DNA of 64,000 nucleotides from Halobacillus amylolyticus. GTDB lineage: Bacteria > Bacillota > Bacilli > Bacillales > Halobacillaceae. Under the pieces are notes generated by a model that was given only the letters and a program-made list of their open reading frames with translations, was not told the DNA's origin and searched no databases. Both the position numbers and the translations under genes were made by a program. The first letter of the stretch is position 1. Each line of letters opens with the position of its first letter. The stretch spans positions 4,090,098 to 4,154,097 of the forward strand of contig NZ_CP095075.1 in the NCBI RefSeq assembly GCF_022921115.1, written 5' to 3'. Below are positions 1 to 64,000 of this stretch, piece by piece.

Positions 1-65
1 CATGTGCAACAAGGGTGGTACCGCGAAAAGACCTCGTCCCTTTTTTGGGGAAGAGGTCTTTTTTT
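1..65 (+). promoter_or_regulatory. T-box riboswitch, 3' end (antiterminator and terminator) of tyrS
   Basis: The window opens inside a T-box leader. The conserved T-box core AGGGTGGTACCGCG is at 12-25. It is followed by a strong terminator: AAGACCTC (28-35) pairs with GAGGTCTT (53-60), ahead of a run of T. In this family uncharged cognate tRNA binds the leader and favours the antiterminator, so the downstream synthetase is made when the amino acid is scarce. The downstream gene is tyrS, so tRNA-Tyr is the expected ligand. The specifier loop lies outside the window and cannot be checked. Confidence 0.93.
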
Positions 66-101
66 GTTTTAAAAATTCGGCAAACTAAGGAGTGTTCAGG
101 A

Positions 102-1370
102 TTGGATATCTTAACAGATTTAGAAAAGCGTGGTTTAATTAATCAAATTACTGACGAAGAAGGATTAAGAAAGCATTTAAATGAAAAGCAAGTGACACTG
201 TACTGTGGGTTTGATCCGACCGGGGACAGTCTACACATCGGTCATCTAGTACCAGCGTTATTGTTGAAACGATTCCAGGAGGCTGGACATCGTCCAATCG
301 CACTTGTCGGTGGCGGTACGGGGATGATAGGAGATCCAAGCGGGCGGTCTACGGAGCGACAGCTTAATTCGGCTGAAGTGGTGCTTGGATACAGTGAAAA
401 ACTTAGCAATCAACTAGCTAAGCTGCTTAATTTTGATGAAGGTGAAAATGCTGCTGTCGCTAGAAACAATCATGAGTGGCTATCGCAAATGACAGTCATT
501 GATTTCTTGCGGGATACTGGAAAACACTTCGGCATAAATTACATGCTGGCTAAAGATTCTGTGGAGTCCCGGATCGAAAGCGGCATAAGTTTTACAGAAT
601 TCAGCTATATGATTTTACAAGCGCTCGATTTCCAACAGTTAAATGCGAAAGAAAGTTGTACCCTGCAAATTGGGGGCAGTGATCAGTGGGGCAATATTAC
701 CGCCGGTCTTGAATACATTCGTAGGTCAGCAGCTGGAGAGAAAGAAGTCGAAGCTTACGGGTTAACAATGCCGTTAATTACAAAAGCGGATGGTTCAAAA
801 TTTGGGAAAACTGCTGGCGGAGCGATTTGGCTAGATCCTGAGAAAACAACACCGTACGAGTTTTACCAGTTTTGGATTAATGCGGATGACCGTGATGTTA
901 TTCAATTCTTGAAGTACTTCACATTCTTGAGTCACGAAGATATTGCTGAACTTGAGAAGGAAGTGGAGGCCCAGCCAGAAAAACGGATGGCTCAACGACG
1001 TCTGGCTGAAGAAATGACTCGCCTTATCCATGACGAGGAGGCATTAAAACAAGCTGAACGAATTAGTGAAGCTTTATTTAGCGGAGATATTAAGGCTCTT
1101 TCAGGAAATGAGATAGAACAGGGCTTTAAAGATGTACCCGCCTATCATTCTGAAGAAAAACAACCAGCATTAATTGAACTATTGGTTACAGCTGGCATTT
1201 CTTCATCCAAACGCCAGGCGCGGGAAGATATTAATAATGGAGCGATCTATATAAATGGAGATAGAAATCAGGATTTAAAGCATATAATTAATGAAACGGA
1301 TCGTATTGAAGATCAATTTACAATCATCCGCAGAGGTAAGAAGAAATACTTTTTAATTCGATATGTTTAA
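102..1370 (+). CDS. tyrS: Tyrosyl-tRNA synthetase
   Basis: Class I aminoacyl-tRNA synthetase that charges tRNA-Tyr with tyrosine in the cytoplasm. The HIGH motif (HIGH, residues 45-48) is intact and the KMSKS-equivalent loop is KFGKT (about 233-237), as usual for TyrRS. A C-terminal S4-like RNA-binding domain occupies roughly residues 355-422. I chose the TTG at 102 because AAGGAG (87-92) lies 9 nt before it and the protein then has 422 residues, the family's normal length; the longer reading frame runs back into the T-box terminator. Expression should be controlled by the T-box just upstream, and a factor-independent terminator follows. Confidence 0.97.
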   Translation: MDILTDLEKRGLINQITDEEGLRKHLNEKQVTLYCGFDPTGDSLHIGHLVPALLLKRFQEAGHRPIALVGGGTGMIGDPSGRSTERQLNSAEVVLGYSEKLSNQLAKLLNFDEGENAAVARNNHEWLSQMTVIDFLRDTGKHFGINYMLAKDSVESRIESGISFTEFSYMILQALDFQQLNAKESCTLQIGGSDQWGNITAGLEYIRRSAAGEKEVEAYGLTMPLITKADGSKFGKTAGGAIWLDPEKTTPYEFYQFWINADDRDVIQFLKYFTFLSHEDIAELEKEVEAQPEKRMAQRRLAEEMTRLIHDEEALKQAERISEALFSGDIKALSGNEIEQGFKDVPAYHSEEKQPALIELLVTAGISSSKRQAREDINNGAIYINGDRNQDLKHIINETDRIEDQFTIIRRGKKKYFLIRYV

Positions 1371-1375
1371 AAACA

Positions 1376-1405
1376 AAAGAGTCTCTTTCTGAGGCTCTTT
1401 TTGTC
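1376..1405 (+). terminator. Rho-independent terminator of tyrS
   Basis: AAAGAGTCTC (1376-1385) pairs with GAGGCTCTTT (1391-1400) over a 5-nt loop, with one G-T pair, followed by T residues. It lies directly after the tyrS stop codon. Confidence 0.88.
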
Positions 1406-1447
1406 TTTAAGGATGAAGAGGAATTTCTAGCTTATAACCATTTCCTT

Positions 1448-1486
1448 CCACCTCAGGTCATCCAAATTTTGAATGACCTGAGGTGG
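1448..1486. repeat. Perfect 14-bp inverted repeat between tyrS and rpsD
   Basis: CCACCTCAGGTCAT (1448-1461) and ATGACCTGAGGTGG (1473-1486) are exact reverse complements around an 11-nt spacer. Neither strand has a T run after it, so it is not an ordinary terminator, and the two neighbouring genes already have their own. Confidence 0.75.
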
Positions 1487-1510
1487 GAATAATTTCCAAT
1501 ACCTTTCAAA

Positions 1511-1540
1511 ATAAAAACCACCCTAGTTAAGGGTGGTTTC
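1511..1540 (-). terminator. Rho-independent terminator of rpsD
   Basis: On the minus strand the AAACCACCC/GGGTGGTTT stem (1515-1523 and 1531-1539) with a 7-nt loop is followed by TTTTTATTTTG. It sits just past the rpsD stop. Confidence 0.9.
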
Positions 1541-1552
1541 TTAAAGGAGCTA

Positions 1553-2155
1553 TTAACGAGAGTAGAACTCAACGATAAGAGCTTCGTTAATCTCAGCTGG
1601 AAGTTCAGAACGCTCAGGGTAACGAGAGTAAGTACCTTCTTGCTTGTCAGCATCGAACGTAAGATACTCTGGTACGAAGTTGTTCACTTCAACAGCTTCC
1701 TGTACGATATCTAGGTTTTGTGATTTCTCACGAAGACCAATCACTTGACCTGGTGCTACGCGGTAAGATGGAATATCTACGCGTCCGCCATCAACAGTCA
1801 CATGACCGTGGTTAACTAGCTGACGAGCTTGTGGGCGCGTACGAGCTAGACCAAGACGGTAAACAAGGTTGTCTAAACGAGATTCAAGAAGAATCATGAA
1901 GTTCTCACCGTGAATCCCTTTCATGTTCCCGCCTTCTTCGAACATGCGACGGAATTGACGCTCAGTTAGGCCATACATGAAACGAAGCTTCTGCTTCTCT
2001 TGAAGCTGAAGTCCATATTCAGACTGTTTTCTACGTTGATTTGGACCATGCTGTCCAGGTGCGTAAGGACGTTTGTCTAGTTCCTTACCAGTTCCACTTA
2101 AAGAAATGCCATAACGACGTGATTTTTTCCAGGTTGATCCTGTATAACGTGCCAT
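1553..2155 (-). CDS. rpsD: 30S ribosomal protein S4
   Basis: Primary-binding protein of the 30S subunit; it nucleates 16S rRNA 5'-domain assembly and also represses its own mRNA in Bacillus. The 200-residue product starts [16 protein letters not shown], typical of Bacillaceae S4, and carries the S4 RNA-binding domain at about residues 90-155 ([21 protein letters not shown] region). There is no N-terminal CxxC zinc motif, so this is the zinc-free (C-) form. The ribosome site GAGGGGG precedes the ATG. The gene stands alone with its own leader, promoter and terminator, outside the ribosomal protein operons, as in B. subtilis. Confidence 0.98.
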
Positions 2156-2159
2156 TGGT

Positions 2160-2335
2160 ATTTCCCCCTCTTTATTTTATTTTGCATAAAATAAAAACAG
2201 TGTGTGTTCCTCATAACGCTGCACATTTTGTTTTCATGCACCATCGCTCCAGCAGCAGAGAGTTACGCGATGCACCTCATAAGGCGAGGAACAAAATGAA
2301 ATCAGGCGCCGGATTCACATAGGCTGCCGTTTATT
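2160..2335 (-). promoter_or_regulatory. Structured rpsD leader, probable S4 autoregulatory site
   Basis: About 175 nt of untranslated leader precede rpsD. Read on the minus strand, GTTCCTC (2286-2292) can pair with GAGGAAC (2206-2212), enclosing a second stem made from TGCATCGC (2267-2274) and its partner near 2237-2247. This nested long-range architecture, next to rpsD, fits the known Firmicute mechanism in which S4 binds its own leader. The assignment to the S4 leader class is inferred from position and pairing, not from a covariance model. Confidence 0.7.
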
Positions 2336-2348
2336 TTACACAAAGGCT

Positions 2349-2377
2349 ATTATAATTTTTTTTTATGTATAAGTCAA
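2349..2377 (-). promoter_or_regulatory. SigA promoter of rpsD
   Basis: On the minus strand TTGACT (2372-2377) and TATAAT (2349-2354) are separated by exactly 17 nt, a near-consensus vegetative promoter. It lies just upstream of the structured leader. Confidence 0.88.
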
Positions 2378-2444
2378 GGTATGTTTTTATAAGGGACCTT
2401 TAGCTATGTTATTTTCATAAAAATGTTTAATTTTAACACTTACT

Positions 2445-2476
2445 TTAACAAAAAAGGTATAAAGTAATGGTATAAT
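2445..2476 (+). promoter_or_regulatory. Extended -10 promoter of dgcP
   Basis: TGGTATAAT (2468-2476) is a perfect extended -10 element. The best upstream hexamer, TTAACA (2445-2450), is 20 nt away, longer than ideal, so the extended -10 probably carries recognition. The dgcP start codon follows about 40 nt downstream. Confidence 0.6.
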
Positions 2477-2517
2477 AGGCTTAAACATATGTGCTGTAAG
2501 GTGGGAGTGAAATAATA

Positions 2518-4413
2518 ATGAAACTGCAGGGGAAGGAAACAAATGGAGTACCATCCATTCAATCACGTTTATTAAATTTGTATTTCATGAGGACGGCTTT
2601 ATCTTTTCAAAACTTTGTTACTGAATTAACAAATGAAATTCAAAACTTTTTGCAGGCAGATTTTGCTGCTTTCTACCTTTTAGATGAAGGGGAAGGAGAT
2701 TATTGTCTAGTTTCAACCACTAGTGAAAATCACAAGTTTCCGGAACGAATAAATACCACCGAAACAGGCGATCCGTGCCGCCTCCTTAGCAGTCATTATG
2801 TAATAGCACGTTATAAGGCTCGTCCACTTGTATTACCATTAGGACCTAAAACAAGAAGGCTAGGCTATATTATGCTTCAACAGAGTCCATATACTAGAAG
2901 GAGCAGGGGCGAGCTTATAACCATAGCTTCTGAGGTCACTAAGTACTTAGTTAAAGCTGAGAGCTATTATACGGCTCATGATGAGAAGAAAAAATACGAG
3001 CTTTTATATAATATTACATCAAAGATACATTCCTCGATAGATATGGACGGTGTACTTAAAGAAGTTATTTCGACTCTAAGAAAAGTACACCCTGAGTACC
3101 ACTATTACTTATCGTTATCACAGAACCACAACGCAAGTCATGACTTACCTGTGAGAGAGTTGTCTTATGAAGGCGGTAATTCAAATAGAGCAAGCACAAG
3201 GGCTTATCTGACAGGTGAGTGGCAAGTTGAAGTGCGTACAAAAGAGAAACAATCTTATTTGTATGCACCTCTTAAGGGTAAACAAGGAGTGTATGGAGTG
3301 CTGCAAATTGTTGCACCAAGTTACCTGTTTTTCGCGAAGAAAGATATTGAATTGTTCGTTCAGATTGCAAATACAGCTGGTAACGCGTTAGAAAATGCTA
3401 GATTATATCAGCATTCAAGAGAGCTAGTTAATGATTTGCAGCTAATTAACGAAACCGCCCATAAACTCAGTTCAAATATGCGTCTAACAGAGAAAATTAC
3501 TTATATGACATCACAGATTAGTGATTTTTGTAAGGCGGACGAAGTAGGTTTTCTTTCCTTTCATCAGCAACAATCAAATAAGTATTCGGTCTTAAAAGGC
3601 AGTACGGCTTTTTTTAACAATCTTTCAGGTGAATCTCGGGACGTCATCTCGAAAATTGATCAGTTTGTTTTAGTTGAGAAAGAACCTGTTTTTATCGGTG
3701 ACTTACGTACAAGGATTCATTCAGAGGTTGATTTTCCTTATAAATCGGTTATGGCCGTTCCAATGATAGATCATGAACAGTTAAACGGTCTTACAATAGT
3801 TCTTCATAGAGAACCCTACTTCTTTAGTTTCGAATCTTTTAAACTGCTTCAATCACTTGTGCATCATTCAACACTTGCTTTTGCCAATGCCATGCTAAGA
3901 GAAGAACTGGAGAAAACCGTTATCACCGACTACTTAACAAAACTTCACTCTAGAAACCATTTAGAAGAATGCGTCATCCGTCATCTGGAGTTAGACCAAC
4001 AAGGGAGTTTCTTTTTATTTGACATTGATAACTTTAAACAAATCAATGATTCTTTTGGACACCAGACAGGAGATGAAGTCATTAAACAAGTTTCCGACGT
4101 TATGAAGCAGGAAGTCGGAATAAACGGTTTGGCTGCTAGGTGGGGAGGCGAGGAACTAGCTATTTACATGCCGGGATTTATGCATGAAGAAGCCTTATTG
4201 CTCGCAGAGTCCATTCGGGGGAGAGTTGCCCATATGACAGAACCGCTCGTCACTGTCTCTTGTGGAATTTGTTCTTGGATCGACGAAAGCAAACCATCAG
4301 CGAAGTCTCTTGTTCAACAAGCTGATAAGGCTCTTTATCGGGCAAAAAAGTCAGGGAAGAATCAGATCTGTTCAGCCCCAGTTCAGGAACATGAAAGAAC
4401 CGCTCCAAAATAA
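2518..4413 (+). CDS. dgcP: Diguanylate cyclase with GAF sensor domains (DgcP/YtrP-like)
   Basis: Predicted to make cyclic di-GMP from two GTP. The 631-residue protein has no membrane segment. Two or three GAF-like modules fill about residues 10-470 and a GGDEF domain fills about 475-625. The catalytic loop reads GGEEL (543-547), with the expected DIDNFKQINDSFGH substrate-binding segment upstream, so it should be active. The five-residue-spaced RxxD inhibitory site before GGEEL is absent, suggesting little product inhibition. Synteny (rpsD, this gene, ytsP, refZ) matches B. subtilis ytrP, known as DgcP. AAGGTGGGAG at 2498-2507 supports the ATG. The last codons overlap the terminator stem. Confidence 0.9.
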   Translation: MKLQGKETNGVPSIQSRLLNLYFMRTALSFQNFVTELTNEIQNFLQADFAAFYLLDEGEGDYCLVSTTSENHKFPERINTTETGDPCRLLSSHYVIARYKARPLVLPLGPKTRRLGYIMLQQSPYTRRSRGELITIASEVTKYLVKAESYYTAHDEKKKYELLYNITSKIHSSIDMDGVLKEVISTLRKVHPEYHYYLSLSQNHNASHDLPVRELSYEGGNSNRASTRAYLTGEWQVEVRTKEKQSYLYAPLKGKQGVYGVLQIVAPSYLFFAKKDIELFVQIANTAGNALENARLYQHSRELVNDLQLINETAHKLSSNMRLTEKITYMTSQISDFCKADEVGFLSFHQQQSNKYSVLKGSTAFFNNLSGESRDVISKIDQFVLVEKEPVFIGDLRTRIHSEVDFPYKSVMAVPMIDHEQLNGLTIVLHREPYFFSFESFKLLQSLVHHSTLAFANAMLREELEKTVITDYLTKLHSRNHLEECVIRHLELDQQGSFFLFDIDNFKQINDSFGHQTGDEVIKQVSDVMKQEVGINGLAARWGGEELAIYMPGFMHEEALLLAESIRGRVAHMTEPLVTVSCGICSWIDESKPSAKSLVQQADKALYRAKKSGKNQICSAPVQEHERTAPK

Positions 4414-4430
4414 AGGGCGGTTCTTTCATG
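4391..4430. terminator. Bidirectional terminator between dgcP and ytsP
   Basis: ATGAAAGAACCGC (4391-4403) and GCGGTTCTTTCAT (4417-4429) form a perfect 13-bp stem. The dgcP stop codon (4411-4413) lies in the loop, so the left arm is translated. T richness is modest on both sides. It separates convergent genes. Confidence 0.75.
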
Positions 4431-4453
4431 TTTAAAGTATAAAGACTTCATGA

Positions 4454-4933
4454 TTAAATATGCTTTTCTAATGTTTTAACAAAAAGGGATAGATGTTCTT
4501 CATCCGCTTCATCAAAGCGACCTATAGAGGGACTGTCTATATCTAAAACCCCATAGATTTGCCCGTCTTTGAAAATCGGAACGACGAGTTCTGATTGGCT
4601 GGCTGAATCACAGGCAATATGACCTGGGAAGGCATTCACATCATGGACTCGTTGAGAAGTACCCTCCGAGACAGCTGTTCCGCAAACCCCTTTACCAGCG
4701 GGGATACGTACACACGCTGGAAGACCTTGGAAAGGCCCTAAAACAAGTTCATTTTCCCTCCATACGTAAAAGCCTACCCAATTCACATCATCGAGAAATT
4801 GATTTAATAACGACGATGCGTTTGAGAGATTCGCTATTTCGTCAGGTTCGCCATCAAGCAGGGCATCTAGTTGTTTGATGAGCATGTGATATTGATCTTC
4901 CTTCGTTCCTTTATAATGTGTGGATTGAAACAT
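4454..4933 (-). CDS. msrC: Free methionine-(R)-sulfoxide reductase (GAF domain, YtsP-like)
   Basis: Single-domain GAF protein of 159 residues of the fRMsr family, which reduces free methionine-(R)-sulfoxide to methionine using cysteine chemistry and thioredoxin-type recycling. The three cysteines characteristic of the family are visible at C74, C84 and C108 (in LPACVRIP, KGVCGTAV and IACDSAS), plus the conserved NWVGFY segment near residue 51. It corresponds in position to B. subtilis ytsP. The ATG at 4933 is preceded by AAGGAGG. It is convergent with dgcP and divergent from refZ. Confidence 0.9.
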   Translation of the reverse strand: MFQSTHYKGTKEDQYHMLIKQLDALLDGEPDEIANLSNASSLLNQFLDDVNWVGFYVWRENELVLGPFQGLPACVRIPAGKGVCGTAVSEGTSQRVHDVNAFPGHIACDSASQSELVVPIFKDGQIYGVLDIDSPSIGRFDEADEEHLSLFVKTLEKHI

Positions 4934-4959
4934 AGTAAAGCCTCCTTAAGATTATTGTT

Positions 4960-4984
4960 CGACAGGATTCCTGCCGTCTTGTCG
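4960..4984. promoter_or_regulatory. Inverted repeat in the ytsP/refZ divergent region
   Basis: CGACA (4960-4964) and TGTCG (4980-4984) form a spaced dyad, and a second small palindrome, CAGGATTCCTG (4963-4973), lies inside. The position between divergent ytsP and refZ makes an operator plausible, perhaps for RefZ itself. I could not compare it with a verified RefZ-box consensus. Confidence 0.3.
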
Positions 4985-5052
4985 GTAATTGGTGTACGAT
5001 TTTTAGAGGAAATTCATCGTTTGTAGGGAATTCCCTAGTAAGGAGGAATCCA

Positions 5053-5661
5053 ATGATGAACCGTCAAAATTCAACAAGACAAAAGGTGTTAGATGTCGCA
5101 TGCCAATTATTTTACAGTCAAGGGTTCAGCGGGACATCCGTTCGAGATATCGCCAATCGTGCAAAGGTTAACGTATCATTGATTCATTACTACTTTAAAA
5201 GTAAACAAGGGCTGTTCGAATCACTAGCTATTCATTATTTTGAACCCTACCTTGAAATAATCGAACAAGAGGTTAATACAAATGCGGAACAAAATTTAGA
5301 ATCATTAGTGAAAAGAATTTTACATTATAAGCAGGAACATTATCAACTTTCTTGTTTGGTCAATCGAGAGTTAACATTAAATACAGTATTTGCCAGAGAA
5401 ATGCTGGTAACCTATTTAGCTAAAGAAAACCATTTGCTCACAAAGCTTTTATTTAACAAAACGAACAAGCTTGAGATCACATATAGAGAAAAATTGTGCT
5501 TAGTCCAGCTTAAGGGGTTATTAAATGCACCGTTCGTTATGCCACTAGAATTTCAAGAGTCGCTGCACTCGGATACATCGATAGCTCATTTTATTGATGT
5601 GTACAGTTCCCTTATGATGGATCGTAAAGCGTTAAAAGCAAAACGAGTCTTTAGCGTATGA
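5053..5661 (+). CDS. refZ: TetR-family DNA-binding regulator RefZ
   Basis: TetR-type helix-turn-helix protein of 202 residues, with the DNA-binding domain at about residues 8-55 (TSVRDIANRAKVNVSLIHYYF). In B. subtilis RefZ (YttP) binds chromosomal sites near the origin and tunes FtsZ-ring placement during sporulation. Assignment rests on the HTH plus exact synteny between ytsP and hisJ/ezrA; other TetR regulators would have the same N-terminus. AAGGAGGA (5040-5047) precedes tandem ATGs at 5053 and 5056. Its 3' end overlaps the convergent hisJ by 11 bp, so the two transcripts are antisense at their tails. Confidence 0.85.
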   Translation: MMNRQNSTRQKVLDVACQLFYSQGFSGTSVRDIANRAKVNVSLIHYYFKSKQGLFESLAIHYFEPYLEIIEQEVNTNAEQNLESLVKRILHYKQEHYQLSCLVNRELTLNTVFAREMLVTYLAKENHLLTKLLFNKTNKLEITYREKLCLVQLKGLLNAPFVMPLEFQESLHSDTSIAHFIDVYSSLMMDRKALKAKRVFSV

Positions 5662-6451
5662 GAGAAGAATCAAGTCCATCATAGTCCTGTGTGATTGCAG
5701 AGCTGCTGTGTGCATCTGAACCGTATATAAGTGGAATTCCCTTTGCAGAAGCCTTTCTAGCAATCTTTAGTGGTGGATAGGCTTCTTTGCAATGTTCTTT
5801 GTACATCCCCGCTCCATTATAATCAAGTGTCATTGAACCTTCTTTCACATGGTCTAAAAAATCTATGGCCATCTGTTCCCATGCTACAGGCGGTTCATAA
5901 AGCTGCTGGAATTTCTTAATTAGTGTCATATGACCAATCCTGTTAGGCTTATGGACTCCTAGATCAGCTGAAATAGATTGAACTAAAACATCATAATATA
6001 ACTGATACAAATTGTTCGGGCTGCCGCTTGCTGCCAGGGCTTCTCTGTATACAGATGCACTGTAATCAATACAGTACCAATCCTTCTTTATGGGTAAAAA
6101 ATGAACAGATAGAATGCTGTCGTCAAGAAAGCGTCCGTATTCATCTAAAAAAAGCTTCGTTTCCTCCTCAAAGCCTGAAATATAATCAACCTCGAGCCCG
6201 ACCTTAACCTCAATGTCAGATTCGTAAGTTTTCTTCACATTTCTCACATTATTTATATAAGCTTCGAGAAGCCGTGGGTTCATCCCACTATCCTTGGTTG
6301 GTACAGGATCATTAAAGGATGGGGGCAAGGGGGCGTGCTCAGTAAATGTCATAGATGTATATCCAGTTTTAATTGCTTGTTCCACGTAAGATTCAAGGGA
6401 GTCAGAAGTCCCGTGTGGACAGTAAGGCGAATGAATATGACCGTCAATCAT
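5651..6451 (-). CDS. hisJ: Histidinol-phosphatase, PHP family
   Basis: Catalyses the last-but-one step of histidine synthesis, L-histidinol phosphate to histidinol. It is a metal-dependent PHP phosphoesterase; the metal-binding signature DGHIHSPYCPHG is at residues 3-14, and further conserved His/Asp residues occur late in the chain (YGSDAHSS). I set the start at the ATG at 6451, giving 266 residues: it is preceded by AAGGAGAGG, and the family begins right at this motif. The longer frame starts at a TTG with no ribosome site. It lies away from the his operon, as in B. subtilis. Confidence 0.93.
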   Translation of the reverse strand: MIDGHIHSPYCPHGTSDSLESYVEQAIKTGYTSMTFTEHAPLPPSFNDPVPTKDSGMNPRLLEAYINNVRNVKKTYESDIEVKVGLEVDYISGFEEETKLFLDEYGRFLDDSILSVHFLPIKKDWYCIDYSASVYREALAASGSPNNLYQLYYDVLVQSISADLGVHKPNRIGHMTLIKKFQQLYEPPVAWEQMAIDFLDHVKEGSMTLDYNGAGMYKEHCKEAYPPLKIARKASAKGIPLIYGSDAHSSSAITQDYDGLDSSLIR

Positions 6452-6608
6452 ATGTTTACTCTTCCTCTCCTTTGCATTAATTGTCAATATGTTAATAAAT
6501 TTGAAATATTTTAGCCAAAATGATTATATCCATGGTATCATAAGAGATAACTAATTTTTAATAAAAACGTAAAGATCTGCGAACGTGTATTTTGTAAGGA
6601 GGCTGTTT

Positions 6609-8300
6609 ATGAGGTACTTCATTGGGGGCATTTTAGTACTGATCGCACTGATCATCTTCGGATTGATCTGGCGAAAGAAAGTATATGATGAAGTCGACCG
6701 TTTAGAGGGATGGAAGATGGACATCATGAATCGTAATGTAACAGAAGAATTATCCCGTGTAAAAGCATTAAATCTCTCTGGTCAAACTCAGGAGCGGTTT
6801 GAAACGTGGCGTAGTCGCTGGGATGAGATTTTAACTAGAGAACTTCCCGATCTAGAAGAAGACCTGTTTGATGCTGAAGAAGCAGCTGATCGTTATCGGA
6901 TGAAACGTGTAAGAAAAGTGCTGAATCACACGGAGAAAAAGCTGCAAGCTGTTGAGCAAGATATAGAAGAAATGTTTAATGAGTTAGAAGTGCTGTTAGA
7001 TTCGGAGAAAAGCAGTCGCTTAGAAATTGAAGCTTTAGCTCCTGACTTAAAAGAATTGAAGAAGAAGCTCATACATAACCGGCATCAATACGGTAAGGCT
7101 GTTCGATTGTTTGAATCTAGAGCTGAAGAGCTGGAAAGTGACCTAGATAAGTATGAGGAAAAAGTTGAGCAGGGAAATTATTTGGAAGCAAATGATCTTG
7201 TTCAGTCGGTCCGCGATAAACTTGTTCTTTTATCTGAAGAAGCAGCGTCCTTCCCGGAGCATTTAAAGAAAACTCAAACCGAACTTCCTGAACAGTTATC
7301 AGAGCTGCTGGCTGGTATGCGAGATATGGACGAGGAAGGCTACCGTGTTTCACACCTTGGTTTTATACCAGAAATAGAGAATTATCAGGAACAACTGAAA
7401 AAAAGTGTGGAATCTCTGGAGAAAGGTGATCAAGAAGGCGTTCAAGCGCTGATAGAGGAAATCGATACACGAATTCAGGAAATTTATCAAACACTCGAAC
7501 AAGAAGCTCTTGCTAACACATTTGTTGAGAAACAGCGTCCCTCCTTCCAGGCATCTCTTGAAGAGTTGGATACGTTGTTACAAGAGACAAACCGAGAGTT
7601 AGACGACTTACAGGTGACCTATCAAATGGAGTCTGATGATCTAGAAACCCACCGTACAATAGATCAATCCATGACACTTCTAAAGAAAAAGTACCTAAAC
7701 TTTGAAAAAAAACGTGAAGATGGGGAAACTTCTTTTTCAGAGCTTCGGGTTGAGCTTGAGGAATTTAAAGAACAGCTAGGCGAGCTTAATGTTAAGCACA
7801 AGAGCTTTAACGAACGGGTGCAAACCCTTCGTAAAGATGAGCTTGAAGCTAAAAATAAGTTAGCTGAAATGGAACAGTTGATTCTTGACACTCATCGACG
7901 GTTGAAAAGAAGTAATCTACCTGGCATTCCTGTCTATTTTTTCGAGGAAATGCAAAAAGCCGGTGAAGATATTGATCATGTGTTTCAAAGCCTCGAATTA
8001 CAGCCGTTGGACATGGTGGAAGTGAATGATAAGCTTGGAGCAGCAATCGAACATACACAGGCGGTTAATCAAGATGCCGAAGTTCTTATTAAAAAGGCCC
8101 ATCTAGTTGAGCGTCTCATTCAATATGGAAACCGCTATCGCAGTAAGTATCCTTTATTAGCTGCAGAACTGCTTGAAGCTGAAAATGATTTCAGATCTTA
8201 CCGTTACGAGGAAGCTTTAGAAAAAGCTAGTTCAGCAATAAAGGAAGTTGATCCAGATGCATTCAGCCGCATTGAAGAAGGAGAACAAGTACCTGTTTAG
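6609..8300 (+). CDS. ezrA: Septation ring formation regulator EzrA
   Basis: Membrane-anchored coiled-coil protein that binds FtsZ, limits aberrant Z-rings and recruits PBP1 to the septum. The 563-residue product has one N-terminal transmembrane helix (about residues 3-20) with the short N-terminus outside, followed by long spectrin-like helical coils. The conserved QNR-type patch near the C-terminus appears as QYGNRYR (505-511). Start chosen at the ATG at 6609, 6 nt after AAGGAGG (6596-6602); this matches the usual family length of about 562. The upstream ATG has no ribosome site. Confidence 0.96.
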   Translation: MRYFIGGILVLIALIIFGLIWRKKVYDEVDRLEGWKMDIMNRNVTEELSRVKALNLSGQTQERFETWRSRWDEILTRELPDLEEDLFDAEEAADRYRMKRVRKVLNHTEKKLQAVEQDIEEMFNELEVLLDSEKSSRLEIEALAPDLKELKKKLIHNRHQYGKAVRLFESRAEELESDLDKYEEKVEQGNYLEANDLVQSVRDKLVLLSEEAASFPEHLKKTQTELPEQLSELLAGMRDMDEEGYRVSHLGFIPEIENYQEQLKKSVESLEKGDQEGVQALIEEIDTRIQEIYQTLEQEALANTFVEKQRPSFQASLEELDTLLQETNRELDDLQVTYQMESDDLETHRTIDQSMTLLKKKYLNFEKKREDGETSFSELRVELEEFKEQLGELNVKHKSFNERVQTLRKDELEAKNKLAEMEQLILDTHRRLKRSNLPGIPVYFFEEMQKAGEDIDHVFQSLELQPLDMVEVNDKLGAAIEHTQAVNQDAEVLIKKAHLVERLIQYGNRYRSKYPLLAAELLEAENDFRSYRYEEALEKASSAIKEVDPDAFSRIEEGEQVPV

Positions 8301-8479
8301 GAAGTTTAACAGTTGATCGTTAACGGAAGAAATGGGTAAGACTGAAGGCCTTACAAAGAAACCATAAATGGAGACGCACGTGATAATGGGAAATTGGGCT
8401 GAAGATATGAGGGAAGGTGGAAAGCTACGCATTGACACTCTCCTTCACACACAAAATCTAAATTAGATCGATTTGCATT

Positions 8480-8512
8480 AAGCTAGCATCTAACAAGGAT
8501 GCTAGCTTTATT
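8480..8512 (+). terminator. Terminator between ezrA and iscS
   Basis: AAGCTAGCATC (8480-8490) and GATGCTAGCTT (8498-8508) form a perfect 11-bp stem with a 7-nt loop, followed by TATTTAT. The 180 nt between ezrA and this hairpin hold nothing I recognise. Confidence 0.75.
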
Positions 8513-8591
8513 TATGAGTGCAAATATTTATTTCCGGAGCATGTTATGATAGTATAATGGACTGCCAACGTAGAAAAGGGGTGCCACCGAA

Positions 8592-9734
8592 TTGATTTAT
8601 TTAGATAATAGCGCGACAACGAAACCATTACCAGAGGTACTGGAAAGTTATATGAAGGCAGCAACGACCTATTATGCTAACCCTTCTTCTATCCACCTTT
8701 TAGGAAGTGAAGCGGAAAGACTGCTTACAAAATCACGGAACATGGTGGCTGCTATAATGGGGATCGAGGCTAATGAGGTTCTGTTTACTTCTGGAGGTAC
8801 GGAAGCTAACAACTTGGCTATTAAAGGAATTGCTCTTCAGCATCAAAATAGAGGAAAGCATATGATTACAACACAGATCGAGCATCCATCGGTATTAGAA
8901 GCTTTCCGTGGGCTGGAGGACCTTGGATTTGAGGTGACCTATCTCGGTGTAGATCAGGAAGGTTACGTCGACCCTTGCGATCTCGAAAATACAATACGCG
9001 AAGATACCATCTTAGTAAGCATTATGTCAGTTAATAATGAACTTGGGACGATTCAGCCTGTTCAGGAAATCGGGAAGATAGCAAAAAAGTATCCGAAGTT
9101 GTTTTTCCACGTTGATCATGTTCAAGGACTTGGAAAAGTACCGATGAATGTTGGGCAGTCAAACATTGATTTGTGCTCAGTATCTGGACATAAAATTCAC
9201 GGGTTAAAAGGAACAGGGGCATTGTTTGTGCGCGGCAATGTAACCCTGTTTCCGTTGCTGCATGGTGGCAGTCAAGAGAATGGGAAGCGAGCTGGGACAG
9301 AGAACTTGCCAGCGGTTGTGGCCTTTGCTAAAGCACTAAGGTTAATTATGGATAAGGAACAAAATCACTTGCCAGAGTTAATTAGTCTTCAAAAATATGT
9401 TAGGCACCAGCTTAGTCAAATAGATTCATTGCTTATTAATTCTCCTGTCAATAGTGCTCCACACATCGTAAATGTTTCACTACCTGGATTTAAGCCAGAA
9501 GTAATCATTCATACACTAGCCCAGAGAGGAATTTATATTTCTACAAAATCTGCTTGCTCCTCTAAACAACCGGATGTTAGTTCAGTTTTGAAGGCTTGTC
9601 GGATAGATGCTTCCCGGACAACTTCATCGTTAAGAATTAGCTTGTCCTATCAAAATACAGTGACAGAAATTGATCAATTCATTCAAGCACTAAAAGAGGC
9701 GATTGTTCATTTAAAAACATCGATGGGGAGGTAA
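8592..9734 (+). CDS. iscS: Cysteine desulfurase paired with ThiI (NifS/IscS family)
   Basis: PLP enzyme that removes sulfur from cysteine to form a persulfide and passes it to ThiI. The PLP lysine is K201 in SGHKIHG and the catalytic cysteine is C322 in STKSACSSK; the TEANNLAIKG cofactor segment is present. The 380-residue length fits the NifS-like group. It is only 2 nt upstream of thiI, so they form an operon, like NifZ-ThiI of B. subtilis, dedicated to 4-thiouridine in tRNA. Start is TTG at 8592 after AAAGGGGTG. A TATAAT lies at 8553-8558, but no clear -35 precedes it. Confidence 0.94.
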   Translation: MIYLDNSATTKPLPEVLESYMKAATTYYANPSSIHLLGSEAERLLTKSRNMVAAIMGIEANEVLFTSGGTEANNLAIKGIALQHQNRGKHMITTQIEHPSVLEAFRGLEDLGFEVTYLGVDQEGYVDPCDLENTIREDTILVSIMSVNNELGTIQPVQEIGKIAKKYPKLFFHVDHVQGLGKVPMNVGQSNIDLCSVSGHKIHGLKGTGALFVRGNVTLFPLLHGGSQENGKRAGTENLPAVVAFAKALRLIMDKEQNHLPELISLQKYVRHQLSQIDSLLINSPVNSAPHIVNVSLPGFKPEVIIHTLAQRGIYISTKSACSSKQPDVSSVLKACRIDASRTTSSLRISLSYQNTVTEIDQFIQALKEAIVHLKTSMGR

Positions 9735-9736
9735 CT

Positions 9737-10939
9737 ATGGAATTTGATCACATTTTAATTCGCTATGGTGAATTGTTTATAAAAGGGAAAAACAGAAAGT
9801 ATTTTGAACGTAAACTACAAAGTAATTTAATCAAAAAGTTGAAGGAATTCAACAATGTTCGTGTTTCTAAAAAAAGGGACCGGATGTATGTGCTCCTAAA
9901 CGGTGAAGATCCTTATCAAGTAATGAATAAGTGTCAGCTAGTCTTTGGAATCCATACCTTAAGTTTTGCAATAAAAGTGGAGAAAGATGCAGATGTAATA
10001 AAGCAGGCAGCATTGGCTGCGTTACAAGATTCTCCTGAAGCACGAACATTTAAAGTGTCAGCTAAGCGAGCCGACAAGGAGTTCCCAATCCGCTCGCAAG
10101 ACTTGAATCAACTGATCGGCGGGTATGTACTCTCAAATACGGAAGGGATCACTGTTAACGTTCATCACCCGGATGTTGAGTTAAAGGTAGAGGTCCGAAA
10201 TGATGCTGCTTATATAACTGCACAGGATTACCCGGGTGCCGGCGGACTTCCGGTCGGGACAACTGGTAATTCACTGCTCCTTCTTTCAGGGGGGATCGAT
10301 AGCCCGGTTTCAGGATATTTGACATTGAAGCGGGGCGTGGAGCTTGAAGCCATTCATTTTCATTCTCCCCCCTATACGAGTGAACGTGCCAAGCAAAAGG
10401 TGCTGGACCTTGCGAGCGAACTTTCTAAGTACGGGAACAAAATAAAGGTCCATATTATTCCTTTTACCGCTATCCAGGAGAAAATTCACCGTGAGACACC
10501 TGAAGGGTACAGTATGACGATTATGCGCAGGATGATGATGAGAATTAGTGCGCAAATAGCTAAGCAACAAGAAATTTTATCTTTGACGACCGGGGAGAGC
10601 CTTGGTCAAGTGGCAAGTCAAACGATGGAAAGTATGAATGCCATTAATGAAGTAACGAACTTACCTATTATTCGCCCGTTAGCAGCTATGGATAAGCTTG
10701 AAATTATAGGTGTTTCAAGAAAGATTAACACGTATGATCTTTCTGTGCTTCCGTATGAAGACTGTTGCACGATTTTTGTACCGAAAGCTCCGAAAACTAA
10801 GCCAACAAGGGAAAAAGCGAGCTATTATGAGTCTACTGTCGAGTTCAGTCAGGATATTGCTGACGCCATTGAGCAATCCTATATCGTGGAAGTAAATGGT
10901 AATGAAGAAAGTAAAGACGAGTTTGAGGATTTGCTTTAA
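9737..10939 (+). CDS. thiI: tRNA 4-thiouridine synthase ThiI
   Basis: ATP-dependent sulfurtransferase that thiolates uridine 8 of tRNA and may serve thiamine biosynthesis. Domain order is an N-terminal ferredoxin-like segment, THUMP (about 60-165), then an adenylating PP-loop domain with SGGIDSP at 184-190. The protein ends at 400 residues and lacks the C-terminal rhodanese domain of the E. coli enzyme, as in other Bacilli, so the persulfide must come directly from the adjacent desulfurase. GGGGAGGT precedes the ATG. A terminator follows. Confidence 0.96.
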   Translation: MEFDHILIRYGELFIKGKNRKYFERKLQSNLIKKLKEFNNVRVSKKRDRMYVLLNGEDPYQVMNKCQLVFGIHTLSFAIKVEKDADVIKQAALAALQDSPEARTFKVSAKRADKEFPIRSQDLNQLIGGYVLSNTEGITVNVHHPDVELKVEVRNDAAYITAQDYPGAGGLPVGTTGNSLLLLSGGIDSPVSGYLTLKRGVELEAIHFHSPPYTSERAKQKVLDLASELSKYGNKIKVHIIPFTAIQEKIHRETPEGYSMTIMRRMMMRISAQIAKQQEILSLTTGESLGQVASQTMESMNAINEVTNLPIIRPLAAMDKLEIIGVSRKINTYDLSVLPYEDCCTIFVPKAPKTKPTREKASYYESTVEFSQDIADAIEQSYIVEVNGNEESKDEFEDLL

Positions 10940-10943
10940 GTGG

Positions 10944-10976
10944 AAGGCTCACGTTGCATCGCATCGTGAGCTTTTT
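10944..10976 (+). terminator. Terminator of the iscS-thiI operon
   Basis: GCTCACG (10947-10953) pairs with CGTGAGC (10965-10971), followed by TTTTT. Confidence 0.8.
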
Positions 10977-11130
10977 ACGAGGGATTGCGCTTCGTGTGTC
11001 AAATATGCAAATTTCAGCTTCAATGGTTCAAAAACGGTGTATTTTCGAGTCTATACTTGCAACACAATTTTTTACTTTTTCGGCCAAATTATGTATTGTA
11101 AAAATAGAATCAATAGGAAGGGGCAGGTAA

Positions 11131-12720
11131 ATGAAGTTATGGTATGGCGGTAAAATATATACGATGAAAACGGAGGGGGAATGGGTTGAGGCAGTTATTT
11201 CTGATGGTGGAACAATTGTAGCTACAGGACAGACTCAAGACCTTTATACTTCCTACCAAGAGTCTATCACGGAGGAAATCAATTTAAAAGGGGCCGTGAT
11301 GTACCCTGGTTTTACGGATAGTCACCTTCATATCATCGGCCACGGGGAAAGGCTTATGCGGCTTGATTTATCTTTTATGAAGTCAGCTGAAGAGGTGAAG
11401 CAAGCCTTAAGCCTTCATGCTGAACAGCTAGATAAAGGTGACTGGATCATTGGTGAAGGTTGGAATGAAAATCAGTGGGAAGATAAACGCATCATACATA
11501 AAGATGAGTTAGATGAGCTGACAAGCAACCATCCGATCGTGCTCACAAGAGTATGTCGCCATGCTTTGCTAGCCAATTCAAAAGCAATGGAGCTTGCTGG
11601 AGTGAATAGGCAGACGCCTGATCCTCAAGGTGGTGTGATCGTACGTGACGGCCAACTCGAACCAATGGGTTACTTTCATGATCAAGCACAGGATTTAATT
11701 AAGCAGGCAATGCCTGAGGTTACTCTAGAATACTTAAGAAAAGCGACAGGGCTTGCTGTTAGTGATATGCATGCTCATGGTCTGGTTGGAGGTCATAGCG
11801 AAGATCTTAATTATTACGGTGGCTTTAAAAAGACTTATGATGCCTTTACTGAGGTGATTAATGGGGATGACGTTAAGTTTCGGGCTCACCTGCTCGTGCA
11901 TAATGGAGTACTGGAGGATATGGATGAAGAGGGTTTAGGGTTTAAGAAAGGTACGGAATTTGTGGAGCTTGGCGCTGTGAAAATTTTCACTGATGGAGCA
12001 CTTGGCGGCAGAACAGCGTGGTTGGCTGATGATTATGCTGACGATGAGGGAAATCGAGGTGTGGCCATCTATACAGAGGACCAACTGAAAGAAATTGTCC
12101 TTAAGGCGCGCAAACGGAACATGCCTATCGCTGTGCATGCTATTGGAGATGCTGCAACGGAAGCGATTGCCAATGTTATTATGGAATATCCTCTCCAAAC
12201 AGGTGAAAGAGATCGGATTATTCATGCCCAAATTTTAAGCCCAGGACTGATAGATAAATTAAAGAGGCTGAATGTTATTCTTGATATCCAGCCTACTTTT
12301 GTTGCTTCAGATTTTCCTTGGGTGATGGATCGTCTTGGTCATGTTCGCTTAAAAACCTCCTATTCGTGGAAGACGCTGTTGGATGCTGGTATTGTCTGTG
12401 CCGGGGGATCTGATGCTCCAATTGAGGAAATAAACCCACTGCTTGGAATACGAGCTGCGGTAGATCGTCGTGCAAGCTACGACAATCAAGTGTACCAGAC
12501 TGAAGAACGTCTCTCCGTATATGAAGCCATTTCCTTATATACAAAGGGAAGTGCTTATGCCATTGGGAGAGAGGATTTACAAGGAATGATTGAAACAAAT
12601 TTCGTTGCTGATTTTACCATTTTGGATCGAGATTTATTCGCCCTTAAACCACATGAATTGGCAGATGCTATGGTAACGATGACGGTAGTAGATGGTGAGA
12701 TCATGTACCAACGAGTATAA
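11131..12720 (+). CDS. Amidohydrolase family protein (Amidohydro_3, YtcJ-like)
   Basis: Metal-dependent amidohydrolase of 529 residues in the YtcJ/NfdA-like group, which includes N-substituted formamide deformylases; its true substrate is unknown. Visible features are the N-terminal beta-sandwich, the first metal motif HLH (residues 65-67 in TDSHLHIIGHG), a conserved VHAIGDAA segment carrying a metal-binding His, and the late GGSDAPI segment with the catalytic Asp. There is no signal peptide. Ribosome site GGAAGGGG precedes the ATG. The gene appears monocistronic, between terminators. I give no gene symbol because the family is broad. Confidence 0.87.
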   Translation: MKLWYGGKIYTMKTEGEWVEAVISDGGTIVATGQTQDLYTSYQESITEEINLKGAVMYPGFTDSHLHIIGHGERLMRLDLSFMKSAEEVKQALSLHAEQLDKGDWIIGEGWNENQWEDKRIIHKDELDELTSNHPIVLTRVCRHALLANSKAMELAGVNRQTPDPQGGVIVRDGQLEPMGYFHDQAQDLIKQAMPEVTLEYLRKATGLAVSDMHAHGLVGGHSEDLNYYGGFKKTYDAFTEVINGDDVKFRAHLLVHNGVLEDMDEEGLGFKKGTEFVELGAVKIFTDGALGGRTAWLADDYADDEGNRGVAIYTEDQLKEIVLKARKRNMPIAVHAIGDAATEAIANVIMEYPLQTGERDRIIHAQILSPGLIDKLKRLNVILDIQPTFVASDFPWVMDRLGHVRLKTSYSWKTLLDAGIVCAGGSDAPIEEINPLLGIRAAVDRRASYDNQVYQTEERLSVYEAISLYTKGSAYAIGREDLQGMIETNFVADFTILDRDLFALKPHELADAMVTMTVVDGEIMYQRV

Positions 12721-12723
12721 GGA

Positions 12724-12748
12724 AAAGCCAGGCTTATTGCCTGGCTTT
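12724..12748. terminator. Bidirectional terminator, amidohydrolase / NAD kinase
   Basis: AAAGCCAGGC (12724-12733) and GCCTGGCTTT (12739-12748) form a perfect 10-bp stem with a 5-nt loop between converging genes. Confidence 0.82.
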
Positions 12749-12766
12749 CGCATTTGAACAGATTTT

Positions 12767-13570
12767 TTATAAAAAGGTACGCTGAACCCGTTCCCAATAG
12801 GAGTTATTTTTCAATTTCACTGTCTTTATCACTTTGTCACTTAATTTTACAGTTATGTCTTTGATGTTACGGATGGAGAAGGCTTCATTATCCATGCCGA
12901 TAATTGGGTAGTCGTTACCGTCTTGACGAACACTCAATCTCAGTGTTCGCTCAGGGCCTAAAATAAAGGACGAACCGAGTGTACGGTAGCGATTATTATT
13001 TAGTGAGGCAAGCTCGCTTACTTGAAAGCAAGGCAGTTTCGGATCGACAACAGCGCCCTTTGTCGATTTGTTATAGCCCGTGCTGCCCGTCGGAGTTGCC
13101 ACGATCAACCCATCGCCACGAAACGTTTCAAAGTAAGTATCGTCAATAAATACATCTATTACAATCGATTTAATAAGGGTGGAGCGGACGCTGCACTCGT
13201 TTAAACAACAATAGCTTGATTCATTATTCACGGTCGATTCAATGACTGGAAAACGGCGAACCTCAAGTTCGGCATTAAGCATGGAATCGACCATTTCATT
13301 GTAATTATCTAGGTTAAAGTCACAGTAAAGTCCAGCCTCATCTTTGCTCCTAATTCCAACGTACAAGCAGTCTTGGCGAAAGCCTGTTTTTCTAACTGCT
13401 TGAAGGAATGTACCGTCTCCTCCTACAGATATAATAATATTTGCATCCTTGGAATCATCAACAATGTTAAAATCATTTTCTATCGCAAGCTGATATAAGG
13501 GTGCAAGTTTTTCTTCTAACTCGTCATTTGGATGATAATAAAAATAGAGATTTCTGCGTTGATTGGACAT
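12767..13570 (-). CDS. ppnK: NAD kinase (second, YtdI/PpnKB-like)
   Basis: Phosphorylates NAD to NADP using ATP. The 267-residue protein carries GGDGTF (50-55), an NECS segment and the glycine-rich TPTGSTGYNKS stretch, all diagnostic of NAD kinases. Position between the amidohydrolase and ytxK and the 267-residue length match B. subtilis YtdI rather than YjbN, the other Bacillus paralogue; that choice is by synteny. AGGAGG precedes the ATG at 13570. Confidence 0.94.
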   Translation of the reverse strand: MSNQRRNLYFYYHPNDELEEKLAPLYQLAIENDFNIVDDSKDANIIISVGGDGTFLQAVRKTGFRQDCLYVGIRSKDEAGLYCDFNLDNYNEMVDSMLNAELEVRRFPVIESTVNNESSYCCLNECSVRSTLIKSIVIDVFIDDTYFETFRGDGLIVATPTGSTGYNKSTKGAVVDPKLPCFQVSELASLNNNRYRTLGSSFILGPERTLRLSVRQDGNDYPIIGMDNEAFSIRNIKDITVKLSDKVIKTVKLKNNSYWERVQRTFL

Positions 13571-13742
13571 TGCGAAAGCCTCCTAAGTGGGATTCATTAT
13601 GTATTTTACCACACTATAGCAGACGGATGAATAGGTGGGAATTGTGATCGGGGATTGAATGAATAGGACCAGACGAATGGATTATGTTGAAGTCCGTTCA
13701 ATTTTTCGTTATGGTTGTGAATAGAATCAAGGGCTTGACTGA

Positions 13743-13773
13743 GAACGCATGGAACGGACGCTGCAATGCGTTC
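13743..13773. repeat. 8-bp inverted repeat upstream of ytxK
   Basis: GAACGCAT (13743-13750) and ATGCGTTC (13766-13773) flank a 15-nt spacer, 40 nt before the ytxK start. A TTGACT sits just upstream (13735-13740) but no matching -10 follows at the right distance. It may be an operator or leader hairpin. Confidence 0.4.
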
Positions 13774-13813
13774 TATTCGTATGAGATGAAAGTCGGAAAC
13801 AAACAGGAGGATT

Positions 13814-14809
13814 ATGATGAAACAAGAGCAGGTAGGTAAGTTATATGAATGGATTGATGAGACAGCAACCATTGTCGAAATGGATATGAATATTACGTAC
13901 TTAGAAGCAGTTGCTGAAACGCTGGATACATTATTTAATGGGCAGCCTTTTGATGATATAAGCGAGCAATTGTCTACTAAATTGACAAACCAGTTAGTGA
14001 AAATAACTAAAGGGGAGTACGAGAAAGAAGAAATACGTAAAGCCGTACAACTTGCTATTTTAAAGGGAATGAAGGGTGCAACACAGCAACAACACCTGAT
14101 AACACCTGATTCTGTAGCCATGTTTATGGGGTATATTGCCTCAAAGTTATTTGAAGGGGAAGGGAAGCTGAAACTGTTTGACCCTGCTGCCGGTACTGGG
14201 AACTTAATAACGTCAGTAATGAACCAGCTTGAGCTGGACCTTACAGCCTACGGTAGTGAAGTGGACCATACATTAATTCAATTAGCTGTAGCCAATGCAA
14301 ATTTACAAGAGAATCCTATTGAGTTTTTCCATCAGGATAGTCTACGCCCGTTCTTAATGGAGCCGGTCGACTTTGTTTTTGGCGATCTTCCAGTGGGGTA
14401 TTATCCGGATGATGTACAAGCTAAACAATATAACCTAAAAGCTGAAGAAGATCACTCCTATGCCCATCATTTGTTTATTGAACAAGGGCTAAATTATACA
14501 AAAGCCGGAGGATATTTAATGTTTATCGTTCCAAATTTCCTCTTCGACAGTGATCAGTCTCAGTCCCTTAACGAGCATCTTAGAGAGGAAGCGCATATTG
14601 TTGGAATGCTTCAGCTGTCAGATTCGCTTTTTAAGGACGAAAAGCACGGTAAAAGTATCTTAATTTTGCAGAAGAAAGGTGAGAAAACAAAACCTCCTAA
14701 GCAAGCGCTGTTGGTAAAGCTTCCATCCTTTAAGAACCCGGATGCAATGGCAGATATTCTTGCTCAAATGAATCAGTGGTTCAGTGAATATAAAACGATG
14801 AAATTGTGA
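13814..14809 (+). CDS. ytxK: SAM-dependent methyltransferase, N6-adenine DNA methylase fold (YtxK)
   Basis: Class I SAM-dependent methyltransferase of 331 residues, resembling the HsdM catalytic domain. The SAM-binding motif is DPAAGTGN (123-130). At the position of the usual NPPY catalytic motif it has DLPVGYYP (191-198), so the canonical Asn-Pro-Pro is not conserved, and its target may not be adenine in DNA. No restriction endonuclease or specificity subunit is nearby, so it is not part of a recognisable R-M system. AGGAGG lies just before the ATG. It is immediately upstream of ackA, as in B. subtilis. Confidence 0.9.
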   Translation: MMKQEQVGKLYEWIDETATIVEMDMNITYLEAVAETLDTLFNGQPFDDISEQLSTKLTNQLVKITKGEYEKEEIRKAVQLAILKGMKGATQQQHLITPDSVAMFMGYIASKLFEGEGKLKLFDPAAGTGNLITSVMNQLELDLTAYGSEVDHTLIQLAVANANLQENPIEFFHQDSLRPFLMEPVDFVFGDLPVGYYPDDVQAKQYNLKAEEDHSYAHHLFIEQGLNYTKAGGYLMFIVPNFLFDSDQSQSLNEHLREEAHIVGMLQLSDSLFKDEKHGKSILILQKKGEKTKPPKQALLVKLPSFKNPDAMADILAQMNQWFSEYKTMKL

Positions 14810-14828
14810 GAATATAAGAAATATATCA

Positions 14829-14843
14829 AGTAAACGTTATCAT
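14829..14843 (+). promoter_or_regulatory. cre site (CcpA operator) upstream of ackA
   Basis: AGTAAACGTTATCAT matches the catabolite-responsive element TGNAARCGNWWWCAW at all positions but the first. Its centre is about 55 nt before the predicted transcription start, where CcpA activates rather than represses. B. subtilis ackA is activated by CcpA from the same place. Confidence 0.8.
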
Positions 14844-14855
14844 GTTCCTTTCACC

Positions 14856-14884
14856 TTGAAAACGAGTCATACGGGTGGTTAAAT
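14856..14884 (+). promoter_or_regulatory. ackA promoter
   Basis: TTGAAA (14856-14861) and TTAAAT (14879-14884) are separated by 17 nt. The promoter lies immediately downstream of the cre and 50 nt before the start codon. Confidence 0.6.
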
Positions 14885-14932
14885 GGTAGTGGTAGAAAGA
14901 TACGAACCTATATTTTAAGGGGATGAACAACG

Positions 14933-16120
14933 TTGAATAGTATTCTTGCGATAAATGCAGGTAGTTCTTCTTTAAAATTTCAATTGATCGAAATGCCTGA
15001 AGAAACAGTTGTAACAAAGGGTCTGATTGAACGTATTGGCCTGGAGGACGCTGTCTTTACAATAGAATTTAATGGAGAAAAGGATAAAACGGTAACAAGC
15101 ATTCCCGATCATAGTGTGGCTGTTTCATTGCTTTTAGATAAGCTTACAGGTCACGGAATTATCCAATCTCTCGATGAAATAAACGGGGTAGGACACCGTG
15201 TTGTGCATGGTGGTGAGCGCTTTAGTGAATCTGTCTTGATTACAGATGACGTCATTAAGGAGATTGAAGGTGTATCTGATCTGGCACCACTTCACAATCC
15301 TGCTAACTTGACCGGAATTCGTGCTTTTAGGGAAGTATTGCCTAATGTGCCGCATGTCGCTGTATTCGACACAGCTTTCCACCAAACGATGCCGGAACAA
15401 TCTTATTTATATAGCCTGCCTTATGAATACTACGAAGAGTATGGAATTCGTAAATACGGCTTCCATGGTACGTCACATAAGTATGTCACAGAACGTGCTT
15501 CTGAAATGCTTGGTCGTCCAGTAGAACAACTTCGCTTGCTCTCCTGCCATCTTGGGAACGGAGCAAGTATTGCAGCGATTGAAGGTGGAAAGTCGATTGA
15601 TACATCGATGGGCTTCACACCACTTGCCGGAGTGACTATGGGTACACGTTCGGGGAATATTGACCCTGCCCTCATTCCATTTATCATGGACAAGACGGGT
15701 AAATCGGCTAGTGAAGTGATGAATGTATTAAACAAAGAGAGTGGAATGCTTGCGCTTTCAGGTTTCTCAAGTGACTTACGAGATATTGAAGAAAAAGCAT
15801 CTGAAGGTGATGAGCGTGCAGAACTAGCACTGGAAGTGTTTGCTAACCGGATTCATAAATATATCGGTTCTTACGCTTCTCGTATGCACGGCATTGATGG
15901 CATTATTTTTACTGCTGGTGTCGGTGAAAATAGTACATCGATTCGCGAACGTGTGTTAAGAGGCCTAGAGTTTATGGGAGTGTACTGGGATCCTTCTCTA
16001 AATCAGGTAAGAGGCAAAGAAGCATTTGTCAATTATCCGCATTCACCTGTTAAAGTGATGGTCATTCCTACGAACGAAGAAGTTATGATTGCTCGTGACA
16101 CAGTTGAAAAAGGCTTATAA
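14933..16120 (+). CDS. ackA: Acetate kinase
   Basis: Interconverts acetyl phosphate plus ADP with acetate plus ATP, the overflow branch of carbon metabolism; phosphotransacetylase is not in this window. The 395-residue protein starts with the ASKHA phosphate-binding loop [10 protein letters not shown] and contains the [10 protein letters not shown] and HGTSHKYV signatures. The start is TTG at 14933, after AAGGGGA. CcpA activation is predicted from the upstream cre. It is separated from ytxK by only 123 nt that include its own promoter. Confidence 0.97.
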
Positions 16121-16163
16121 GGCTTGATATGATGGGGTTTTGGTTATCTAAATAATTAAAAAA

Positions 16164-16191
16164 TTGGTTAATACAGTGTCTTATTAACCAA
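16164..16191. terminator. Hairpin downstream of ackA
   Basis: TTGGTTAATA (16164-16173) and TATTAACCAA (16182-16191) form a perfect 10-bp, AT-rich stem with an 8-nt loop. No T run follows, so it may be a weak terminator or 3' stabiliser. The rest of 16121-16325 holds no gene I can support. Confidence 0.5.
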
Positions 16192-16325
16192 GACAAACTT
16201 TCTGAGTGATTCTGTTCTTATGTAATTAAATTGCATAAGAAGGGGGTCGCTCATTTTTTATGCCTAGACCACAAGACCGAAAAACAAAAAGGTATCAACG
16301 GAAGAAGAAATAGTAACCTAGATGA

Positions 16326-16892
16326 TGCAAGAAACCTGGGAACCTCTCTATTCGAGGAGTCAAAGGATCGATCCCTTTAATTTTTGCATCTCTTACCCTG
16401 GGAATTTCCACAGCGGCCTTTTGGACATTTTCCAGATCTTTTATTGAAGTGGCTGGTGATTATAGTGATTGGCAGCTTTCTGGATTTTGGGTCATTATAG
16501 GACTATTTGGTGTGCTAGGAGGGTTTTCAGGTTCTTTAGTTGAAAAAAGGAGACTGTCTTTAGCTTATAAGTTAGGGAGTTTGTTGATTGCTTCAGCTTC
16601 GATCATTCTATCTTTTTCACCTGGGAACTTGTTAATGACTTACCTATCGGCTGGACTCTTCGGTTGCTCCTATATATTTTTAACCGGAGTTCTTCTTGTC
16701 TGGGGAAGCCGTGTATTTATTACGAATGCATCATTAGGTATTGGCGTTCCATTTTTACTTTTGGCGGTGGGGCAAGTCATAGGTTCGTTAGTCGCTGGAT
16801 TGTTTATTGGAATATGGGGCTATGTTACTTCTTTTATACTTTATGGATTAGTTGGTATGGTGGCTACCCTTATAGCTCCAAAAAAGAGTTAG
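16326..16892 (+). pseudogene. 5'-truncated MFS transporter (C-terminal half only)
   Basis: The open frame from the stop just before 16326 encodes about 188 residues that read as the second half of a major facilitator permease, with roughly six hydrophobic helices starting near GSIPLIFASLTLGIST. It resembles the YbfB/MFS_4-type branch. No start codon with a ribosome site lies at the front; a GTG at 16449 is internal to a helix-rich region. The N-terminal six helices are missing and no remnant of them is visible upstream. A truncated pseudogene is the simplest reading. Confidence 0.75.
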
Positions 16893-17179
16893 AAAGATAG
16901 TGGTTTGATATCCTATGAAACAAGAAAGTGATTAGGAACACACAATAAAACAAGAATACCATGTATTTCTGTTAAATAATCTTGATATCGAGTCTTGAAG
17001 ATCAGCGCGATTGCTAAGTAGTGAATTGTGATCTTTCTTCATATATGAGCCATTTAATTGAATAAAGCTAACATTAAGCACAAAAAAATTAAACGCAATC
17101 CTATTTTGCATCAAAGTGATACGGTAAAGTATATCCTTAATAAACATATTACATGTGAATTAGAGGGGAGAGGATTTTT

Positions 17180-17269
17180 GTGCTTAATTACGATAACCGG
17201 AAACCTGTATCCGTGCAAAATATAGAGAGTGGGGAAGTTTCTTTTAAAACGTATTTTAATTATATATAA
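17180..17269 (+). pseudogene. 29-codon remnant, N-terminus of an 'N-acetylglutamate synthase'-annotated small protein
   Basis: A GTG at 17180 has a strong ribosome site (GAGGGGAGAGG) at proper spacing and opens a 29-codon frame beginning MLNYDNRKPVSVQNIESGEV. From memory this resembles the first third of a widespread roughly 110-residue Firmicute protein often auto-annotated as n-acetylglutamate synthase. Here it stops at a TAA at 17267, with no continuation in any frame that I can see. The intact translation signal with a lost body suggests deletion. It could alternatively be a real short peptide gene. Confidence 0.45.
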
Positions 17270-17273
17270 GCGG

Positions 17274-17320
17274 GGAACATCCTTTGAAAAGTGCATCTAG
17301 CAGTGTTCCTTCTTTTTTTG
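17274..17320 (+). terminator. Terminator-like hairpin before the EcsC-family gene
   Basis: GGAACA (17274-17279) pairs with TGTTCC (17304-17309), followed by TTCTTTTTTT. The 24-nt loop contains a smaller TGC/GCA pairing. It is likely the old terminator of the truncated gene just upstream. Confidence 0.55.
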
Positions 17321-17418
17321 TACAAAATGGACCTTTATATGTCTGCTCCAGTTTGATTTTCCTTTTCAGTCCATTCAAGCTACAATTAAGGTAAAGAGCT
17401 ATTGAAGGAGTGGTGTTT

Positions 17419-18243
17419 TTGACTAATGAACGTATGATGAGAGGAATAGACAAATGGCAGGAACATCAGTCCAGCTATCAAGCCAATGACTTCGAAGTCC
17501 TGTATGATCATTGGATTCGTGACTCTTTTAATCAGATTCATCCTGATGTAAAACAGAAGTTTTTTTCAAGATTAGACGGGTGGCTTTTTCATACTCACGC
17601 TTTTCTCCAAGGTTCTGCTTTTCAAAATGATGCGCGTGAACGAATATTGACGGTTGGTCGTATTTTTCGATCTGATGTGACTTATGTGGAGGATATGAGA
17701 CAATTGGATGTGAACCAACTAACTTACATAGCTGATCAGCAAGTGGCAAGAGGACGTTTATATTCCTTTGCACAAGGGGGATTAACGGGGACTGGGGGAT
17801 GGTTGTTGCTTGGTGTTGATTTTCCGTTGATGACGATTTTGAATTTGCGGGCCGTTCAATTAATCGGGTTAACATTTGGTCATGAGATGAACCATCCCTA
17901 TGAAATGATGATCTCATTTAAAGTATTTCATGCGGCGATGCTGCCTAAGCGTCTTCAATCAGCAGCATGGAATGATTTAATTGAGGAAATAAAGAGAAAT
18001 GAGCATCCCTATGTGTATGAAGGGAATGACCAAATCACAGGTGAGGCGTGGTTAGAACAACCTTTGAAGCAGTCATTTAAGTCATTGTTCATTTTAATGT
18101 TTAGGCGGAAGCTGTTTCAAGGCATTCCTCTTGTAAGTGTCGCAATCGGCGCTTATTCCAATTATCAATTGACTAAACAAATGACAGAATTTGCGATGAA
18201 GTTTTACCAATACAGACATTTGATGATGGAACAGGAGGGATAG
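17419..18243 (+). CDS. EcsC-family protein
   Basis: Protein of about 274 residues of the EcsC family (named after the third gene of the ecs ABC-transporter locus); the biochemical function is unknown. It shows the family's glycine-rich hydrophobic segment (AQGGLTGTGGWLLLGVDFPLM, split here by the GTG repeat) and a C-terminal hydrophobic stretch (GIPLVSVAIGAYSNYQLT). I chose the TTG at 17419, 8 nt after the AAGGAG at 17405-17410; two GTGs just upstream overlap the ribosome site. It ends 3 nt before moaB, whose ribosome site overlaps its tail, so the two are probably cotranscribed. Confidence 0.75.
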   Translation: MTNERMMRGIDKWQEHQSSYQANDFEVLYDHWIRDSFNQIHPDVKQKFFSRLDGWLFHTHAFLQGSAFQNDARERILTVGRIFRSDVTYVEDMRQLDVNQLTYIADQQVARGRLYSFAQGGLTGTGGWLLLGVDFPLMTILNLRAVQLIGLTFGHEMNHPYEMMISFKVFHAAMLPKRLQSAAWNDLIEEIKRNEHPYVYEGNDQITGEAWLEQPLKQSFKSLFILMFRRKLFQGIPLVSVAIGAYSNYQLTKQMTEFAMKFYQYRHLMMEQEG

Positions 18244-18246
18244 GAG

Positions 18247-18759
18247 ATGGCTGTTGATCAGCACAAAAAGAAGGCACCTAAAAGTGTTCGGTGCACGATT
18301 ATTACTGTTAGTGACACGAGAACAAAGGAAACAGATAAAAGCGGAAAGCTTATGATTGAAAAGCTTGAAGCGGCCCAACATGTAGTGCTTGAACATCAGA
18401 TTATTAAGGATGAAAGAGCGGCTATAGAAACAGCGGTGCGGCAAGGGATTCGTGATGAAAGTGTCGAGGTAGTTTTAACAAATGGGGGGACGGGAATCGC
18501 AGTGCGGGATGTGACGATTGAGACCGTGACCTCTCTATTTGAAAAGGAAATACCGGGTTTTGGTGAATTGTTTCGTATGCTTAGTTATACAGAGGATATT
18601 GGATCTGCTGCTATTCTTTCACGAGCCACAGCGGGTGTGAGCGGAGGGACAGCAATATTCTCAACCCCTGGGTCAAGCGGTGCAGTAAAGCTTGCTATGG
18701 ATAAGCTCATTTTACCTGAAATCACACATGTGATGAGAGAGGTTCACAAGGATTTATAG
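18247..18759 (+). CDS. moaB: Molybdenum cofactor biosynthesis protein B (MoaB/MogA fold)
   Basis: Adenylates molybdopterin in molybdenum cofactor synthesis (MoaB/MogA family). The 170-residue protein has the diagnostic NGGTGIAVRDVTIE motif, the FGELFRMLSY segment and the TPGSSGAVKLAM tail. No other moa/moe genes are in the window. GGAGGGATAGGAG lies before the ATG and largely within the end of the preceding EcsC-family gene, pointing to translational coupling. A strong terminator follows. Confidence 0.93.
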   Translation: MAVDQHKKKAPKSVRCTIITVSDTRTKETDKSGKLMIEKLEAAQHVVLEHQIIKDERAAIETAVRQGIRDESVEVVLTNGGTGIAVRDVTIETVTSLFEKEIPGFGELFRMLSYTEDIGSAAILSRATAGVSGGTAIFSTPGSSGAVKLAMDKLILPEITHVMREVHKDL

Positions 18760-18770
18760 GGAAAATAATG

Positions 18771-18793
18771 AAGACGCTGATTTTCAGCGTCTT
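18771..18793. terminator. Bidirectional terminator, moaB / uspA
   Basis: AAGACGCTGA (18771-18780) and TCAGCGTCTT (18784-18793) form a perfect 10-bp stem with a 3-nt loop between converging genes. Confidence 0.85.
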
Positions 18794-18796
18794 TAC

Positions 18797-19252
18797 TTAT
18801 TCATCATCTTTGTTATCGTCACGTACTACGAGGACATCACAAGTTGCGTATCTAATAATGTGTTCGGAAACACTGCCGATAAAGAAGCGTTCCATGACAT
18901 TCAAGCCAGTAGCTCCGCAAATGATTAGGTCAGCTTGATGTTTAGGAGCAACGTCTTTTGCAATTTTTACTTTTGGTGAACCATAATCGATGTCAATTAC
19001 CACATTCGTTACACCAGCTGCTTCGGCTTTCTTTTGGTAATCTTCAAGCAGCTCTGTTGCATATTTTTCTGCACGGATGGCAAGGGAACGATCGTACGCT
19101 TCTACGGTTGAAAATGCACGGGTATCAACGATGTGGGATAAAATCAGCTTGGACTGGTTTCGATTCGCGATATCAATGGCTTTATTAAACGCTACCTCTG
19201 CTGTTTCTGAACCATCAACGGCTACAACGATATCCTTGTACTCAAATGTCAT
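18797..19252 (-). CDS. Universal stress protein (UspA family)
   Basis: Cytoplasmic, ATP-binding-type universal stress protein of 151 residues. The nucleotide-binding signature G-2x-G-9x-G(S/T) is present as GATGLNVMERFFIGSVSE near residues 115-132, with the N-terminal VVAVDGSETA. In this family it is usually induced by nutrient or membrane stress. It is monocistronic, with an extended -10 promoter just upstream and AAGGAAGGGAG before the ATG. Several paralogues normally exist per genome, so no symbol is assigned. Confidence 0.93.
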   Translation of the reverse strand: MTFEYKDIVVAVDGSETAEVAFNKAIDIANRNQSKLILSHIVDTRAFSTVEAYDRSLAIRAEKYATELLEDYQKKAEAAGVTNVVIDIDYGSPKVKIAKDVAPKHQADLIICGATGLNVMERFFIGSVSEHIIRYATCDVLVVRDDNKDDE

Positions 19253-19282
19253 TATGAACTCTCCCTTCCTTTTATTATCTAT

Positions 19283-19291
19283 ATTATAACA
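19283..19291 (-). promoter_or_regulatory. Extended -10 promoter of the uspA-family gene
   Basis: On the minus strand TGTTATAAT is a perfect TGnTATAAT element, about 30 nt before the start codon. Confidence 0.65.
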
Positions 19292-19539
19292 CGATGAAAG
19301 CTGTGAAAGCGATTACCATTCCCTGAAGTACGTTTTTAGAAAAGCCACTAATGGACAAAGGGAATAACAGAAGTAGTTCAGGAAAAAGGTTGTAAGTAAT
19401 CCTTTAGTTTCAGGCGTAACAGCTGAACCTTATTCTCTATTTGTAGTAAAGTATGTTTAGGGTCTTAAATTTTGAAATGAGCTGGTGTGCGAGAAAACAC
19501 TGTATGAAATTATAAACTCCACTGAAGGGAGAAATGCTT

Positions 19540-20298
19540 ATGCGTCATGCGATCATTACCGCAGGAACAAAAGGATTAGGAAAAAAAGTAACGGAACAAT
19601 TTTTACAAGCAGGACATTCTGTTACGGTTACATATAGGAGCGATAAGAAGAAGGCCGAAGAGCTTATCGAACAATATGCATCTATGAACAAACACATTCA
19701 ACTGATCCAGGTAGACGTCACATCACAAGCAGATCTCAAACGGCTTGTCAAGGAAACGATGGATCGTTTCGGGAGAATAGATTTTCTAATTAATAATGCA
19801 GGTCCATATATTTTTGAGCGGAAAAAGCTGGTCGATTATTCTGATGACGAATGGAATGCCATGATCAGAGGAAACCTAGACTCAGCATTTTATTTACTTA
19901 AACAGATCATTCCAATTATGAGAGTTCAATCATTTGGCCGAATTATAAACTATGGCTTTCAAGGAGCGGGGTCTTCATCCGGATGGATTTATCGTTCCGC
20001 CTTTGCTGCAGCGAAAGTAGGCTTGGTTTCATTAACGAAAACGATTGCTTTTGAAGAAGCGGAATATGGTATCACTTCAAATATGGTTTGCCCAGGAAAC
20101 ATTACAGGTGAAATGAAAGAGGCTTCCATTGAACAAGGCAGAAAAATCAGCGATAAGAAAACCCCAATTGGGAGGCCCGGTACAGGGGAAGATATTGCTC
20201 GAACGATCGCTTTCCTCTGTGAAGAGCAATCGGATATGATTACAGGCACAATTTATGAAGTCACTGGTGGATTAGATGTTATTAACCGTTATCGCTGA
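19540..20298 (+). CDS. ytkK: SDR-family oxidoreductase, YtkK-like, without the catalytic tyrosine
   Basis: Short-chain dehydrogenase/reductase fold of about 252 residues. The cofactor motif TAGTKGLGK (about 7-15) and NNAGP are intact and the C-terminal PCR-like region is complete. The active-site YxxxK reads FAAAK, in RSAFAAAKVGL, so the tyrosine that donates the proton is a phenylalanine. The sequence otherwise resembles B. subtilis YtkK over its length. I chose the second ATG (19540), 9 nt from the GAAGGGA ribosome site, over the ATG at 19534, which is too close. Function is unknown; a non-redox or altered mechanism is possible. Confidence 0.85.
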   Translation: MRHAIITAGTKGLGKKVTEQFLQAGHSVTVTYRSDKKKAEELIEQYASMNKHIQLIQVDVTSQADLKRLVKETMDRFGRIDFLINNAGPYIFERKKLVDYSDDEWNAMIRGNLDSAFYLLKQIIPIMRVQSFGRIINYGFQGAGSSSGWIYRSAFAAAKVGLVSLTKTIAFEEAEYGITSNMVCPGNITGEMKEASIEQGRKISDKKTPIGRPGTGEDIARTIAFLCEEQSDMITGTIYEVTGGLDVINRYR

Positions 20299-20419
20299 AA
20301 AAGGTTAATTCACTTTGTTTATGAATACTATAGCTGCAAGTAGGAATTTGTTACAATGAAAGTGCTTACAGAATAACTGCTTATTCACTTGTTTAAAATA
20401 ATGATATAGTGTAATTTGT

Positions 20420-20444
20420 CCGGATAGGACTAATATCTATCCGG
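20420..20444. promoter_or_regulatory. Inverted repeat in the ald leader
   Basis: CCGGATAG (20420-20427) and CTATCCGG (20437-20444) are perfect reverse complements with a 9-nt spacer, just before the ald ribosome site. There is no T run, so a regulator operator or translation-modulating hairpin is more likely than a terminator. Confidence 0.5.
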
Positions 20445-20466
20445 TTGGAAGTGAGGTTGAGTATTT

Positions 20467-21585
20467 GTGAAAATTGGTATACCAAAAGAAGTGAAGAACA
20501 ACGAGAACCGCGTTGCCATGACACCTGCTGGGATCATTACTTTACAAAATGCCGGGCATGAGGTTTTTGTTGAAACAAATGCTGGGGTTGGCTCAAGCTT
20601 TACAGATGAGCAGTACCAAGAAGCAGGAGCAACGATCGTATCAACAGCAAAGGAAGCATGGAGTCAGGAAATGGTTATGAAGGTGAAGGAGCCGCTTCCC
20701 GAAGAGTATGAATACTTTTATAAAGGACTTATTCTATTTACCTATTTACATTTAGCACCAGAACCGGAATTAACTAAAGCATTGATCGACCGGAACGTGG
20801 TTGCGATCGCTTATGAAACGGTACAGCTTTCAAATGGCTCCCTGCCATTACTTACACCAATGAGTGAGGTGGCAGGAAGAATGGCTTCACAAATTGGGGC
20901 ACAATTTTTAGAGAAATCTCATGGCGGCAAAGGGATCCTTCTTGGAGGCATCCCTGGTGTAAGACGGGGGAGAGTAACAGTCATAGGTGGCGGTGTTGTA
21001 GGAACGAACGCTGCTAAAATTGCCATGGGCCTGGGAGCTGATGTTACGATCATCGACTTAAATCCAGAACGTTTGCGGCAGCTTGATGATATTTTTGGAT
21101 CAGATATTAACACACTGATGTCGAATCCATTAAACATACAAGAAGCACTTGAAGAGTCCGACTTAGTCGTTGGCGCTGTACTTATTCCGGGAGCAAAAGC
21201 TCCTAAACTTGTTACAGAGGAAATGGTGAAGTCGATGCCGGAAGGATCTGTCATTGTTGACGTTGCGATTGACCAAGGCGGAATTTTTGCCACAACAGAT
21301 CGCATTACGACACATGATCATCCGACGTATGAGAAGTTCGGGGTAGTGCATTATGCTGTAGCGAACATGCCTGGTGCAGTGCCACGCACGTCAACAATTG
21401 GTTTGACTAATGTGACTGTTCCCTATGCCTTGCAGCTTGCAAACAAGGGTTATAAGCAGGCATGTCAGGACAATGCGGCCTTATTTAAAGGAATCAATAC
21501 ACTTGACGGCTATGTAACTTATCAGGCGGTAGCCGAAGCACACGGCCTTGACTATGCCAGTGCTAGTGAGCTTTTAAAAATATAG
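20467..21585 (+). CDS. ald: Alanine dehydrogenase
   Basis: NAD-dependent oxidative deamination of L-alanine to pyruvate and ammonia; in Bacillus it supports growth on alanine and normal sporulation. The 372-residue protein shows the substrate-site residues R15, K74 and H95, and the Rossmann motif GGGVVG at 174-179 followed by the acidic IIDLNPER. It starts at GTG 20467; the ribosome site (GTGAGG, about 20452) is weaker than that of its neighbours, and the inverted repeat just upstream may modulate it. It is monocistronic and ends with a clear terminator. Confidence 0.97.
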
Positions 21586-21591
21586 GTTGAG

Positions 21592-21627
21592 AAACAGTAG
21601 GACCCAGACCGTTCTACTGTTTTTTCA
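21592..21627 (+). terminator. Terminator of ald
   Basis: AAACAGTAG (21592-21600) and CTACTGTTT (21614-21622) pair, followed by TTTC. Confidence 0.85.
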
Positions 21628-22206
21628 TAAATGAAACTTCCGTGATTTTTTCCCAGTCAATTATTTGAATGAGTTTGAAAGTTGAGGATAGTTATTTTGT
21701 TTTCCTTGTTATTTGAATCAATTTCATAATTGCTCTTTTTAAAACGGAGCCATTCGTATTCCGAATGAGTCTCCCATGTTCAGAGGATTTCATCCATCAT
21801 GATGTGGCATATTAACCGCGTCACACAGAGATTTTCAGCTATCTGATAAGAATTCTTCTGTCGTTTTGGGTGACTTATGAACCTGGAGTGTTTCCGTTCT
21901 TCTCACAAACACAAGGAGGTCTGGGAAATGGCGTGAGTCCTGTGGGATGAACATGACAGGTGAGACCCCGGAGGACGGAGTCCGAGGAGACTCAGCGCAT
22001 GCCCGCGGAAAGCGAGTGAATCTCGAGATTGAGTCTTCCAGATTACTGCCCTTAACCTAATAAAAAACTTGACTAAACATGAGGAGGTGCTTTCTTTTTT
22101 AAGTTTTGAATCCCTTGGGGCACGTGGGAACTAAATTATGAAATTGATTCATTTCTGAAGTAAAATGGTGTTGTTGCGAAATTTGGATGAAAAAGTTTTA
22201 AAAAAG
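21628..22206. other. Long intergenic region without a supported gene
   Basis: Nearly 600 nt between ald and the DUF4178 gene have no convincing reading frame on either strand. The middle (21925-22030) is an interspersed repeat listed separately. A small palindrome, ATTCG-TATTC-CGAAT, lies near 21750. The right edge carries the ECF-type promoter of the pspA cluster. Confidence 0.7.
21925..22030 (+). repeat. Bacillaceae-type GC-rich interspersed intergenic repeat
   Basis: A GC-rich block stands out from AT-rich surroundings. It contains GTGAGACCCCGGAGGACG, GAGTCCGAGGAGACTCAGCG and CCGCGGAAAGCGAGTG. This combination is a pattern I recognise as a common intergenic repeat in halophilic and alkaliphilic Bacillaceae genomes; it is internally self-complementary (GAGTC...GACTC). 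Function is unknown. Copy number cannot be judged from one window. Confidence 0.6.
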
Positions 22207-22233
22207 TGAAACCAACTATGGGATACTCACGTA
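22207..22233 (+). promoter_or_regulatory. ECF sigma (SigW-type) promoter of the pspA cluster
   Basis: TGAAAC (22207-22212), a 17-nt spacer and CGTA (22230-22233) match the SigW-class consensus in both elements. It lies 40 nt before the DUF4178 start. PspA of B. subtilis belongs to the SigW regulon, which makes the match biologically sensible. Confidence 0.8.
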
Positions 22234-22272
22234 CATACAGGTACAAGGTCATAGTTGAAGAGAGGTGAGCAT

Positions 22273-22782
22273 TTGGGATTTTTTTCGAAATTGTTTTCAA
22301 GTAAAAAGACAGAAACACCTGATGTAAAAGAACGGACAGCGCTTAACATCCAGATAGGAGATATCATCACTTACGATCTTGTGGACTATGAAGTGGTTGG
22401 GAAAATCACCTACCGTGATGGTTCTTATGAATGGTTTTCCTATCAGCTTCTTGAAGGCGCAAATATAAAATGGTTGTCTGCTGAAATGGATGACGAGCTT
22501 GAACTTGGTATATATGAGACAATAAAGTTGCCGGTGGATTCTTTTCAAAAGCAAATTGAATATGAAAATACCATCTATCATAAGGATGAGGAAGGTGAAG
22601 CATATGTGACGGGGGAAGGCCGGAGCAAGAATATTAATGGCCGCACTACACGTTATGCTGAATATATTTCTGAAGATGAAGAGACATACCTATCATTAGA
22701 ATCCTGGGGTAGTGAGATCGAGGTAAGTTACGGATATGATATTGAAGCCTATGAACTTAAAATTATTGCTGGTTCTAAATAA
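22273..22782 (+). CDS. DUF4178 domain protein, first gene of the pspA cluster
   Basis: A 169-residue soluble protein of the DUF4178 family; molecular function unknown. The N-terminus is basic (GFFSKLFSSKKTE) and the body is an acidic beta-rich domain (IQIGDIITYDLVDYEVVGKI ... WLSAEMDDELELGIYETIKL). I chose the TTG at 22273 because AGAGGTGA precedes it closely; the upstream ATG at 22255 would place this ribosome site inside the gene. It is separated from pspA by 16 nt and follows the ECF-type promoter, so it should be the promoter-proximal member of a stress operon. Confidence 0.82.
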   Translation: MGFFSKLFSSKKTETPDVKERTALNIQIGDIITYDLVDYEVVGKITYRDGSYEWFSYQLLEGANIKWLSAEMDDELELGIYETIKLPVDSFQKQIEYENTIYHKDEEGEAYVTGEGRSKNINGRTTRYAEYISEDEETYLSLESWGSEIEVSYGYDIEAYELKIIAGSK

Positions 22783-22798
22783 TAAGGAGGAAAATTAA

Positions 22799-23470
22799 AT
22801 GTTTAAACTTTTTAGCCGTGTAAAAACTGTTGTCGGTGCTGAGCTCAATTCTATGTTAGATAAGGCAGAAGATCCGGTGAAAATGCTAGATCAATTCATG
22901 AGAGATATGGAAAGCGACATTCGTGACGCAGAGAGTGCTGTTGCTAAACAAATTGCTAATGAGAAAATGTTAAAACGCAAATATGATGATGCACAGGCGT
23001 TAAGTGATAAGCGTATGAAGCAAGCTGAGAAAGCAATGGAGGCTGGCAATGAAGATTTAGCACGTCGTGCGTTAGAGGACAAAAATAATCAGCAATCACA
23101 GGCTGACCAATTCAAGGCTTCTCATGAGCGCGCGGAACAAGATGCAAATAACCTTCGTAAGAAGCTTGATGAAATGAAAAAAGAATATCAGGAAATGAAG
23201 CTGAAAAAAGACTCTCTTAAAGCTAGAGCGGAATCTGCGAAAACCCGTACGAAGATGAACCGTACGATGTCTGGCATCGGAAGTGACGAGTCTCGCCAAG
23301 GGTTTGAAAGAATGGAAGAGAAAGTAATGCAGCACGAGGCGGAAGCAGAGACAAGTGAGGATCTGTCTAAGTCTAATCGTTCTTTAGATGACGAATTTGA
23401 TACGCTAGACGAAAAAGATAGCGTGGATGATGAATTAGCTGCACTGAAAAAGAAAATGAATAAAGAATAA
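22799..23470 (+). CDS. pspA: Phage shock protein A (PspA/IM30 family)
   Basis: Peripheral membrane, ESCRT-III-like protein that binds stressed membranes and limits proton leakage. The 223-residue product begins with the amphipathic helix typical of the family (FKLFSRVKTVVGAELN), contains the DPVKMLDQFMRDM signature and continues as long charged coiled coil. The last 40 residues are very acidic and Ser-rich. AAGGAGGA precedes the ATG. There is no PspBC or LiaFSR partner beside it; instead it sits with DUF4178, DUF4247 and DUF350, an arrangement recurrent in Firmicutes. Confidence 0.95.
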   Translation: MFKLFSRVKTVVGAELNSMLDKAEDPVKMLDQFMRDMESDIRDAESAVAKQIANEKMLKRKYDDAQALSDKRMKQAEKAMEAGNEDLARRALEDKNNQQSQADQFKASHERAEQDANNLRKKLDEMKKEYQEMKLKKDSLKARAESAKTRTKMNRTMSGIGSDESRQGFERMEEKVMQHEAEAETSEDLSKSNRSLDDEFDTLDEKDSVDDELAALKKKMNKE

Positions 23471-23487
23471 TGAGATGGTATGCTTAT

Positions 23488-23514
23488 TCGTGCCTGACTC
23501 CATGTCAGGCACGA
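23488..23514. repeat. Perfect 11-bp hairpin between pspA and the DUF4247 gene
   Basis: TCGTGCCTGAC (23488-23498) and GTCAGGCACGA (23504-23514) pair around TCCAT. No T run follows and the next ribosome site is 15 nt on. The GTGCCTGAC/GTCAGGCAC core resembles a palindrome seen repeatedly between Bacillaceae genes. It may protect the pspA mRNA 3' end or lower downstream expression. Confidence 0.7.
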
Positions 23515-23543
23515 GTATTCTTGATGGAAGGAGGGGTTACACC

Positions 23544-24215
23544 TTGAGAAACTATGTTGGAGTAATAATTGTTGTTATTATCGCAGTTGTAATAGGTTTT
23601 AACATGTTTGGCAATAATGGTGGTTCCAGAGGGATGACTGGTACATACACCGAGGATACATATGGAGAATTGCCTAGTGAACCCTCTCGCGGTGAAATTA
23701 TTGATAACATTAATAACTCTGATGCTTCATCCATTGAAGAATTAATTGAGCAGAGCTTTCCCTTGCTTGATACGGTTAGAACAGACCAAGGCATTTCTAA
23801 AATTTATATGACACAAGAACTTACGCTGCCAAAAGTCGCTGAACTATTAGAAACGAATCGTACACCAGAGGAAGTTAGTCAGCGTAACGAAGGGAAGCAA
23901 GTCCTCGTCTATCCCGATCACTTTGTTATACTGCAGGAAAGCGATGTGGAGCCAGGACTCGTTTTAATTGAATTATCCAGCGACGAATTTGTGAGAAATA
24001 ATTACTCACCGAGCTTCTTTCAAGGGTTATTGGCTTACTCATTGTTAAACAGAATGCTCGATTCAAACGATTGGTCGAGGAGGCGGGCATCCACCTGCCA
24101 GTCAACAGGGAATTGTTATGGAGGTTACGGTATGTATGGTGGATACAATTCAGGTTCATCTGGTTCATTCCGCGGATCATCTAATCGCGGGGGAGGACCT
24201 GGCGCAGGAAAATAG
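23544..24215 (+). CDS. DUF4247 membrane-anchored protein
   Basis: About 223 residues. One N-terminal transmembrane helix (about residues 4-22, YVGVIIVVIIAVVIGFNMFG) is followed by an extracytoplasmic-looking domain of the DUF4247 type and an extreme C-terminal Gly/Ser/Tyr-rich tail (GGYGMYGGYNSGSSGS) that is probably disordered. Two cysteines (TCQSTGNCYGG) precede the tail. The start TTG at 23544 follows GGAAGGAGGGG; the longer frame would begin inside the upstream hairpin. It is 13 nt upstream of the DUF350 gene, so they are cotranscribed. Function is unknown. Confidence 0.8.
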   Translation: MRNYVGVIIVVIIAVVIGFNMFGNNGGSRGMTGTYTEDTYGELPSEPSRGEIIDNINNSDASSIEELIEQSFPLLDTVRTDQGISKIYMTQELTLPKVAELLETNRTPEEVSQRNEGKQVLVYPDHFVILQESDVEPGLVLIELSSDEFVRNNYSPSFFQGLLAYSLLNRMLDSNDWSRRRASTCQSTGNCYGGYGMYGGYNSGSSGSFRGSSNRGGGPGAGK

Positions 24216-24228
24216 AGGAGGGAATTAA

Positions 24229-24624
24229 ATGGAGCCATTTATAGCTACTATTGGTTATTTTGCATTAGGTGTAGTTGTTGTTGTAATCGGTCTAGTTTTA
24301 TTTGAATGGATCACGAAACAGTATAAGGACTGGGATGAAATCAGCAGCGGGAATCAAGCTGTTGCAATGTCGATTTCAGGAAAGATCATCGGGATTTGTA
24401 TTGTATTGTCGTTTGCCATTTATCACAGCTTCACACTATGGGATACCTTAATATGGGGAGCCTTTGGTGTAATATTACAAATGGTTGCTTACCTGTTATT
24501 TGAGTTATTCACAAGGAAATTCTCTGTGGAAACAAAGCTGAAGGAAAACAATACAGCCGTTGGAATTGTTTCCATGGGTGTGTCTATTGGTTTAGCTTTT
24601 GTCATTGGAGCTTCCATTACATAA
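24229..24624 (+). CDS. DUF350 integral membrane protein (YjfL-like)
   Basis: A 131-residue protein with four predicted transmembrane helices arranged as two repeats. Each repeat carries the family's Asn-Ala-Val motif (SGNQAVAMSISG about 40-51 and ENNTAVGIVSMG about 105-116). DUF350 proteins such as E. coli YjfL are linked to PspA-like and polyamine-modifying genes; biochemical role unknown. AGGAGGG precedes the ATG. A strong terminator just after it ends the DUF4178-PspA-DUF4247-DUF350 unit. Confidence 0.88.
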   Translation: MEPFIATIGYFALGVVVVVIGLVLFEWITKQYKDWDEISSGNQAVAMSISGKIIGICIVLSFAIYHSFTLWDTLIWGAFGVILQMVAYLLFELFTRKFSVETKLKENNTAVGIVSMGVSIGLAFVIGASIT

Positions 24625-24659
24625 GCAAACTATGTGTACCTTCATTGAAAAGAATGCTT

Positions 24660-24697
24660 GAGCCACTATGGGTTTCTTCTACATAGTGGCTTTTTTA
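24660..24697 (+). terminator. Terminator of the pspA operon
   Basis: AGCCACTATG (24661-24670) and CATAGTGGCT (24682-24691) form a perfect stem followed by TTTTTT. Confidence 0.92.
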
Positions 24698-24738
24698 GAG
24701 CTAAGGAAACTATAAAAAATGATTGTGGATAAGGTTAC

Positions 24739-24898
24739 ATGAAGTTAGCCGCATCCAGCTCCAGCGCGCAAGACACGCAAGACTAGTCAATCGCCTCCGT
24801 GGCCCCACAGGACGTGGGTCAGTCTCGATCTTGGCACAAGGGCGTGCCGATTTTAGCTGAACTTCATCTGTAGTGTCTACCGGGGCGCTTGCGCTTTT
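24739..24898 (+). repeat. Interspersed intergenic repeat, copy A
   Basis: A roughly 160-nt GC-rich block with AAGACTAGTCAATCGCCTC, CTCCGTGGCCCCACAGGACG, a GGCACAAGGGCGTGCC hairpin and the end segment GGGCGCTTGCGCTTTT. It shares these modules with copies near 27270 and 37371. TGAAGTT...AACTTCA brackets most of it. No coding potential is evident. Confidence 0.65.
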
Positions 24899-24949
24899 GT
24901 TCGAGGAAAGCTGTTAACAGTTAGGATGTACGATGTAGGGGTGAAGGCA

Positions 24950-26500
24950 ATGAATGAACAAGCCATAAAGAAAAGTCGACTGATTTATTGGGCGTCTGGG
25001 ATTGTCTCGATTTGTGGCATTATTTTCGAGGTGCTCTTTGGGGCATTAGGCTCGTACATACTTGGTGATGGTGTGAAACAGTATACGCTGACAATTAGTT
25101 TGTTTTTAACAGGTATGGGAATCGGCGCAAGTATTAGTGAAAAAGTAATGAAAAAGTTGATCTTAACATTTGTGTGGATCGAATTTATGGTCGCCCTAAT
25201 TGGTGGCTTCTCAAGTTTCATAATGTTTGGCATGACGGCTTTTGCTCCAGGGGGATCAGATGCCCTATTCTTATATTTGATAACTTTCACAGTTGGCGCC
25301 CTTACAGGTGTTGAACTACCGATCTTGATTAGAAAAGCAAATGAAATTGGTGTGGAGTTAAGCAGGAGCACGGCGAGGGTACTGTTTTCAGATTATGCGG
25401 GCGGCTTAATTGGCGGCTTACTGTTCGCCTTTTACTTGCGTCCGCAAATGGGTATGGTCAAAAGCGCTTTTTTCGTTGCCTGTATTAATTTAGCTGTAGC
25501 CGTTGTGGTACTCTACTTGTTTCGTTCAGAAATTAAGAATATGGCCTTACATGGGACGGCGGCAGGTGTGATTGGCGTGCTGTTAGTTGGCGGGCTTTTC
25601 TTCGGCGAAGAGATGGCGTTTGCTTTTGAACAAAAGCTTTATAAGGATCCAATTATCTACATGGAGGAAAGTGCTTATCAACGGATTGTTTTAACGAAAG
25701 AGCAAGGCGATACCCGACTTTACCTGAATGGTTCGCTCCAATTTAGCTCTTCTGATGAACATCGCTATCATGAAACACTCGTTCATCCTCCTATGGCACA
25801 AGCAGAAAGTCATGAAGATGTTCTCGTTCTTGGCGGTGGAGATGGTTTGGCAGCTAAAGAATTATTAGGTTATTCCGATGTCGAAGAAATTACGCTCGTT
25901 GACCTCGATCCTGCTGTTACACATTTGGCGAACACGAATTATCATTTACTTCAGTTAAATGAAGGTTCACTTATGGATGAAAGGGTAACCGTTTATAATA
26001 AGGATGCCTTTCAGTTTCTTGAAAACGCGGAACAGTTTTATGATGTCATTATTATTGATTTGCCAGACCCGAATAATGAGAGCTTAAATAAATTATATAC
26101 GAAAGAATTTTATTCCCTCGTGAGAAACCATCTAGCACCAGGCGGGGCAGCCATGGTTCAAGCGACAAGTCCTGTTTTTGCAACGGAAGTGTATTGGACA
26201 ATCAGTGAGACTATAGCGTCAACAGGCCTTTCAATTGAAAATTTTCATGTGGATATTCCAAGCTTCGGAAACTGGGGATTTGTTATGGCAAGCCGTGAAC
26301 TTATCGATGTAGGCAGTTTAGATATAAAGAAGAAAACCGAATTTCTTACGGACGAGTTACTGAAATCTATGACCGTGTTTGGAAAAGATGAAGATAGGGA
26401 AATAGTAAATAGGGACGGTGAGACCGTCACGTTAGAACCAAATACATTAATTGATCCTAATTTAATTCAGAAGTATGAGCAAGCCTGGCAAAACTATTGA
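24950..26500 (+). CDS. Membrane-bound polyamine aminopropyltransferase (7-TM plus SpeE domain)
   Basis: About 516 residues in two parts: an N-terminal block of about seven transmembrane helices (residues 10-215) and a C-terminal spermidine-synthase-type Rossmann domain. In the latter the [23 protein letters not shown] and DLPDPNN motifs are in order, so cofactor and catalytic positions look intact. It should transfer an aminopropyl group from decarboxylated SAM to an amine; the membrane part may bind or move the substrate. The ATG at 24950 has a GGGGTGA site. It is separated from the DUF350 gene by a terminator and a repeat, yet belongs to the same conserved neighbourhood. Confidence 0.87.
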
Positions 26501-26538
26501 TGAATGGTACGGGTCAAAATATGAAGAGGAGTGTAAGT

Positions 26539-27219
26539 GTGAAAGTATCTTATCATGGACATTCTGTTGTAAAAGTAGAAGCGAATGGAAAGACGATTTT
26601 GTTCGATCCTCACATTTCTGAAAATGGCAATACTGATCTGAATGCTGATGATGTGAAAGCAGATGTCATCCTGCTCACACATGGTCATAATGATCACGTA
26701 GGGGATACATTCGAAATTGCCAAACGTAACGACGCACAAATAGTAGCACCGTTTGAATTGGCTGCCTACTTAGGGAGTAAAGATCTTAATGCCCATCCAA
26801 TGTATATTGGCGGCAGTCATACCTTCGATTTTGGTGAAGTGAAATTCACCCAAGCCTTTCATGGTTCTTCCTATACAGAAGAAGACGGCTCGATTGTTTA
26901 CACGGGAATGCCTACAGGAATCTTATTAACCATTGATGGAAAAACCATTTACCATGCTGGGGATACTGGGTTATTCACTGACTTAAAAATGATCGGAGAA
27001 CGAAATGACATCGACTTAGCCTTCCTTCCAATTGGAGATAATTTTACGATGGGGCCTGAAGATGCCCTGACAGCTGCTGAGTGGCTAAAGGCGAAACAGG
27101 TCGTCCCGATTCACTACAACACATTCGACTTGATTAATCAGGATGGTGAAGATTTCGCGTCTAAAGTCAAGCCGGGTAAAGGAAAAGCTTTAAAGCCGGG
27201 AGAATCAATCGAACTCTAA
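26539..27219 (+). CDS. ytkL: UPF0173 metal-dependent hydrolase (YtkL-like)
   Basis: Metallo-beta-lactamase-fold hydrolase of 226 residues. The metal-binding signature THGHNDH is at 47-53, with later metal-ligand segments HAGDT and PIHYNTF. Physiological substrate unknown. The start is the GTG at 26539, which follows AAGAGGAG by 7 nt and aligns with the family N-terminus ([14 protein letters not shown]); the longer frame begins within the end of the upstream gene. It is 38 nt downstream of the aminopropyltransferase, so the two probably form an operon, closed by a terminator. Confidence 0.92.
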
Positions 27220-27231
27220 AAATTAGCAGGA

Positions 27232-27259
27232 AACCCACGAGATTCTCGTGGGTTTTTTT
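27232..27259 (+). terminator. Terminator of the aminopropyltransferase-ytkL unit
   Basis: AACCCACGAG (27232-27241) and CTCGTGGGTT (27245-27254) form a tight perfect stem with a 3-nt loop, followed by TTTTT. Confidence 0.92.
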
Positions 27260-27269
27260 ATGCTTAGCT

Positions 27270-27567
27270 TTTGGCGCCCAGACACTCGAGACATAAGCGT
27301 ATCTCCTCCGTGGTCCTACAGGACGTAAGGATGTTCGACGTTGGCACAGGACGTGCCGAATTTAGTCGAATATCCTTGAACTACTTTTCACGGAGCCAGA
27401 CCGTTTACGCTAGTCGTGTCTACCAGGACACCTCCGCTTTTCTACTGTCTAGCTCCGAGGGGCAGACCTTCGCGGCATAAGCAGTCTGGCTCTGTGAAGA
27501 AAGTTCACTTCACTACGCCATTCTGCTTATGCGTTTCAGGTCTAATCGCCCCTCTCCGCTTTTCTTA
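27270..27567 (+). repeat. Interspersed intergenic repeat, copy B (composite)
   Basis: Almost 300 nt of GC-rich non-coding DNA. It repeats modules of copy A (CTCCGTGGTCCTACAGGACGT; GGCACAGGACGTGCCGA) and appends a second inverted block in which GAGCCAGAC near 27393 can pair with GTCTGGCTC near 27486. The short open frames across it are shadows. It fills the gap between ytkL and the ytoI promoter. Confidence 0.6.
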
Positions 27568-27572
27568 TAAAA

Positions 27573-27601
27573 TTGCGGTGGAACTGTATCACTTGTATAA
27601 T
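27573..27601 (+). promoter_or_regulatory. SigA promoter of ytoI
   Basis: TTGCGG (27573-27578), a 17-nt spacer and TATAAT (27596-27601), 50 nt before the gene. Confidence 0.7.
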
Positions 27602-27650
27602 AACAATTAACGATCATTATACTAGTACAGTTAGAAAGCTTGGTGAGGAA

Positions 27651-28964
27651 ATGGCTACCAAACATGAACAGATTCTGAATCATATCGATTCCTTATCTGT
27701 GGGAAGTAAAATTTCAGTTAGAGGAATCGCAAAAGTATTAAATGTAAGTGAGGGGACAGCCTATCGTGCGATAAAGGAAGCGGAGAATCAAGATCTTGTC
27801 AGCACAATTGAACGTGTAGGTACAATTCGAATAGAGAAAAAAAAGAAGGAAAATATTGAACGGCTGACTTTTGCCGAAATCATTAACATTGTTGATGGAC
27901 AGGTTTTGGGCGGTAGAGAAGGTCTATATAAGACACTTAACAAATTCGTAATCGGTGCGATGAAGTTGGATGCGATGATGCGCTATACTGAAGCAGGTTC
28001 ACTGCTCATTGTAGGGAATCGGACGAATGCGCACGAGCTTGCCGTTAAAGAAGGGGCTGCTGTACTTATTACAGGTGGCTTTGATACGGGCGAGGCCGTG
28101 AAACGGCTGGCTGATGAGAAGAAATTACCAGTAATTTCAACAAGCTATGATACTTTTACAGTGGCCGCCATGATAAACAGGGCTATTTATGACCAACTCA
28201 TTAAAAAGGAAATCGTGTTAGTCAATGACATTTACACACCATTTGATGAATCCAAATTTTTAACAACGAATGATTATGTTCAGAATTGGCATCAGTTGAA
28301 TGAAGAAACGCTTCACAGCCGATACCCTGTCGTTGATAAGAAGAATCGTGTGGTAGGAATGGTGACGTCTAAAGATGTTATTGGTAAGGATAAACAGTTC
28401 AAAATTGATAAAGTAATGACGAAGAATCCGATGATTGTTCAGACAAATACATCGTTAGCAAACGCTGCCCATATGATGGTGTGGGAAGGAATTGAGCTTA
28501 TGCCTGTCGTAGATCCATCACATAAGCTGCAAGGAATTATCTCAAGACAGGATGTACTAAAGGCATTACAGCAAATCCAGCGGCAGCCTCAAGTCGGGGA
28601 AACAATTGATGATCTTATCACAAGCCAACTAGAGTTAGGGGAGGCAGCAGCCGGCGAATATATCTTAAAGACAAAAGTAACTCCGCAAATGACGAACCAA
28701 CTTGGTACGATGTCTTATGGAGTATTCACCTCACTTATAACAGAATCGACAAGTCGTCTGCTTAGCAAGCATAAAAAAGGAGATTTAGTCGTAGAAAATA
28801 TTTCCGTTTTCTTCATTAAGCCTGTTCAATTAGAAAGTGAAATAGAAATTAAACCTCTGATTCTAGAAGTAGGGAGAAAGTTTGCGAAGGTAGATGTGGA
28901 GGTTCATCATCAGCGCTCAATTGTAGGAAAAGCCTTGTTAATGGCTCAGCTGATTGATAGGTGA
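27651..28964 (+). CDS. ytoI: DRTGG / CBS / hotdog domain regulator (YtoI-like)
   Basis: A 437-residue multidomain protein. In order: an N-terminal winged helix (about 1-60, VRGIAKVLNVSEGTAYRAIK), a DRTGG domain (about 75-180), a CBS pair (about 195-310, RYPVVDKKNRVVGMVTSKDV and MPVVDPSHKLQGIISRQDV) and a C-terminal thioesterase-like hotdog domain. CBS pairs usually bind adenine nucleotides, so it probably senses a nucleotide and controls transcription; no target is known. It matches B. subtilis YtoI in domain order and length. The ATG at 27651 has GGTGAGG close by. Confidence 0.9.
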   Translation: MATKHEQILNHIDSLSVGSKISVRGIAKVLNVSEGTAYRAIKEAENQDLVSTIERVGTIRIEKKKKENIERLTFAEIINIVDGQVLGGREGLYKTLNKFVIGAMKLDAMMRYTEAGSLLIVGNRTNAHELAVKEGAAVLITGGFDTGEAVKRLADEKKLPVISTSYDTFTVAAMINRAIYDQLIKKEIVLVNDIYTPFDESKFLTTNDYVQNWHQLNEETLHSRYPVVDKKNRVVGMVTSKDVIGKDKQFKIDKVMTKNPMIVQTNTSLANAAHMMVWEGIELMPVVDPSHKLQGIISRQDVLKALQQIQRQPQVGETIDDLITSQLELGEAAAGEYILKTKVTPQMTNQLGTMSYGVFTSLITESTSRLLSKHKKGDLVVENISVFFIKPVQLESEIEIKPLILEVGRKFAKVDVEVHHQRSIVGKALLMAQLIDR

Positions 28965-28975
28965 TTAGAAAAGAA

Positions 28976-29030
28976 AAGCTGCCTCATTTCAGGTCACCAG
29001 TTGCGACCTCTTGAGACAGCATTTTTCTCT
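28976..29030. terminator. Terminator region between ytoI and ytpI
   Basis: A long imperfect hairpin with AGCTGCCTCA/TGAGACAGC outside and AGGTC/GACCT inside, followed by ATTTTT on the plus strand. Confidence 0.75.
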
Positions 29031-29062
29031 GACAAATTTGTGGTATTCCCGAACCAAAAATG

Positions 29063-29353
29063 TTAGGCACGATGTTTGCTATATTCGCTACGATAATGAC
29101 GGGTTGATTTCACACCAAGCCGAAATTGAAGGGCACCTAATACAAGAAATACGATGCCAATGAATAAAGACAAGCGTGTTTCATAATAGAGGTATTGGTT
29201 AATCCCAAAGAAAAAGACAAAGATTCCTAAGAAAGTTTTCGCCTTGCTATTCATATAGGCTTGCTGCAGTGGATCACGTGATTTAACGAGCATGACTTTA
29301 TAGTAAATGTAAAATAGAAATGCGATAAGTATAATAGTTGGGAAAATAATCAA
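29063..29353 (-). CDS. ytpI: YtpI-like small membrane protein
   Basis: About 96 residues with three hydrophobic helices (IIFPTIILIAFLFYIYY, TFLGIFVFFFGINQYLYY and LSLFIGIVFLVLGALQF) and a basic C-terminus. It resembles B. subtilis YtpI in size, helix pattern and location beside ytoI and nrnA; function unknown. I chose the TTG at 29353, 9 nt after AGGAG, which starts the protein at the first helix as in the family. An ATG at 29392 with a weaker AGGAA site would add 13 residues. Confidence 0.75.
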   Translation of the reverse strand: MIIFPTIILIAFLFYIYYKVMLVKSRDPLQQAYMNSKAKTFLGIFVFFFGINQYLYYETRLSLFIGIVFLVLGALQFRLGVKSTRHYRSEYSKHRA

Positions 29354-29482
29354 GGTGATCGACTCCTGAAGATTAGATTTTACCCTACTCATTGTAGCTT
29401 GTTTCCTGCGGTTTTGCTACCTGTAGAACTTAATTTTGTGTTTTAATAAGAAGAGGAACCATAGATAGAGAGGATTGAAGTG

Positions 29483-30430
29483 ATGCTAACGAATAAAATT
29501 GCAAAATCGATCGTAGACTATGAAACCATTATCATACACCGTCATGTTCGGCCCGACCCAGATGCTTTTGGATCACAGGCTGGCTTAGCTGAAATGATTA
29601 AGCATAGTTTTCCTGTTAAAAAAGTAATGATAACAGGGAAGGATGAACCTTCATTAGAATTCTTAACCAAAATGGATCACGTTTCAGATGAAGATTATGA
29701 GGGAGCCCTTGTAATTGTTTGTGATACAGCTAACCAGGCGCGTATTGATGACCAGAGGTATATGAAAGGGGATAGGCTGATTAAGATCGATCATCATCCG
29801 GTAGTGGATGATTATGGGGATATCAGCTGGGTGAACACTGAAGCAAGCTCTACTTGTGAAATGATCTACACTCTTTTTAAAGATGCCTCTGACTTAGGAT
29901 TTCATTTTAATAATCAAGCAGCGAAATTAGTTTATGCCGGGATCGTTGGGGACACGGGCCGTTTCCTATTTCCAAGTACAACACACGCGACATTAACCTC
30001 GGCGGCGGAGCTTGTGAGCTACTCATTTGATCGACCAGAGCTATACAAAAACATGTACAAAACATCGTTAAATGTGGCTAAATTAAAAGGGTATGTACTG
30101 CAAAATTTTACTGTGAATGAAGCGGGCTACAGCACAGTGCGGCTCCCTAAGGAAATTCTTGAAGAATATAACGTAACAACGACAGAAACTAGTGCACTCG
30201 TTGGGTTACTTGGAGACATAGAAGGGATCTTAGCCTGGGCGTTTTTTGTGGAAGAGGAAGACGTAATTCGGGTGCGACTTCGTTCAAGAGGGCCAGTTAT
30301 TAATAAGATTGCTGCCAATCACAATGGGGGAGGACATCCAATGGCGGCAGGAGCATCCGCCTATTCATGGGAAGAGACGGAAGACATTGCCAGGGAACTA
30401 AAGGCAGCATGTCAGGCATTCGGTCAATAA
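29483..30430 (+). CDS. nrnA: Oligoribonuclease / pAp phosphatase NrnA (DHH-DHHA1)
   Basis: Degrades 2-5 nt RNA oligomers, including the pGpG left from c-di-GMP turnover, and dephosphorylates pAp. The 315-residue protein has the DHH-domain motifs HRHVRPDPDAFGS, VCDTAN and IDHHP, plus the DHHA1 motif GGGHPMAAGA near the C-terminus. The ATG at 29483 is 9 nt past AGAGAGG; a GTG one codon upstream is also possible. It is divergent from ytpI. As dgcP is in the same window, its substrate pGpG is metabolically linked. Confidence 0.95.
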   Translation: MLTNKIAKSIVDYETIIIHRHVRPDPDAFGSQAGLAEMIKHSFPVKKVMITGKDEPSLEFLTKMDHVSDEDYEGALVIVCDTANQARIDDQRYMKGDRLIKIDHHPVVDDYGDISWVNTEASSTCEMIYTLFKDASDLGFHFNNQAAKLVYAGIVGDTGRFLFPSTTHATLTSAAELVSYSFDRPELYKNMYKTSLNVAKLKGYVLQNFTVNEAGYSTVRLPKEILEEYNVTTTETSALVGLLGDIEGILAWAFFVEEEDVIRVRLRSRGPVINKIAANHNGGGHPMAAGASAYSWEETEDIARELKAACQAFGQ

Positions 30431-30439
30431 AATAATTAG

Positions 30440-30471
30440 AGCAACAGGTTTCCAAAACAGAACCTGTTGCT
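30440..30471. terminator. Bidirectional terminator, nrnA / ytrI
   Basis: AGCAACAGGTT (30440-30450) and AACCTGTTGCT (30461-30471) form a perfect 11-bp stem between converging genes. Confidence 0.88.
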
Positions 30472-30475
30472 TAAT

Positions 30476-30979
30476 TTATCGTTCTACGGAGATAGATAAA
30501 CGGACTCTAAGTTTATTGGCTATAATGAGCTGCTTAACGGTCAATTGATACGTGAAATCGTCAACAACGAAGGCCTTATTTTCAATGGCAGAGATCATTA
30601 ACTCCGTTTGCTCCGCAGCCTCATCAATATTATCACCAGTTACAGAAGTAAGCTGATCTTTCACCATTGATGAAAGTTGATGTTGTGTGAGCTTGTCAAC
30701 CTCAAGCTCTTTAGTATTAAGGAACTCTACAATGACCTCTTGTACAGTTAACCCTTCCGTCCGTTCTTCCTCTTCTTCTTTTTCAGCGTTAAGTAGCCCT
30801 TCATATTTTCCTTCTATTTCATTAAGCTTATTAGAAAGTTTGATGTTTTCTTCTGTAATTTGTTCTTGTAATTCTCCATTTATAAAAATAAAAATTAAAT
30901 ATCCGCAAATCATCCCAAAGAACATGCCGGCGAAAAATCGTCTCCATTCCTTATTTCTTAATTGAGGGGGGATGTACAT
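30476..30979 (-). CDS. ytrI: Sporulation membrane protein YtrI
   Basis: A 167-residue protein with one N-terminal transmembrane helix (about 15-33) and an acidic coiled-coil stretch (KLNEIEGKYEGLLNAEKEEEEE). In B. subtilis ytrH-ytrI form a mother-cell sporulation operon. Here the ytrH stop and the ytrI ATG overlap as TAATG, indicating translational coupling. Assignment relies on this pairing with ytrH next to dnaE. Confidence 0.85.
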   Translation of the reverse strand: MYIPPQLRNKEWRRFFAGMFFGMICGYLIFIFINGELQEQITEENIKLSNKLNEIEGKYEGLLNAEKEEEEERTEGLTVQEVIVEFLNTKELEVDKLTQHQLSSMVKDQLTSVTGDNIDEAAEQTELMISAIENKAFVVDDFTYQLTVKQLIIANKLRVRLSISVER

Positions 30980-31311
30980 TACGTGACCTCCTCACCAAGC
31001 AGAAATTCGAATAAAAGAAGAGCGGCCTGCACACCACCCATAGCTGAAACAATAATCATCACCTGTTTAAATAAATCAAATGTAGATCCGTCATATATTC
31101 CTTTTTCAAAGTTGCTAATGGCATCAAATGTTCCGCCTATAGCGGCGACAATCGCCCAAATACGTAATCCTTTAGCAATTCTGAACATGGAAGTAAGCGG
31201 TGCTTCCCCTGTAAGGAAGCTGCCGATACTGCCAATTAATGTTCCGCCCACTATGACACCAAAAGCAATAAAGAAGCATTGGATCATGGATACTATGAGT
31301 CTCTCTTCCAT
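30979..31311 (-). CDS. ytrH: Sporulation membrane protein YtrH
   Basis: A 110-residue protein with three hydrophobic helices (IQCFFIAFGVIVGGTLIGS, IWAIVAAIGGTFDAI and VMIIVSAMGGVQAALLLFEFLL). The ATG at 31311 is preceded by AGAGGG and aligns with the family N-terminus (MEERLIVSMIQCF); the open frame extends upstream but has no ribosome site there. It is divergent from dnaE and overlaps ytrI by one base. Expression by the mother-cell sigma factor is expected by analogy; I could not identify a convincing SigE promoter. Confidence 0.88.
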   Translation of the reverse strand: MEERLIVSMIQCFFIAFGVIVGGTLIGSIGSFLTGEAPLTSMFRIAKGLRIWAIVAAIGGTFDAISNFEKGIYDGSTFDLFKQVMIIVSAMGGVQAALLLFEFLLGEEVT

Positions 31312-31443
31312 TATGTCCCTCTTTCTTATAGAAGGTTGTCTTTCCTTATTACTCAAATTATTCTTTATAGTAACGAAATATGCAGGATGCTTTCTTGCAC
31401 AGTGGATCTTCCATATAATATAGATAGAAAGAAGGTGGCTCAG

Positions 31444-34400
31444 ATGTCGTTTACACACTTACATGTACATAGTGGGTATAGCCTAATGAACAGTACAATC
31501 CAAATCCCATCCCTTGTAAGAAAAGCAAAAGAACTTGGCTTCACTGCTCTTGCACTAACGGACGATAATGTAATGAGTGGGGCAGTTACTTTTTATAAAG
31601 CTTGTGTAGAGGAAGGAATAAAACCTTTACTCGGTATGAGAGTCCATCTCCAGTATAAGGGAGAGACATTTCCTATTGTGCTGCTTGCTAAAAATTTGTC
31701 AGGGTATCAGGAGCTGCTCTCGATTAGCACGATGAAGCAAACCTCAGAGGATCAGCTTTCCCTCTATGATTTACCAAAACGAACGGATAATCTTGCAGCC
31801 ATCCTTACTGTATCAGATACTTCTTGGGGTCAATCCATTATAAATGGAATGTTTGACCTTGTGGAGAAGGACCTCTCGGAATGGCGGACTTTCTTTAATG
31901 ATGTAAGCTTAGGTGTAAAAGATTATGGTGTTCGTGTAGAACGACAGCTTCATCAACCATTGAAGGAATGGTCAACTCTTAAAGGAATACCTGTGACAGC
32001 AATGAACGAGGTACGTTATCTTGAATCCTCAGGCGCTGATGCTTACTACTGTTTGCGCGCCATTGACAATGGCGAAAAGTACACTCCTGATACGCATAGG
32101 GGGAACCATGAATATTTAAAAGCACCAGAAGAAGTGGACGCTTATTATAAAGAGTGGTGGCCTGAAGTTCTTGAAACGAACCAAAGAATTGTCCAATCCT
32201 GCCATGTGCAGCTAGACTTTGATCAACAGCTTATCCCCACTTTCCCTGTCCCGGACGGGCAAACGTCTGATGAATACCTGCGCTCTCTCTGTGAGCAGGA
32301 GTTAGATTCAAAGTATAATGAGAACAAGGAGGAAGCAAAAGCAAGGTTGAATCATGAGCTTGATGTTATTACGTCGATGCAATTCAGTGATTACTTTTTA
32401 ATCGTATGGGACTTTATTGACTATGCCAAAAAAGCAGGGATGGAAGCAGGACCCGGGCGTGGTTCAGCAGCAGGATCGATCGTTAGTTACTTGTTAGGCA
32501 TTACCCAGGTTGAGCCACTTCATTACAAGCTATTCTTCGAGCGTTTTTTAAATCCTGAACGAATTACTATGCCAGATATTGATATTGACTTTCCAGACGA
32601 CAGGCGTGATGAAGTCATTGCCTACGTGGCCAATAAATATGGGAGTGAACACGTTGCTCAAATCTGTACGTTCGGTACCTTTGCCTCAAGAAGTGTTTTA
32701 AGGGAATTGTTTAAAGCAATGAGTGTTGATCACAATGATGCAGTCTTTATTCTCAAGCATATTAAAGGAGGATCGTCGAATCCATTGAAGCAGCAGGTTC
32801 AAAAATCTGAACCATTGAAAGAGTACGTACGTTCTTCTTCTCATCTGCAAAAAGTTTTTCAGATGGCGATCCAACTAGAAGGATTGCCGAGACATGTGTC
32901 TACACATGCTGCGGGGGTTGTGATAAGTGAAGAACCACTCGTTCGGCATACGGCTCTTATGGAAGGACAGAGTAACGTGAATCTTACCCAAATGGCTATG
33001 GGTGATATAGAATCAGTCGGCTTGTTAAAAGTGGATTTTCTTGGTCTTAAAAATCTTTCAATGATGAGAAGAATTGAGAAGAAAATACAAGATTATAGGG
33101 ATCGGAATTTTTCAATTAAAGCGATTCCTTTGGACGATAAGTTAACCTTTGAGTTATTACAACAAGGAAAGACAAATGGAGTCTTTCAATTAGAATCTCA
33201 AGGGATGAAGGGTGTTCTTCAACGTTTAAGACCGAACCATTTCGAAGATGTCGTTGCAGTAAACGCCTTGTATCGTCCTGGACCAATGGAATATATTCCT
33301 GTTTATGTAAATAGGAAGCATGGGAGGGAGGATATTGACTATCCGCATGAGGATTTACAGCCGATTTTACAGTCTACATTTGGAGTTCTGGTTTACCAGG
33401 AGCAAATCATGCAAGTGGCCCAAAAATTGGCGGGGTACTCTCTTGGAGAAGCAGATTTATTGCGTCGGGCGGTAAGTAAGAAACAGCGCGAATTGTTAGT
33501 TCAGCAGAGACAGCAATTTGTTACAAGTTCGACAGCCATTGGTTATTCTGAAGGTGTAGCTAATGAGCTGTTTGACTGGATTGTGAAGTTTGCAAGTTAT
33601 GGTTTTAACAGAAGTCATGCTGTTGCCTATAGTGTGATTTCATATCAGCTTGCCTACTTGAAGGCACATTATCCTTCACACTTTTTAGCCGAACTCATCA
33701 ATTCGACAATCGGTGACCGTGATAAACTTTCCACACACTTGCGGGAAGCCAAAGATTTAAGTGCTAAATTAAAGGGACCTTCGATAAATTACAGCCATTC
33801 CTATGCCAGAGACGAGCATGGAGCAATTAGGCTAGGTTTTCTTTCTATAAAAGGGATAGGCTTTCAAGCAGCTCAAGCTATTATAGAAGCTAGAAAAGAG
33901 GGACTGTTTAAGCATTTAAATGATTTTTGTCTAAGAGTACCGAGTAAGGAAGTGTCCAGGTCTTGTATTGAATCACTAATCATGGCAGGAGCTTTTGACG
34001 AGTTACAGCAAAATCGTGCCAGTTTGCTTGCAAGCATCGACAAGGCTTTGGAACAAGGTGAACTGTTTAAAGAATTTCAAGATCAGCCTGGGTTGTTCAG
34101 CTCAGATTTAGACATGGGTGGCAAGGCGATCTCCGTCGATCCATTTCCTATTTTGCAACAACTCACTATGGAAAAGGAAGTGTTAGGTACCTATTTATCT
34201 GAGCATCCGCTTGAGGCCCATCGACCTCAGCTTGTCCAGAAAAGTTTCATCACATTAAATGAAGCACTTCGGCGAAAGCAAGCGAAATCAGTTAAAGCTG
34301 CTGTTGTCGTTGAGCAAATGAAGGAAATCAGGACGAAGCGCGGGGACCCAATGTCGTTCCTGACAGTAAGCGACGAAACAACTGAAGTAGATGCTGTGCT

Positions 34401-34776
34401 TTTTCCAGATGTATATCGAGATGCCAGGTTATGGCTGGATAATCAAATGTTAGCGGTTATTCGAGGTAAAATTGAAGAAAGAAATGGTCGGAAACAATGG
34501 GTCATTACTACTATTTCACATTTTAATGAACAGGAGCGTGGAAATAAACTAAGTCAAAGATTGTTTATCAAGACGACTATCTCTGATGAGAATAAAGCAT
34601 TAGCCAGATTGAACAAACTATCCAGCTATTTCCCTGGTAACACCCCTGTACTCCTTTTTCGTTCCGATGATCGCAAAACATATCAGCTTGGGAAATCGTA
34701 TTCATTAAACGTATCTGAAGAATGCCTGCGTAAATTACATGAATTTTTCGGGTCTTCCTCGGTGGCTCTAAGATAG
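31444..34776 (+). CDS. dnaE: DNA polymerase III alpha subunit, DnaE type
   Basis: The second replicative polymerase of low-GC Gram-positives, which extends primers before handing over to PolC. The 1110-residue protein has an N-terminal PHP domain (THLHVHSGYSLMN), the catalytic acidic triad in PDIDIDFPDD (D380 and D382 within residues 377-386), a helix-hairpin-helix region and a C-terminal OB fold. It lacks the DnaQ-like exonuclease of PolC. The ATG at 31444 follows GAAGGTGG; this gives the usual length. A TATAAT at 31414-31419 is the probable -10. Confidence 0.97.
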   Translation: MSFTHLHVHSGYSLMNSTIQIPSLVRKAKELGFTALALTDDNVMSGAVTFYKACVEEGIKPLLGMRVHLQYKGETFPIVLLAKNLSGYQELLSISTMKQTSEDQLSLYDLPKRTDNLAAILTVSDTSWGQSIINGMFDLVEKDLSEWRTFFNDVSLGVKDYGVRVERQLHQPLKEWSTLKGIPVTAMNEVRYLESSGADAYYCLRAIDNGEKYTPDTHRGNHEYLKAPEEVDAYYKEWWPEVLETNQRIVQSCHVQLDFDQQLIPTFPVPDGQTSDEYLRSLCEQELDSKYNENKEEAKARLNHELDVITSMQFSDYFLIVWDFIDYAKKAGMEAGPGRGSAAGSIVSYLLGITQVEPLHYKLFFERFLNPERITMPDIDIDFPDDRRDEVIAYVANKYGSEHVAQICTFGTFASRSVLRELFKAMSVDHNDAVFILKHIKGGSSNPLKQQVQKSEPLKEYVRSSSHLQKVFQMAIQLEGLPRHVSTHAAGVVISEEPLVRHTALMEGQSNVNLTQMAMGDIESVGLLKVDFLGLKNLSMMRRIEKKIQDYRDRNFSIKAIPLDDKLTFELLQQGKTNGVFQLESQGMKGVLQRLRPNHFEDVVAVNALYRPGPMEYIPVYVNRKHGREDIDYPHEDLQPILQSTFGVLVYQEQIMQVAQKLAGYSLGEADLLRRAVSKKQRELLVQQRQQFVTSSTAIGYSEGVANELFDWIVKFASYGFNRSHAVAYSVISYQLAYLKAHYPSHFLAELINSTIGDRDKLSTHLREAKDLSAKLKGPSINYSHSYARDEHGAIRLGFLSIKGIGFQAAQAIIEARKEGLFKHLNDFCLRVPSKEVSRSCIESLIMAGAFDELQQNRASLLASIDKALEQGELFKEFQDQPGLFSSDLDMGGKAISVDPFPILQQLTMEKEVLGTYLSEHPLEAHRPQLVQKSFITLNEALRRKQAKSVKAAVVVEQMKEIRTKRGDPMSFLTVSDETTEVDAVLFPDVYRDARLWLDNQMLAVIRGKIEERNGRKQWVITTISHFNEQERGNKLSQRLFIKTTISDENKALARLNKLSSYFPGNTPVLLFRSDDRKTYQLGKSYSLNVSEECLRKLHEFFGSSSVALR

Positions 34777-34792
34777 TCCGTACCTTTAAGGG

Positions 34793-34970
34793 GATGTTCA
34801 AAAAGTCACCGAATGATAAACGGCGAATTTCTTCGTTGCTCGGTTTTTCCGGTCCTCACGTATGAAAGGCATACGGCTTGCGGTCCTCAAAACTTTCGCG
34901 CCTCGAACTTCTTGTTTCTCATTCGTCAACTCTTTGAAAACACACTTTTAATGGATAGCGTGCTAGAAAA
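34793..34970 (+). repeat. MITE-like intergenic repeat, copy 1
   Basis: The block begins ATGTTCAAAAAGTCACCGAA and continues TGATA...GGCGAATTTCTTCGTTG, TTTTTCCGGTCCTCACGTAT and a GCATACG segment. The same string of modules occurs in reverse orientation at 36458-36602, beyond the malic-enzyme gene. The right terminus of this copy is degenerate. It is non-coding and lies right after dnaE; the short frame at 34813 is not a credible gene. The remaining 120 nt up to the ytsJ promoter show no further gene. Confidence 0.7.
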
Positions 34971-35090
34971 GCTGGCCGTTCGCTTTCTGCTACCTTGAAG
35001 AGACATGAGGTTGTTCGTGTTGGCCCAAGCCTTTTACAAGTAAACTTCTGTTATCGTGCCTTACAAGAGCATATGCTTTTATTTATATTC

Positions 35091-35118
35091 TTTACAGCAT
35101 AAATCCATCTGTTATAAT
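35091..35118 (+). promoter_or_regulatory. ytsJ promoter (SigA, extended -10)
   Basis: TTTACA (35091-35096), a 16-nt spacer and TATAAT (35113-35118), preceded by TG at the extended position. Confidence 0.78.
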
Positions 35119-35131
35119 GGAGAGGTTAATA

Positions 35132-35144
35132 GTGGTCAGACCAC
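35132..35144. promoter_or_regulatory. Probable FadR/GntR-type operator in the ytsJ leader
   Basis: GTGGTC-A-GACCAC is a perfect palindrome with one central base, matching the TGGTNNNACCA form typical of FadR-subfamily GntR regulators. It starts about 14 nt after the -10, overlapping the first transcribed bases, where a bound repressor would block transcription. A FadR-type regulator gene follows ytsJ. Confidence 0.65.
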
Positions 35145-35187
35145 CATATTCGGCTTAATTCTATCTGTTCTAAAGGAGCGTGTACTC

Positions 35188-36432
35188 GTGTCAAACTTAC
35201 GTGATGAAGCACTACATATTCACCGTGCTAATAAAGGTAAACTAGAAACTAACTCGAAGATCCCCATTAGAAACGCGAGGGACTTAAGTCTTGCGTATTC
35301 ACCAGGCGTTGCTGAACCTTGCAAAGAAATTTATGATCATAAAGAGTCGGTCTATGATTATACGATGAAAGGAAACATGGTTGCCGTCGTAAGCGATGGC
35401 TCCGCTGTACTAGGTTTAGGAAATATTGGACCAGAAGCTGCTCTTCCGGTGATGGAAGGTAAAGCTGCTTTATTTAAAAGCTTTGCCGGTGTAGACGCGT
35501 TCCCTATTTGCTTAAACACAAGAGATGTAGATCAGATTGTGCAAACAGTCAAACTAATGGAACCTACTTTTGGTGGAGTAAACTTAGAAGATATTGCAGC
35601 TCCTAACTGTTTTATTATTGAAGAACGATTAAAGAAAGAAACGAATATCCCTATCTTTCATGATGATCAGCATGGGACAGCAATTGTAACCGTAGCCGGA
35701 TTAGTTAATGCGTTAAAGATTACAGGGAAGTCCTTTTCTGACATTAAGGTTGTGGCTAATGGTGCTGGGGCCGCCGGCATTGCAATCATTAAACTGCTAT
35801 ACCACTTCGGAGTACGCGACATTATTATGTGTGATTCTAAAGGCGCGATTTATGAGGGGCGCCCAAATGGTATGAATGATGTAAAAGATGAAGTAGCAAA
35901 AATAACTAATAAAGATAAAGTAAGCGGCAACTTAGAAGAAATCATGGAAGGCGCCGACGTATTCATTGGCGTTTCAGTTGGTGGTTTGCTCTCAAAAGAG
36001 ATGGTCTCTAAAATGAATGACGAGTCCATTATTTTTGCAATGGCAAACCCTGAACCGGAAATTATGCCGGAGGATGCGAAAGAATCAGGTGCACGTGTAA
36101 TAGGGACAGGCCGATCTGATTTTCCGAACCAGGTGAATAATGTGTTAGCCTTCCCAGGGATTTTTCGAGGAGCACTTGATGTTCGTGCTACACGTATTAA
36201 TGAAAAAATGAAGATTGCTGCGGTTGAAGCGATTGCTTCATTAGTAAGCAATGAGGAGCTTCATGAGGATTATGTTATCCCTGCTCCCTTTGATCCTAGA
36301 GTAGCACCGGCAGTTGCAGCTAGTGTGGCTCGAGCTGCTATGGAATCAGGTGTTGCCAGACATCAGGTTGATCCAGAAGAAGTAGCGGAAAAGACAAGAC
36401 AACTTACCCTTATTGATGAAGAAGGATTATGA
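35188..36432 (+). CDS. ytsJ: NADP-dependent malic enzyme (YtsJ-like)
   Basis: Decarboxylates malate to pyruvate with NADP reduction, a major anaplerotic and NADPH-generating step. The 414-residue protein shows the SLAYSPGVAEPC active-site segment, the metal site FHDDQHGTA and the cofactor motif GAGAAGIA, and is close to B. subtilis YtsJ throughout. The start GTG at 35188 is 9 nt after AAGGAG; the longer frame runs through the promoter. It has its own promoter and a palindromic operator, and is bracketed by two inverted copies of an intergenic repeat. Confidence 0.96.
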   Translation: MSNLRDEALHIHRANKGKLETNSKIPIRNARDLSLAYSPGVAEPCKEIYDHKESVYDYTMKGNMVAVVSDGSAVLGLGNIGPEAALPVMEGKAALFKSFAGVDAFPICLNTRDVDQIVQTVKLMEPTFGGVNLEDIAAPNCFIIEERLKKETNIPIFHDDQHGTAIVTVAGLVNALKITGKSFSDIKVVANGAGAAGIAIIKLLYHFGVRDIIMCDSKGAIYEGRPNGMNDVKDEVAKITNKDKVSGNLEEIMEGADVFIGVSVGGLLSKEMVSKMNDESIIFAMANPEPEIMPEDAKESGARVIGTGRSDFPNQVNNVLAFPGIFRGALDVRATRINEKMKIAAVEAIASLVSNEELHEDYVIPAPFDPRVAPAVAASVARAAMESGVARHQVDPEEVAEKTRQLTLIDEEGL

Positions 36433-36457
36433 TTTCACGAGAAAAGCCTGATAGTGC

Positions 36458-36602
36458 GTGTTCAAAAGTTGCGATTTAGAAGATCCGAGGTGTCGTAGTT
36501 TTGTTTGGAGCAAAGAAACGTATGCTTGATGGATACGTGAGTAGCGGAAAAACAAACCAATGAAGAGATTCGCCTCATATCATTCGGGAACTTTTTGAAC
36601 AA
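36458..36602 (-). repeat. MITE-like intergenic repeat, copy 2 (inverted)
   Basis: Copy 2 is bounded by TGTTCAAAAGTT on the left and AACTTTTTGAACA on the right, a terminal inverted repeat. Its minus strand lines up with copy 1 (TCAAAAAGT, CCGAATGATA, GGCGAATCTCTTC, TTTTTCCG, CTCACGTAT, GCATACG). It has no coding capacity. It occupies the ytsJ-to-regulator gap. Confidence 0.7.
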
Positions 36603-36659
36603 TCTCTATAAGGCTTTTCTTCTTACATATACTTGCGTGTGAAGGAGGGTTCTTGGCTC

Positions 36660-37262
36660 GTGTCCCGATCTTTGAATGAAAAAGTGTATGAAGGGGTTTT
36701 GGAGCAGATCAAGTTCTATATTGAGGCGAATAAGTTAACTCCGGGTGATAAACTACCTTCTGAACGAGAGTTGAGCGAGCGCCTTCAGGTAGGAAGATCC
36801 TCCATTCGTGAAGCGTTACGAGCGATGGAATTGTTAGGGTTGATTGAAACCCGTCGCGGGGAAGGAACCTTTATGAGAGCATATCGCCCTTATCATATGG
36901 TAGAGTTATTATCAAAATTCTTATTAAATGAGTCGAGGACTCGAGAAGAGTTGTTAACGGCGAAGCAGATGTTGGAAAAAGAAGCACTGCTTCTATCTGT
37001 TGGACGGTTATCAAACGATCAATTGGCGGGTATGTCGGAAATATTACAGGGAGACCATTCTTGTGAAAGGCATCAGCGCCTATTTTGTTATTTGTTTGAA
37101 CAATGCAATCATCCGCTCCTTTTATCGATGTGGCAGTTTATCATAGGATTTACAAATACGGTCCACGACATCACTTATCGGGATGCTTGGTATAAACAGA
37201 TGGAAGCAATCGTCGGAAACGGCTCTCCTGAGCAACTATTAGCTTTATTTGACTGTGAATAA
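36660..37262 (+). CDS. FadR-subfamily GntR transcriptional regulator
   Basis: About 200 residues. The winged helix at about 5-70 has the GntR signature DKLPSERELSERLQVGRSSIREALRAMELLGLI (split across the window's lines), and the C-terminal helical part is a short FCD-like domain. The usual D-x3-H metal/effector residues of FCD appear as H and C in ERHQRLFCYLFEQCNHP, and the domain is shorter than normal, so effector binding may differ. The GTG at 36660 follows AAGGAGGG by 11 nt. Location between malic enzyme and acetyl-CoA carboxylase suggests control of pyruvate/acetyl-CoA use; the operator-like palindrome before ytsJ supports this. Confidence 0.85.
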   Translation: MSRSLNEKVYEGVLEQIKFYIEANKLTPGDKLPSERELSERLQVGRSSIREALRAMELLGLIETRRGEGTFMRAYRPYHMVELLSKFLLNESRTREELLTAKQMLEKEALLLSVGRLSNDQLAGMSEILQGDHSCERHQRLFCYLFEQCNHPLLLSMWQFIIGFTNTVHDITYRDAWYKQMEAIVGNGSPEQLLALFDCE

Positions 37263-37370
37263 TCCTTGTCGAAAACATATCGACATATTCAGCGATATTA
37301 TCTTGCTACTTTAATGTATAGTAATAATAGAAAGTGTAAAATAAGCAAGCAAGTATTATAAATTTTGCGC

Positions 37371-37478
37371 TTTGGTGTCTAACGCAAGCAGTCTAGATAC
37401 CCAAGACTAGCCATCGCCTCTGCGGAGATATAGCGTGTAAATGAAGCCGCTCTGCTCCACCAAGGCGCTTGCGCTTTT
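37371..37478 (+). repeat. Interspersed intergenic repeat, copy C
   Basis: Contains AAGACTAGCCATCGCCTC and ends with AAGGCGCTTGCGCTTTT, the same modules as the copy at 24739-24898. It terminates 6 nt before the accD ribosome site. The 108 nt between the regulator stop and this repeat are AT-rich and hold the only room for an accD promoter; I see no clear FapR box. Confidence 0.6.
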
Positions 37479-37498
37479 CTTATAAAGGAGGAATCACC

Positions 37499-38359
37499 TT
37501 GCTTAGAGATTTTTTCAGCAAGAAGAAAAGGTATGCGTCCATTCCTAGTCAGGAAGCAAAGCAGGATGTACCTGAAGGTCTGATGCAAAAATGTCCAAGT
37601 TGTCAAAAGATCTTTTATAGAAAAGAATTAATAAGAAATATCAATGTCTGTCCTCATTGTGATCACCATCATAAGTTAAATGCTTTTGAAAGAATAGAGC
37701 ATTTATTTGATGAGCAATCCTTTGAAGAATGGGACAAATATATGATTTCGAACAACCCATTGAATTTTCCAGATTATGAAGAAAAGCTCGAGAAGGATCG
37801 AAAGAAATCTGATCTGAATGAAGCTGTGGTTACCGGAAAAGCAAGTCTTAATGGTCTGCACACAGCAGTTGCTGTAATGGACTCCCGCTTTCGTATGGGA
37901 AGCATGGGTTCTGTTGTTGGCGAGAAAATCACGAATGGAATCGAACAGGCCAGGAAAGAGAGAATTCCTTTCATTATTTTCACGGCTTCTGGCGGAGCGC
38001 GTATGCAAGAAGGTGTGCTCAGCTTAATGCAAATGGGGAAAACATCGATTGCCTTACAACGTCTCCATCAAGATGGTGGTTTGTTTATTTCTGTAATGAC
38101 ACATCCGACAACGGGAGGGGTGTCGGCAAGCTTTGCTTCTTTAGGAGATTATAATTTTGCAGAGCCTGGGGCATTAATTGGTTTTGCTGGTCGAAGAATC
38201 ATTGAACAAACGATACGAGAAAAACTCCCTGATGATTTCCAGACAGCAGAGTTTTTGCTCGAGCATGGCCAGTTGGATCGTGTCGTCCATCGTCATGACA
38301 TGAAAGATACACTTGCTACGATACTTGATCTTCATCAGACGGGAGGCGGCCCTGTATGA
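37499..38359 (+). CDS. accD: Acetyl-CoA carboxylase carboxyltransferase subunit beta
   Basis: With AccA it transfers the carboxyl group from biotin to acetyl-CoA, making malonyl-CoA for fatty-acid synthesis. The 286-residue protein has the N-terminal zinc ribbon (C32, C35, C51, C54) and the crotonase-like core with SGGARMQEG. The start TTG at 37499 is 8 nt past AAGGAGGA, which lies immediately after an intergenic repeat. It overlaps accA by 4 nt (ATGA), so the subunits are translationally coupled. Confidence 0.97.
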
Positions 38360-39318
38360 AGCACGTATTAGAATTTGAAAAGCCTGTTATTGAACTACGT
38401 GAAAAAATTGCGGAACTAAAGCGGCTAACCGAAGAAAGCGAAATGGATCTAAGTGAAGAAATTGTCACACTAGAAAATCGATTAGAAAAGCTTGAGAAAG
38501 ATGTATATGATCGCATGAAGCCATGGGATCGCGTCCAGATGGCTCGACATCCTGAGCGGCCGACCACCCTTGATTACATCGATCATATATTTACAGATTT
38601 TCTAGAACTCCATGGCGATCGTTTGTACGGAGATGATGAAGCCATCGTCTCAGGTATCGCTAAATTGGATGGCCGTCCTATTACGGTGATCGGCCATCAA
38701 CGTGGAAAAGATACGAAAGAAAACATCAGACGGAACTTTGGAATGCCCCATCCAGAAGGTTACCGAAAGGCTTTACGTTTGATGAAGCAGGCTGAAAAGT
38801 TTCAGCGTCCGATTATTACGTTTATTGATACGAAGGGTGCTTATCCTGGCCGTGCTGCAGAGGAACGCGGACAAAGTGAAGCCATTGCCAGGAATTTATT
38901 GGAAATGTCGGGGTTAACTGTTCCTATCCTTTGCGTTGTCATCGGTGAAGGTGGAAGTGGTGGAGCATTAGGGCTTGGAATTGGTGACCGTATTTTTATG
39001 CTGGAGAATTCTACTTATTCAGTTATTTCTCCAGAGGGTGCTGCTGCATTACTTTGGAAAGACTCGAACCTTGCCCAGCAAGCTGCAGAAACGATGAAAA
39101 TTACTGCACAAGATTTAAAATCCCTCCAAGTTATCGATGAAGTGATTCCCGAAATACGTGGGGGCGCACACCGAGATATTGAGGGACAAGCCAAAGAGAT
39201 AAAACAATTATTAAACACATCTTTAGCAGATCTTGAGCAAAAAAAACAGGATGATTTATTGGAAGAGCGTTTTAATAAATATAAAAAAATTGGTGATTAT
39301 ACACATCTTGATATATAA
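38356..39318 (+). CDS. accA: Acetyl-CoA carboxylase carboxyltransferase subunit alpha
   Basis: Alpha half of the carboxyltransferase; 320 residues with the family's N-terminal helical pair and a crotonase core containing [23 protein letters not shown] and [10 protein letters not shown]. The ATG overlaps the accD stop. A terminator ends the accDA unit, so pfkA-pyk are transcribed separately here. Confidence 0.97.
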
Positions 39319-39351
39319 TGGTATCGTAAAAAAACAATCGTAATAACTTGA

Positions 39352-39386
39352 GGGAAGTCGCACATTGTCCAAGTGCGACTTTTGTC
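39352..39386 (+). terminator. Terminator of accDA
   Basis: AAGTCGCAC (39355-39363) and GTGCGACTT (39373-39381) pair perfectly, followed by TTGTC. Confidence 0.82.
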
Positions 39387-39521
39387 ATCTTTGCAGGATG
39401 GTAACGCTATCATTTTTGAGGCATACTGTATTCCCTTTAACTTTCTGTATATAAATAAGGTGAGACATTCGCCGGGAGACCACTTATGAGTCGGTACACA
39501 AAGGTTTCATTTTACATTTGA

Positions 39522-40523
<1,002 letters not shown>

Positions 40524-40559
40524 AACTTAAGTATGGAGAAGCTTTGAGGAGGAAATAAG

Positions 40560-42323
40560 ATGATTAGAAAAACAAAGATAGTAAGTACAATTGGACCAGC
40601 ATCTGAGTCCACCGAAATGCTTACAAAGCTTATTGAAGCGGGGATGAACGTTACTCGTTTAAATTTCTCACACGGTGATTTTGAAGAGCATGGAGCAAGA
40701 ATCAAGAACATTCGGCAGGCTGCGGCATCAACAGGCAAAACAGTAGCAATTCTGTTAGATACGAAAGGACCTGAAATTCGTACAGGCTCACTTAAAGACG
40801 GTGAGGCGTATTTAGAAAAAGGTGCTACGGCCTATGTGACTATGGATGAGATCGAAGGGGATGCTGAACGTTTTTCTGTAACCTATCCAGGTTTAATTAA
40901 CGATGTCCACCCAGGATCAAAGATACTTCTCGATGACGGGCTTGTCGAACTTTTGGTCGAAGAGATTTTACAAGACAAAAATGAAATTAAAACGACCGTG
41001 TTAAATAACGGACTCTTAAAAAACAAAAAAGGTGTTAATGTTCCAAATGTCAGTGTTAATCTCCCTGGTATTACAGAAAAAGATGCGAAGGATATTGAAT
41101 TTGGAATTGAACAGGATGTCGATTTTATTGCTGCCTCCTTCGTACGTCGGGCCTCAGATGTTCTTGAAATTAGAGAACTGTTAGAAAAACATGATGCTAC
41201 ACAGATTCAAATCATTCCTAAGATTGAGAATCAGGAAGGTGTCGATAACATCGATGAGATCCTTGAGGTCAGTGATGGATTAATGGTTGCTCGTGGGGAT
41301 CTGGGTGTAGAAATTCCTGCTGAAGATGTTCCTCTTGTGCAAAAAGAACTGATTCGTAAATGTAATGAAGTTGGCAAGCCAGTTATTACTGCAACTCAAA
41401 TGCTGGATTCTATGCAACGTAACCCTCGTCCAACACGGGCAGAAGCATCGGATGTTGCGAATGCGATTTTTGACGGGACAGATGCGATCATGCTTTCCGG
41501 AGAAACGGCTGCAGGTGATTATCCTGTAGAAGCAGTCCAAACTATGCATAACATTGCAAGGAAAACTGAAACTGGGTTAAATTATAAGGCGATCTTAAAT
41601 GAGCGCTCAAGACATAGTGATATGACCATCACTGACGCTATTAGTCAATCTGTTACACATACAGCGATTAACCTTGCAGTGAATGCAGTAATTACACCGA
41701 CGGAAAGTGGTCATACAGCAAGAATGATTTCTAAGTACCGTCCTTTTGCTCCAATCGTTGCTATTACTTCAAGTGAACGAGTCAACCGCAAGTTGTCACT
41801 AGTATGGGGTGTACATGCTGTTATGGGACCCCACGCTTATTCTACAGATGATATGCTTGACGTAGCTGTAGATCGCGGTTTAGCATCGGGTGTCGTGTCC
41901 CGCGGCGACCGTGTCGTTATTACAGCTGGTGTTCCTGTTGGCGAGAGCGGCACAACCAACTTGATGAAGGTGCATGTAATTGGCGATGTTTTACTAAAAG
42001 GTCAAGGTATCGGACGTAAAAGTTCTTATGGTCGTGTCATCATAGCCAAAGATGCAGAAGATGCCCTCAACCGTGTTGAAGATGGAGATATTCTCGTCAC
42101 ACAGGGTACAGACCGTGATATGATGCCGGCCATTGAAAAAGCTGCTGGACTTATTACACAGGAAGGCGGACTAACGTCACATGCAGCTGTGGTAGGGTTA
42201 AGTCTTGGGATTCCTGTTATTGTAGGAGTAGAAGACGCCTTAACTAAAATTAAAGATGGATCAGATATAACAATGGATAGCACACGTGGAGATATTTATG
42301 AAGGGCATGCGAGTGTTCTTTGA
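40560..42323 (+). CDS. pyk: Pyruvate kinase
   Basis: Converts PEP and ADP to pyruvate and ATP. The 587-residue protein has the TIM-barrel core with [18 protein letters not shown] and the [10 protein letters not shown] signature. It also has the extra C-terminal PEP-utiliser-like domain found in Bacillus enzymes, ending with the TSHAAVVG region that resembles the phosphohistidine domain. GAGGAGG precedes the ATG. A terminator follows. Confidence 0.98.
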
Positions 42324-42334
42324 GGATAGTCGAA

Positions 42335-42366
42335 AAGGCAGAGTCGTTAAAAACTCTGTCTTTTTT
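42335..42366 (+). terminator. Terminator of pfkA-pyk
   Basis: AAAGGCAGAGT (42335-42345) and ACTCTGTCTTT (42354-42364) pair with one G-T, followed by more T. Confidence 0.88.
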
Positions 42367-42422
42367 GGTATCTTTATAAAAGTGTCATATAATAAAAGAA
42401 AAGAGATAGAAAGGACGATCAT

Positions 42423-42815
42423 ATGTTTCGCTGGCTATTCCTTTTAATTATTATTGTACCAGCATTAGAAATTGCGCTTTTCATCTGGGCTGGTCAAATT
42501 ATCGGACCGTGGTGGGTTATTTTATTAATTATAACAACTGGAGTGGTAGGGGCATGGTTAGCCAAGCAGCAAGGTTTAGAAACGGTTCGCAAAGTACAAT
42601 CCTCGATGGGGGCAGGTCATGAGCCTGGAGAGACTTTATTAGATGGTGCATGTATCCTGGTCGGAGGCACGCTTTTACTTACACCAGGTTTTATTAGTGA
42701 TACAGTTGGTTTCCTTTTGTTACTGCCTTTTACTAGACCGCCGATCAAAGCATTCTTACGTAAAATTATTATGAAAATGATGGATCGTAACACAATTACA
42801 ATTTATCGCAGGTAA
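42423..42815 (+). CDS. fxsA: FxsA family membrane protein
   Basis: A 130-residue cytoplasmic-membrane protein with two strong N-terminal hydrophobic segments (LFLLIIIVPALEIALFIWAG and WWVILLIITTGVVGAWLA) and a third weaker one (GTLLLTPGFISDTVGFLLLL). The family is named for the E. coli suppressor of F exclusion of phage T7; the normal role is unknown. AGAAAGGA lies before the ATG. It has the same neighbours (pyk and ytvI) in B. subtilis. Confidence 0.92.
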   Translation: MFRWLFLLIIIVPALEIALFIWAGQIIGPWWVILLIITTGVVGAWLAKQQGLETVRKVQSSMGAGHEPGETLLDGACILVGGTLLLTPGFISDTVGFLLLLPFTRPPIKAFLRKIIMKMMDRNTITIYRR

Positions 42816-42818
42816 GAT

Positions 42819-42852
42819 AAGGGCTGCCCTTTAATACACGGGGGCAGCCCTT
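42819..42852. terminator. Bidirectional terminator, fxsA / ytvI
   Basis: AAGGGCTGCCC (42819-42829) and GGGCAGCCCTT (42842-42852) form a perfect 11-bp GC-rich stem. The right arm touches the ytvI stop codon. Confidence 0.85.
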
Positions 42853-43961
42853 TAACCATCTTTAATAAATTTCCAGGCTTGTATAGTAACCCCAGTGGTG
42901 TGGAGTGTTTTAATAAAGGCAATAATGATTGGACTGACAATAACCGCATACACCCCCCATAACTGGAAGCCCGCGAATAATCCAGTCAACAGGATAAGAG
43001 GATGAACCCCAAAGTGAGAAGCTAATATTTTAGGTTCCAGCAGCTGCCTGGTAATGATGATGATCATATAGAGAACAGCTAGTCCAATCGTCATATCAAA
43101 CTGACCGATTACAAACTGATAGATCATCCATGGGATAAAAATAATCCCTGTACCTATATAAGGTATAAAGTCAACAGCCCCTGATATTAGAGCGATCGTC
43201 AGGGCGTTAGGTACTTTTAAGACAACGAGTCCGACATAAATCATCGCTATTGATATGCTCATCAGAATGATTTGTGCTCTAACCATGCCGGCTACTGTTT
43301 GTCTAAAGTCTGAGAAAATAGCAGAAATATGATTTTGCAGAGGTTTGTTTGTTTTTCTTTTAAGAAAGGAATGAATCTTTTCCCAGTCTTTACTTAAGAA
43401 AAAGGTAGAAAGGATTACTATGATTAAGGTCATAGTGAATTCAGGTATTCCGGTTAACCCTCCGCTTAGAAGTTGAAGCATCATATTCATTGCTTCCATC
43501 CCGGCAGTGCTTAATTTCTCCCGGATAATGTCTGCCGATTGATAAATCGAACGTTGCCAGGAAGAATCAATCATTCCCAGCCAACGATCGATATAATTAA
43601 GCGGCGGCTGAATCGTTTGTATTAGCTGGTCATGAAGAGTGTTAATAATGTGAAAGTATTGCTTTGCGCCACCTGAGGTTAATTGTTGGATATGTTTAAT
43701 AACTTCTGCAACAACTATAGTAATAAGACCAACTACAAGAGCTGCTGCTGAGATAAGTAAGAGAAAGATGGAAGCAGTTCTAGGTAAGTGCATTCGTTTT
43801 TCTAGTATTTGAATAAAAGGCTGCAATGCCCATGCAAGGATAAAGGCAAAAACAAAAGGATATAAATAACGCCACAAACTTAAAGCCAGGACAATACAGG
43901 CAAGTGAACCGCTGGTTATTAATAAAAGGCGGACAATTTGATGTGTGTGTCGATTGTTCAG
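42852..43961 (-). CDS. ytvI: AI-2E family transporter YtvI, probable CTG start
   Basis: About 369 residues with roughly seven to eight transmembrane helices; AI-2E/PerM family, including the FIPYIGTG segment. B. subtilis YtvI is associated with sporulation; its substrate is unknown. The only strong ribosome site (AAAGGAGG, 43971-43978) is 9 nt from an in-frame CTG at 43961. The frame extends to a TTG at 44021 with no ribosome site, and no ATG, GTG or TTG lies at a suitable distance. I therefore annotate the CTG as start; if wrong, the protein begins at 44021 with 20 more residues. Confidence 0.82.
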   Translation of the reverse strand: MNNRHTHQIVRLLLITSGSLACIVLALSLWRYLYPFVFAFILAWALQPFIQILEKRMHLPRTASIFLLLISAAALVVGLITIVVAEVIKHIQQLTSGGAKQYFHIINTLHDQLIQTIQPPLNYIDRWLGMIDSSWQRSIYQSADIIREKLSTAGMEAMNMMLQLLSGGLTGIPEFTMTLIIVILSTFFLSKDWEKIHSFLKRKTNKPLQNHISAIFSDFRQTVAGMVRAQIILMSISIAMIYVGLVVLKVPNALTIALISGAVDFIPYIGTGIIFIPWMIYQFVIGQFDMTIGLAVLYMIIIITRQLLEPKILASHFGVHPLILLTGLFAGFQLWGVYAVIVSPIIIAFIKTLHTTGVTIQAWKFIKDG

Positions 43962-44187
43962 AAGCTTGTACCTCCTTTCAGCATAAAAAGAGTAAAGTGA
44001 ATTCAGCTCTCTATCTAGCAAAGATTGCTACAAAATATCGCAAATTAAACGGTTTCAATTCACATTCTTCTCTGAATACTTTATAATTAGCCGTGGGGAT
44101 GAAATTCAGGTCCATTTATAGGTCAGATCAAGTATTTATCTTAGCGATGATGAAAAAATGGAGCATATTTTAAAAAGGAGAGATCGT

Positions 44188-45303
44188 ATGGCATCAACAA
44201 AAGGTTTAGAGGGAATTACAGCTACAGAATCAACTATCAGTTCGATTATCGATGACAAGCTAACCTATGTTGGATATGATATCGATGATTTAGCAAATAA
44301 CTCTAGTTTTGAAGAAGTAGTTTACTTACTATGGAATCAGAAGCTTCCGACTCTAGATGAGTTAAATCAATTTAAATCTGAACTTATTTCAAATATGGAC
44401 ATACCAAAAGAGGTAGTGGATCACTTGAAATCGTATGATCTTTCTACTGTACATCCAATGGCAGCTTTAAGAACAGCTGTCTCCATGTTAGGACTATATG
44501 ACCCAGAGTCGGACGTAATGGAAGAAGCAGCCAATAAGCGTAAAGCATTGCGTCTTCAAGCTAAAATTCCTACAGTTGTTACTGCATTCGCCCGTATCCG
44601 TAAAGGACAAGAGCCTGTGGGGCCTAAAAAAGAACTTAGCTTTGCCGCGAACTTTTTATATATGATGAACGGGAAAAACCCTGAAGATATTGAAGTCGAA
44701 GCATTTAATAAAGCACTAGTTCTTCACGCAGACCATGAACTAAATGCATCCACATTTACTGCACGTGTCTGTGTAGCTACATTGTCAGATGTCTATTCTG
44801 GAGTAACGGCCGCAATTGGTGCGCTAAAAGGCCCTCTTCATGGTGGAGCAAATGAACGTGTCATGAAGATGCTTACAGAGATTGATTCTGTAGAGCAAGC
44901 TATTCCTGCCATTGAAAAGAGACTAGAGAACAAAGAGAAAATTATGGGCATGGGTCACCGTGTATATCGTAATGGAGATCCACGTGCTAAACATTTACGT
45001 GAGATGTCCCGTGAGCTGACAGAACTTACAGGTCATTCTAAGTATTATGATATGTCCATTAAAATTGAAGATTACATTAAAGAGAACAAGGGACTTCCAG
45101 CAAACGTAGACTTCTACTCAGCTTCTGTTTATCACAGTCTTGGAATTGATCACGACATCTTTACTCCAATCTTTGCAGTAAGCCGTGTATCCGGCTGGCT
45201 TGCACATATTTTAGAACAATATGCGGACAATCGTTTGATCCGTCCAAGAGCAGAGTACGTAGGCCCTAAAGGTCAAACCTATAAACCAATTGAAGAGCGC
45301 TAA
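44188..45303 (+). CDS. citZ: Citrate synthase
   Basis: Condenses acetyl-CoA and oxaloacetate to citrate. The 371-residue protein has the catalytic segments LHADHELNAST, GPLHGGANE and MGHRVYR. The ATG at 44188 follows AAGGAGAG by 6 nt; the longer frame begins in the leader. It heads the citZ-icd-mdh cluster. The 165-nt upstream region must hold the promoter; I looked for a CcpC-type ATAA-N7-TTAT dyad and a cre and found neither convincingly. Confidence 0.97.
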   Translation: MASTKGLEGITATESTISSIIDDKLTYVGYDIDDLANNSSFEEVVYLLWNQKLPTLDELNQFKSELISNMDIPKEVVDHLKSYDLSTVHPMAALRTAVSMLGLYDPESDVMEEAANKRKALRLQAKIPTVVTAFARIRKGQEPVGPKKELSFAANFLYMMNGKNPEDIEVEAFNKALVLHADHELNASTFTARVCVATLSDVYSGVTAAIGALKGPLHGGANERVMKMLTEIDSVEQAIPAIEKRLENKEKIMGMGHRVYRNGDPRAKHLREMSRELTELTGHSKYYDMSIKIEDYIKENKGLPANVDFYSASVYHSLGIDHDIFTPIFAVSRVSGWLAHILEQYADNRLIRPRAEYVGPKGQTYKPIEER

Positions 45304-45308
45304 TAAAG

Positions 45309-45343
45309 TTAACCTCGACCATATGGTATGGGGGCGTGGTTAA
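45309..45343. promoter_or_regulatory. Hairpin in the citZ-icd intergenic region
   Basis: TTAACC-CG-CC (45309-45320) and GG-CG-GGTTAA (45331-45343) form a long imperfect palindrome 5 nt after the citZ stop, without a T run. It may set the relative amounts of citZ and icd mRNA. A weak -10 (TATGAT, 45456-45461) suggests icd has its own promoter. Confidence 0.5.
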
Positions 45344-45508
45344 GGAAAAGGAGTGTATTTCCTTACATTCATTTGAAGCCGTCCATATTTTAGACTCTCG
45401 GTTTTGCTGAATGTGAGCTTTTTCCTCTGCCCTTTTTATTCGTATTATTTTAACGTATGATAGTAGAGGATGCTTTATCCCAGATACTAAATTTTAGGAG
45501 GACTTATT

Positions 45509-46783
45509 TTGACACAATCACAGAAAATTTCAGTAGAACAAAATGGTAATTTGAATGTACCAGCCCGACCAATTATTCCTTATATTGAAGGGGATGGAAT
45601 TGGACCGGATATCTGGGCAGCAGCAAGCCGTGTAATCGAAGCAGCCGTTGATAAAGCTTATAATGGTGAAAAGTCAATCGAATGGACAGAAGTACTGGCT
45701 GGGCAAAAAGCCTATGATCAAACAGGAGAATGGCTTCCCGCGGAAACGCTTGATACGATTCGCGATTATAAAATTGCGATTAAAGGACCATTAACTACAC
45801 CAATTGGCGGAGGAATTCGTTCATTAAACGTTGCGCTTAGACAGGAACTGGATTTATTCACTTGCCTGCGCCCTGTTCGCTACTTTGAAGGTGTACCATC
45901 ACCTGTTAAGCGTCCAGAGGATACAGATATGGCCATCTTCCGTGAAAATACAGAAGATATCTATGCAGGTATTGAATGGCAAGAAGGTACGCCTGAAGTG
46001 AAGAAAGTAATTGACTTCTTGCAAAACGAAATGGGTGTACATAATATTCGTTTCCCTGAAACGTCTGGTATTGGTATTAAGCCTGTTTCTGCCGAAGGTA
46101 CAAAACGTCTTGTACGTGCAGCCATTGATTATGCATTAAATGAAGGGCGTAAAAATGTAACCCTCGTCCATAAAGGCAACATTATGAAGTTCACAGAAGG
46201 TTCCTTCAAAAATTGGGGCTATGAAGTGGCAGAAGAAGAATACGGTGATAAAGTATTCACATGGGCTGAGTATGATCGCATCGTAGAAAAAGAAGGCAAA
46301 GATGCTGCAAATGCAGCACAAGATAAAGCAGAAGCAGAGGGTAAACTAATCGTCAAAGATGCGATTGCTGATATCTTCTTGCAGCAAATTCTAACTCGCC
46401 CTAAAGAATTTGATGTCGTTGCGACGATGAACTTAAATGGTGACTATATTTCCGATGCCTTGGCAGCACAAGTTGGCGGAATCGGTATCGCACCAGGAGC
46501 TAACATTAACTTCGAAACTGGACATGCTATTTTCGAAGCTACACACGGCACAGCACCTAAGTATGCTGGAATGGATAAAGTAAACCCTTCTTCTGTCATT
46601 CTTTCAGGCGTTCTTATGCTTGATCACTTGGGTTGGAGAGAAGCCGGAGAACTTATTTCTAAAGCTATGGACAAAACAATCGGAAGCAAAGTTGTGACTT
46701 ATGATTTTGCACGAATGATGGACGGAGCTACAGAGGTGAAGTGCTCTGAGTTCGGTGATGCTTTAATTAAAAATATGGACTAA
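45509..46783 (+). CDS. icd: Isocitrate dehydrogenase (NADP)
   Basis: Oxidative decarboxylation of isocitrate to 2-oxoglutarate with NADP. The 424-residue protein carries the substrate loop [13 protein letters not shown], the [12 protein letters not shown] segment, and the [14 protein letters not shown] and [19 protein letters not shown] stretches of the NADP form. The start TTG at 45509 follows AGGAGGA. It is 14 nt upstream of mdh. Confidence 0.97.
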
Positions 46784-46797
46784 GGAAGGGGATTATT

Positions 46798-47736
46798 ATG
46801 GCAATTCGCAGAAATAAAATTTCAGTAATTGGCGGCGGTTTTACTGGTGCTACTACTGCACTAATGGCTGCTCAAAAAGAATTAGGCGATGTTGTATTAG
46901 TAGATATTCCTGACATGGAGGATCCTACTAAAGGCAAAGCCCTTGATATGCTTGAAGCCAGTCCTGTTCAAGGTTTTGATGCTAACATTAAAGGCACGTC
47001 CAATTATGAAGATACAAAAGATTCTGATCTGGTTATCATCACAGCAGGGATTGCGCGTAAGCCCGGGATGAGTCGTGATGATCTCGTTAACACAAACTCC
47101 AAGATTATGAAAAGTGTAACGAAAGAGATTGTGAAGTACTCACCGGATTGCTATATTATCGTGTTAACAAACCCTGTTGATGCGATGACCTATTCAGTAT
47201 TCCAAGAAGCAGGTCTTCCTAAAAACCGAGTTATCGGTCAGTCCGGTGTTTTGGATACATCACGTTTCCGTACATTTGTTGCCGAAGAGCTTAACGTTTC
47301 CATTAAAGATGTTACTGGATTCGTATTAGGTGGACACGGAGATGACATGGTACCACTTGTACGCTACTCATTTGCCGGCGGTATTCCATTGGAGAAGCTT
47401 ATTTCTAAAGACCGTCTTGACGAGATTGTTGAACGTACACGTAAAGGCGGCGGTGAAATTGTAGGATTACTTGGAAACGGCAGTGCCTACTATGCGCCAG
47501 CAGCCTCTTTGACACAAATGGCTGAAGCTATTCTTAAGGATCAAAGAAGAATTCTGCCTGCCATCGCTTACCTTGAAGGTGAGTACGGTTATGATGGAAT
47601 TTACCTTGGTGTACCAACGATCCTTGGTGGGAACGGAATTGAAGAGATTATTGAACTTGAATTGACAGAAGATGAGAAAAAGCAATTGGATCAATCTGCT
47701 GACTCTGTTAAAAATGTTCTCAATGTATTAAACTAG
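46798..47736 (+). CDS. mdh: Malate dehydrogenase
   Basis: NAD-dependent malate/oxaloacetate interconversion, LDH-like class. The 312-residue protein has the nucleotide motif [10 protein letters not shown], the acidic DIPDMED, the [12 protein letters not shown] mobile loop and the catalytic GGHGDDMVP. Arg in the loop (ARKPGMSR) fits malate specificity. AAGGAAGGGG precedes the ATG. Last gene of citZ-icd-mdh, closed by a terminator. Confidence 0.97.
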
Positions 47737-47741
47737 AAAAA

Positions 47742-47775
47742 GAAGGGTTCGGGGGAAACCTCGAATCCTTTTTTA
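47742..47775 (+). terminator. Terminator of mdh
   Basis: AAGGGTTCGGGG and CCTCGAATCCTT pair through two G-T pairs, followed by TTTT. Confidence 0.85.
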
Positions 47776-47814
47776 CACTAACATAGGAAAACGCTTTCAA
47801 AGGGAGGTGAAGGT

Positions 47815-48291
47815 ATGCTTGGTAAAAGAAGAAAACTAGGTAGAAAAATTGAAGATTTAAAGATCGGTGATACGTTTACCGCTTCATCAACCATTGAAGA
47901 TCGTGAACTCTTGATGTATCTCGGATTAACAGATGATGCAAATCCGTTATATATTCAACATGATTATGCATCAGAAACTCCATTTAAACGCCCAATCGTT
48001 CCAACAGTGATGGTATTTGGAATGATTTCTTCAATGGTGTCGATGCATTTACCTGGTCCAGGAAGTCATATTATTAAACAAGATTTATCCTATCCAAACC
48101 CAGTACACCATTACAGTGAAGTCCGTCTTAGGCTTGAAATTCAGTCGATTAACAAGGAAGACCATGATGTAAAAATAGGAGTGACCGGGTACGATGAAGA
48201 AGGAGATGTGGTTGTTAAAGGTACACTAATTGTACAGCCTCCTTACGCATCGAAGTCTATGAATGCAAGTTCTTTAGAAAACTTTTATTAA
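47815..48291 (+). CDS. MaoC-like hotdog protein lacking the catalytic histidine
   Basis: A 158-residue single hotdog-domain protein of the MaoC dehydratase type. The hydratase-2 motif is recognisable as GLTDDANPLYIQHDYA: the catalytic Asp and the Asn-Pro are present, but the position normally occupied by the catalytic His (NPLH) is Tyr. It may therefore be a binding or regulatory protein, or use another residue. It lies between mdh and phoP, where some Bacillaceae carry it and B. subtilis does not, as far as I recall. AAGGGAGGTGAAGG precedes the ATG. Confidence 0.82.
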   Translation: MLGKRRKLGRKIEDLKIGDTFTASSTIEDRELLMYLGLTDDANPLYIQHDYASETPFKRPIVPTVMVFGMISSMVSMHLPGPGSHIIKQDLSYPNPVHHYSEVRLRLEIQSINKEDHDVKIGVTGYDEEGDVVVKGTLIVQPPYASKSMNASSLENFY

Positions 48292-48302
48292 CAGAATGAT
48301 CC

Positions 48303-48330
48303 AAGACCATCCTTATGTTGGTCTTTTTTT
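48303..48330 (+). terminator. Terminator of the MaoC-like gene
   Basis: AAGACCA (48303-48309) and TGGTCTT (48319-48325) pair, followed by TTTTT. Confidence 0.82.
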
Positions 48331-48452
48331 ATGCTTGGAAAAACGTCTACCTTACTCGGGGAAAACATTTTTAATGCCTTGAACCCAAGGTTATAATTTG
48401 GTTGAACTCCTTCTATCACATCTTTCGGAAGCTTATGCTTGTGATTATCCCT

Positions 48453-48503
48453 AAAGACCGAGAACACCCCCATCTTCTTTAGCAGGGGGTGTTCTCGGTC
48501 TTT
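48453..48503. repeat. Perfect 19-bp inverted repeat
   Basis: AAAGACCGAGAACACCCCC (48453-48471) and GGGGGTGTTCTCGGTCTTT (48485-48503) are exact complements with a 13-nt loop. No T run follows. The right arm abuts the tnpB remnant. The minus-strand frame across its left side (48288-48473) is not a convincing gene. Confidence 0.8.
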
Positions 48504-48688
48504 ACTTCAGGGAAGCGTATCAAACGCGGCCTGTACAGAGCAAGTTGCGGAACGATAATTCATGCCGATGTGACGGCAGTCTGAATATCGTACGAAAAGT
48601 ATGTCCCCATGCCTACAAAGTGGAGGGTCTAGCGGGGTTGTGCCTTAGGACAAACGTGTCAACTCCACGGGTGTTTAGCATGGCTTAG
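48504..48688 (+). pseudogene. tnpB (IS605-type OrfB) C-terminal remnant
   Basis: The frame reads SGKRIKRGLYRASCGTIIHADV, then a one-base deletion near 48573 breaks it. Restoring one A gives NGSLNIVRKVCPHAYKVEG and continues to LRTNVSTPRVFSMA and a stop at 48686. This is the conserved C-terminus of IS200/IS605-family TnpB, with the HADVNGSLNI(V/L)RK signature. The catalytic domain and zinc ribbon are missing. TnpB is an RNA-guided nuclease; this fragment is dead. Confidence 0.82.
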
Positions 48689-48743
48689 TCTTTGACACAC
48701 TCGAAACTCCACCTCTAAGCGTAAGCGAAGGCGGGGAGTATTC
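48689..48743 (+). mobile_element. Right end of a decayed IS200/IS605 element (omega-RNA 3' part)
   Basis: Directly after the tnpB stop, ACTCCACCT and AGGCGGGGAGT form an imperfect hairpin around CTAAGCGTAAGCGA, ending GTATTC. This is the architecture of IS605 right ends, where the same hairpin is the 3' part of the guide RNA scaffold. The left end is not recognisable. The end lies about 100 nt before the phoP start codon. Confidence 0.6.
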
Positions 48744-48846
48744 ATAAATGTAAATTTTAAGTAAAAGTTGTAAAGATGCATATTCAAGATGTAAACTTCA
48801 TTGTATGATGAAGTTGAACGTATCCTGCAGGTTAGGGGTGAATGTA

Positions 48847-49542
48847 TTGAAGCAAAGAATACTAATTGTCGATGATGAAGAATCAATCGTTACGCTACTA
48901 AAATACAATATAGACCAGGCGGGGTATGAGACGGATAGTGCTTATACAGGTACTGATGCATTAGATAAAGCATCGTCAACAGCGTATGACATGATCGTTC
49001 TCGATGTTATGCTCCCCGAGATGGATGGGATGGAAGTATGTAAACAACTCCGTCAGAAACAAGTGGAAACCCCTATTTTAATGCTTACAGCTAAAGATGA
49101 TGAGTTGGATAAAGTTTTGGGGCTTGAATTAGGGGCGGATGACTATTTGACAAAGCCTTTTAGTCCGCGAGAAGTTGTGGCCCGGATTAAGGCAATCTTA
49201 AGAAGAATGACTCGGGAACCAGTCGAACAAGATTCACCTTTCATTCAAATTGCTGATTTAATGATTTATCCAGAACAATATGAGGCGACTATTAAAGGTC
49301 AATCATTAACTTTTACCCCGAAAGAATTTGAGCTGCTGCACTATTTGAGCCAAAACATTGGTCGTGTCTTATCAAGAGATCAATTATTAAGTGCTGTATG
49401 GAACTATGACTTTGTCGGTGATACAAGGATCGTTGACGTACATGTCAGTCATCTTAGAGAAAAAATTGAGCCCGATACGAAGAAGCCCGTGTACATTAAA
49501 ACGATTCGAGGGTTAGGTTATAAGATGGAGGAGCCAAAATAA
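48847..49542 (+). CDS. phoP: Phosphate-regulon response regulator PhoP
   Basis: OmpR-type response regulator that activates phosphate-starvation genes when phosphorylated by PhoR. The 231-residue product has a receiver domain with acidic pocket (VDDEES), phospho-acceptor D53 (IVLDVMLPEMDG) and KPF, then a winged helix DNA-binding domain (about 135-230). The start is the TTG at 48847, 6-7 nt after AGGGGTGA; the longer frame lacks a site. It is contiguous with phoR. The upstream region is disturbed by an IS605 remnant. Confidence 0.95.
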   Translation: MKQRILIVDDEESIVTLLKYNIDQAGYETDSAYTGTDALDKASSTAYDMIVLDVMLPEMDGMEVCKQLRQKQVETPILMLTAKDDELDKVLGLELGADDYLTKPFSPREVVARIKAILRRMTREPVEQDSPFIQIADLMIYPEQYEATIKGQSLTFTPKEFELLHYLSQNIGRVLSRDQLLSAVWNYDFVGDTRIVDVHVSHLREKIEPDTKKPVYIKTIRGLGYKMEEPK

Positions 49543-51297
49543 ATGAAAATCAATAAAAGACCGCTCCTGACTTATACTGTGATTGTAATCATTGTCATGG
49601 TGGGATTAGGTATTTTATTAGCACAGTTAACGAGAAGCTATTTTATTAATATTTTTGAAGAGCGGATTGCTGTGGAAAGCAACTATTTTGCTAGTTACCT
49701 TGAAGAGTTCTTAGAAAATGATGAGCTTAGCCAAGATTCGTTAATCGAATTTAGTGAACAATTAAACACGGGTATGATATTCATATCAGCTGAAGATGAA
49801 GTAATTATCGATACAGTGGAAACACTGCCAATGATCAGCAATGCTGAAAAACAAGCAATCATTGATAAAGTTCAATTAAATCAATTGCCCATGCGTGAGG
49901 GGCAACTGGAGGAAACCATTTTTTATTATCCACTCCCTATAAATATTGGGGGAGAAAACGGAACACTCTTAGTTGTATCACCTGTTCAATCCTTAGCCGA
50001 CATTACAAAAAATATATGGCTTCTTATTGGATTTACCTTAATACTTGGTCTTCTTGCTATTTTTATCATTGGATTTAATGTGTTTTCTAAATTCATCCGC
50101 CCCATTCGATCCGCATCTAAAACGGCTAATGAACTTGCTGAGGGGAACTACAATGCTCGCACTTATGAAGGTCACTTTGGTGAAGCAGGTCAGTTGAGTC
50201 GTTCGATTAATGTTCTTGCAAGGAACCTCCAAGAAATGACGAGTACAAAAGGAATGCAGGAAAATCAATTGGAGGCTGTTATTAACAATATGGGCAGTGG
50301 TCTGATTCTAATTGATGAAAAGGGCTATATTCTTCTAGTCAATAAGGCGTTCTTGGAAAGCTTTGGAGGGAATCAAAAGGAATACATAGGATTTCTTTAT
50401 CATGATGCGATTCCTTACACAGCCATTCATGAAACGGTACAGACGATCTATATGTTTGAGGAAACAGTAAGTGAAAAATTTGTCTTGCCTGTACAGATTG
50501 ACCGCAAGCATTTAGAAGTAACAGGTGCTCCCATCTTTAGCGAGAATAAAAAATGGAAAGGCATTGTTCTCGTTTTTCATGACATTACAGATATGAAAAA
50601 ACTTGAGCAGATGCGCAAAGACTTCGTTGCCAATGTGTCTCATGAACTGAAAACCCCGATTACATCAATCCGAGGGTTTTCTGAAACTTTGCTTGATGGT
50701 GCAATGAGAGATGAGGCAATGCTTGATCAGTTTCTTCGAATTATTTTAAAAGAAGGTGGACGTTTGCAATCGTTAATTGAGGATTTATTGGAGCTATCCA
50801 AGGTGGAAAAAGAAGATTTCAAGTTGCTCGTTGAACAGGTTGAGCTACATAAGCTCTTATCTGAATTACTCCCAATTGTTGAACAGCAGGCTGAGAAAAA
50901 ATCAATTAGGCTAGAAGCCTTGATGGATCGTAGGGTTGTGATTCAAGGCGATGCAAGTCGATTAAAGCAAGTGTTTATGAATTTGCTTGCCAATGCAGTA
51001 AACTATACTGGAGAAGAAGGCCTTGTGGAGGTAACCCTTGAGGATCATGAAGAAACAGTAGTCATTTCAATCAAGGATAATGGGGTGGGTATCCCTGAAG
51101 AAGAAATATCACGAATTTTTGAGAGGTTTTACAGGGTTGATAAAGCTAGAAGCCGTAATTCCGGCGGGACAGGTCTTGGGCTAGCTATCGTCAAGCATAT
51201 TATTGAAGCACACCATGGCACTATCCGAGTCGATAGTGAGGTGAGTAAAGGTACAACTTTTGAAGTTACCTTGCCTAAGGAATTTACAAACAATTAA
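49543..51297 (+). CDS. phoR: Phosphate-regulon sensor histidine kinase PhoR
   Basis: Membrane kinase partner of PhoP, 584 residues. It has TM1 at about 8-28, an extracytoplasmic sensor loop (30-155), TM2 (about 158-180), HAMP, a PAS domain (about 245-350), the phospho-acceptor H367 in VSHELKTPITS, and the ATP-binding N, G1 and G2 boxes (NLLANAVNYT, DNGVGIPEE, GGTGLGLAIVK). The ATG follows the phoP stop with no gap, and GGAGGAG inside the phoP end serves as ribosome site. A terminator follows. Confidence 0.95.
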   Translation: MKINKRPLLTYTVIVIIVMVGLGILLAQLTRSYFINIFEERIAVESNYFASYLEEFLENDELSQDSLIEFSEQLNTGMIFISAEDEVIIDTVETLPMISNAEKQAIIDKVQLNQLPMREGQLEETIFYYPLPINIGGENGTLLVVSPVQSLADITKNIWLLIGFTLILGLLAIFIIGFNVFSKFIRPIRSASKTANELAEGNYNARTYEGHFGEAGQLSRSINVLARNLQEMTSTKGMQENQLEAVINNMGSGLILIDEKGYILLVNKAFLESFGGNQKEYIGFLYHDAIPYTAIHETVQTIYMFEETVSEKFVLPVQIDRKHLEVTGAPIFSENKKWKGIVLVFHDITDMKKLEQMRKDFVANVSHELKTPITSIRGFSETLLDGAMRDEAMLDQFLRIILKEGGRLQSLIEDLLELSKVEKEDFKLLVEQVELHKLLSELLPIVEQQAEKKSIRLEALMDRRVVIQGDASRLKQVFMNLLANAVNYTGEEGLVEVTLEDHEETVVISIKDNGVGIPEEEISRIFERFYRVDKARSRNSGGTGLGLAIVKHIIEAHHGTIRVDSEVSKGTTFEVTLPKEFTNN

Positions 51298-51377
51298 TAC
51301 TCTTTTAAAAGTCCCTTTATATAGTTTTGGTAAGATTACCAATGAAACCCTTTCATCCAAGGTGTTTTCTCTCATTG

Positions 51378-51410
51378 GGCAGAAGCCGCTTGTGCTTCTG
51401 CTCTTTTTTA
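51378..51410 (+). terminator. Terminator downstream of phoPR
   Basis: GCAGAAGC (51379-51386) and GCTTCTGC (51394-51401) pair, followed by TCTTTTTT. The rest of the 333-nt gap to polA has no gene; a tRNA-like fragment is discussed under findings. Confidence 0.88.
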
Positions 51411-51630
51411 TCGGAATTTTATAATAAGGATACAATCTTCTAAAGTTAGGCTGAAGTAAGGGAGCTTAGCTCAATGATGGAGAGAAATTCCCTCTACTTT
51501 GAGTGCAAATCATTCATTTTTAAATAGATAGGGAAGATCCTATTTCCTGAACAAAAAGCGTCTTTTTTCTTCTTAGCAATAAACATGGTAGAATAAAGCA
51601 AAGACGTTTATACCTTGAGGAGTTGAGCGA

Positions 51631-54279
51631 ATGGCGGAAAAAGTCGTATTAATAGATGGAAATAGTATAGCCTATCGGGCATTTTTTGCACTGCCACTAC
51701 TAAACAGTGATAAAGGCGTGTATACGAATGCAGTATATGGCTTTACGACAATGCTTTTAAAAATATTAGAAGAGGACAAGCCTGATCGTATATTAGTTGC
51801 GTTTGATGCTGGGAAAACCACTTTTCGTCATGAAACGTACTCTGAATATAAAGGAGGAAGGCAGAAAACACCTTCCGAATTATCCGAGCAGTTTCCAGTT
51901 ATTAAAGAGTTATTAGATGCCTTTATGATCCCCTATTACCAGCTTGATCAGTATGAAGCGGATGACATCATTGGAACATTAGCCACTGTAGCAGGAGAGC
52001 AGAAATTAGACGTAAAGGTTATTTCAGGAGATAAGGATTTACTGCAGCTTGTCTCCGAAAATATAAAAGTCAGCTTGACTAAGAAAGGGATCACAAATGT
52101 TGATACATATGATCCTTCATTTATGCAGGAAAAAATGGGTGTTCGTCCCGATCAAATCATTGACCTGAAAGCATTAATGGGAGATAGTTCAGACAATATT
52201 CCAGGGGTGCCTGGCGTTGGAGAGAAGACAGCTGTGAAATTATTAACACAGTTTGATAAACTAGAAAACGTTTATGGAAGTCTAGAAGAAGTAAGCGGTA
52301 AAAAACTTAAAGAAAAGCTTGAAACGAATAAAGAGGAAGCATTTATGAGTAAGCAGCTCGTAACAATCGATCGGAAAGCACCCATCAAGATTGGCTTAGA
52401 AGATATCCGGTATGATGGATATGAAAGTAACAAAGTGAGTGCATTGTTTCGTGACCTTGGCTTTCAATCACTCATGGACCGGGTAGCCGCACCTGGGGAG
52501 ACGCAAGAACAGGTGATCCAAGGTGAAGATTGGCCGGAAATTGAAGTTTCTGTTATCACGGATGTCACCGATAATATGTTGACAGGCCAAGAAGCCTTAA
52601 TTGTTGAAATGCTATATGATAATTACCATCAAGCTCCTGTGGAAGGAATTACCATCGTTAACGCCGATGATTATTATTTCATAACAATGGAAAACGCAGC
52701 ACAGTCGAATGGTTTCAAGCAGTGGATGGAGGATGAGAAAAAAGAGAAATGGGTGTTTGACGCGAAGCAAACAGTCGTCGCCTTAAAACGCCACGGGATC
52801 GATGCGAGAGGGATCAGCTTTGACTTGCTGCTCGCTTCATATTTACTCAATCCTTCAGAGAATAACCATGATATTCCATCGATTAGCCATCGAATGGACG
52901 AGAAGGCTGTTCAGTATGATGAGGAAGTTTACGGAAAAGGCGCTAAATTAAAGTTGCCTGAATCAGAAGATATTTTTTATGAACATGTGGCTCGCAAAGC
53001 CTCCATGCTATATAAAATAAAAGATCGAATGGAAGCAGAGTTAAAACGGAATGAACAAATGGATCTTTATAAGAACCTAGAAATGCCTTTAGCCTTAATC
53101 CTGGGGGAAATGGAGCACCAAGGTGTAAGGGTGGATGTAGAGCGACTTAAACAAATGGGTAGTGAGCTTGAGGAAAGACTCCAAACCATTAGAGAAGAGA
53201 TCTATGAGTTAGCGGGAGAGAGGTTTAACCTGAATTCTCCCAAGCAGCTCGGCCCGGTCCTGTTCGAAAAACTTGAGCTGCCTGTGATCAAAAAAACGAA
53301 AACAGGCTATTCCACTTCTGCTGATATCCTTGAACAGCTTGAAGGTCAACATGAAATCATTCCAAAAATTTTGCTTTATCGGCAATTGAGTAAGCTGCAA
53401 TCGACCTATATAGAAGGCTTGCTTAAGGTAGTGTATGAATCTTCAAGTATGATTCATACAAGGTTTAATCAGGCACTCGCTCAGACAGGCCGATTGAGCT
53501 CAATCGACCCTAACTTGCAGAATATACCCATTCGTCTCGAAGAAGGAAGAAAAATAAGACAAGCTTTTGTCCCATCAGAACAGGGCTGGGTGATGTTCAG
53601 CAGTGATTATTCTCAAATTGAACTGCGAGTGTTAGCTCATATCGCTCAAGATGAGAAATTAGTGAAGGCATATAAAGAGGGGAAGGACATCCATACCCAA
53701 ACAGCCAGCGAAGTTTTTGATGTACCTGAGAATGAAGTCACAAGCCAAATGAGGCGTCACGCTAAGGCGGTTAACTTTGGTATTGTTTATGGGATTAGTG
53801 ATTATGGTTTATCACAAAGTTTAGGTATTACGCGTAAGGAAGCGAAACTTTTTATCGACAAGTATTTAAATAGTTATCCAGGTGTTAAGGAGTACATGGA
53901 TGAATCCATACGTGAAGCGAAACGTCTAGGATATGTAACAACGCTTATGCAGCGTCGCAGGTATTTACCGGATATTACAAGTCGAAACTTCAATAAAAGA
54001 AGTTTTGCAGAGCGAACAGCCATGAACACACCTATTCAAGGAAGTGCAGCAGATATTATTAAAAAAGCTATGATTGATTTAAATCATCGTCTCCACGAAG
54101 ATGGATTCAAAGCTCGTATGCTGCTGCAAGTTCACGATGAATTAATTCTTGAGGCACCAGAAGAAGAGATAGAAAAATTAAAGGATGTCGTAGCAGAGGT
54201 TATGGAGAATACGGTCAAATTAGAGGTTCCACTAGAAGTTGACTATTCTTACGGACCTACATGGTATGACGCGAAGTAA
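51631..54279 (+). CDS. polA: DNA polymerase I
   Basis: Gap-filling and RNA-primer-removing polymerase of 882 residues. It has the N-terminal 5'-3' exonuclease (residues 1-290, with YKGGRQKTP, DQYEADDIIGT and GDSSDNIPGVPG), a middle 3'-5' exonuclease-like domain that appears to lack the catalytic acidic residues as in other Bacillus enzymes, and the family A polymerase (about 580-882, with DYSQIELR, RRHAKAVNFGIVYG and QVHDE). GAGGAG precedes the ATG. It is first in a polA-mutM-ytaF-coaE run. Confidence 0.98.
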   Translation: MAEKVVLIDGNSIAYRAFFALPLLNSDKGVYTNAVYGFTTMLLKILEEDKPDRILVAFDAGKTTFRHETYSEYKGGRQKTPSELSEQFPVIKELLDAFMIPYYQLDQYEADDIIGTLATVAGEQKLDVKVISGDKDLLQLVSENIKVSLTKKGITNVDTYDPSFMQEKMGVRPDQIIDLKALMGDSSDNIPGVPGVGEKTAVKLLTQFDKLENVYGSLEEVSGKKLKEKLETNKEEAFMSKQLVTIDRKAPIKIGLEDIRYDGYESNKVSALFRDLGFQSLMDRVAAPGETQEQVIQGEDWPEIEVSVITDVTDNMLTGQEALIVEMLYDNYHQAPVEGITIVNADDYYFITMENAAQSNGFKQWMEDEKKEKWVFDAKQTVVALKRHGIDARGISFDLLLASYLLNPSENNHDIPSISHRMDEKAVQYDEEVYGKGAKLKLPESEDIFYEHVARKASMLYKIKDRMEAELKRNEQMDLYKNLEMPLALILGEMEHQGVRVDVERLKQMGSELEERLQTIREEIYELAGERFNLNSPKQLGPVLFEKLELPVIKKTKTGYSTSADILEQLEGQHEIIPKILLYRQLSKLQSTYIEGLLKVVYESSSMIHTRFNQALAQTGRLSSIDPNLQNIPIRLEEGRKIRQAFVPSEQGWVMFSSDYSQIELRVLAHIAQDEKLVKAYKEGKDIHTQTASEVFDVPENEVTSQMRRHAKAVNFGIVYGISDYGLSQSLGITRKEAKLFIDKYLNSYPGVKEYMDESIREAKRLGYVTTLMQRRRYLPDITSRNFNKRSFAERTAMNTPIQGSAADIIKKAMIDLNHRLHEDGFKARMLLQVHDELILEAPEEEIEKLKDVVAEVMENTVKLEVPLEVDYSYGPTWYDAK

Positions 54280-54293
54280 GTGAGGGGAACAAC

Positions 54294-55118
54294 ATGCCGG
54301 AACTACCTGAAGTGGAAACGGTGAGACAAACATTAAAGCAACTCGTCTTAAATAAACAAATTCAAGATGTTTCTATTTTTTGGGAGAATATTATTAAGCG
54401 TCCACAAGACCCGAATGATTTTAAGCAGTGGGTACAGTCGCAAACGATTCGTGATATAGAAAGAAAAGGGAAGTTTCTCATTTTTCAAATGGATGATATC
54501 GCTATGGTTTCACACTTGCGAATGGAAGGAAAGTTTGGTGTATATGAGTCTTCGGTTAGAAAGCCGAAACATACACACGTTATTTTCCATTTTACGGATG
54601 GTACTGAACTCCGTTATGATGATGTTCGTAAATTCGGAACAATGCATTTATTTGAAAAGGGGACAGAGAGAGAGCGTAAACCACTTAATCAATTAGGTCC
54701 GGATCCTTTTGATCCAGCTTTTACTCTGGATTATTTTTATGAAAGACTTAAGAAAACATCGAGAAATATAAAAGCGGTACTGCTTGACCAGAGTGTTGTA
54801 GGGGGCTTAGGAAATATTTATGTAGATGAAGCTCTCTATAGAAGCAGGGTTCATCCAGAACGAATCGCTAACCAGCTTACACTAGAAGAGGCGAAGCGGA
54901 TCAGACAGGCGAGCATTGATACGATCCAAGAAGCAGTGGGCCAGGGCGGGACAACGATTCGCTCCTATATAAACAGCCAGGGGGAAATGGGTATGTTCCA
55001 GCAAAAACTGCGTGTTTATGGAAAGCAGGATACAGATTGTCTAGATTGCGGTTCACCGATTGTTAAGCTGAAAGTGAGCGGTCGTGGTACACATATTTGT
55101 CCAACATGCCAGAAGTAA
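54294..55118 (+). CDS. mutM: Formamidopyrimidine-DNA glycosylase
   Basis: Base-excision repair enzyme removing 8-oxoguanine and Fapy lesions, with AP-lyase activity. The 274-residue protein starts with the catalytic P-E-L-P (Pro2 nucleophile, Glu3), has the H2TH region (GGLGNIYVDEAL) and ends with the zinc finger CLDC...CPTC. GTGAGGGG precedes the ATG, 14 nt after polA, so the two are cotranscribed. Confidence 0.97.
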   Translation: MPELPEVETVRQTLKQLVLNKQIQDVSIFWENIIKRPQDPNDFKQWVQSQTIRDIERKGKFLIFQMDDIAMVSHLRMEGKFGVYESSVRKPKHTHVIFHFTDGTELRYDDVRKFGTMHLFEKGTERERKPLNQLGPDPFDPAFTLDYFYERLKKTSRNIKAVLLDQSVVGGLGNIYVDEALYRSRVHPERIANQLTLEEAKRIRQASIDTIQEAVGQGGTTIRSYINSQGEMGMFQQKLRVYGKQDTDCLDCGSPIVKLKVSGRGTHICPTCQK

Positions 55119-55177
55119 CAGGATAGGAGAGGAGCCCATATACTATTTCACATTCGATGGATACGAGGTGAAACGTA

Positions 55178-55780
55178 ATGGGCACCGTTTTATTTACTTT
55201 CCTCTTCGGTCTTGCGGTTAGCGTAGATAGCTTTGGGATTGGCTGCATGATTGGATTGAAGAAAATTAGCATTTCATTAAAAAGAATCTGTGTAATTGCG
55301 TTGTTATCGGGCAGCTGCTTTCTTTTGTCCGCCTCGTTTGGGCAGTGGGTGAAGCCTTTTATTGATCAAACCCATGCTGAAAGATTAGGTGCATTAGCGC
55401 TTATAGGAATTGGCCTATTCCTTCTTTTTCAATTCGTGAAAAGCCCTAAAAAACCTGTAGCGGATGAAAAAGCTTGGGTACAGCCTACCCGTGTATTGCA
55501 ATCACCTGAAACAGCCGATGTTGATCAGTCCGGGCATATTAAAGGCATGGAAGTGCTGATCCTAGGTCTTGCTCTTTCGTTAGATACTTTTGCAGCGGGT
55601 TTCAGCAGTTCGTTCATAGGAATTGCTCCGTTCCAAGCGGCCAGCTTAATTGTCATTATGACGAGCATTATGCTTTATACAGGAGTTAAAACCGGGGCTA
55701 AGCTGAGTAAGAAAGTGAACAACATCTCCGTGCTTCCAGGAATGTTACTCATAATTATTGGTCTAATTAAACTTGTGTAA
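55178..55780 (+). CDS. ytaF: Sporulation membrane protein YtaF (MntP-like)
   Basis: A 200-residue protein with about six transmembrane helices in two repeats, each starting with the small-residue/Asp motif of this family (LAVSVDSFGIG and LALSLDTFAAG). Related to MntP-type exporters; in Bacillus YtaF is a sporulation-associated membrane protein of unknown substrate. The ribosome site (GAGGTGA) is moderate. Between mutM and coaE, as in B. subtilis. Confidence 0.9.
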   Translation: MGTVLFTFLFGLAVSVDSFGIGCMIGLKKISISLKRICVIALLSGSCFLLSASFGQWVKPFIDQTHAERLGALALIGIGLFLLFQFVKSPKKPVADEKAWVQPTRVLQSPETADVDQSGHIKGMEVLILGLALSLDTFAAGFSSSFIGIAPFQAASLIVIMTSIMLYTGVKTGAKLSKKVNNISVLPGMLLIIIGLIKLV

Positions 55781-55791
55781 GGAGGGAAAAC

Positions 55792-56394
55792 ATGACAGTT
55801 GTTATTGGCTTAACTGGCAGCATAGCCAGTGGGAAAAGTACGGTTTCTCAAATGTTTCACGATCTAATAATTCCTGTTGTTGATGCTGATGTCATTTCGA
55901 GGGAGGTTGTCCATGTTGGTGAATCTGCCTATGAAAAAATTGTCGATGCATTTGGTGAAGAGGTATTATATGATGACAAAACAATCAATCGTAAGCGGTT
56001 GGGTGAAATTGTATTTAGTAACAAGGAGAAACGAGATCAATTGAATCAAATTGTCCATCCTGAAGTTAGGAAAGAAATGCTACGTCAAAGGGATGCCTAC
56101 AAAGCTGATGCGGCGGCAGCTGTTGTACTAGACATTCCTTTGCTATTTGAAAGTAAGTTGACGGATTATGCAGACCGCACACTTGTTGTGTATGTAGATG
56201 AAAACACTCAACTGGCTCGCTTAATGGAACGTGATCAATCAAGTGTTGAAGAGGCGAAGCAAAGAATTTCCTCACAAATCCCCGTTAGAAAAAAAGCTGA
56301 AATGGCTGATGCTGTCATTGATAATACAGGCACAATTGAACAAAGTTATGCACAATTAAAAAGCATACTTAAGAAGTGGAATATCATAAACTAA
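55792..56394 (+). CDS. coaE: Dephospho-CoA kinase
   Basis: Last step of coenzyme A synthesis: phosphorylates the 3'-hydroxyl of dephospho-CoA. The 200-residue P-loop kinase has the Walker A GSIASGKST (9-17), DADVISREV and the lid region RLMERDQ. AAGGAGGG precedes the ATG, 11 nt after ytaF. The terminator overlaps its stop codon. Confidence 0.97.
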   Translation: MTVVIGLTGSIASGKSTVSQMFHDLIIPVVDADVISREVVHVGESAYEKIVDAFGEEVLYDDKTINRKRLGEIVFSNKEKRDQLNQIVHPEVRKEMLRQRDAYKADAAAAVVLDIPLLFESKLTDYADRTLVVYVDENTQLARLMERDQSSVEEAKQRISSQIPVRKKAEMADAVIDNTGTIEQSYAQLKSILKKWNIIN

Positions 56395-56426
56395 CCTGAC
56401 AGGAGCCTCATCTGTTTAGGTTAGTT
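56389..56426 (+). terminator. Terminator of polA-mutM-ytaF-coaE
   Basis: ACTAACCT-ACAG (from 56390) pairs with CTGT-AGGTTAGT (to about 56423), followed by TTTTT. The coaE stop codon is inside the left arm. Confidence 0.88.
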
Positions 56427-56573
56427 TTTTAGTTGTTTCAAAAAAATTGATACAGTGGTTCGAGGGAGTTTCATGGGTATTAATAACCATATTGCTTCGG
56501 TCATGTAAATCGTTAACTTTTTGAACATACTTTTAAAATAAAATTGTAGAGATTTCTGCAAAACCGCTTTCAA

Positions 56574-56619
56574 TGTGTTATACTATTTTTGAAAAAATGA
56601 TTTATCAGTATATCATATA
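56574..56619. promoter_or_regulatory. gapB promoter with two CcpN-type operator sites
   Basis: TGTGTTATACT (56574-56584) matches the CcpN consensus TRTGHYATAYW at every position and also supplies an extended -10 (TGTTATACT, 56576-56584). A second copy, TATATCATATA (56609-56619), has one mismatch and lies just upstream of the ribosome site. CcpN represses gapB during glycolytic growth in B. subtilis, using sites at the promoter. Confidence 0.72.
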
Positions 56620-56634
56620 TAGGGGGCTTGCCTT

Positions 56635-57669
56635 ATGGGGAAAACACGAATTGCAATTAATGGTCTAGGTAGAATAGGTCGTATGGTCTTTCGGAAGGCT
56701 GTATTAGACGAAACAGTGGAACTCGTTGCTGTCAACGCAAGTTATCCTGCTGAAACCATTGCACATATGGTGAAATATGATAGTGTTCACGGACGTTTTG
56801 ATGGAAAGATCGAAGCGATAGATGGCGGAATTGTTGTCAACGGAAAGGAAATTGCCCTTTGTTCTAAAAGGGACCCTTTGGAGTTGCCATGGGATGAATT
56901 GGACGTAGATATTGTAATTGAAGCGACCGGAAAGTTCAAAACTCAAGACGAAGCATCATTACACATACAATCTGGAGCAAAAAAAGTCATTATTACTGCT
57001 CCCGGAAAGGAAGTTGATGCAACGATTGTAATGGGCGTTAATGAGGAAGCATACAATCCTAATCAGCATAATGTGATTTCTAATGCCTCTTGCACTACTA
57101 ATTGTTTAGCCCCTGTTGTTAAAGTACTGGAAGATCAATTTGGAATAGAGAATGGTCTTATGACAACGGTGCATGCATTTACAAATGACCAAAAGAACTT
57201 AGATAACCCACATAAAGATTTACGACGCGCTCGTGGATGTACTCAATCAATTATCCCTACTTCAACAGGTGCAGCAAAAGCGCTGGGAGAAGTGATCCCA
57301 GCGATGCAAGGGAAATTAAATGGTATGGCGTTAAGAGTGCCGACGCCGAATGTTTCCCTCGTTGATTTAGTTGTCGATTTGAAAACAGATGTAACCGAAG
57401 AACAAGTGAATCAGGCATTTTCTAAAATTGCTGAAGGCCAAATGAAGGGGATTTTGGAGTATAGTGATGAACCGCTCGTATCGATCGATTATACAACGTG
57501 TGATGCTTCTGCAATCGTAGATGGATTATCCACTCAAGTTATTGAAGATCGTAAAGTTAAAGTGTTAGCTTGGTACGATAATGAGTGGGGATATTCTTGC
57601 CGTGTTGTTGATTTAGCTAAATATGTCGGCAATTTATTAAATCAAGAAAAAAAAGTAAAAGCATCTTAA
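56635..57669 (+). CDS. gapB: Glyceraldehyde-3-phosphate dehydrogenase, gluconeogenic (GapB)
   Basis: NADP-preferring GAPDH used for gluconeogenesis. The 344-residue protein has the Rossmann motif NGLGRIGR, Asn34 where NAD-specific GapA has Asp (VAVNASYP), and the catalytic Cys153 in ASCTTNC. Synteny (coaE, gapB, speD) identifies it as GapB rather than GapA. AGGGGG lies before the ATG. CcpN-type operators over the promoter predict repression on glucose. Codon usage and context are native. Confidence 0.96.
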   Translation: MGKTRIAINGLGRIGRMVFRKAVLDETVELVAVNASYPAETIAHMVKYDSVHGRFDGKIEAIDGGIVVNGKEIALCSKRDPLELPWDELDVDIVIEATGKFKTQDEASLHIQSGAKKVIITAPGKEVDATIVMGVNEEAYNPNQHNVISNASCTTNCLAPVVKVLEDQFGIENGLMTTVHAFTNDQKNLDNPHKDLRRARGCTQSIIPTSTGAAKALGEVIPAMQGKLNGMALRVPTPNVSLVDLVVDLKTDVTEEQVNQAFSKIAEGQMKGILEYSDEPLVSIDYTTCDASAIVDGLSTQVIEDRKVKVLAWYDNEWGYSCRVVDLAKYVGNLLNQEKKVKAS

Positions 57670-57734
57670 AGAGTGGAAATTCCTTTCCATAGTCCTTATA
57701 ATAGGAATCACCCCGTCCAGAATAAAAATGTTTC

Positions 57735-57763
57735 TTGCAATAATTCAGGAAACCATATATACT
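57735..57763 (+). promoter_or_regulatory. SigA promoter of speD
   Basis: TTGCAA (57735-57740), a 17-nt spacer and TATACT (57758-57763), giving a leader of about 130 nt. Confidence 0.7.
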
Positions 57764-57808
57764 TTTTTTGAACTTCTGAATATTTTTGACTGCATGTCTA
57801 CTCAAAGG

Positions 57809-57830
57809 GTTAGGACCTCTCAGGACTAAC
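57809..57830 (+). promoter_or_regulatory. Hairpin in the speD leader
   Basis: GTTAG (57809-57813) pairs with CTAAC (57826-57830), with CCT/AGG pairing inside. It lies mid-way in the untranslated leader. A role in polyamine or SAM response is possible but only inferred. Confidence 0.35.
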
Positions 57831-57902
57831 TTTCCCCCGTGGTAGATCGTGTTTGTCATTTAGAAGTGAATTTGTTAAAGATCAAAAGGGGGATCCTTAG
57901 AA

Positions 57903-58280
57903 ATGGATACAATGGGAAGACATGTAATTGCTGAATTATGGGATTGTAATGAAGATAAATTAAATGATATGACATATATCGAAAAAACATTTGTGGATGC
58001 TGCACTTAAAGCGGGTGCTGAAGTAAGAGAAGTTGCTTTTCATAAATTTGCTCCACACGGGGTCAGCGGGGTTGTCATTATTTCTGAATCACATTTAACG
58101 ATTCACAGCTTTCCGGAACATGGCTATGCGAGCATAGATGTTTATACTTGTGGAGATCGAATCGATCCAAATGTAGCGGCAGAATTTATAGTTAAAGCCC
58201 TAGAAGCTGGTCGCAATGAAACGGTTGAAGTACCAAGGGGAATGGGCCCTGTAGAAGTACAGCAATCACGAGCCCTATAG
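57903..58280 (+). CDS. speD: S-adenosylmethionine decarboxylase proenzyme
   Basis: Makes decarboxylated SAM, the aminopropyl donor for spermidine. The 125-residue class 1B proenzyme self-cleaves between Glu62 and Ser63 ([10 protein letters not shown]), producing the pyruvoyl cofactor from Ser63; His68 and Cys83 are also in place. AAAGGGGG precedes the ATG. Its product is the expected co-substrate of the membrane aminopropyltransferase at 24950-26500. Terminator follows. Confidence 0.97.
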
Positions 58281-58287
58281 GTTATAA

Positions 58288-58327
58288 AAGTCGTACAGTT
58301 TATCTCTGTGCGGCTTTTTTTGTTGTT
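58288..58327 (+). terminator. Terminator of speD
   Basis: AAGTCGTACAG and CTGTGCGGCTT pair with G-T wobbles, followed by TTTTTT. Confidence 0.88.
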
Positions 58328-58367
58328 TATTTACCAGAACTTATCAAAGGTTAATACGATCTCGGGG

Positions 58368-58440
58368 GATTCTACCCAAAAGGCGAGTGATTCTCCCCAA
58401 AGCCAACGTGATTCGGCCCGAAACCAAATTATTCTTAGAG
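58368..58440 (+). repeat. 21-nt repeat array, left part
   Basis: Three units of exactly 21 nt start at 58368, 58389 and 58410, each beginning GATTC and carrying an (A/C/G)CCC(A/G)AA core (for example GATTCTCCCCAAAGCCAACG), then a partial unit runs up to the insertion sequence. Confidence 0.8.
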
Positions 58441-58512
58441 TTAGTATAAAAAGTGGACACTAGTATTGAACCATGTTTTAATCATCACAAAGCATTAAAG
58501 GACGTGTTCACA

Positions 58513-58818
58513 TTGACCCAAAAGTACAGAAATTATGACCCTGAGTTTAAGCTTTATGTTGTGAAGTTAATGGAATTGGACGGACACAAAATGACGGACC
58601 TTAGTCAGAAACTCGATATTCCCTACGGTAACCTTAAAAGATGGAAGACGGAGTATCGTGACCAAAAAAAGAAGGAAGAAAAAGAAGCACAGAATCAACT
58701 GTTGACCGCCTCTGAGTACAAGGAAATGTATGAAAAAGAGAAAAAAAGTAACGTAGAGCTCCAGGAGGAAGTCGACATTTTAAAAAAGGCCATGCACATC
58801 TTCAATCAGGAAAAGTAG
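58513..58818 (+). CDS. IS3-family transposase OrfA
   Basis: A 101-residue DNA-binding protein: an N-terminal helix-turn-helix (KYRNYDPEFKLYVVKLM ... TDLSQKLDIPYGNLKRWK), then a leucine-zipper-like coiled coil that dimerises and ends near the frameshift site. The slippery heptamer A-AAA-AAG (58782-58788) is in the right phase for -1 frameshifting to make the OrfAB fusion. An AGGAGG (58763-58768) lies 13 nt upstream as stimulator. Start is the TTG at 58513 with AAAGGACG; a GTG at 58504 is possible. Confidence 0.88.
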   Translation: MTQKYRNYDPEFKLYVVKLMELDGHKMTDLSQKLDIPYGNLKRWKTEYRDQKKKEEKEAQNQLLTASEYKEMYEKEKKSNVELQEEVDILKKAMHIFNQEK

Positions 58819-59729
58819 TGAAGTTCAAGTTCATTCATGAACACCGACACGAACACACCATTTCGAGGATGTGCCAAGTTCTTGGTGTGTCTAAATCTGG
58901 TTATTATGATTATTTGAATCGTCTGGACAGAGAAGAAACGGAAAGAGAGGCTTGGAACCGTTATATCGATGAACGGATCCTCTTCCATTATCATGATAAT
59001 TATGGGTGTTACGGCAGCCCTCGCATCCACTTTATGCTTCGAGAAGTGGATCAGGTGGAGGTTTCTCAAAAGAAAGTGACGAATCGAATGAGAGAACTGG
59101 ACCTTTATGCCACACCACCTAAAAAGTTCATCAATACGACAGACTCTGATCACGATGAAACCATTCACTCAAACCATTTAAACCGTGACTTTCTTCCAGA
59201 GGCCCCAGACCAGGTTTGGGCTACTGATATTACTTATATTCACACAGGAGAAGGCTTTTTATATCTGAATCCTGTTATTGATCTTGCTTCCCGACGGATC
59301 ATAAGTTATCAGTTAGACGATCATATGGATCACACCCTGTGCTTAAAAGCTTTAGAAAAGGCTTTGGCCATTCGTAACCCTAAGTCGGGTTGGATTCACC
59401 ATTCAGATCGTGGCTCTCAGTACTGTTCTAAGGCTTATTTAGATACACTTAAGGAGGCAGGAGCGACCATAAGTATGAGTCGGAAGGGAAACCCCTACGA
59501 CAATGCATGTGCAGAGAGTTTCTTTGCCTCTCTGAAAAAAGAATACCTGTACAAACATGTTTATGAGACAAAAGCAGAAGCCAAACTAGCCATTCAGTTT
59601 TACATCAATTTTTATAACCAAAAACGAATCCATTCTACATTGGACTATTTAACTCCGTTAGAAAAAGAAAAGAGCTATAAAATGAACCATGATAAAAAGC
59701 TCAAAAAGAACCAAATGTCCTCTGCCTAA
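58818..59729 (+). CDS. IS3-family transposase OrfB (DDE integrase core)
   Basis: A 303-residue catalytic part, with an HTH_21 segment followed by an rve core. The DDE residues are in VWATDITYI, HHSDRGSQY and NPYDNACAESFF, all intact. Its GTG overlaps the orfA stop (TAGTG), but the main product is expected to be the OrfAB fusion via the -1 frameshift; the -1 frame is open from the slip site into orfB. Confidence 0.93.
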   Translation: MKFKFIHEHRHEHTISRMCQVLGVSKSGYYDYLNRLDREETEREAWNRYIDERILFHYHDNYGCYGSPRIHFMLREVDQVEVSQKKVTNRMRELDLYATPPKKFINTTDSDHDETIHSNHLNRDFLPEAPDQVWATDITYIHTGEGFLYLNPVIDLASRRIISYQLDDHMDHTLCLKALEKALAIRNPKSGWIHHSDRGSQYCSKAYLDTLKEAGATISMSRKGNPYDNACAESFFASLKKEYLYKHVYETKAEAKLAIQFYINFYNQKRIHSTLDYLTPLEKEKSYKMNHDKKLKKNQMSSA

Positions 59730-59764
59730 AGGAATGAATTGGTTTTTGATTCTTTCCTTTAGGC
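59724..59764 (+). terminator. Hairpin at the end of IS orfB
   Basis: GCCTAAAGGAA (59724-59734) and TTCCTTTAGGC (59754-59764) form a perfect 11-bp stem over the orfB stop codon. No T run, so it may protect the transcript or limit read-through. Confidence 0.6.
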
Positions 59765-59856
59765 GGAGGCATCCAAGCGTCTCGAAAGAGGACGCGCGGA
59801 AGAAAAAGAATGGTTCAAATACCGGTCTATGAATGTCCACTATATTGACAGATCTC

Positions 59857-59936
59857 CATTCTGACTAAAATCGGAATGATTCTGCCTAAAATTACCGTGA
59901 TTATTCCCAAACTCGAAAAGATTCTCCCCTAACACC
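59857..59936 (+). repeat. 21-nt repeat array, right part
   Basis: Units of exactly 21 nt start at 59857, 59878, 59899 and 59920 (for example GATTCTGCCTAAAATTACCG), continuing the array interrupted by the IS. The remaining gap to 60066 has a TATAAT at 60024-60029 as likely -10 of the next gene. Confidence 0.78.
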
Positions 59937-60066
59937 TTATCCACCGAACTGAACGCGCGCTTACTTAGCCCAGGGGATCTAAACGCTCGGCTCCACTTTT
60001 CTTTTTACTAAAACGTGTTAAAATATAATCAGATCATGTCGAATTTGTTTTGAAGGGGTTAGGTAT

Positions 60067-60447
60067 GTGAAAGCTTTTATATCCAAGTATTTTAGTAATC
60101 ATGCAGAAACGAGTGAGGAGTCTTACGATAAGTCGCTTGAAACGCACTATTATAAAGCTAAGAAAGATGAAGTATTTCGGGCTGTGGAGGAACTTTTCCG
60201 CTCCCCTTCTGAAAAAATTGCCGTATCAAAGGAACGTGGAGAAATTACGGTGAATTATAAAGGAAAGAAAAAGGCTTTTATTGTAGCGACAGTCATTATG
60301 GTTAGACCTTTTCAAACGTCCGTTGATTTTTCTGTGACTACTGATTCTGGTGGACCAATCGATTTCGGGTTTAGTCACAGACTAGTTATTCAACTTTATC
60401 ACGAGTTGGATAGCCAGTTTCCTTTAGTTAATTCGTCGGAAAGATGA
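60067..60447 (+). CDS. Conserved small cytosolic protein of unknown function
   Basis: A 126-residue protein, soluble, mixed alpha/beta, with a basic-hydrophobic N-terminus. I do not recognise a domain with confidence; proteins like this occur next to nrdR in some Bacillaceae. Its first half (HYYKAKKDEVFRAVEELFRS) and middle (SKERGEITVNYKGKKKAFIV) look like a small sensor or binding fold. The start is GTG at 60067, with GAAGGGG 9 nt upstream. It ends 33 nt before nrdR and may be cotranscribed with it. Confidence 0.75.
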   Translation: MKAFISKYFSNHAETSEESYDKSLETHYYKAKKDEVFRAVEELFRSPSEKIAVSKERGEITVNYKGKKKAFIVATVIMVRPFQTSVDFSVTTDSGGPIDFGFSHRLVIQLYHELDSQFPLVNSSER

Positions 60448-60480
60448 GAATGAAACGAAGAAAATGTGGAGTTGATTGTA

Positions 60481-60945
60481 TTGAAATGTCCAAATTGCCA
60501 CTATAAAAGTACAAAGGTGCTGGATTCCAGGCCAATCGAAGAGGGTGATTCGATCAGGCGGAGAAGGGAATGTGAGCAGTGTGATTTTCGCTTCACTACC
60601 TTCGAGAGAATTGAAGAAGTACCTCTGATTGTCGTTAAGAAAGAAGGAACTAGAGAAGAGTTCAGCCGTGAGAAACTGATGCGCGGTCTTATTCGTGCTT
60701 GTGAAAAACGACCGGTTGCTGTTGAAGAATTAGAAGCTGTTACACTTGATATAGAAAAAGAACTTCGTAACAGGGGAGTATCAGAAGTCCAAAGTAAGGA
60801 TATTGGTGAAATGATAATGGGCAGGCTTTCTAACATTGACGAAGTGGCATATGTTCGTTTCGCTTCCGTTTATCGCCAATTTAAAGACATCAATGTATTT
60901 ATAGACGAACTAAAGGAATTAATGAAACATGATGATAAAGGATGA
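60481..60945 (+). CDS. nrdR: Transcriptional repressor NrdR
   Basis: Zinc-ribbon plus ATP-cone regulator of ribonucleotide reductase genes; it senses ATP/dATP. The 154-residue protein has C3, C6, C31 and C34 for zinc, the [17 protein letters not shown] segment, and an ATP-cone from about residue 48. I chose the TTG at 60481, 9 nt after GTGGAG, because the family begins MKCP; a GTG at 60466 would add five residues. It precedes dnaB, as in B. subtilis. Confidence 0.96.
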
Positions 60946-60970
60946 GCCACACGAGGCTCATTTTCTTTTT
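60943..60970 (+). terminator. Terminator-like hairpin between nrdR and dnaB
   Basis: TGAGCC (60943-60948) and GGCTCA (60955-60960) pair, followed by TTTTCTTTTT. The stem starts on the nrdR stop codon, so dnaB may be partly attenuated or have its own promoter. Confidence 0.65.
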
Positions 60971-60992
60971 CGGATGAAGGGGATGATATATT

Positions 60993-62336
60993 ATGGATCG
61001 CTATATAGGAAAACTGCTACCCGTTGATGGGTTTACCATCATTCGTACAGGCGCTGCTCCTCGATCGGATCATTGGGCGTTAAGCCATTTATATCAGCCT
61101 TTAGTAGGGAAACTTGCTATATCCCTGTACCAATTTTTGGTTAGTGAGTATGAAACGTATAACCAAGTCGGTGTTCAATCACACCACGCCTTAATGTCCT
61201 TTCTATCAGCCCCGTTGGATCGAATTTATAAAGCGCGACAAAAACTAGAGGCTCTAGGGCTTCTGCGTACGTATTTATCAAAAAAAGATGACACAACTGT
61301 GTATTTATATGAAATTAGGCCCCCCTTTTCACCAGAAGAGTTTTTTAATGATGATATGCTCTCCCTTCTATTACAGCACGAAATGGGGGAAGATAGATTT
61401 AAATCTTTACGAACACGGTTTTCCCTCCCGACCGTTTCTTTAGAAGAGTATGAGGAAGTAACAGAAACGTTCGATCGAGTGTTCCATGAGGTCTACCCAT
61501 CCTCGGCATTACTTGATGAACAAAAGCACAAGGCACAAAGCAGGAAAGGAACTTCTGCCCGCGGACCTGCAATTTTGAATAGCCGTGTTGACTTTAATTG
61601 GCTTCATCACGCTTTAAAGCAGCGTATGTATCCAAGTGAAAAGATACTGACAGGGGACCACCGTCGGGTTATATCACAGCTTGTAGCCTTATATAATTTA
61701 ACATCAAGTGAAATCGAACGAGCCATTATATGGGCGATTAATGAGGAAAATGAACTAATCATCGATGAACTTAAATCTGCTTGTCATGATTTTATGAAGG
61801 ATCGTCCATCCGCAAATAAGGCTAGCATTGATGAACGTGACAAGGCTGCTCCTTCGCAAGACGAGCCTGCTAACAAAGAAGATCAGTTTATTCAATTATT
61901 AGAACAGATTTCTCCAAGGGAGCTTTTAGAAGACTTATCTAGCGGAAATCAAGCTTCTGAACAAGAAATGAAGATGATTCGGGATGTAATGACAGAACAA
62001 GGATTACCACCTGGTGTGATGAATGTCCTTGTGCATTATGTTCTTTTAAAAACGAATATGAAATTGTCCAAGCCTTATTTGGAAAAGATCGCTAGTCATT
62101 GGGCGCGAAAAAATGTTTCAACTGTAAGGCAAGCGATGAACCTGGCGAAGGCTGAACATCAGAAGTATCAGGAGTGGGGCAAACAGAAGAATTCATACAG
62201 GAAAAAAAATCAGGAAGTTATACCTGGATGGTTTAAAAAGCGTGAACAAATGAATGAAAAACAGCCTGCTGCTTCACCTATAGACAAGAGTGACATGGCC
62301 GAGAGAATACGCCGGCTTTCAAATAAAGGAAATTGA
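60993..62336 (+). CDS. dnaB: Replication initiation and membrane attachment protein DnaB
   Basis: Firmicute primosome protein (not the helicase) that, with DnaD and DnaI, loads the replicative helicase at oriC and restart sites. The 447-residue product has an N-terminal winged-helix region (about 1-120) and C-terminal DnaB/DnaD-type DDBH domains (about 200-260 and 300-385, including LVALYNLTSSEIERAIIWA and YLEKIASHWARKNVSTV). GAAGGGGATG lies before the ATG. It is 21 nt upstream of dnaI. Confidence 0.95.
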   Translation: MDRYIGKLLPVDGFTIIRTGAAPRSDHWALSHLYQPLVGKLAISLYQFLVSEYETYNQVGVQSHHALMSFLSAPLDRIYKARQKLEALGLLRTYLSKKDDTTVYLYEIRPPFSPEEFFNDDMLSLLLQHEMGEDRFKSLRTRFSLPTVSLEEYEEVTETFDRVFHEVYPSSALLDEQKHKAQSRKGTSARGPAILNSRVDFNWLHHALKQRMYPSEKILTGDHRRVISQLVALYNLTSSEIERAIIWAINEENELIIDELKSACHDFMKDRPSANKASIDERDKAAPSQDEPANKEDQFIQLLEQISPRELLEDLSSGNQASEQEMKMIRDVMTEQGLPPGVMNVLVHYVLLKTNMKLSKPYLEKIASHWARKNVSTVRQAMNLAKAEHQKYQEWGKQKNSYRKKNQEVIPGWFKKREQMNEKQPAASPIDKSDMAERIRRLSNKGN

Positions 62337-62357
62337 ACGTAAGGTGTGGTGAAATCC

Positions 62358-63293
62358 GTGGAACCCATTCAAAAGTCATTACAAAAATGGATGCGAAATC
62401 ATAAGCAATTTCAGCAACGGTTCAATCAAATGAAACAAGAGGTTCTCCAGTCACCAGAGATTAAGAACCTAGTCAGTGAACATCCTTCATTAACGAACTC
62501 GGAAGTTGAGAAGCAGTTAATTAAACTTTATGAATATCAGTCACAGTCGAAGAATTGTGAAAAGTGCCCTTCCCGTGAAGCGTGCATCAATATCTTACCA
62601 GGCCACGTACCCCAGGCAGAAGTAGTGGGTACAGAGATAAAGCTTGTTTATAATAAATGCCGCAGAGAGAGAAAGCAGGAACATCACCGTAAACAGCGTT
62701 CCTTAATAAGCAGTCTTCATATGCCGAAGGAAATTTTAGAAGCTAAGATCGATCGTTTAGATTTCAAGGATGATGACAGGGCGCAGGCTGTTCAGAGTAC
62801 GGTTCAATATCTTGAAGGAATTGATGAGCAGCTTCCGAGCAAGGGGTTATACTTTCATGGTCCTTTTGGGGTGGGGAAGACGTATTTCCTTGGTGTAATT
62901 GCTAATGAATTAAGCGAGAAGAATATTGCCTCTATGATCATTTATATGCCTGAGTTTGTTCGAGAAATAAAAGCTTCGATTAAAAATGACTCGATGAACG
63001 ACAAGATCGAGGCATTTAAGAAAACACCTGTGCTTATGCTCGATGATATAGGTGCCGAATCCCAATCCGCCTGGTTCAGGGATGAAGTACTTGGATCGAT
63101 TTTACAATATCGGATGATGGAACGTCTTCCTGTATTTTTCACTTCCAATTATACGCTTAATGAACTCGAAAAAGTGTTAATGACAAGTAATAGAGGAGAC
63201 ACTGATCAAGTTAAAGCACAGCGTATTACTGAACGAATCCATCAATTAAGTGACATGGTGCCCGTCTATGGACAAAATAGAAGGGGATCCTAA
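62358..63293 (+). CDS. dnaI: Primosomal protein DnaI (helicase loader)
   Basis: AAA+ ATPase that loads the DnaC helicase. The 311-residue product has an N-terminal zinc-binding helicase-interaction region (C-x2-C and later cysteines in NCEKCPSREAC and NKCRRE), Walker A GPFGVGKT (168-175) and Walker B VLMLDDIGAES. I chose the GTG at 62358 (MEPIQKSL), matching the family N-terminus and length; GTGs at 62346 and 62349 are closer to the ribosome site and cannot be excluded. Confidence 0.95.
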   Translation: MEPIQKSLQKWMRNHKQFQQRFNQMKQEVLQSPEIKNLVSEHPSLTNSEVEKQLIKLYEYQSQSKNCEKCPSREACINILPGHVPQAEVVGTEIKLVYNKCRRERKQEHHRKQRSLISSLHMPKEILEAKIDRLDFKDDDRAQAVQSTVQYLEGIDEQLPSKGLYFHGPFGVGKTYFLGVIANELSEKNIASMIIYMPEFVREIKASIKNDSMNDKIEAFKKTPVLMLDDIGAESQSAWFRDEVLGSILQYRMMERLPVFFTSNYTLNELEKVLMTSNRGDTDQVKAQRITERIHQLSDMVPVYGQNRRGS

Positions 63294-63399
63294 CTAAGAC
63301 AATTAGGCATGTTTACTCTCATCACATCATATGTATAAGACGTAATATATTTATTACCTACTAAAGTGGGGACGTTTTTTGTGATGAGGGGGAAGTGTG

Positions 63400-64000
63400 T
63401 TGGTATGTATACAATTTTCCAGTCGAAAAGTAGCTTTTTACTTTCACCAAGTGATAACAGAACTTCAAATAGATAATTCCTGCTCTTGGCATGTTAAGGA
63501 GATCGCTCATAACAAGTTGTTAATTGAAACAGTGCTTCCTATGAGGGATGTCTACAGTGATTTCGTCCGCAGTGTGACTAGAGTGATAACTGATCAAAAG
63601 TTGACTCCATGGACGGAAGGCGTGCTAAAACATGTATTTCACTATAAAGAGACCCAGGAAATTAAGCGAATACTAGAATTGTCCTGTGAGCTTAGGCTGA
63701 ATCCTCCAGAAGGCATCGTATTTCCTATGATGGAATATGAGATTGACCAGTGTGTGAAGGACAAGCTTGTGGACCGTTTTTATGTAGACTTCGACTGGCT
63801 AAGTGCTGTTTGTTTGGAAGAGGTATATGATCAATTGTTGGATTTTACTGGTAAAGTATTAGATGAGTATAAACTAGAAGAAGCTCATCAGTTGATGGTT
63901 GATTCATGGCGGAGAGGGATCAATAACAGAGATACGGGGGTGCAGATCCTTCATGTGATCAGTGATTATGACCTTCACTATTATCATGCAGAAGGAAATG
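63400..64000 (+). CDS. ytxC: Putative sporulation protein YtxC, partial
   Basis: An open frame runs from here to the window edge without a stop, about 200 codons (QFSSRKVAFYFHQVITEL ... YDQLLDFTGKVLDEY ... ISDYDLHYYHAEGN). It follows dnaI in the place of B. subtilis ytxC and has the mixed helical character of that family; function unknown. GAGGGGGAAG precedes the TTG at 63400 by a good distance; a GTG at 63397 is possible. The 3' end is outside the window. Confidence 0.8.
   Translation, partial: MVCIQFSSRKVAFYFHQVITELQIDNSCSWHVKEIAHNKLLIETVLPMRDVYSDFVRSVTRVITDQKLTPWTEGVLKHVFHYKETQEIKRILELSCELRLNPPEGIVFPMMEYEIDQCVKDKLVDRFYVDFDWLSAVCLEEVYDQLLDFTGKVLDEYKLEEAHQLMVDSWRRGINNRDTGVQILHVISDYDLHYYHAEGN

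Follow-up and report, generated by a model that had tools for sequence, protein, structure and literature searches.

Does a membrane-bound aminopropyltransferase belong to the same envelope-stress system as the PspA protein encoded near it on the same strand? The question is raised by a 64 kb window of Halobacillus amylolyticus DNA (GCF_022921115.1, NZ_CP095075.1, 4,090,098-4,154,097, forward strand), the whole stretch that was analysed, whose own positions are used throughout. The original prediction placed a TGAAAC-N17-CGTA promoter ahead of genes for DUF4178, PspA, DUF4247 and DUF350, followed by a hairpin and a protein in which a seven-transmembrane (7TM) domain is fused to an aminopropyltransferase domain (hereafter APT). 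This arrangement was confirmed by Pfam, NCBIfam and motif searches, and speD was located elsewhere in the window:

22207..22233, + strand: SigW-type ECF promoter TGAAAC-N17-CGTA (TGAAAC 22207-22212, 17 bases, CGTA 22230-22233)
22273..22782, + strand: DUF4178 protein, 169 aa (PF13785, 1.4e-33, Pfam); TTG start at 22273 set from the length of relatives
22799..23470, + strand: PspA/IM30 family protein, 223 aa (PF04012, PspA_IM30, 7.4e-51, Pfam)
23485..23517, + strand: inverted repeat with a 14-bp stem between pspA and the DUF4247 gene, single copy in the window
23544..24215, + strand: DUF4247 protein with an N-terminal hydrophobic anchor, 223 aa (PF14042, 2.9e-12, Pfam)
24229..24624, + strand: DUF350 (YjfL-family) membrane protein, 131 aa (PF03994, 8e-39, Pfam)
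24660..24697 (about), + strand: terminator-like hairpin in the gap between DUF350 and APT (folding energy and T run)
24950..26500, + strand: APT, 7TM domain fused to the aminopropyltransferase domain, 516 aa (Spermine_synth, 4.3e-36, Pfam; PRK03612)
57903..58280, + strand: speD, AdoMet decarboxylase proenzyme, the only AdoMet_dc match in the genome

The TTG at 22273 agrees with DUF4178 relatives of about 169 aa, and the TTG at 23544, preceded by ggaggggtt, agrees with DUF4247 relatives of 223 aa. For APT, ATG 24950 is most likely the start, as judged from relatives of the same 516 aa length. The hairpin (-17.0 kcal/mol for 24656-24700, with a T run) is absent from the list returned by a simple scanner. 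APT is followed by a UPF0173 hydrolase (Lactamase_B_2, 2.4e-26, Pfam; PRK00685, 309 bits against a cut-off of 144, NCBIfam), and the other ORFs of at least 60 aa between ald and UPF0173 all lie on the minus strand.

Conservation of the cluster and its promoter

A conserved neighbourhood in other genomes, specified beforehand as something to look for, was found throughout the order and partly in other classes. With HMMs built from family copies, DUF4178, PspA, DUF4247, DUF350 and APT were found together at 39 of the 43 loci in the family and at 72 of the 77 in the order, which supports the claim that APT belongs with the other four. In these counts, G020, whose contig ends after DUF350, is scored as being without APT in the 39/43, while G029, where APT is split over two frames, and G118, where it is in two pieces, are scored as having it; G288 was left out because its DUF4178 fell below the cut-off. 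Gene order and strand are the same at all 39 five-gene family loci and at 69 of the 72 five-gene order loci. The UPF0173 hydrolase, which had been counted as a sixth member, was rejected: it is absent from 35 of the 72 five-gene order clusters, two of which end at a contig end less than 0.5 kb from APT, and on the evidence of gene content it is an old neighbour.

The promoter corresponds to TGAAAC-N16/17-CGTA, which we take to be the SigW motif. The exact N17 form has one match in the 64 kb window and the N16 form has none; shuffled windows gave a mean of 0.12 matches, with at least one in 11 of 100. The promoter is a modest match within the window alone, but its conservation across family copies is far beyond chance, the strict motif lying 5' of DUF4178 in 45 of 45 copies, compared with none in 200 base-shuffled sets. 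The strict motif also precedes DUF4178 at 46 of the 77 other loci of the order. It is absent from 31 of these 77 and from all 13 phylum loci, which counts against reading the cluster as a SigW operon. SigW is encoded in the Halobacillus genome (320.9 bits against a cut-off of 243.1). A separate SigW-type promoter for APT was ruled out, as none of 110 DUF350-APT gaps carries one. The predicted ECF (SigW-type) control of the cluster is supported by these sequence comparisons, and the genes would be induced by SigW.

The aminopropyltransferase and its donor

The window APT scores as a member of PRK03612 (599.4 bits against a cut-off of 472, NCBIfam). The motifs GGGDG and D-x-x-D-P, presumably those of the donor and the acceptor, align with solved relatives, the best-scoring being 3anx, a spermidine synthase, and 1uir, a polyamine aminopropyltransferase. 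Among the Bacillota loci with an APT, GGGDG is present in 117 of 119 and D[LF]PDP in 119 of 119, whereas a pattern search found no GGGDG-like motif in any of five haloarchaeal APTs examined, which makes the latter a weaker basis for assigning function. In the window protein the catalytic domain comes after seven hydrophobic segments, and the same number was counted in 12 of 17 APTs. Positive-inside charge counts over a 118-row alignment, from which the G029 and G118 fragments were excluded, put the catalytic domain outside. A literature search on membrane aminopropyltransferases as such found no paper.

The donor would come from SpeD, which is encoded in trans about 31 kb from the cluster and aligns over residues 1-114 of 125, free of gaps, to the solved AdoMet decarboxylase (AdoMetDC) 1tlu. 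In the order sample, SpeD is kept in all 12 genomes in which the membrane APT is the only Spermine_synth match, compared with 6 of 21 without a match (p 5e-5, a value that ignores relatedness). G128 and G207, both without SpeD and with weak Spermine_synth matches (2.9e-14 and 4.1e-8), were left out of the 12; counting them with the membrane APTs gives 12 of 14 (p 0.0016). In four of the 12 (G116, G198, G223 and G300), speD lies within the cluster, as it does on proteobacterial plasmids, the in-cluster proteins having been scanned against Pfam. DUF4178, for its part, occurs in 88 of the 282 genomes that have SpeD but in none of the 17 that do not (p 0.004). The co-inheritance of membrane APT and SpeD, read from these genomes, is what is new here, and SpeD likely supplies decarboxylated AdoMet to APT.

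Taken together, the gene set, the promoter conservation, the APT motifs and the SpeD co-inheritance, all read from sequence, make it somewhat probable that the cluster is an envelope-stress operon with two arms read from the SigW-type ECF promoter. PspA with DUF4178 would act on the inner face of the damaged membrane. The exported, anchored DUF4247, the membrane protein DUF350 and the 7TM APT would form the second arm, which, with SpeD making decarboxylated AdoMet as the aminopropyl donor, would move aminopropyl groups onto an acceptor amine located in the membrane or at its surface and so add positive charge there. Catalysis by APT, the nature of its acceptor and the cooperation of the two arms are all presumed in this proposal, including the suggested working of polyamine chemistry with PspA. 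An outside catalytic domain fits poorly with a donor in the cytosol, which speaks against the operon proposal, as does the cytosolic SpeE that the Halobacillus genome also encodes.

A competing explanation, possible though less favoured, is that APT works at the cytosolic face, turning putrescine or agmatine into free spermidine (or a relative), and that this soluble polyamine protects the membrane. The canonical motifs are retained, the best-scoring solved relatives are 3anx and 1uir, and in genomes that have lost cytosolic SpeE, APT could be their only spermidine synthase. However, Halobacillus already has that enzyme, and the topology counts disfavour a cytosolic domain. In addition, Mycolicibacterium smegmatis, which may carry the operon, is reported to be without detectable polyamines (PMC8503589), and H. 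volcanii is reported to have agmatine and cadaverine even though its two SpeE homologues are both predicted to be membrane proteins (PMC6267482).

It is rather unlikely, yet worth weighing, that the locus holds two independent modules without cooperation, a PspA-DUF4178 stress module and a DUF4247-DUF350-APT metabolic module. DUF4247, DUF350 and APT are lost jointly in G009 and G012, and APT alone is lost in G021; DUF4178-PspA is kept in all three, which counts against a single system. G300 has DUF4247-DUF350-speD-APT without DUF4178, and G116 and G223 have a divergently oriented PspA gene and a DUF4178 gene lying apart. A hairpin ahead of a T run separates APT from DUF350 at 26 of 38 loci in the family and 13 of 72 in the order, which counts against a single operon. 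Against two modules stand the near-constant order and strand already described, gaps of at most 30 bases before APT at 27 of 72 order loci, and plasmids of Novosphingobium and Alteromonas on which DUF4178 and DUF350 genes likewise adjoin membrane APTs. It is improbable that the spermidine-synthase domain serves as part of a sensor or transporter and binds polyamine or decarboxylated AdoMet without catalysis: its fusion to a 7TM domain termed transporter-like by Ravi et al. (PMC11237479), its predicted outside position and the motif-less haloarchaeal homologues favour this, but the near-invariant Bacillota motifs and the retention of SpeD alongside APT do not.

DUF2617 as a candidate AdoMet decarboxylase

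A second donor source may exist where SpeD is missing. SpeD is absent from all three sampled Bacillota genomes that carry DUF2617, and in each DUF2617 adjoins APT genes, as it does on 12 of 12 haloarchaeal plasmids that carry it. A tblastn search of plasmids returned 12 records with a haloarchaeal DUF2617 query and no match with a clostridial-type query, and a genome contig scan with three DUF2617 sequences gave one locus, identical to its query; Actinobacteria are represented solely by control tallies and papers, not by DUF2617 sequences. Aligned by hhalign, the DUF2617 and SpeD profiles score 32.9 (pairwise E 1.2e-4), a value reached in none of 120 column shuffles. Against homology, an hmmsearch of solved chains with the DUF2617 profile (E up to 10) found no AdoMetDC and an hmmscan of 12 DUF2617 members found no AdoMet_dc. 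S49, H50, C65, H135, Y137 and P138 are invariant in 12 of 12 members, and Glu follows P138 in 10 of 12. Fused AdoMet decarboxylases are described as carrying the pyruvoyl Ser and a Cys in one half and the processing His in the other (PMC1282579), and DUF2617 has this same pattern, its residues being the putative equivalents of the pyruvoyl and processing residues. On the strength of the profile comparison and these invariant residues, DUF2617 is predicted, with good probability, to be a family of pyruvoyl AdoMet decarboxylases made of two halves that has so far gone unrecognised.

If so, the missing donor step for the membrane APTs of haloarchaea would be supplied, and, were the C. glutamicum control genome typical, it would extend to Actinobacteria. 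One would then also have to ask which other compounds are aminopropylated in bacteria and archaea, given that spermidine-type polyamines are reported to be absent from M. smegmatis and H. volcanii (PMC8503589, PMC6267482). One answer would be an outward-facing APT that aminopropylates a membrane or surface amine, not free putrescine, with the donor from SpeD or, where SpeD is missing, from DUF2617; this whole statement is doubtful and ranks below its DUF2617 part.

Comparison with known systems

The association of PspA, DUF4178, DUF350 and a 7TM-spermidine synthase, with its envelope-stress and polyamine reading, was published in 2024 (Ravi et al., 2024; PMC11237479). The original account was right to call the system incompletely described, although the association and its reading were already in print. 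The P. aeruginosa bac cluster (PspA with DUF2170) was set aside as a relative, as its authors report the absence of any spermidine synthase homologue within the cluster or near it (PMC10948618). The genome's sole other PspA match sits in a lia-type locus, and the LiaF and LiaRS-type partners of that PSP system flank it, not the window PspA. In B. subtilis, where DUF4178 has no match (control genome), pspA-ydjGHI are listed as secondary SigW genes (PMC3498285); PspA under SigW is similar there and its partners differ. As for PRK03612 polyamine aminopropyltransferases, the window APT is a member by score and motifs, with a predicted activity.

The closest likeness is to the second-group PSP-polyamine operon of Ravi et al. 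(e.g., AAN56744, AAN56746, AAN56747), with which PspA, DUF4178, DUF350 and the spermidine synthase-7TM protein are held in common. Its CesT/Tir (DUF2170) partner has no counterpart among the six window ORFs scanned, DUF4247 stands here in place of the Ctha_1186 lipoprotein, and an ECF promoter is conserved here whereas the section considered mentions none. In the DUF4247-DUF2617 variant of the same paper (e.g., CCP45394, CCP45395), DUF4247 lies in an operon with polyamine genes, as here; unlike it, the window has PspA, is without DUF2617 and has speD elsewhere in the genome. Since the pairing is already in print, the cluster is a variant of a known system. The published link between PspA and polyamines, which was purely contextual, now gains a defined stress promoter and a supply of decarboxylated AdoMet, and can thus be tested in harmless, growable halophiles.

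The locus and its promoter

The window covers 4,090,098-4,154,097 of contig 1 of a 4.3-Mb genome. Every element originally noted there was confirmed: the promoter and the order of the genes, the hairpin, the 7TM-spermidine synthase and UPF0173. Three genes, those for DUF4178, DUF4247 and the membrane aminopropyltransferase (APT), have start codons slightly shifted from the first calls. The closest named relatives of the proteins are from Halobacillus, with 96% identity to H. shinanisalinarum for DUF4247 and 90% to H. naozhouensis for DUF4178. Between pspA and the DUF4247 gene lies an inverted repeat with a 14-pair stem (23485-23517), which may serve in mRNA processing or in attenuation. The gaps 5' of the APT gene (24740-24900) and 3' of UPF0173 (27270-27480) hold noncoding stretches that look similar by eye and may belong to a dispersed repeat. 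A piece of 20 bases from them is single copy in the window, and the repeat finder reported neither stretch. The second PspA of the genome belongs to a lia-type locus (L174, 4233-7346) with a LiaF-like protein, a histidine kinase and a response regulator.

The motif TGAAAC-N16/17-CGTA, which we take to be the SigW consensus, is found in 45/45 family (Halobacillaceae) copies, window included (N17 in 30, N16 in 15), at 44-56 bases 5' of the position aligned with window base 22255; the likely DUF4178 start codon lies about 18 bases beyond that position. In 43 family loci (1.17 Mb, two strands summed) the strict motif occurs 46 times, 44 of these being DUF4178 sites, and 200 sets of base-shuffled upstream stretches contained none. 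Beyond the family there are 65 matches in 2.30 Mb (two strands summed), and the motif precedes DUF4178 in 46 of the 77 order (Bacillales) loci and in 0/13 loci from other orders and classes. SigW is encoded in the window's genome, and the B. subtilis pspA-ydjGHI genes are described as secondary SigW genes (PMC3498285).

Conservation of the cluster

DUF4178 is present in all 44 family genomes, in 89/299 order genomes (88 above the cut-off) and in 15/299 phylum (Bacillota) genomes. At the loci of the 43 other family genomes, PspA was found in 43, DUF4247 and DUF350 in 41 each, and APT and the complete five-gene set in 39, with order and strand constant in 39/39. The four exceptions are G020, which meets a contig end, G009 and G012, which jointly lack DUF4247, DUF350 and APT, and G021, in which APT alone is missing; in G029, APT is split over two frames. 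In G027 the whole cluster is duplicated in tandem (L040, 6130-13378), with one of the two APTs truncated. Elsewhere in the order, at 77 loci from 76 genomes, PspA occurs in 76, DUF4247 in 77, DUF350 and APT in 73 each and the complete set in 72, of which 69 keep a constant order and strand. APT is found in 7/13 phylum loci and, by the profile HMMs of this analysis, the complete set in 4/13. The DUF350-APT gap is 30 bases or less in 27/72 order loci vs 0/38 family loci, whereas it holds a terminator-like hairpin in 13/72 and 26/38, respectively.

The membership originally proposed for UPF0173 was not borne out. The gene occurs in 37/77 order loci, mostly 5' of a CBS/DRTGG gene, and is missing from 35 of the 72 five-gene order loci (two of the 35 at a contig end); its position is therefore old synteny at most.

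Variant loci were also seen. Four loci from one family of the class (L165-L167, L169) have a PspA-DUF350-DUF4178 form without APT, and AdoMet_dc is absent from two of these genomes, only weakly matched in a third and present in the fourth. Loci L154-L157 (three genomes, one family of the order) have PspA-DUF4178-DUF4247 without DUF350 or APT. A potassium-channel gene (Ion_trans_2/TrkA_N) lies inside the cluster of G116 (L149, 7498-8526) and 3' of APT in L158 (10427-11476; G446), the sole clostridial-type locus Pfam-scanned; L160 and L162 have ORFs resembling it, as judged by eye.

The aminopropyltransferase and its donor supply

The spermidine-synthase motifs are kept in APT (GGGDG in 117/119 loci, D[LF]PDP in 119/119). 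With segment limits hand-set from the hydropathy profile, mean K+R in 118 aligned APTs is 2.3 at the N-terminus, 2.1, 4.1 and 3.4 in loops 2, 4 and 6, and 0.9, 0.0 and 1.9 in loops 1, 3 and 5, and the excess lies on the N-terminal side in 118/118. If the segments number seven, this would place the catalytic domain on the outer side. A simple segment caller found seven in only 12 of 17 APTs (six in three, eight in two), and thus it is possible that one segment is missed or false.

If decarboxylated AdoMet is the APT donor, an AdoMet decarboxylase is required in APT genomes. Of the 299 order genomes, 282 have SpeD (AdoMet_dc) and 278 match Spermine_synth. The membrane APT, its form confirmed by frame lengths of 516-548 aa, is the sole Spermine_synth match in 12 of these genomes (with DUF4178, G035, G036, G057, G116, G162, G198, G212, G213, G223, G279 and G283; without it, G300), and SpeD is present in 12/12. 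The same holds for G037 and G038, beyond this sample. Genomes without a Spermine_synth match have AdoMet_dc in 6/21, a count that takes G324 as the 21st by its absence from the match list and includes weak matches (G196, G312) and incomplete genomes (G196, 80%; G246, 62%). The difference gives a Fisher p of 5e-5, relatedness ignored. G128 and G207, with weak Spermine_synth matches and no SpeD, count against the link; with both included among the membrane-APT genomes, the ratio is 12/14 and p 0.0016.

Gene order points the same way. speD lies between APT and DUF4178 in G116, G198 and G223, and G300 has the order DUF4247-DUF350-speD-APT; Pfam confirms these genes in G116, G198 and G300, and that of G223 is identified only by our own SpeD HMM, whose seed includes that sequence. 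On Novosphingobium and Alteromonas plasmids speD is clustered with APT, DUF350 and DUF4178, an Ensifer plasmid has speD and a DUF350-like frame 5' of APT, and a Burkholderia plasmid has a SpeD match about 3 kb away. Functional AdoMetDC-APT fusion proteins are described for Pelagibacter (PMC11107197).

DUF2617 as a possible stand-in for SpeD, and comparison with known systems

SpeD is found in five of the seven phylum genomes with APT loci and was not found in G369 (Candidatus Frackibacter) and G602, where DUF2617 is placed between PspA and DUF4247. DUF2617 occurs in only 3/398 phylum genomes, the third being G668, which also lacks SpeD and has the order DUF4178-PspA-DUF2617-DUF4247-APT. Among 14 control genomes, C. 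glutamicum and H. volcanii have DUF2617, eight others have AdoMet_dc and none has both; Spermine_synth is matched in 11 of the controls, and all of these except L. lactis have one or the other. DUF2617 adjoins a spermidine-synthase homologue on 12/12 haloarchaeal plasmids, and AdoMet_dc was found on 0/10 of those searched (plasmid records only). At L162, L164, L179, L180, L185-L192 and L193, DUF2617 thus fills the speD slot beside membrane APTs. Polyamines were not detectable in M. smegmatis according to PMC8503589, and H. volcanii produces agmatine and cadaverine according to PMC6267482.

From its sequence, DUF2617 looks like a two-half AdoMet decarboxylase. Across 12 sequences, its N-terminal half has the invariants I-G-x-S-H and E...C, and its C-terminal half F...A-x-T-x-I and H-x-Y-P. 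In fused AdoMet decarboxylases, the helper Cys is located in the same half as the pyruvoyl Ser. One half of these enzymes has that Ser, aided by Cys, and the other has the His for processing and, ending the same strand as this His, a Glu that binds ribose (PMC1282579). SpeD has the Ser, Cys, His and Glu within one copy (E62-S63-H64...H68...P71-E72...C83). A profile comparison (13 DUF2617 and 6 SpeD sequences only) aligned the C-terminal half with the SpeD core at a score of 32.9 (pairwise E 1.2e-4); the best of 120 column shuffles reached 22.4 and the best of ten unrelated-profile comparisons 18.0. Haloarchaeal sequences alone gave 32.1, clostridial-type sequences alone 25.3, and the N-terminal halves 14.3, which is noise level. 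Sequence-profile searches for this kinship returned no match, which counts against homology. For DUF2617, Ravi et al. predict a beta-sandwich enzyme with two conserved histidines (PMC11237479), and the available passages of open-licence literature that mention DUF2617 name no decarboxylase role.

The PspA/DUF4178/DUF350/7TM-spermidine-synthase operon is already published, and the roles suggested there are polyamine monitoring or aminopropylation of other substrates (PMC11237479), the only open-licence source found to mention DUF4178. Four points are new here, in that they were not found in the open-licence literature: the form that includes DUF4247 in Bacillota, the conservation of the ECF promoter, the dependence on SpeD and the exchange of SpeD for DUF2617.
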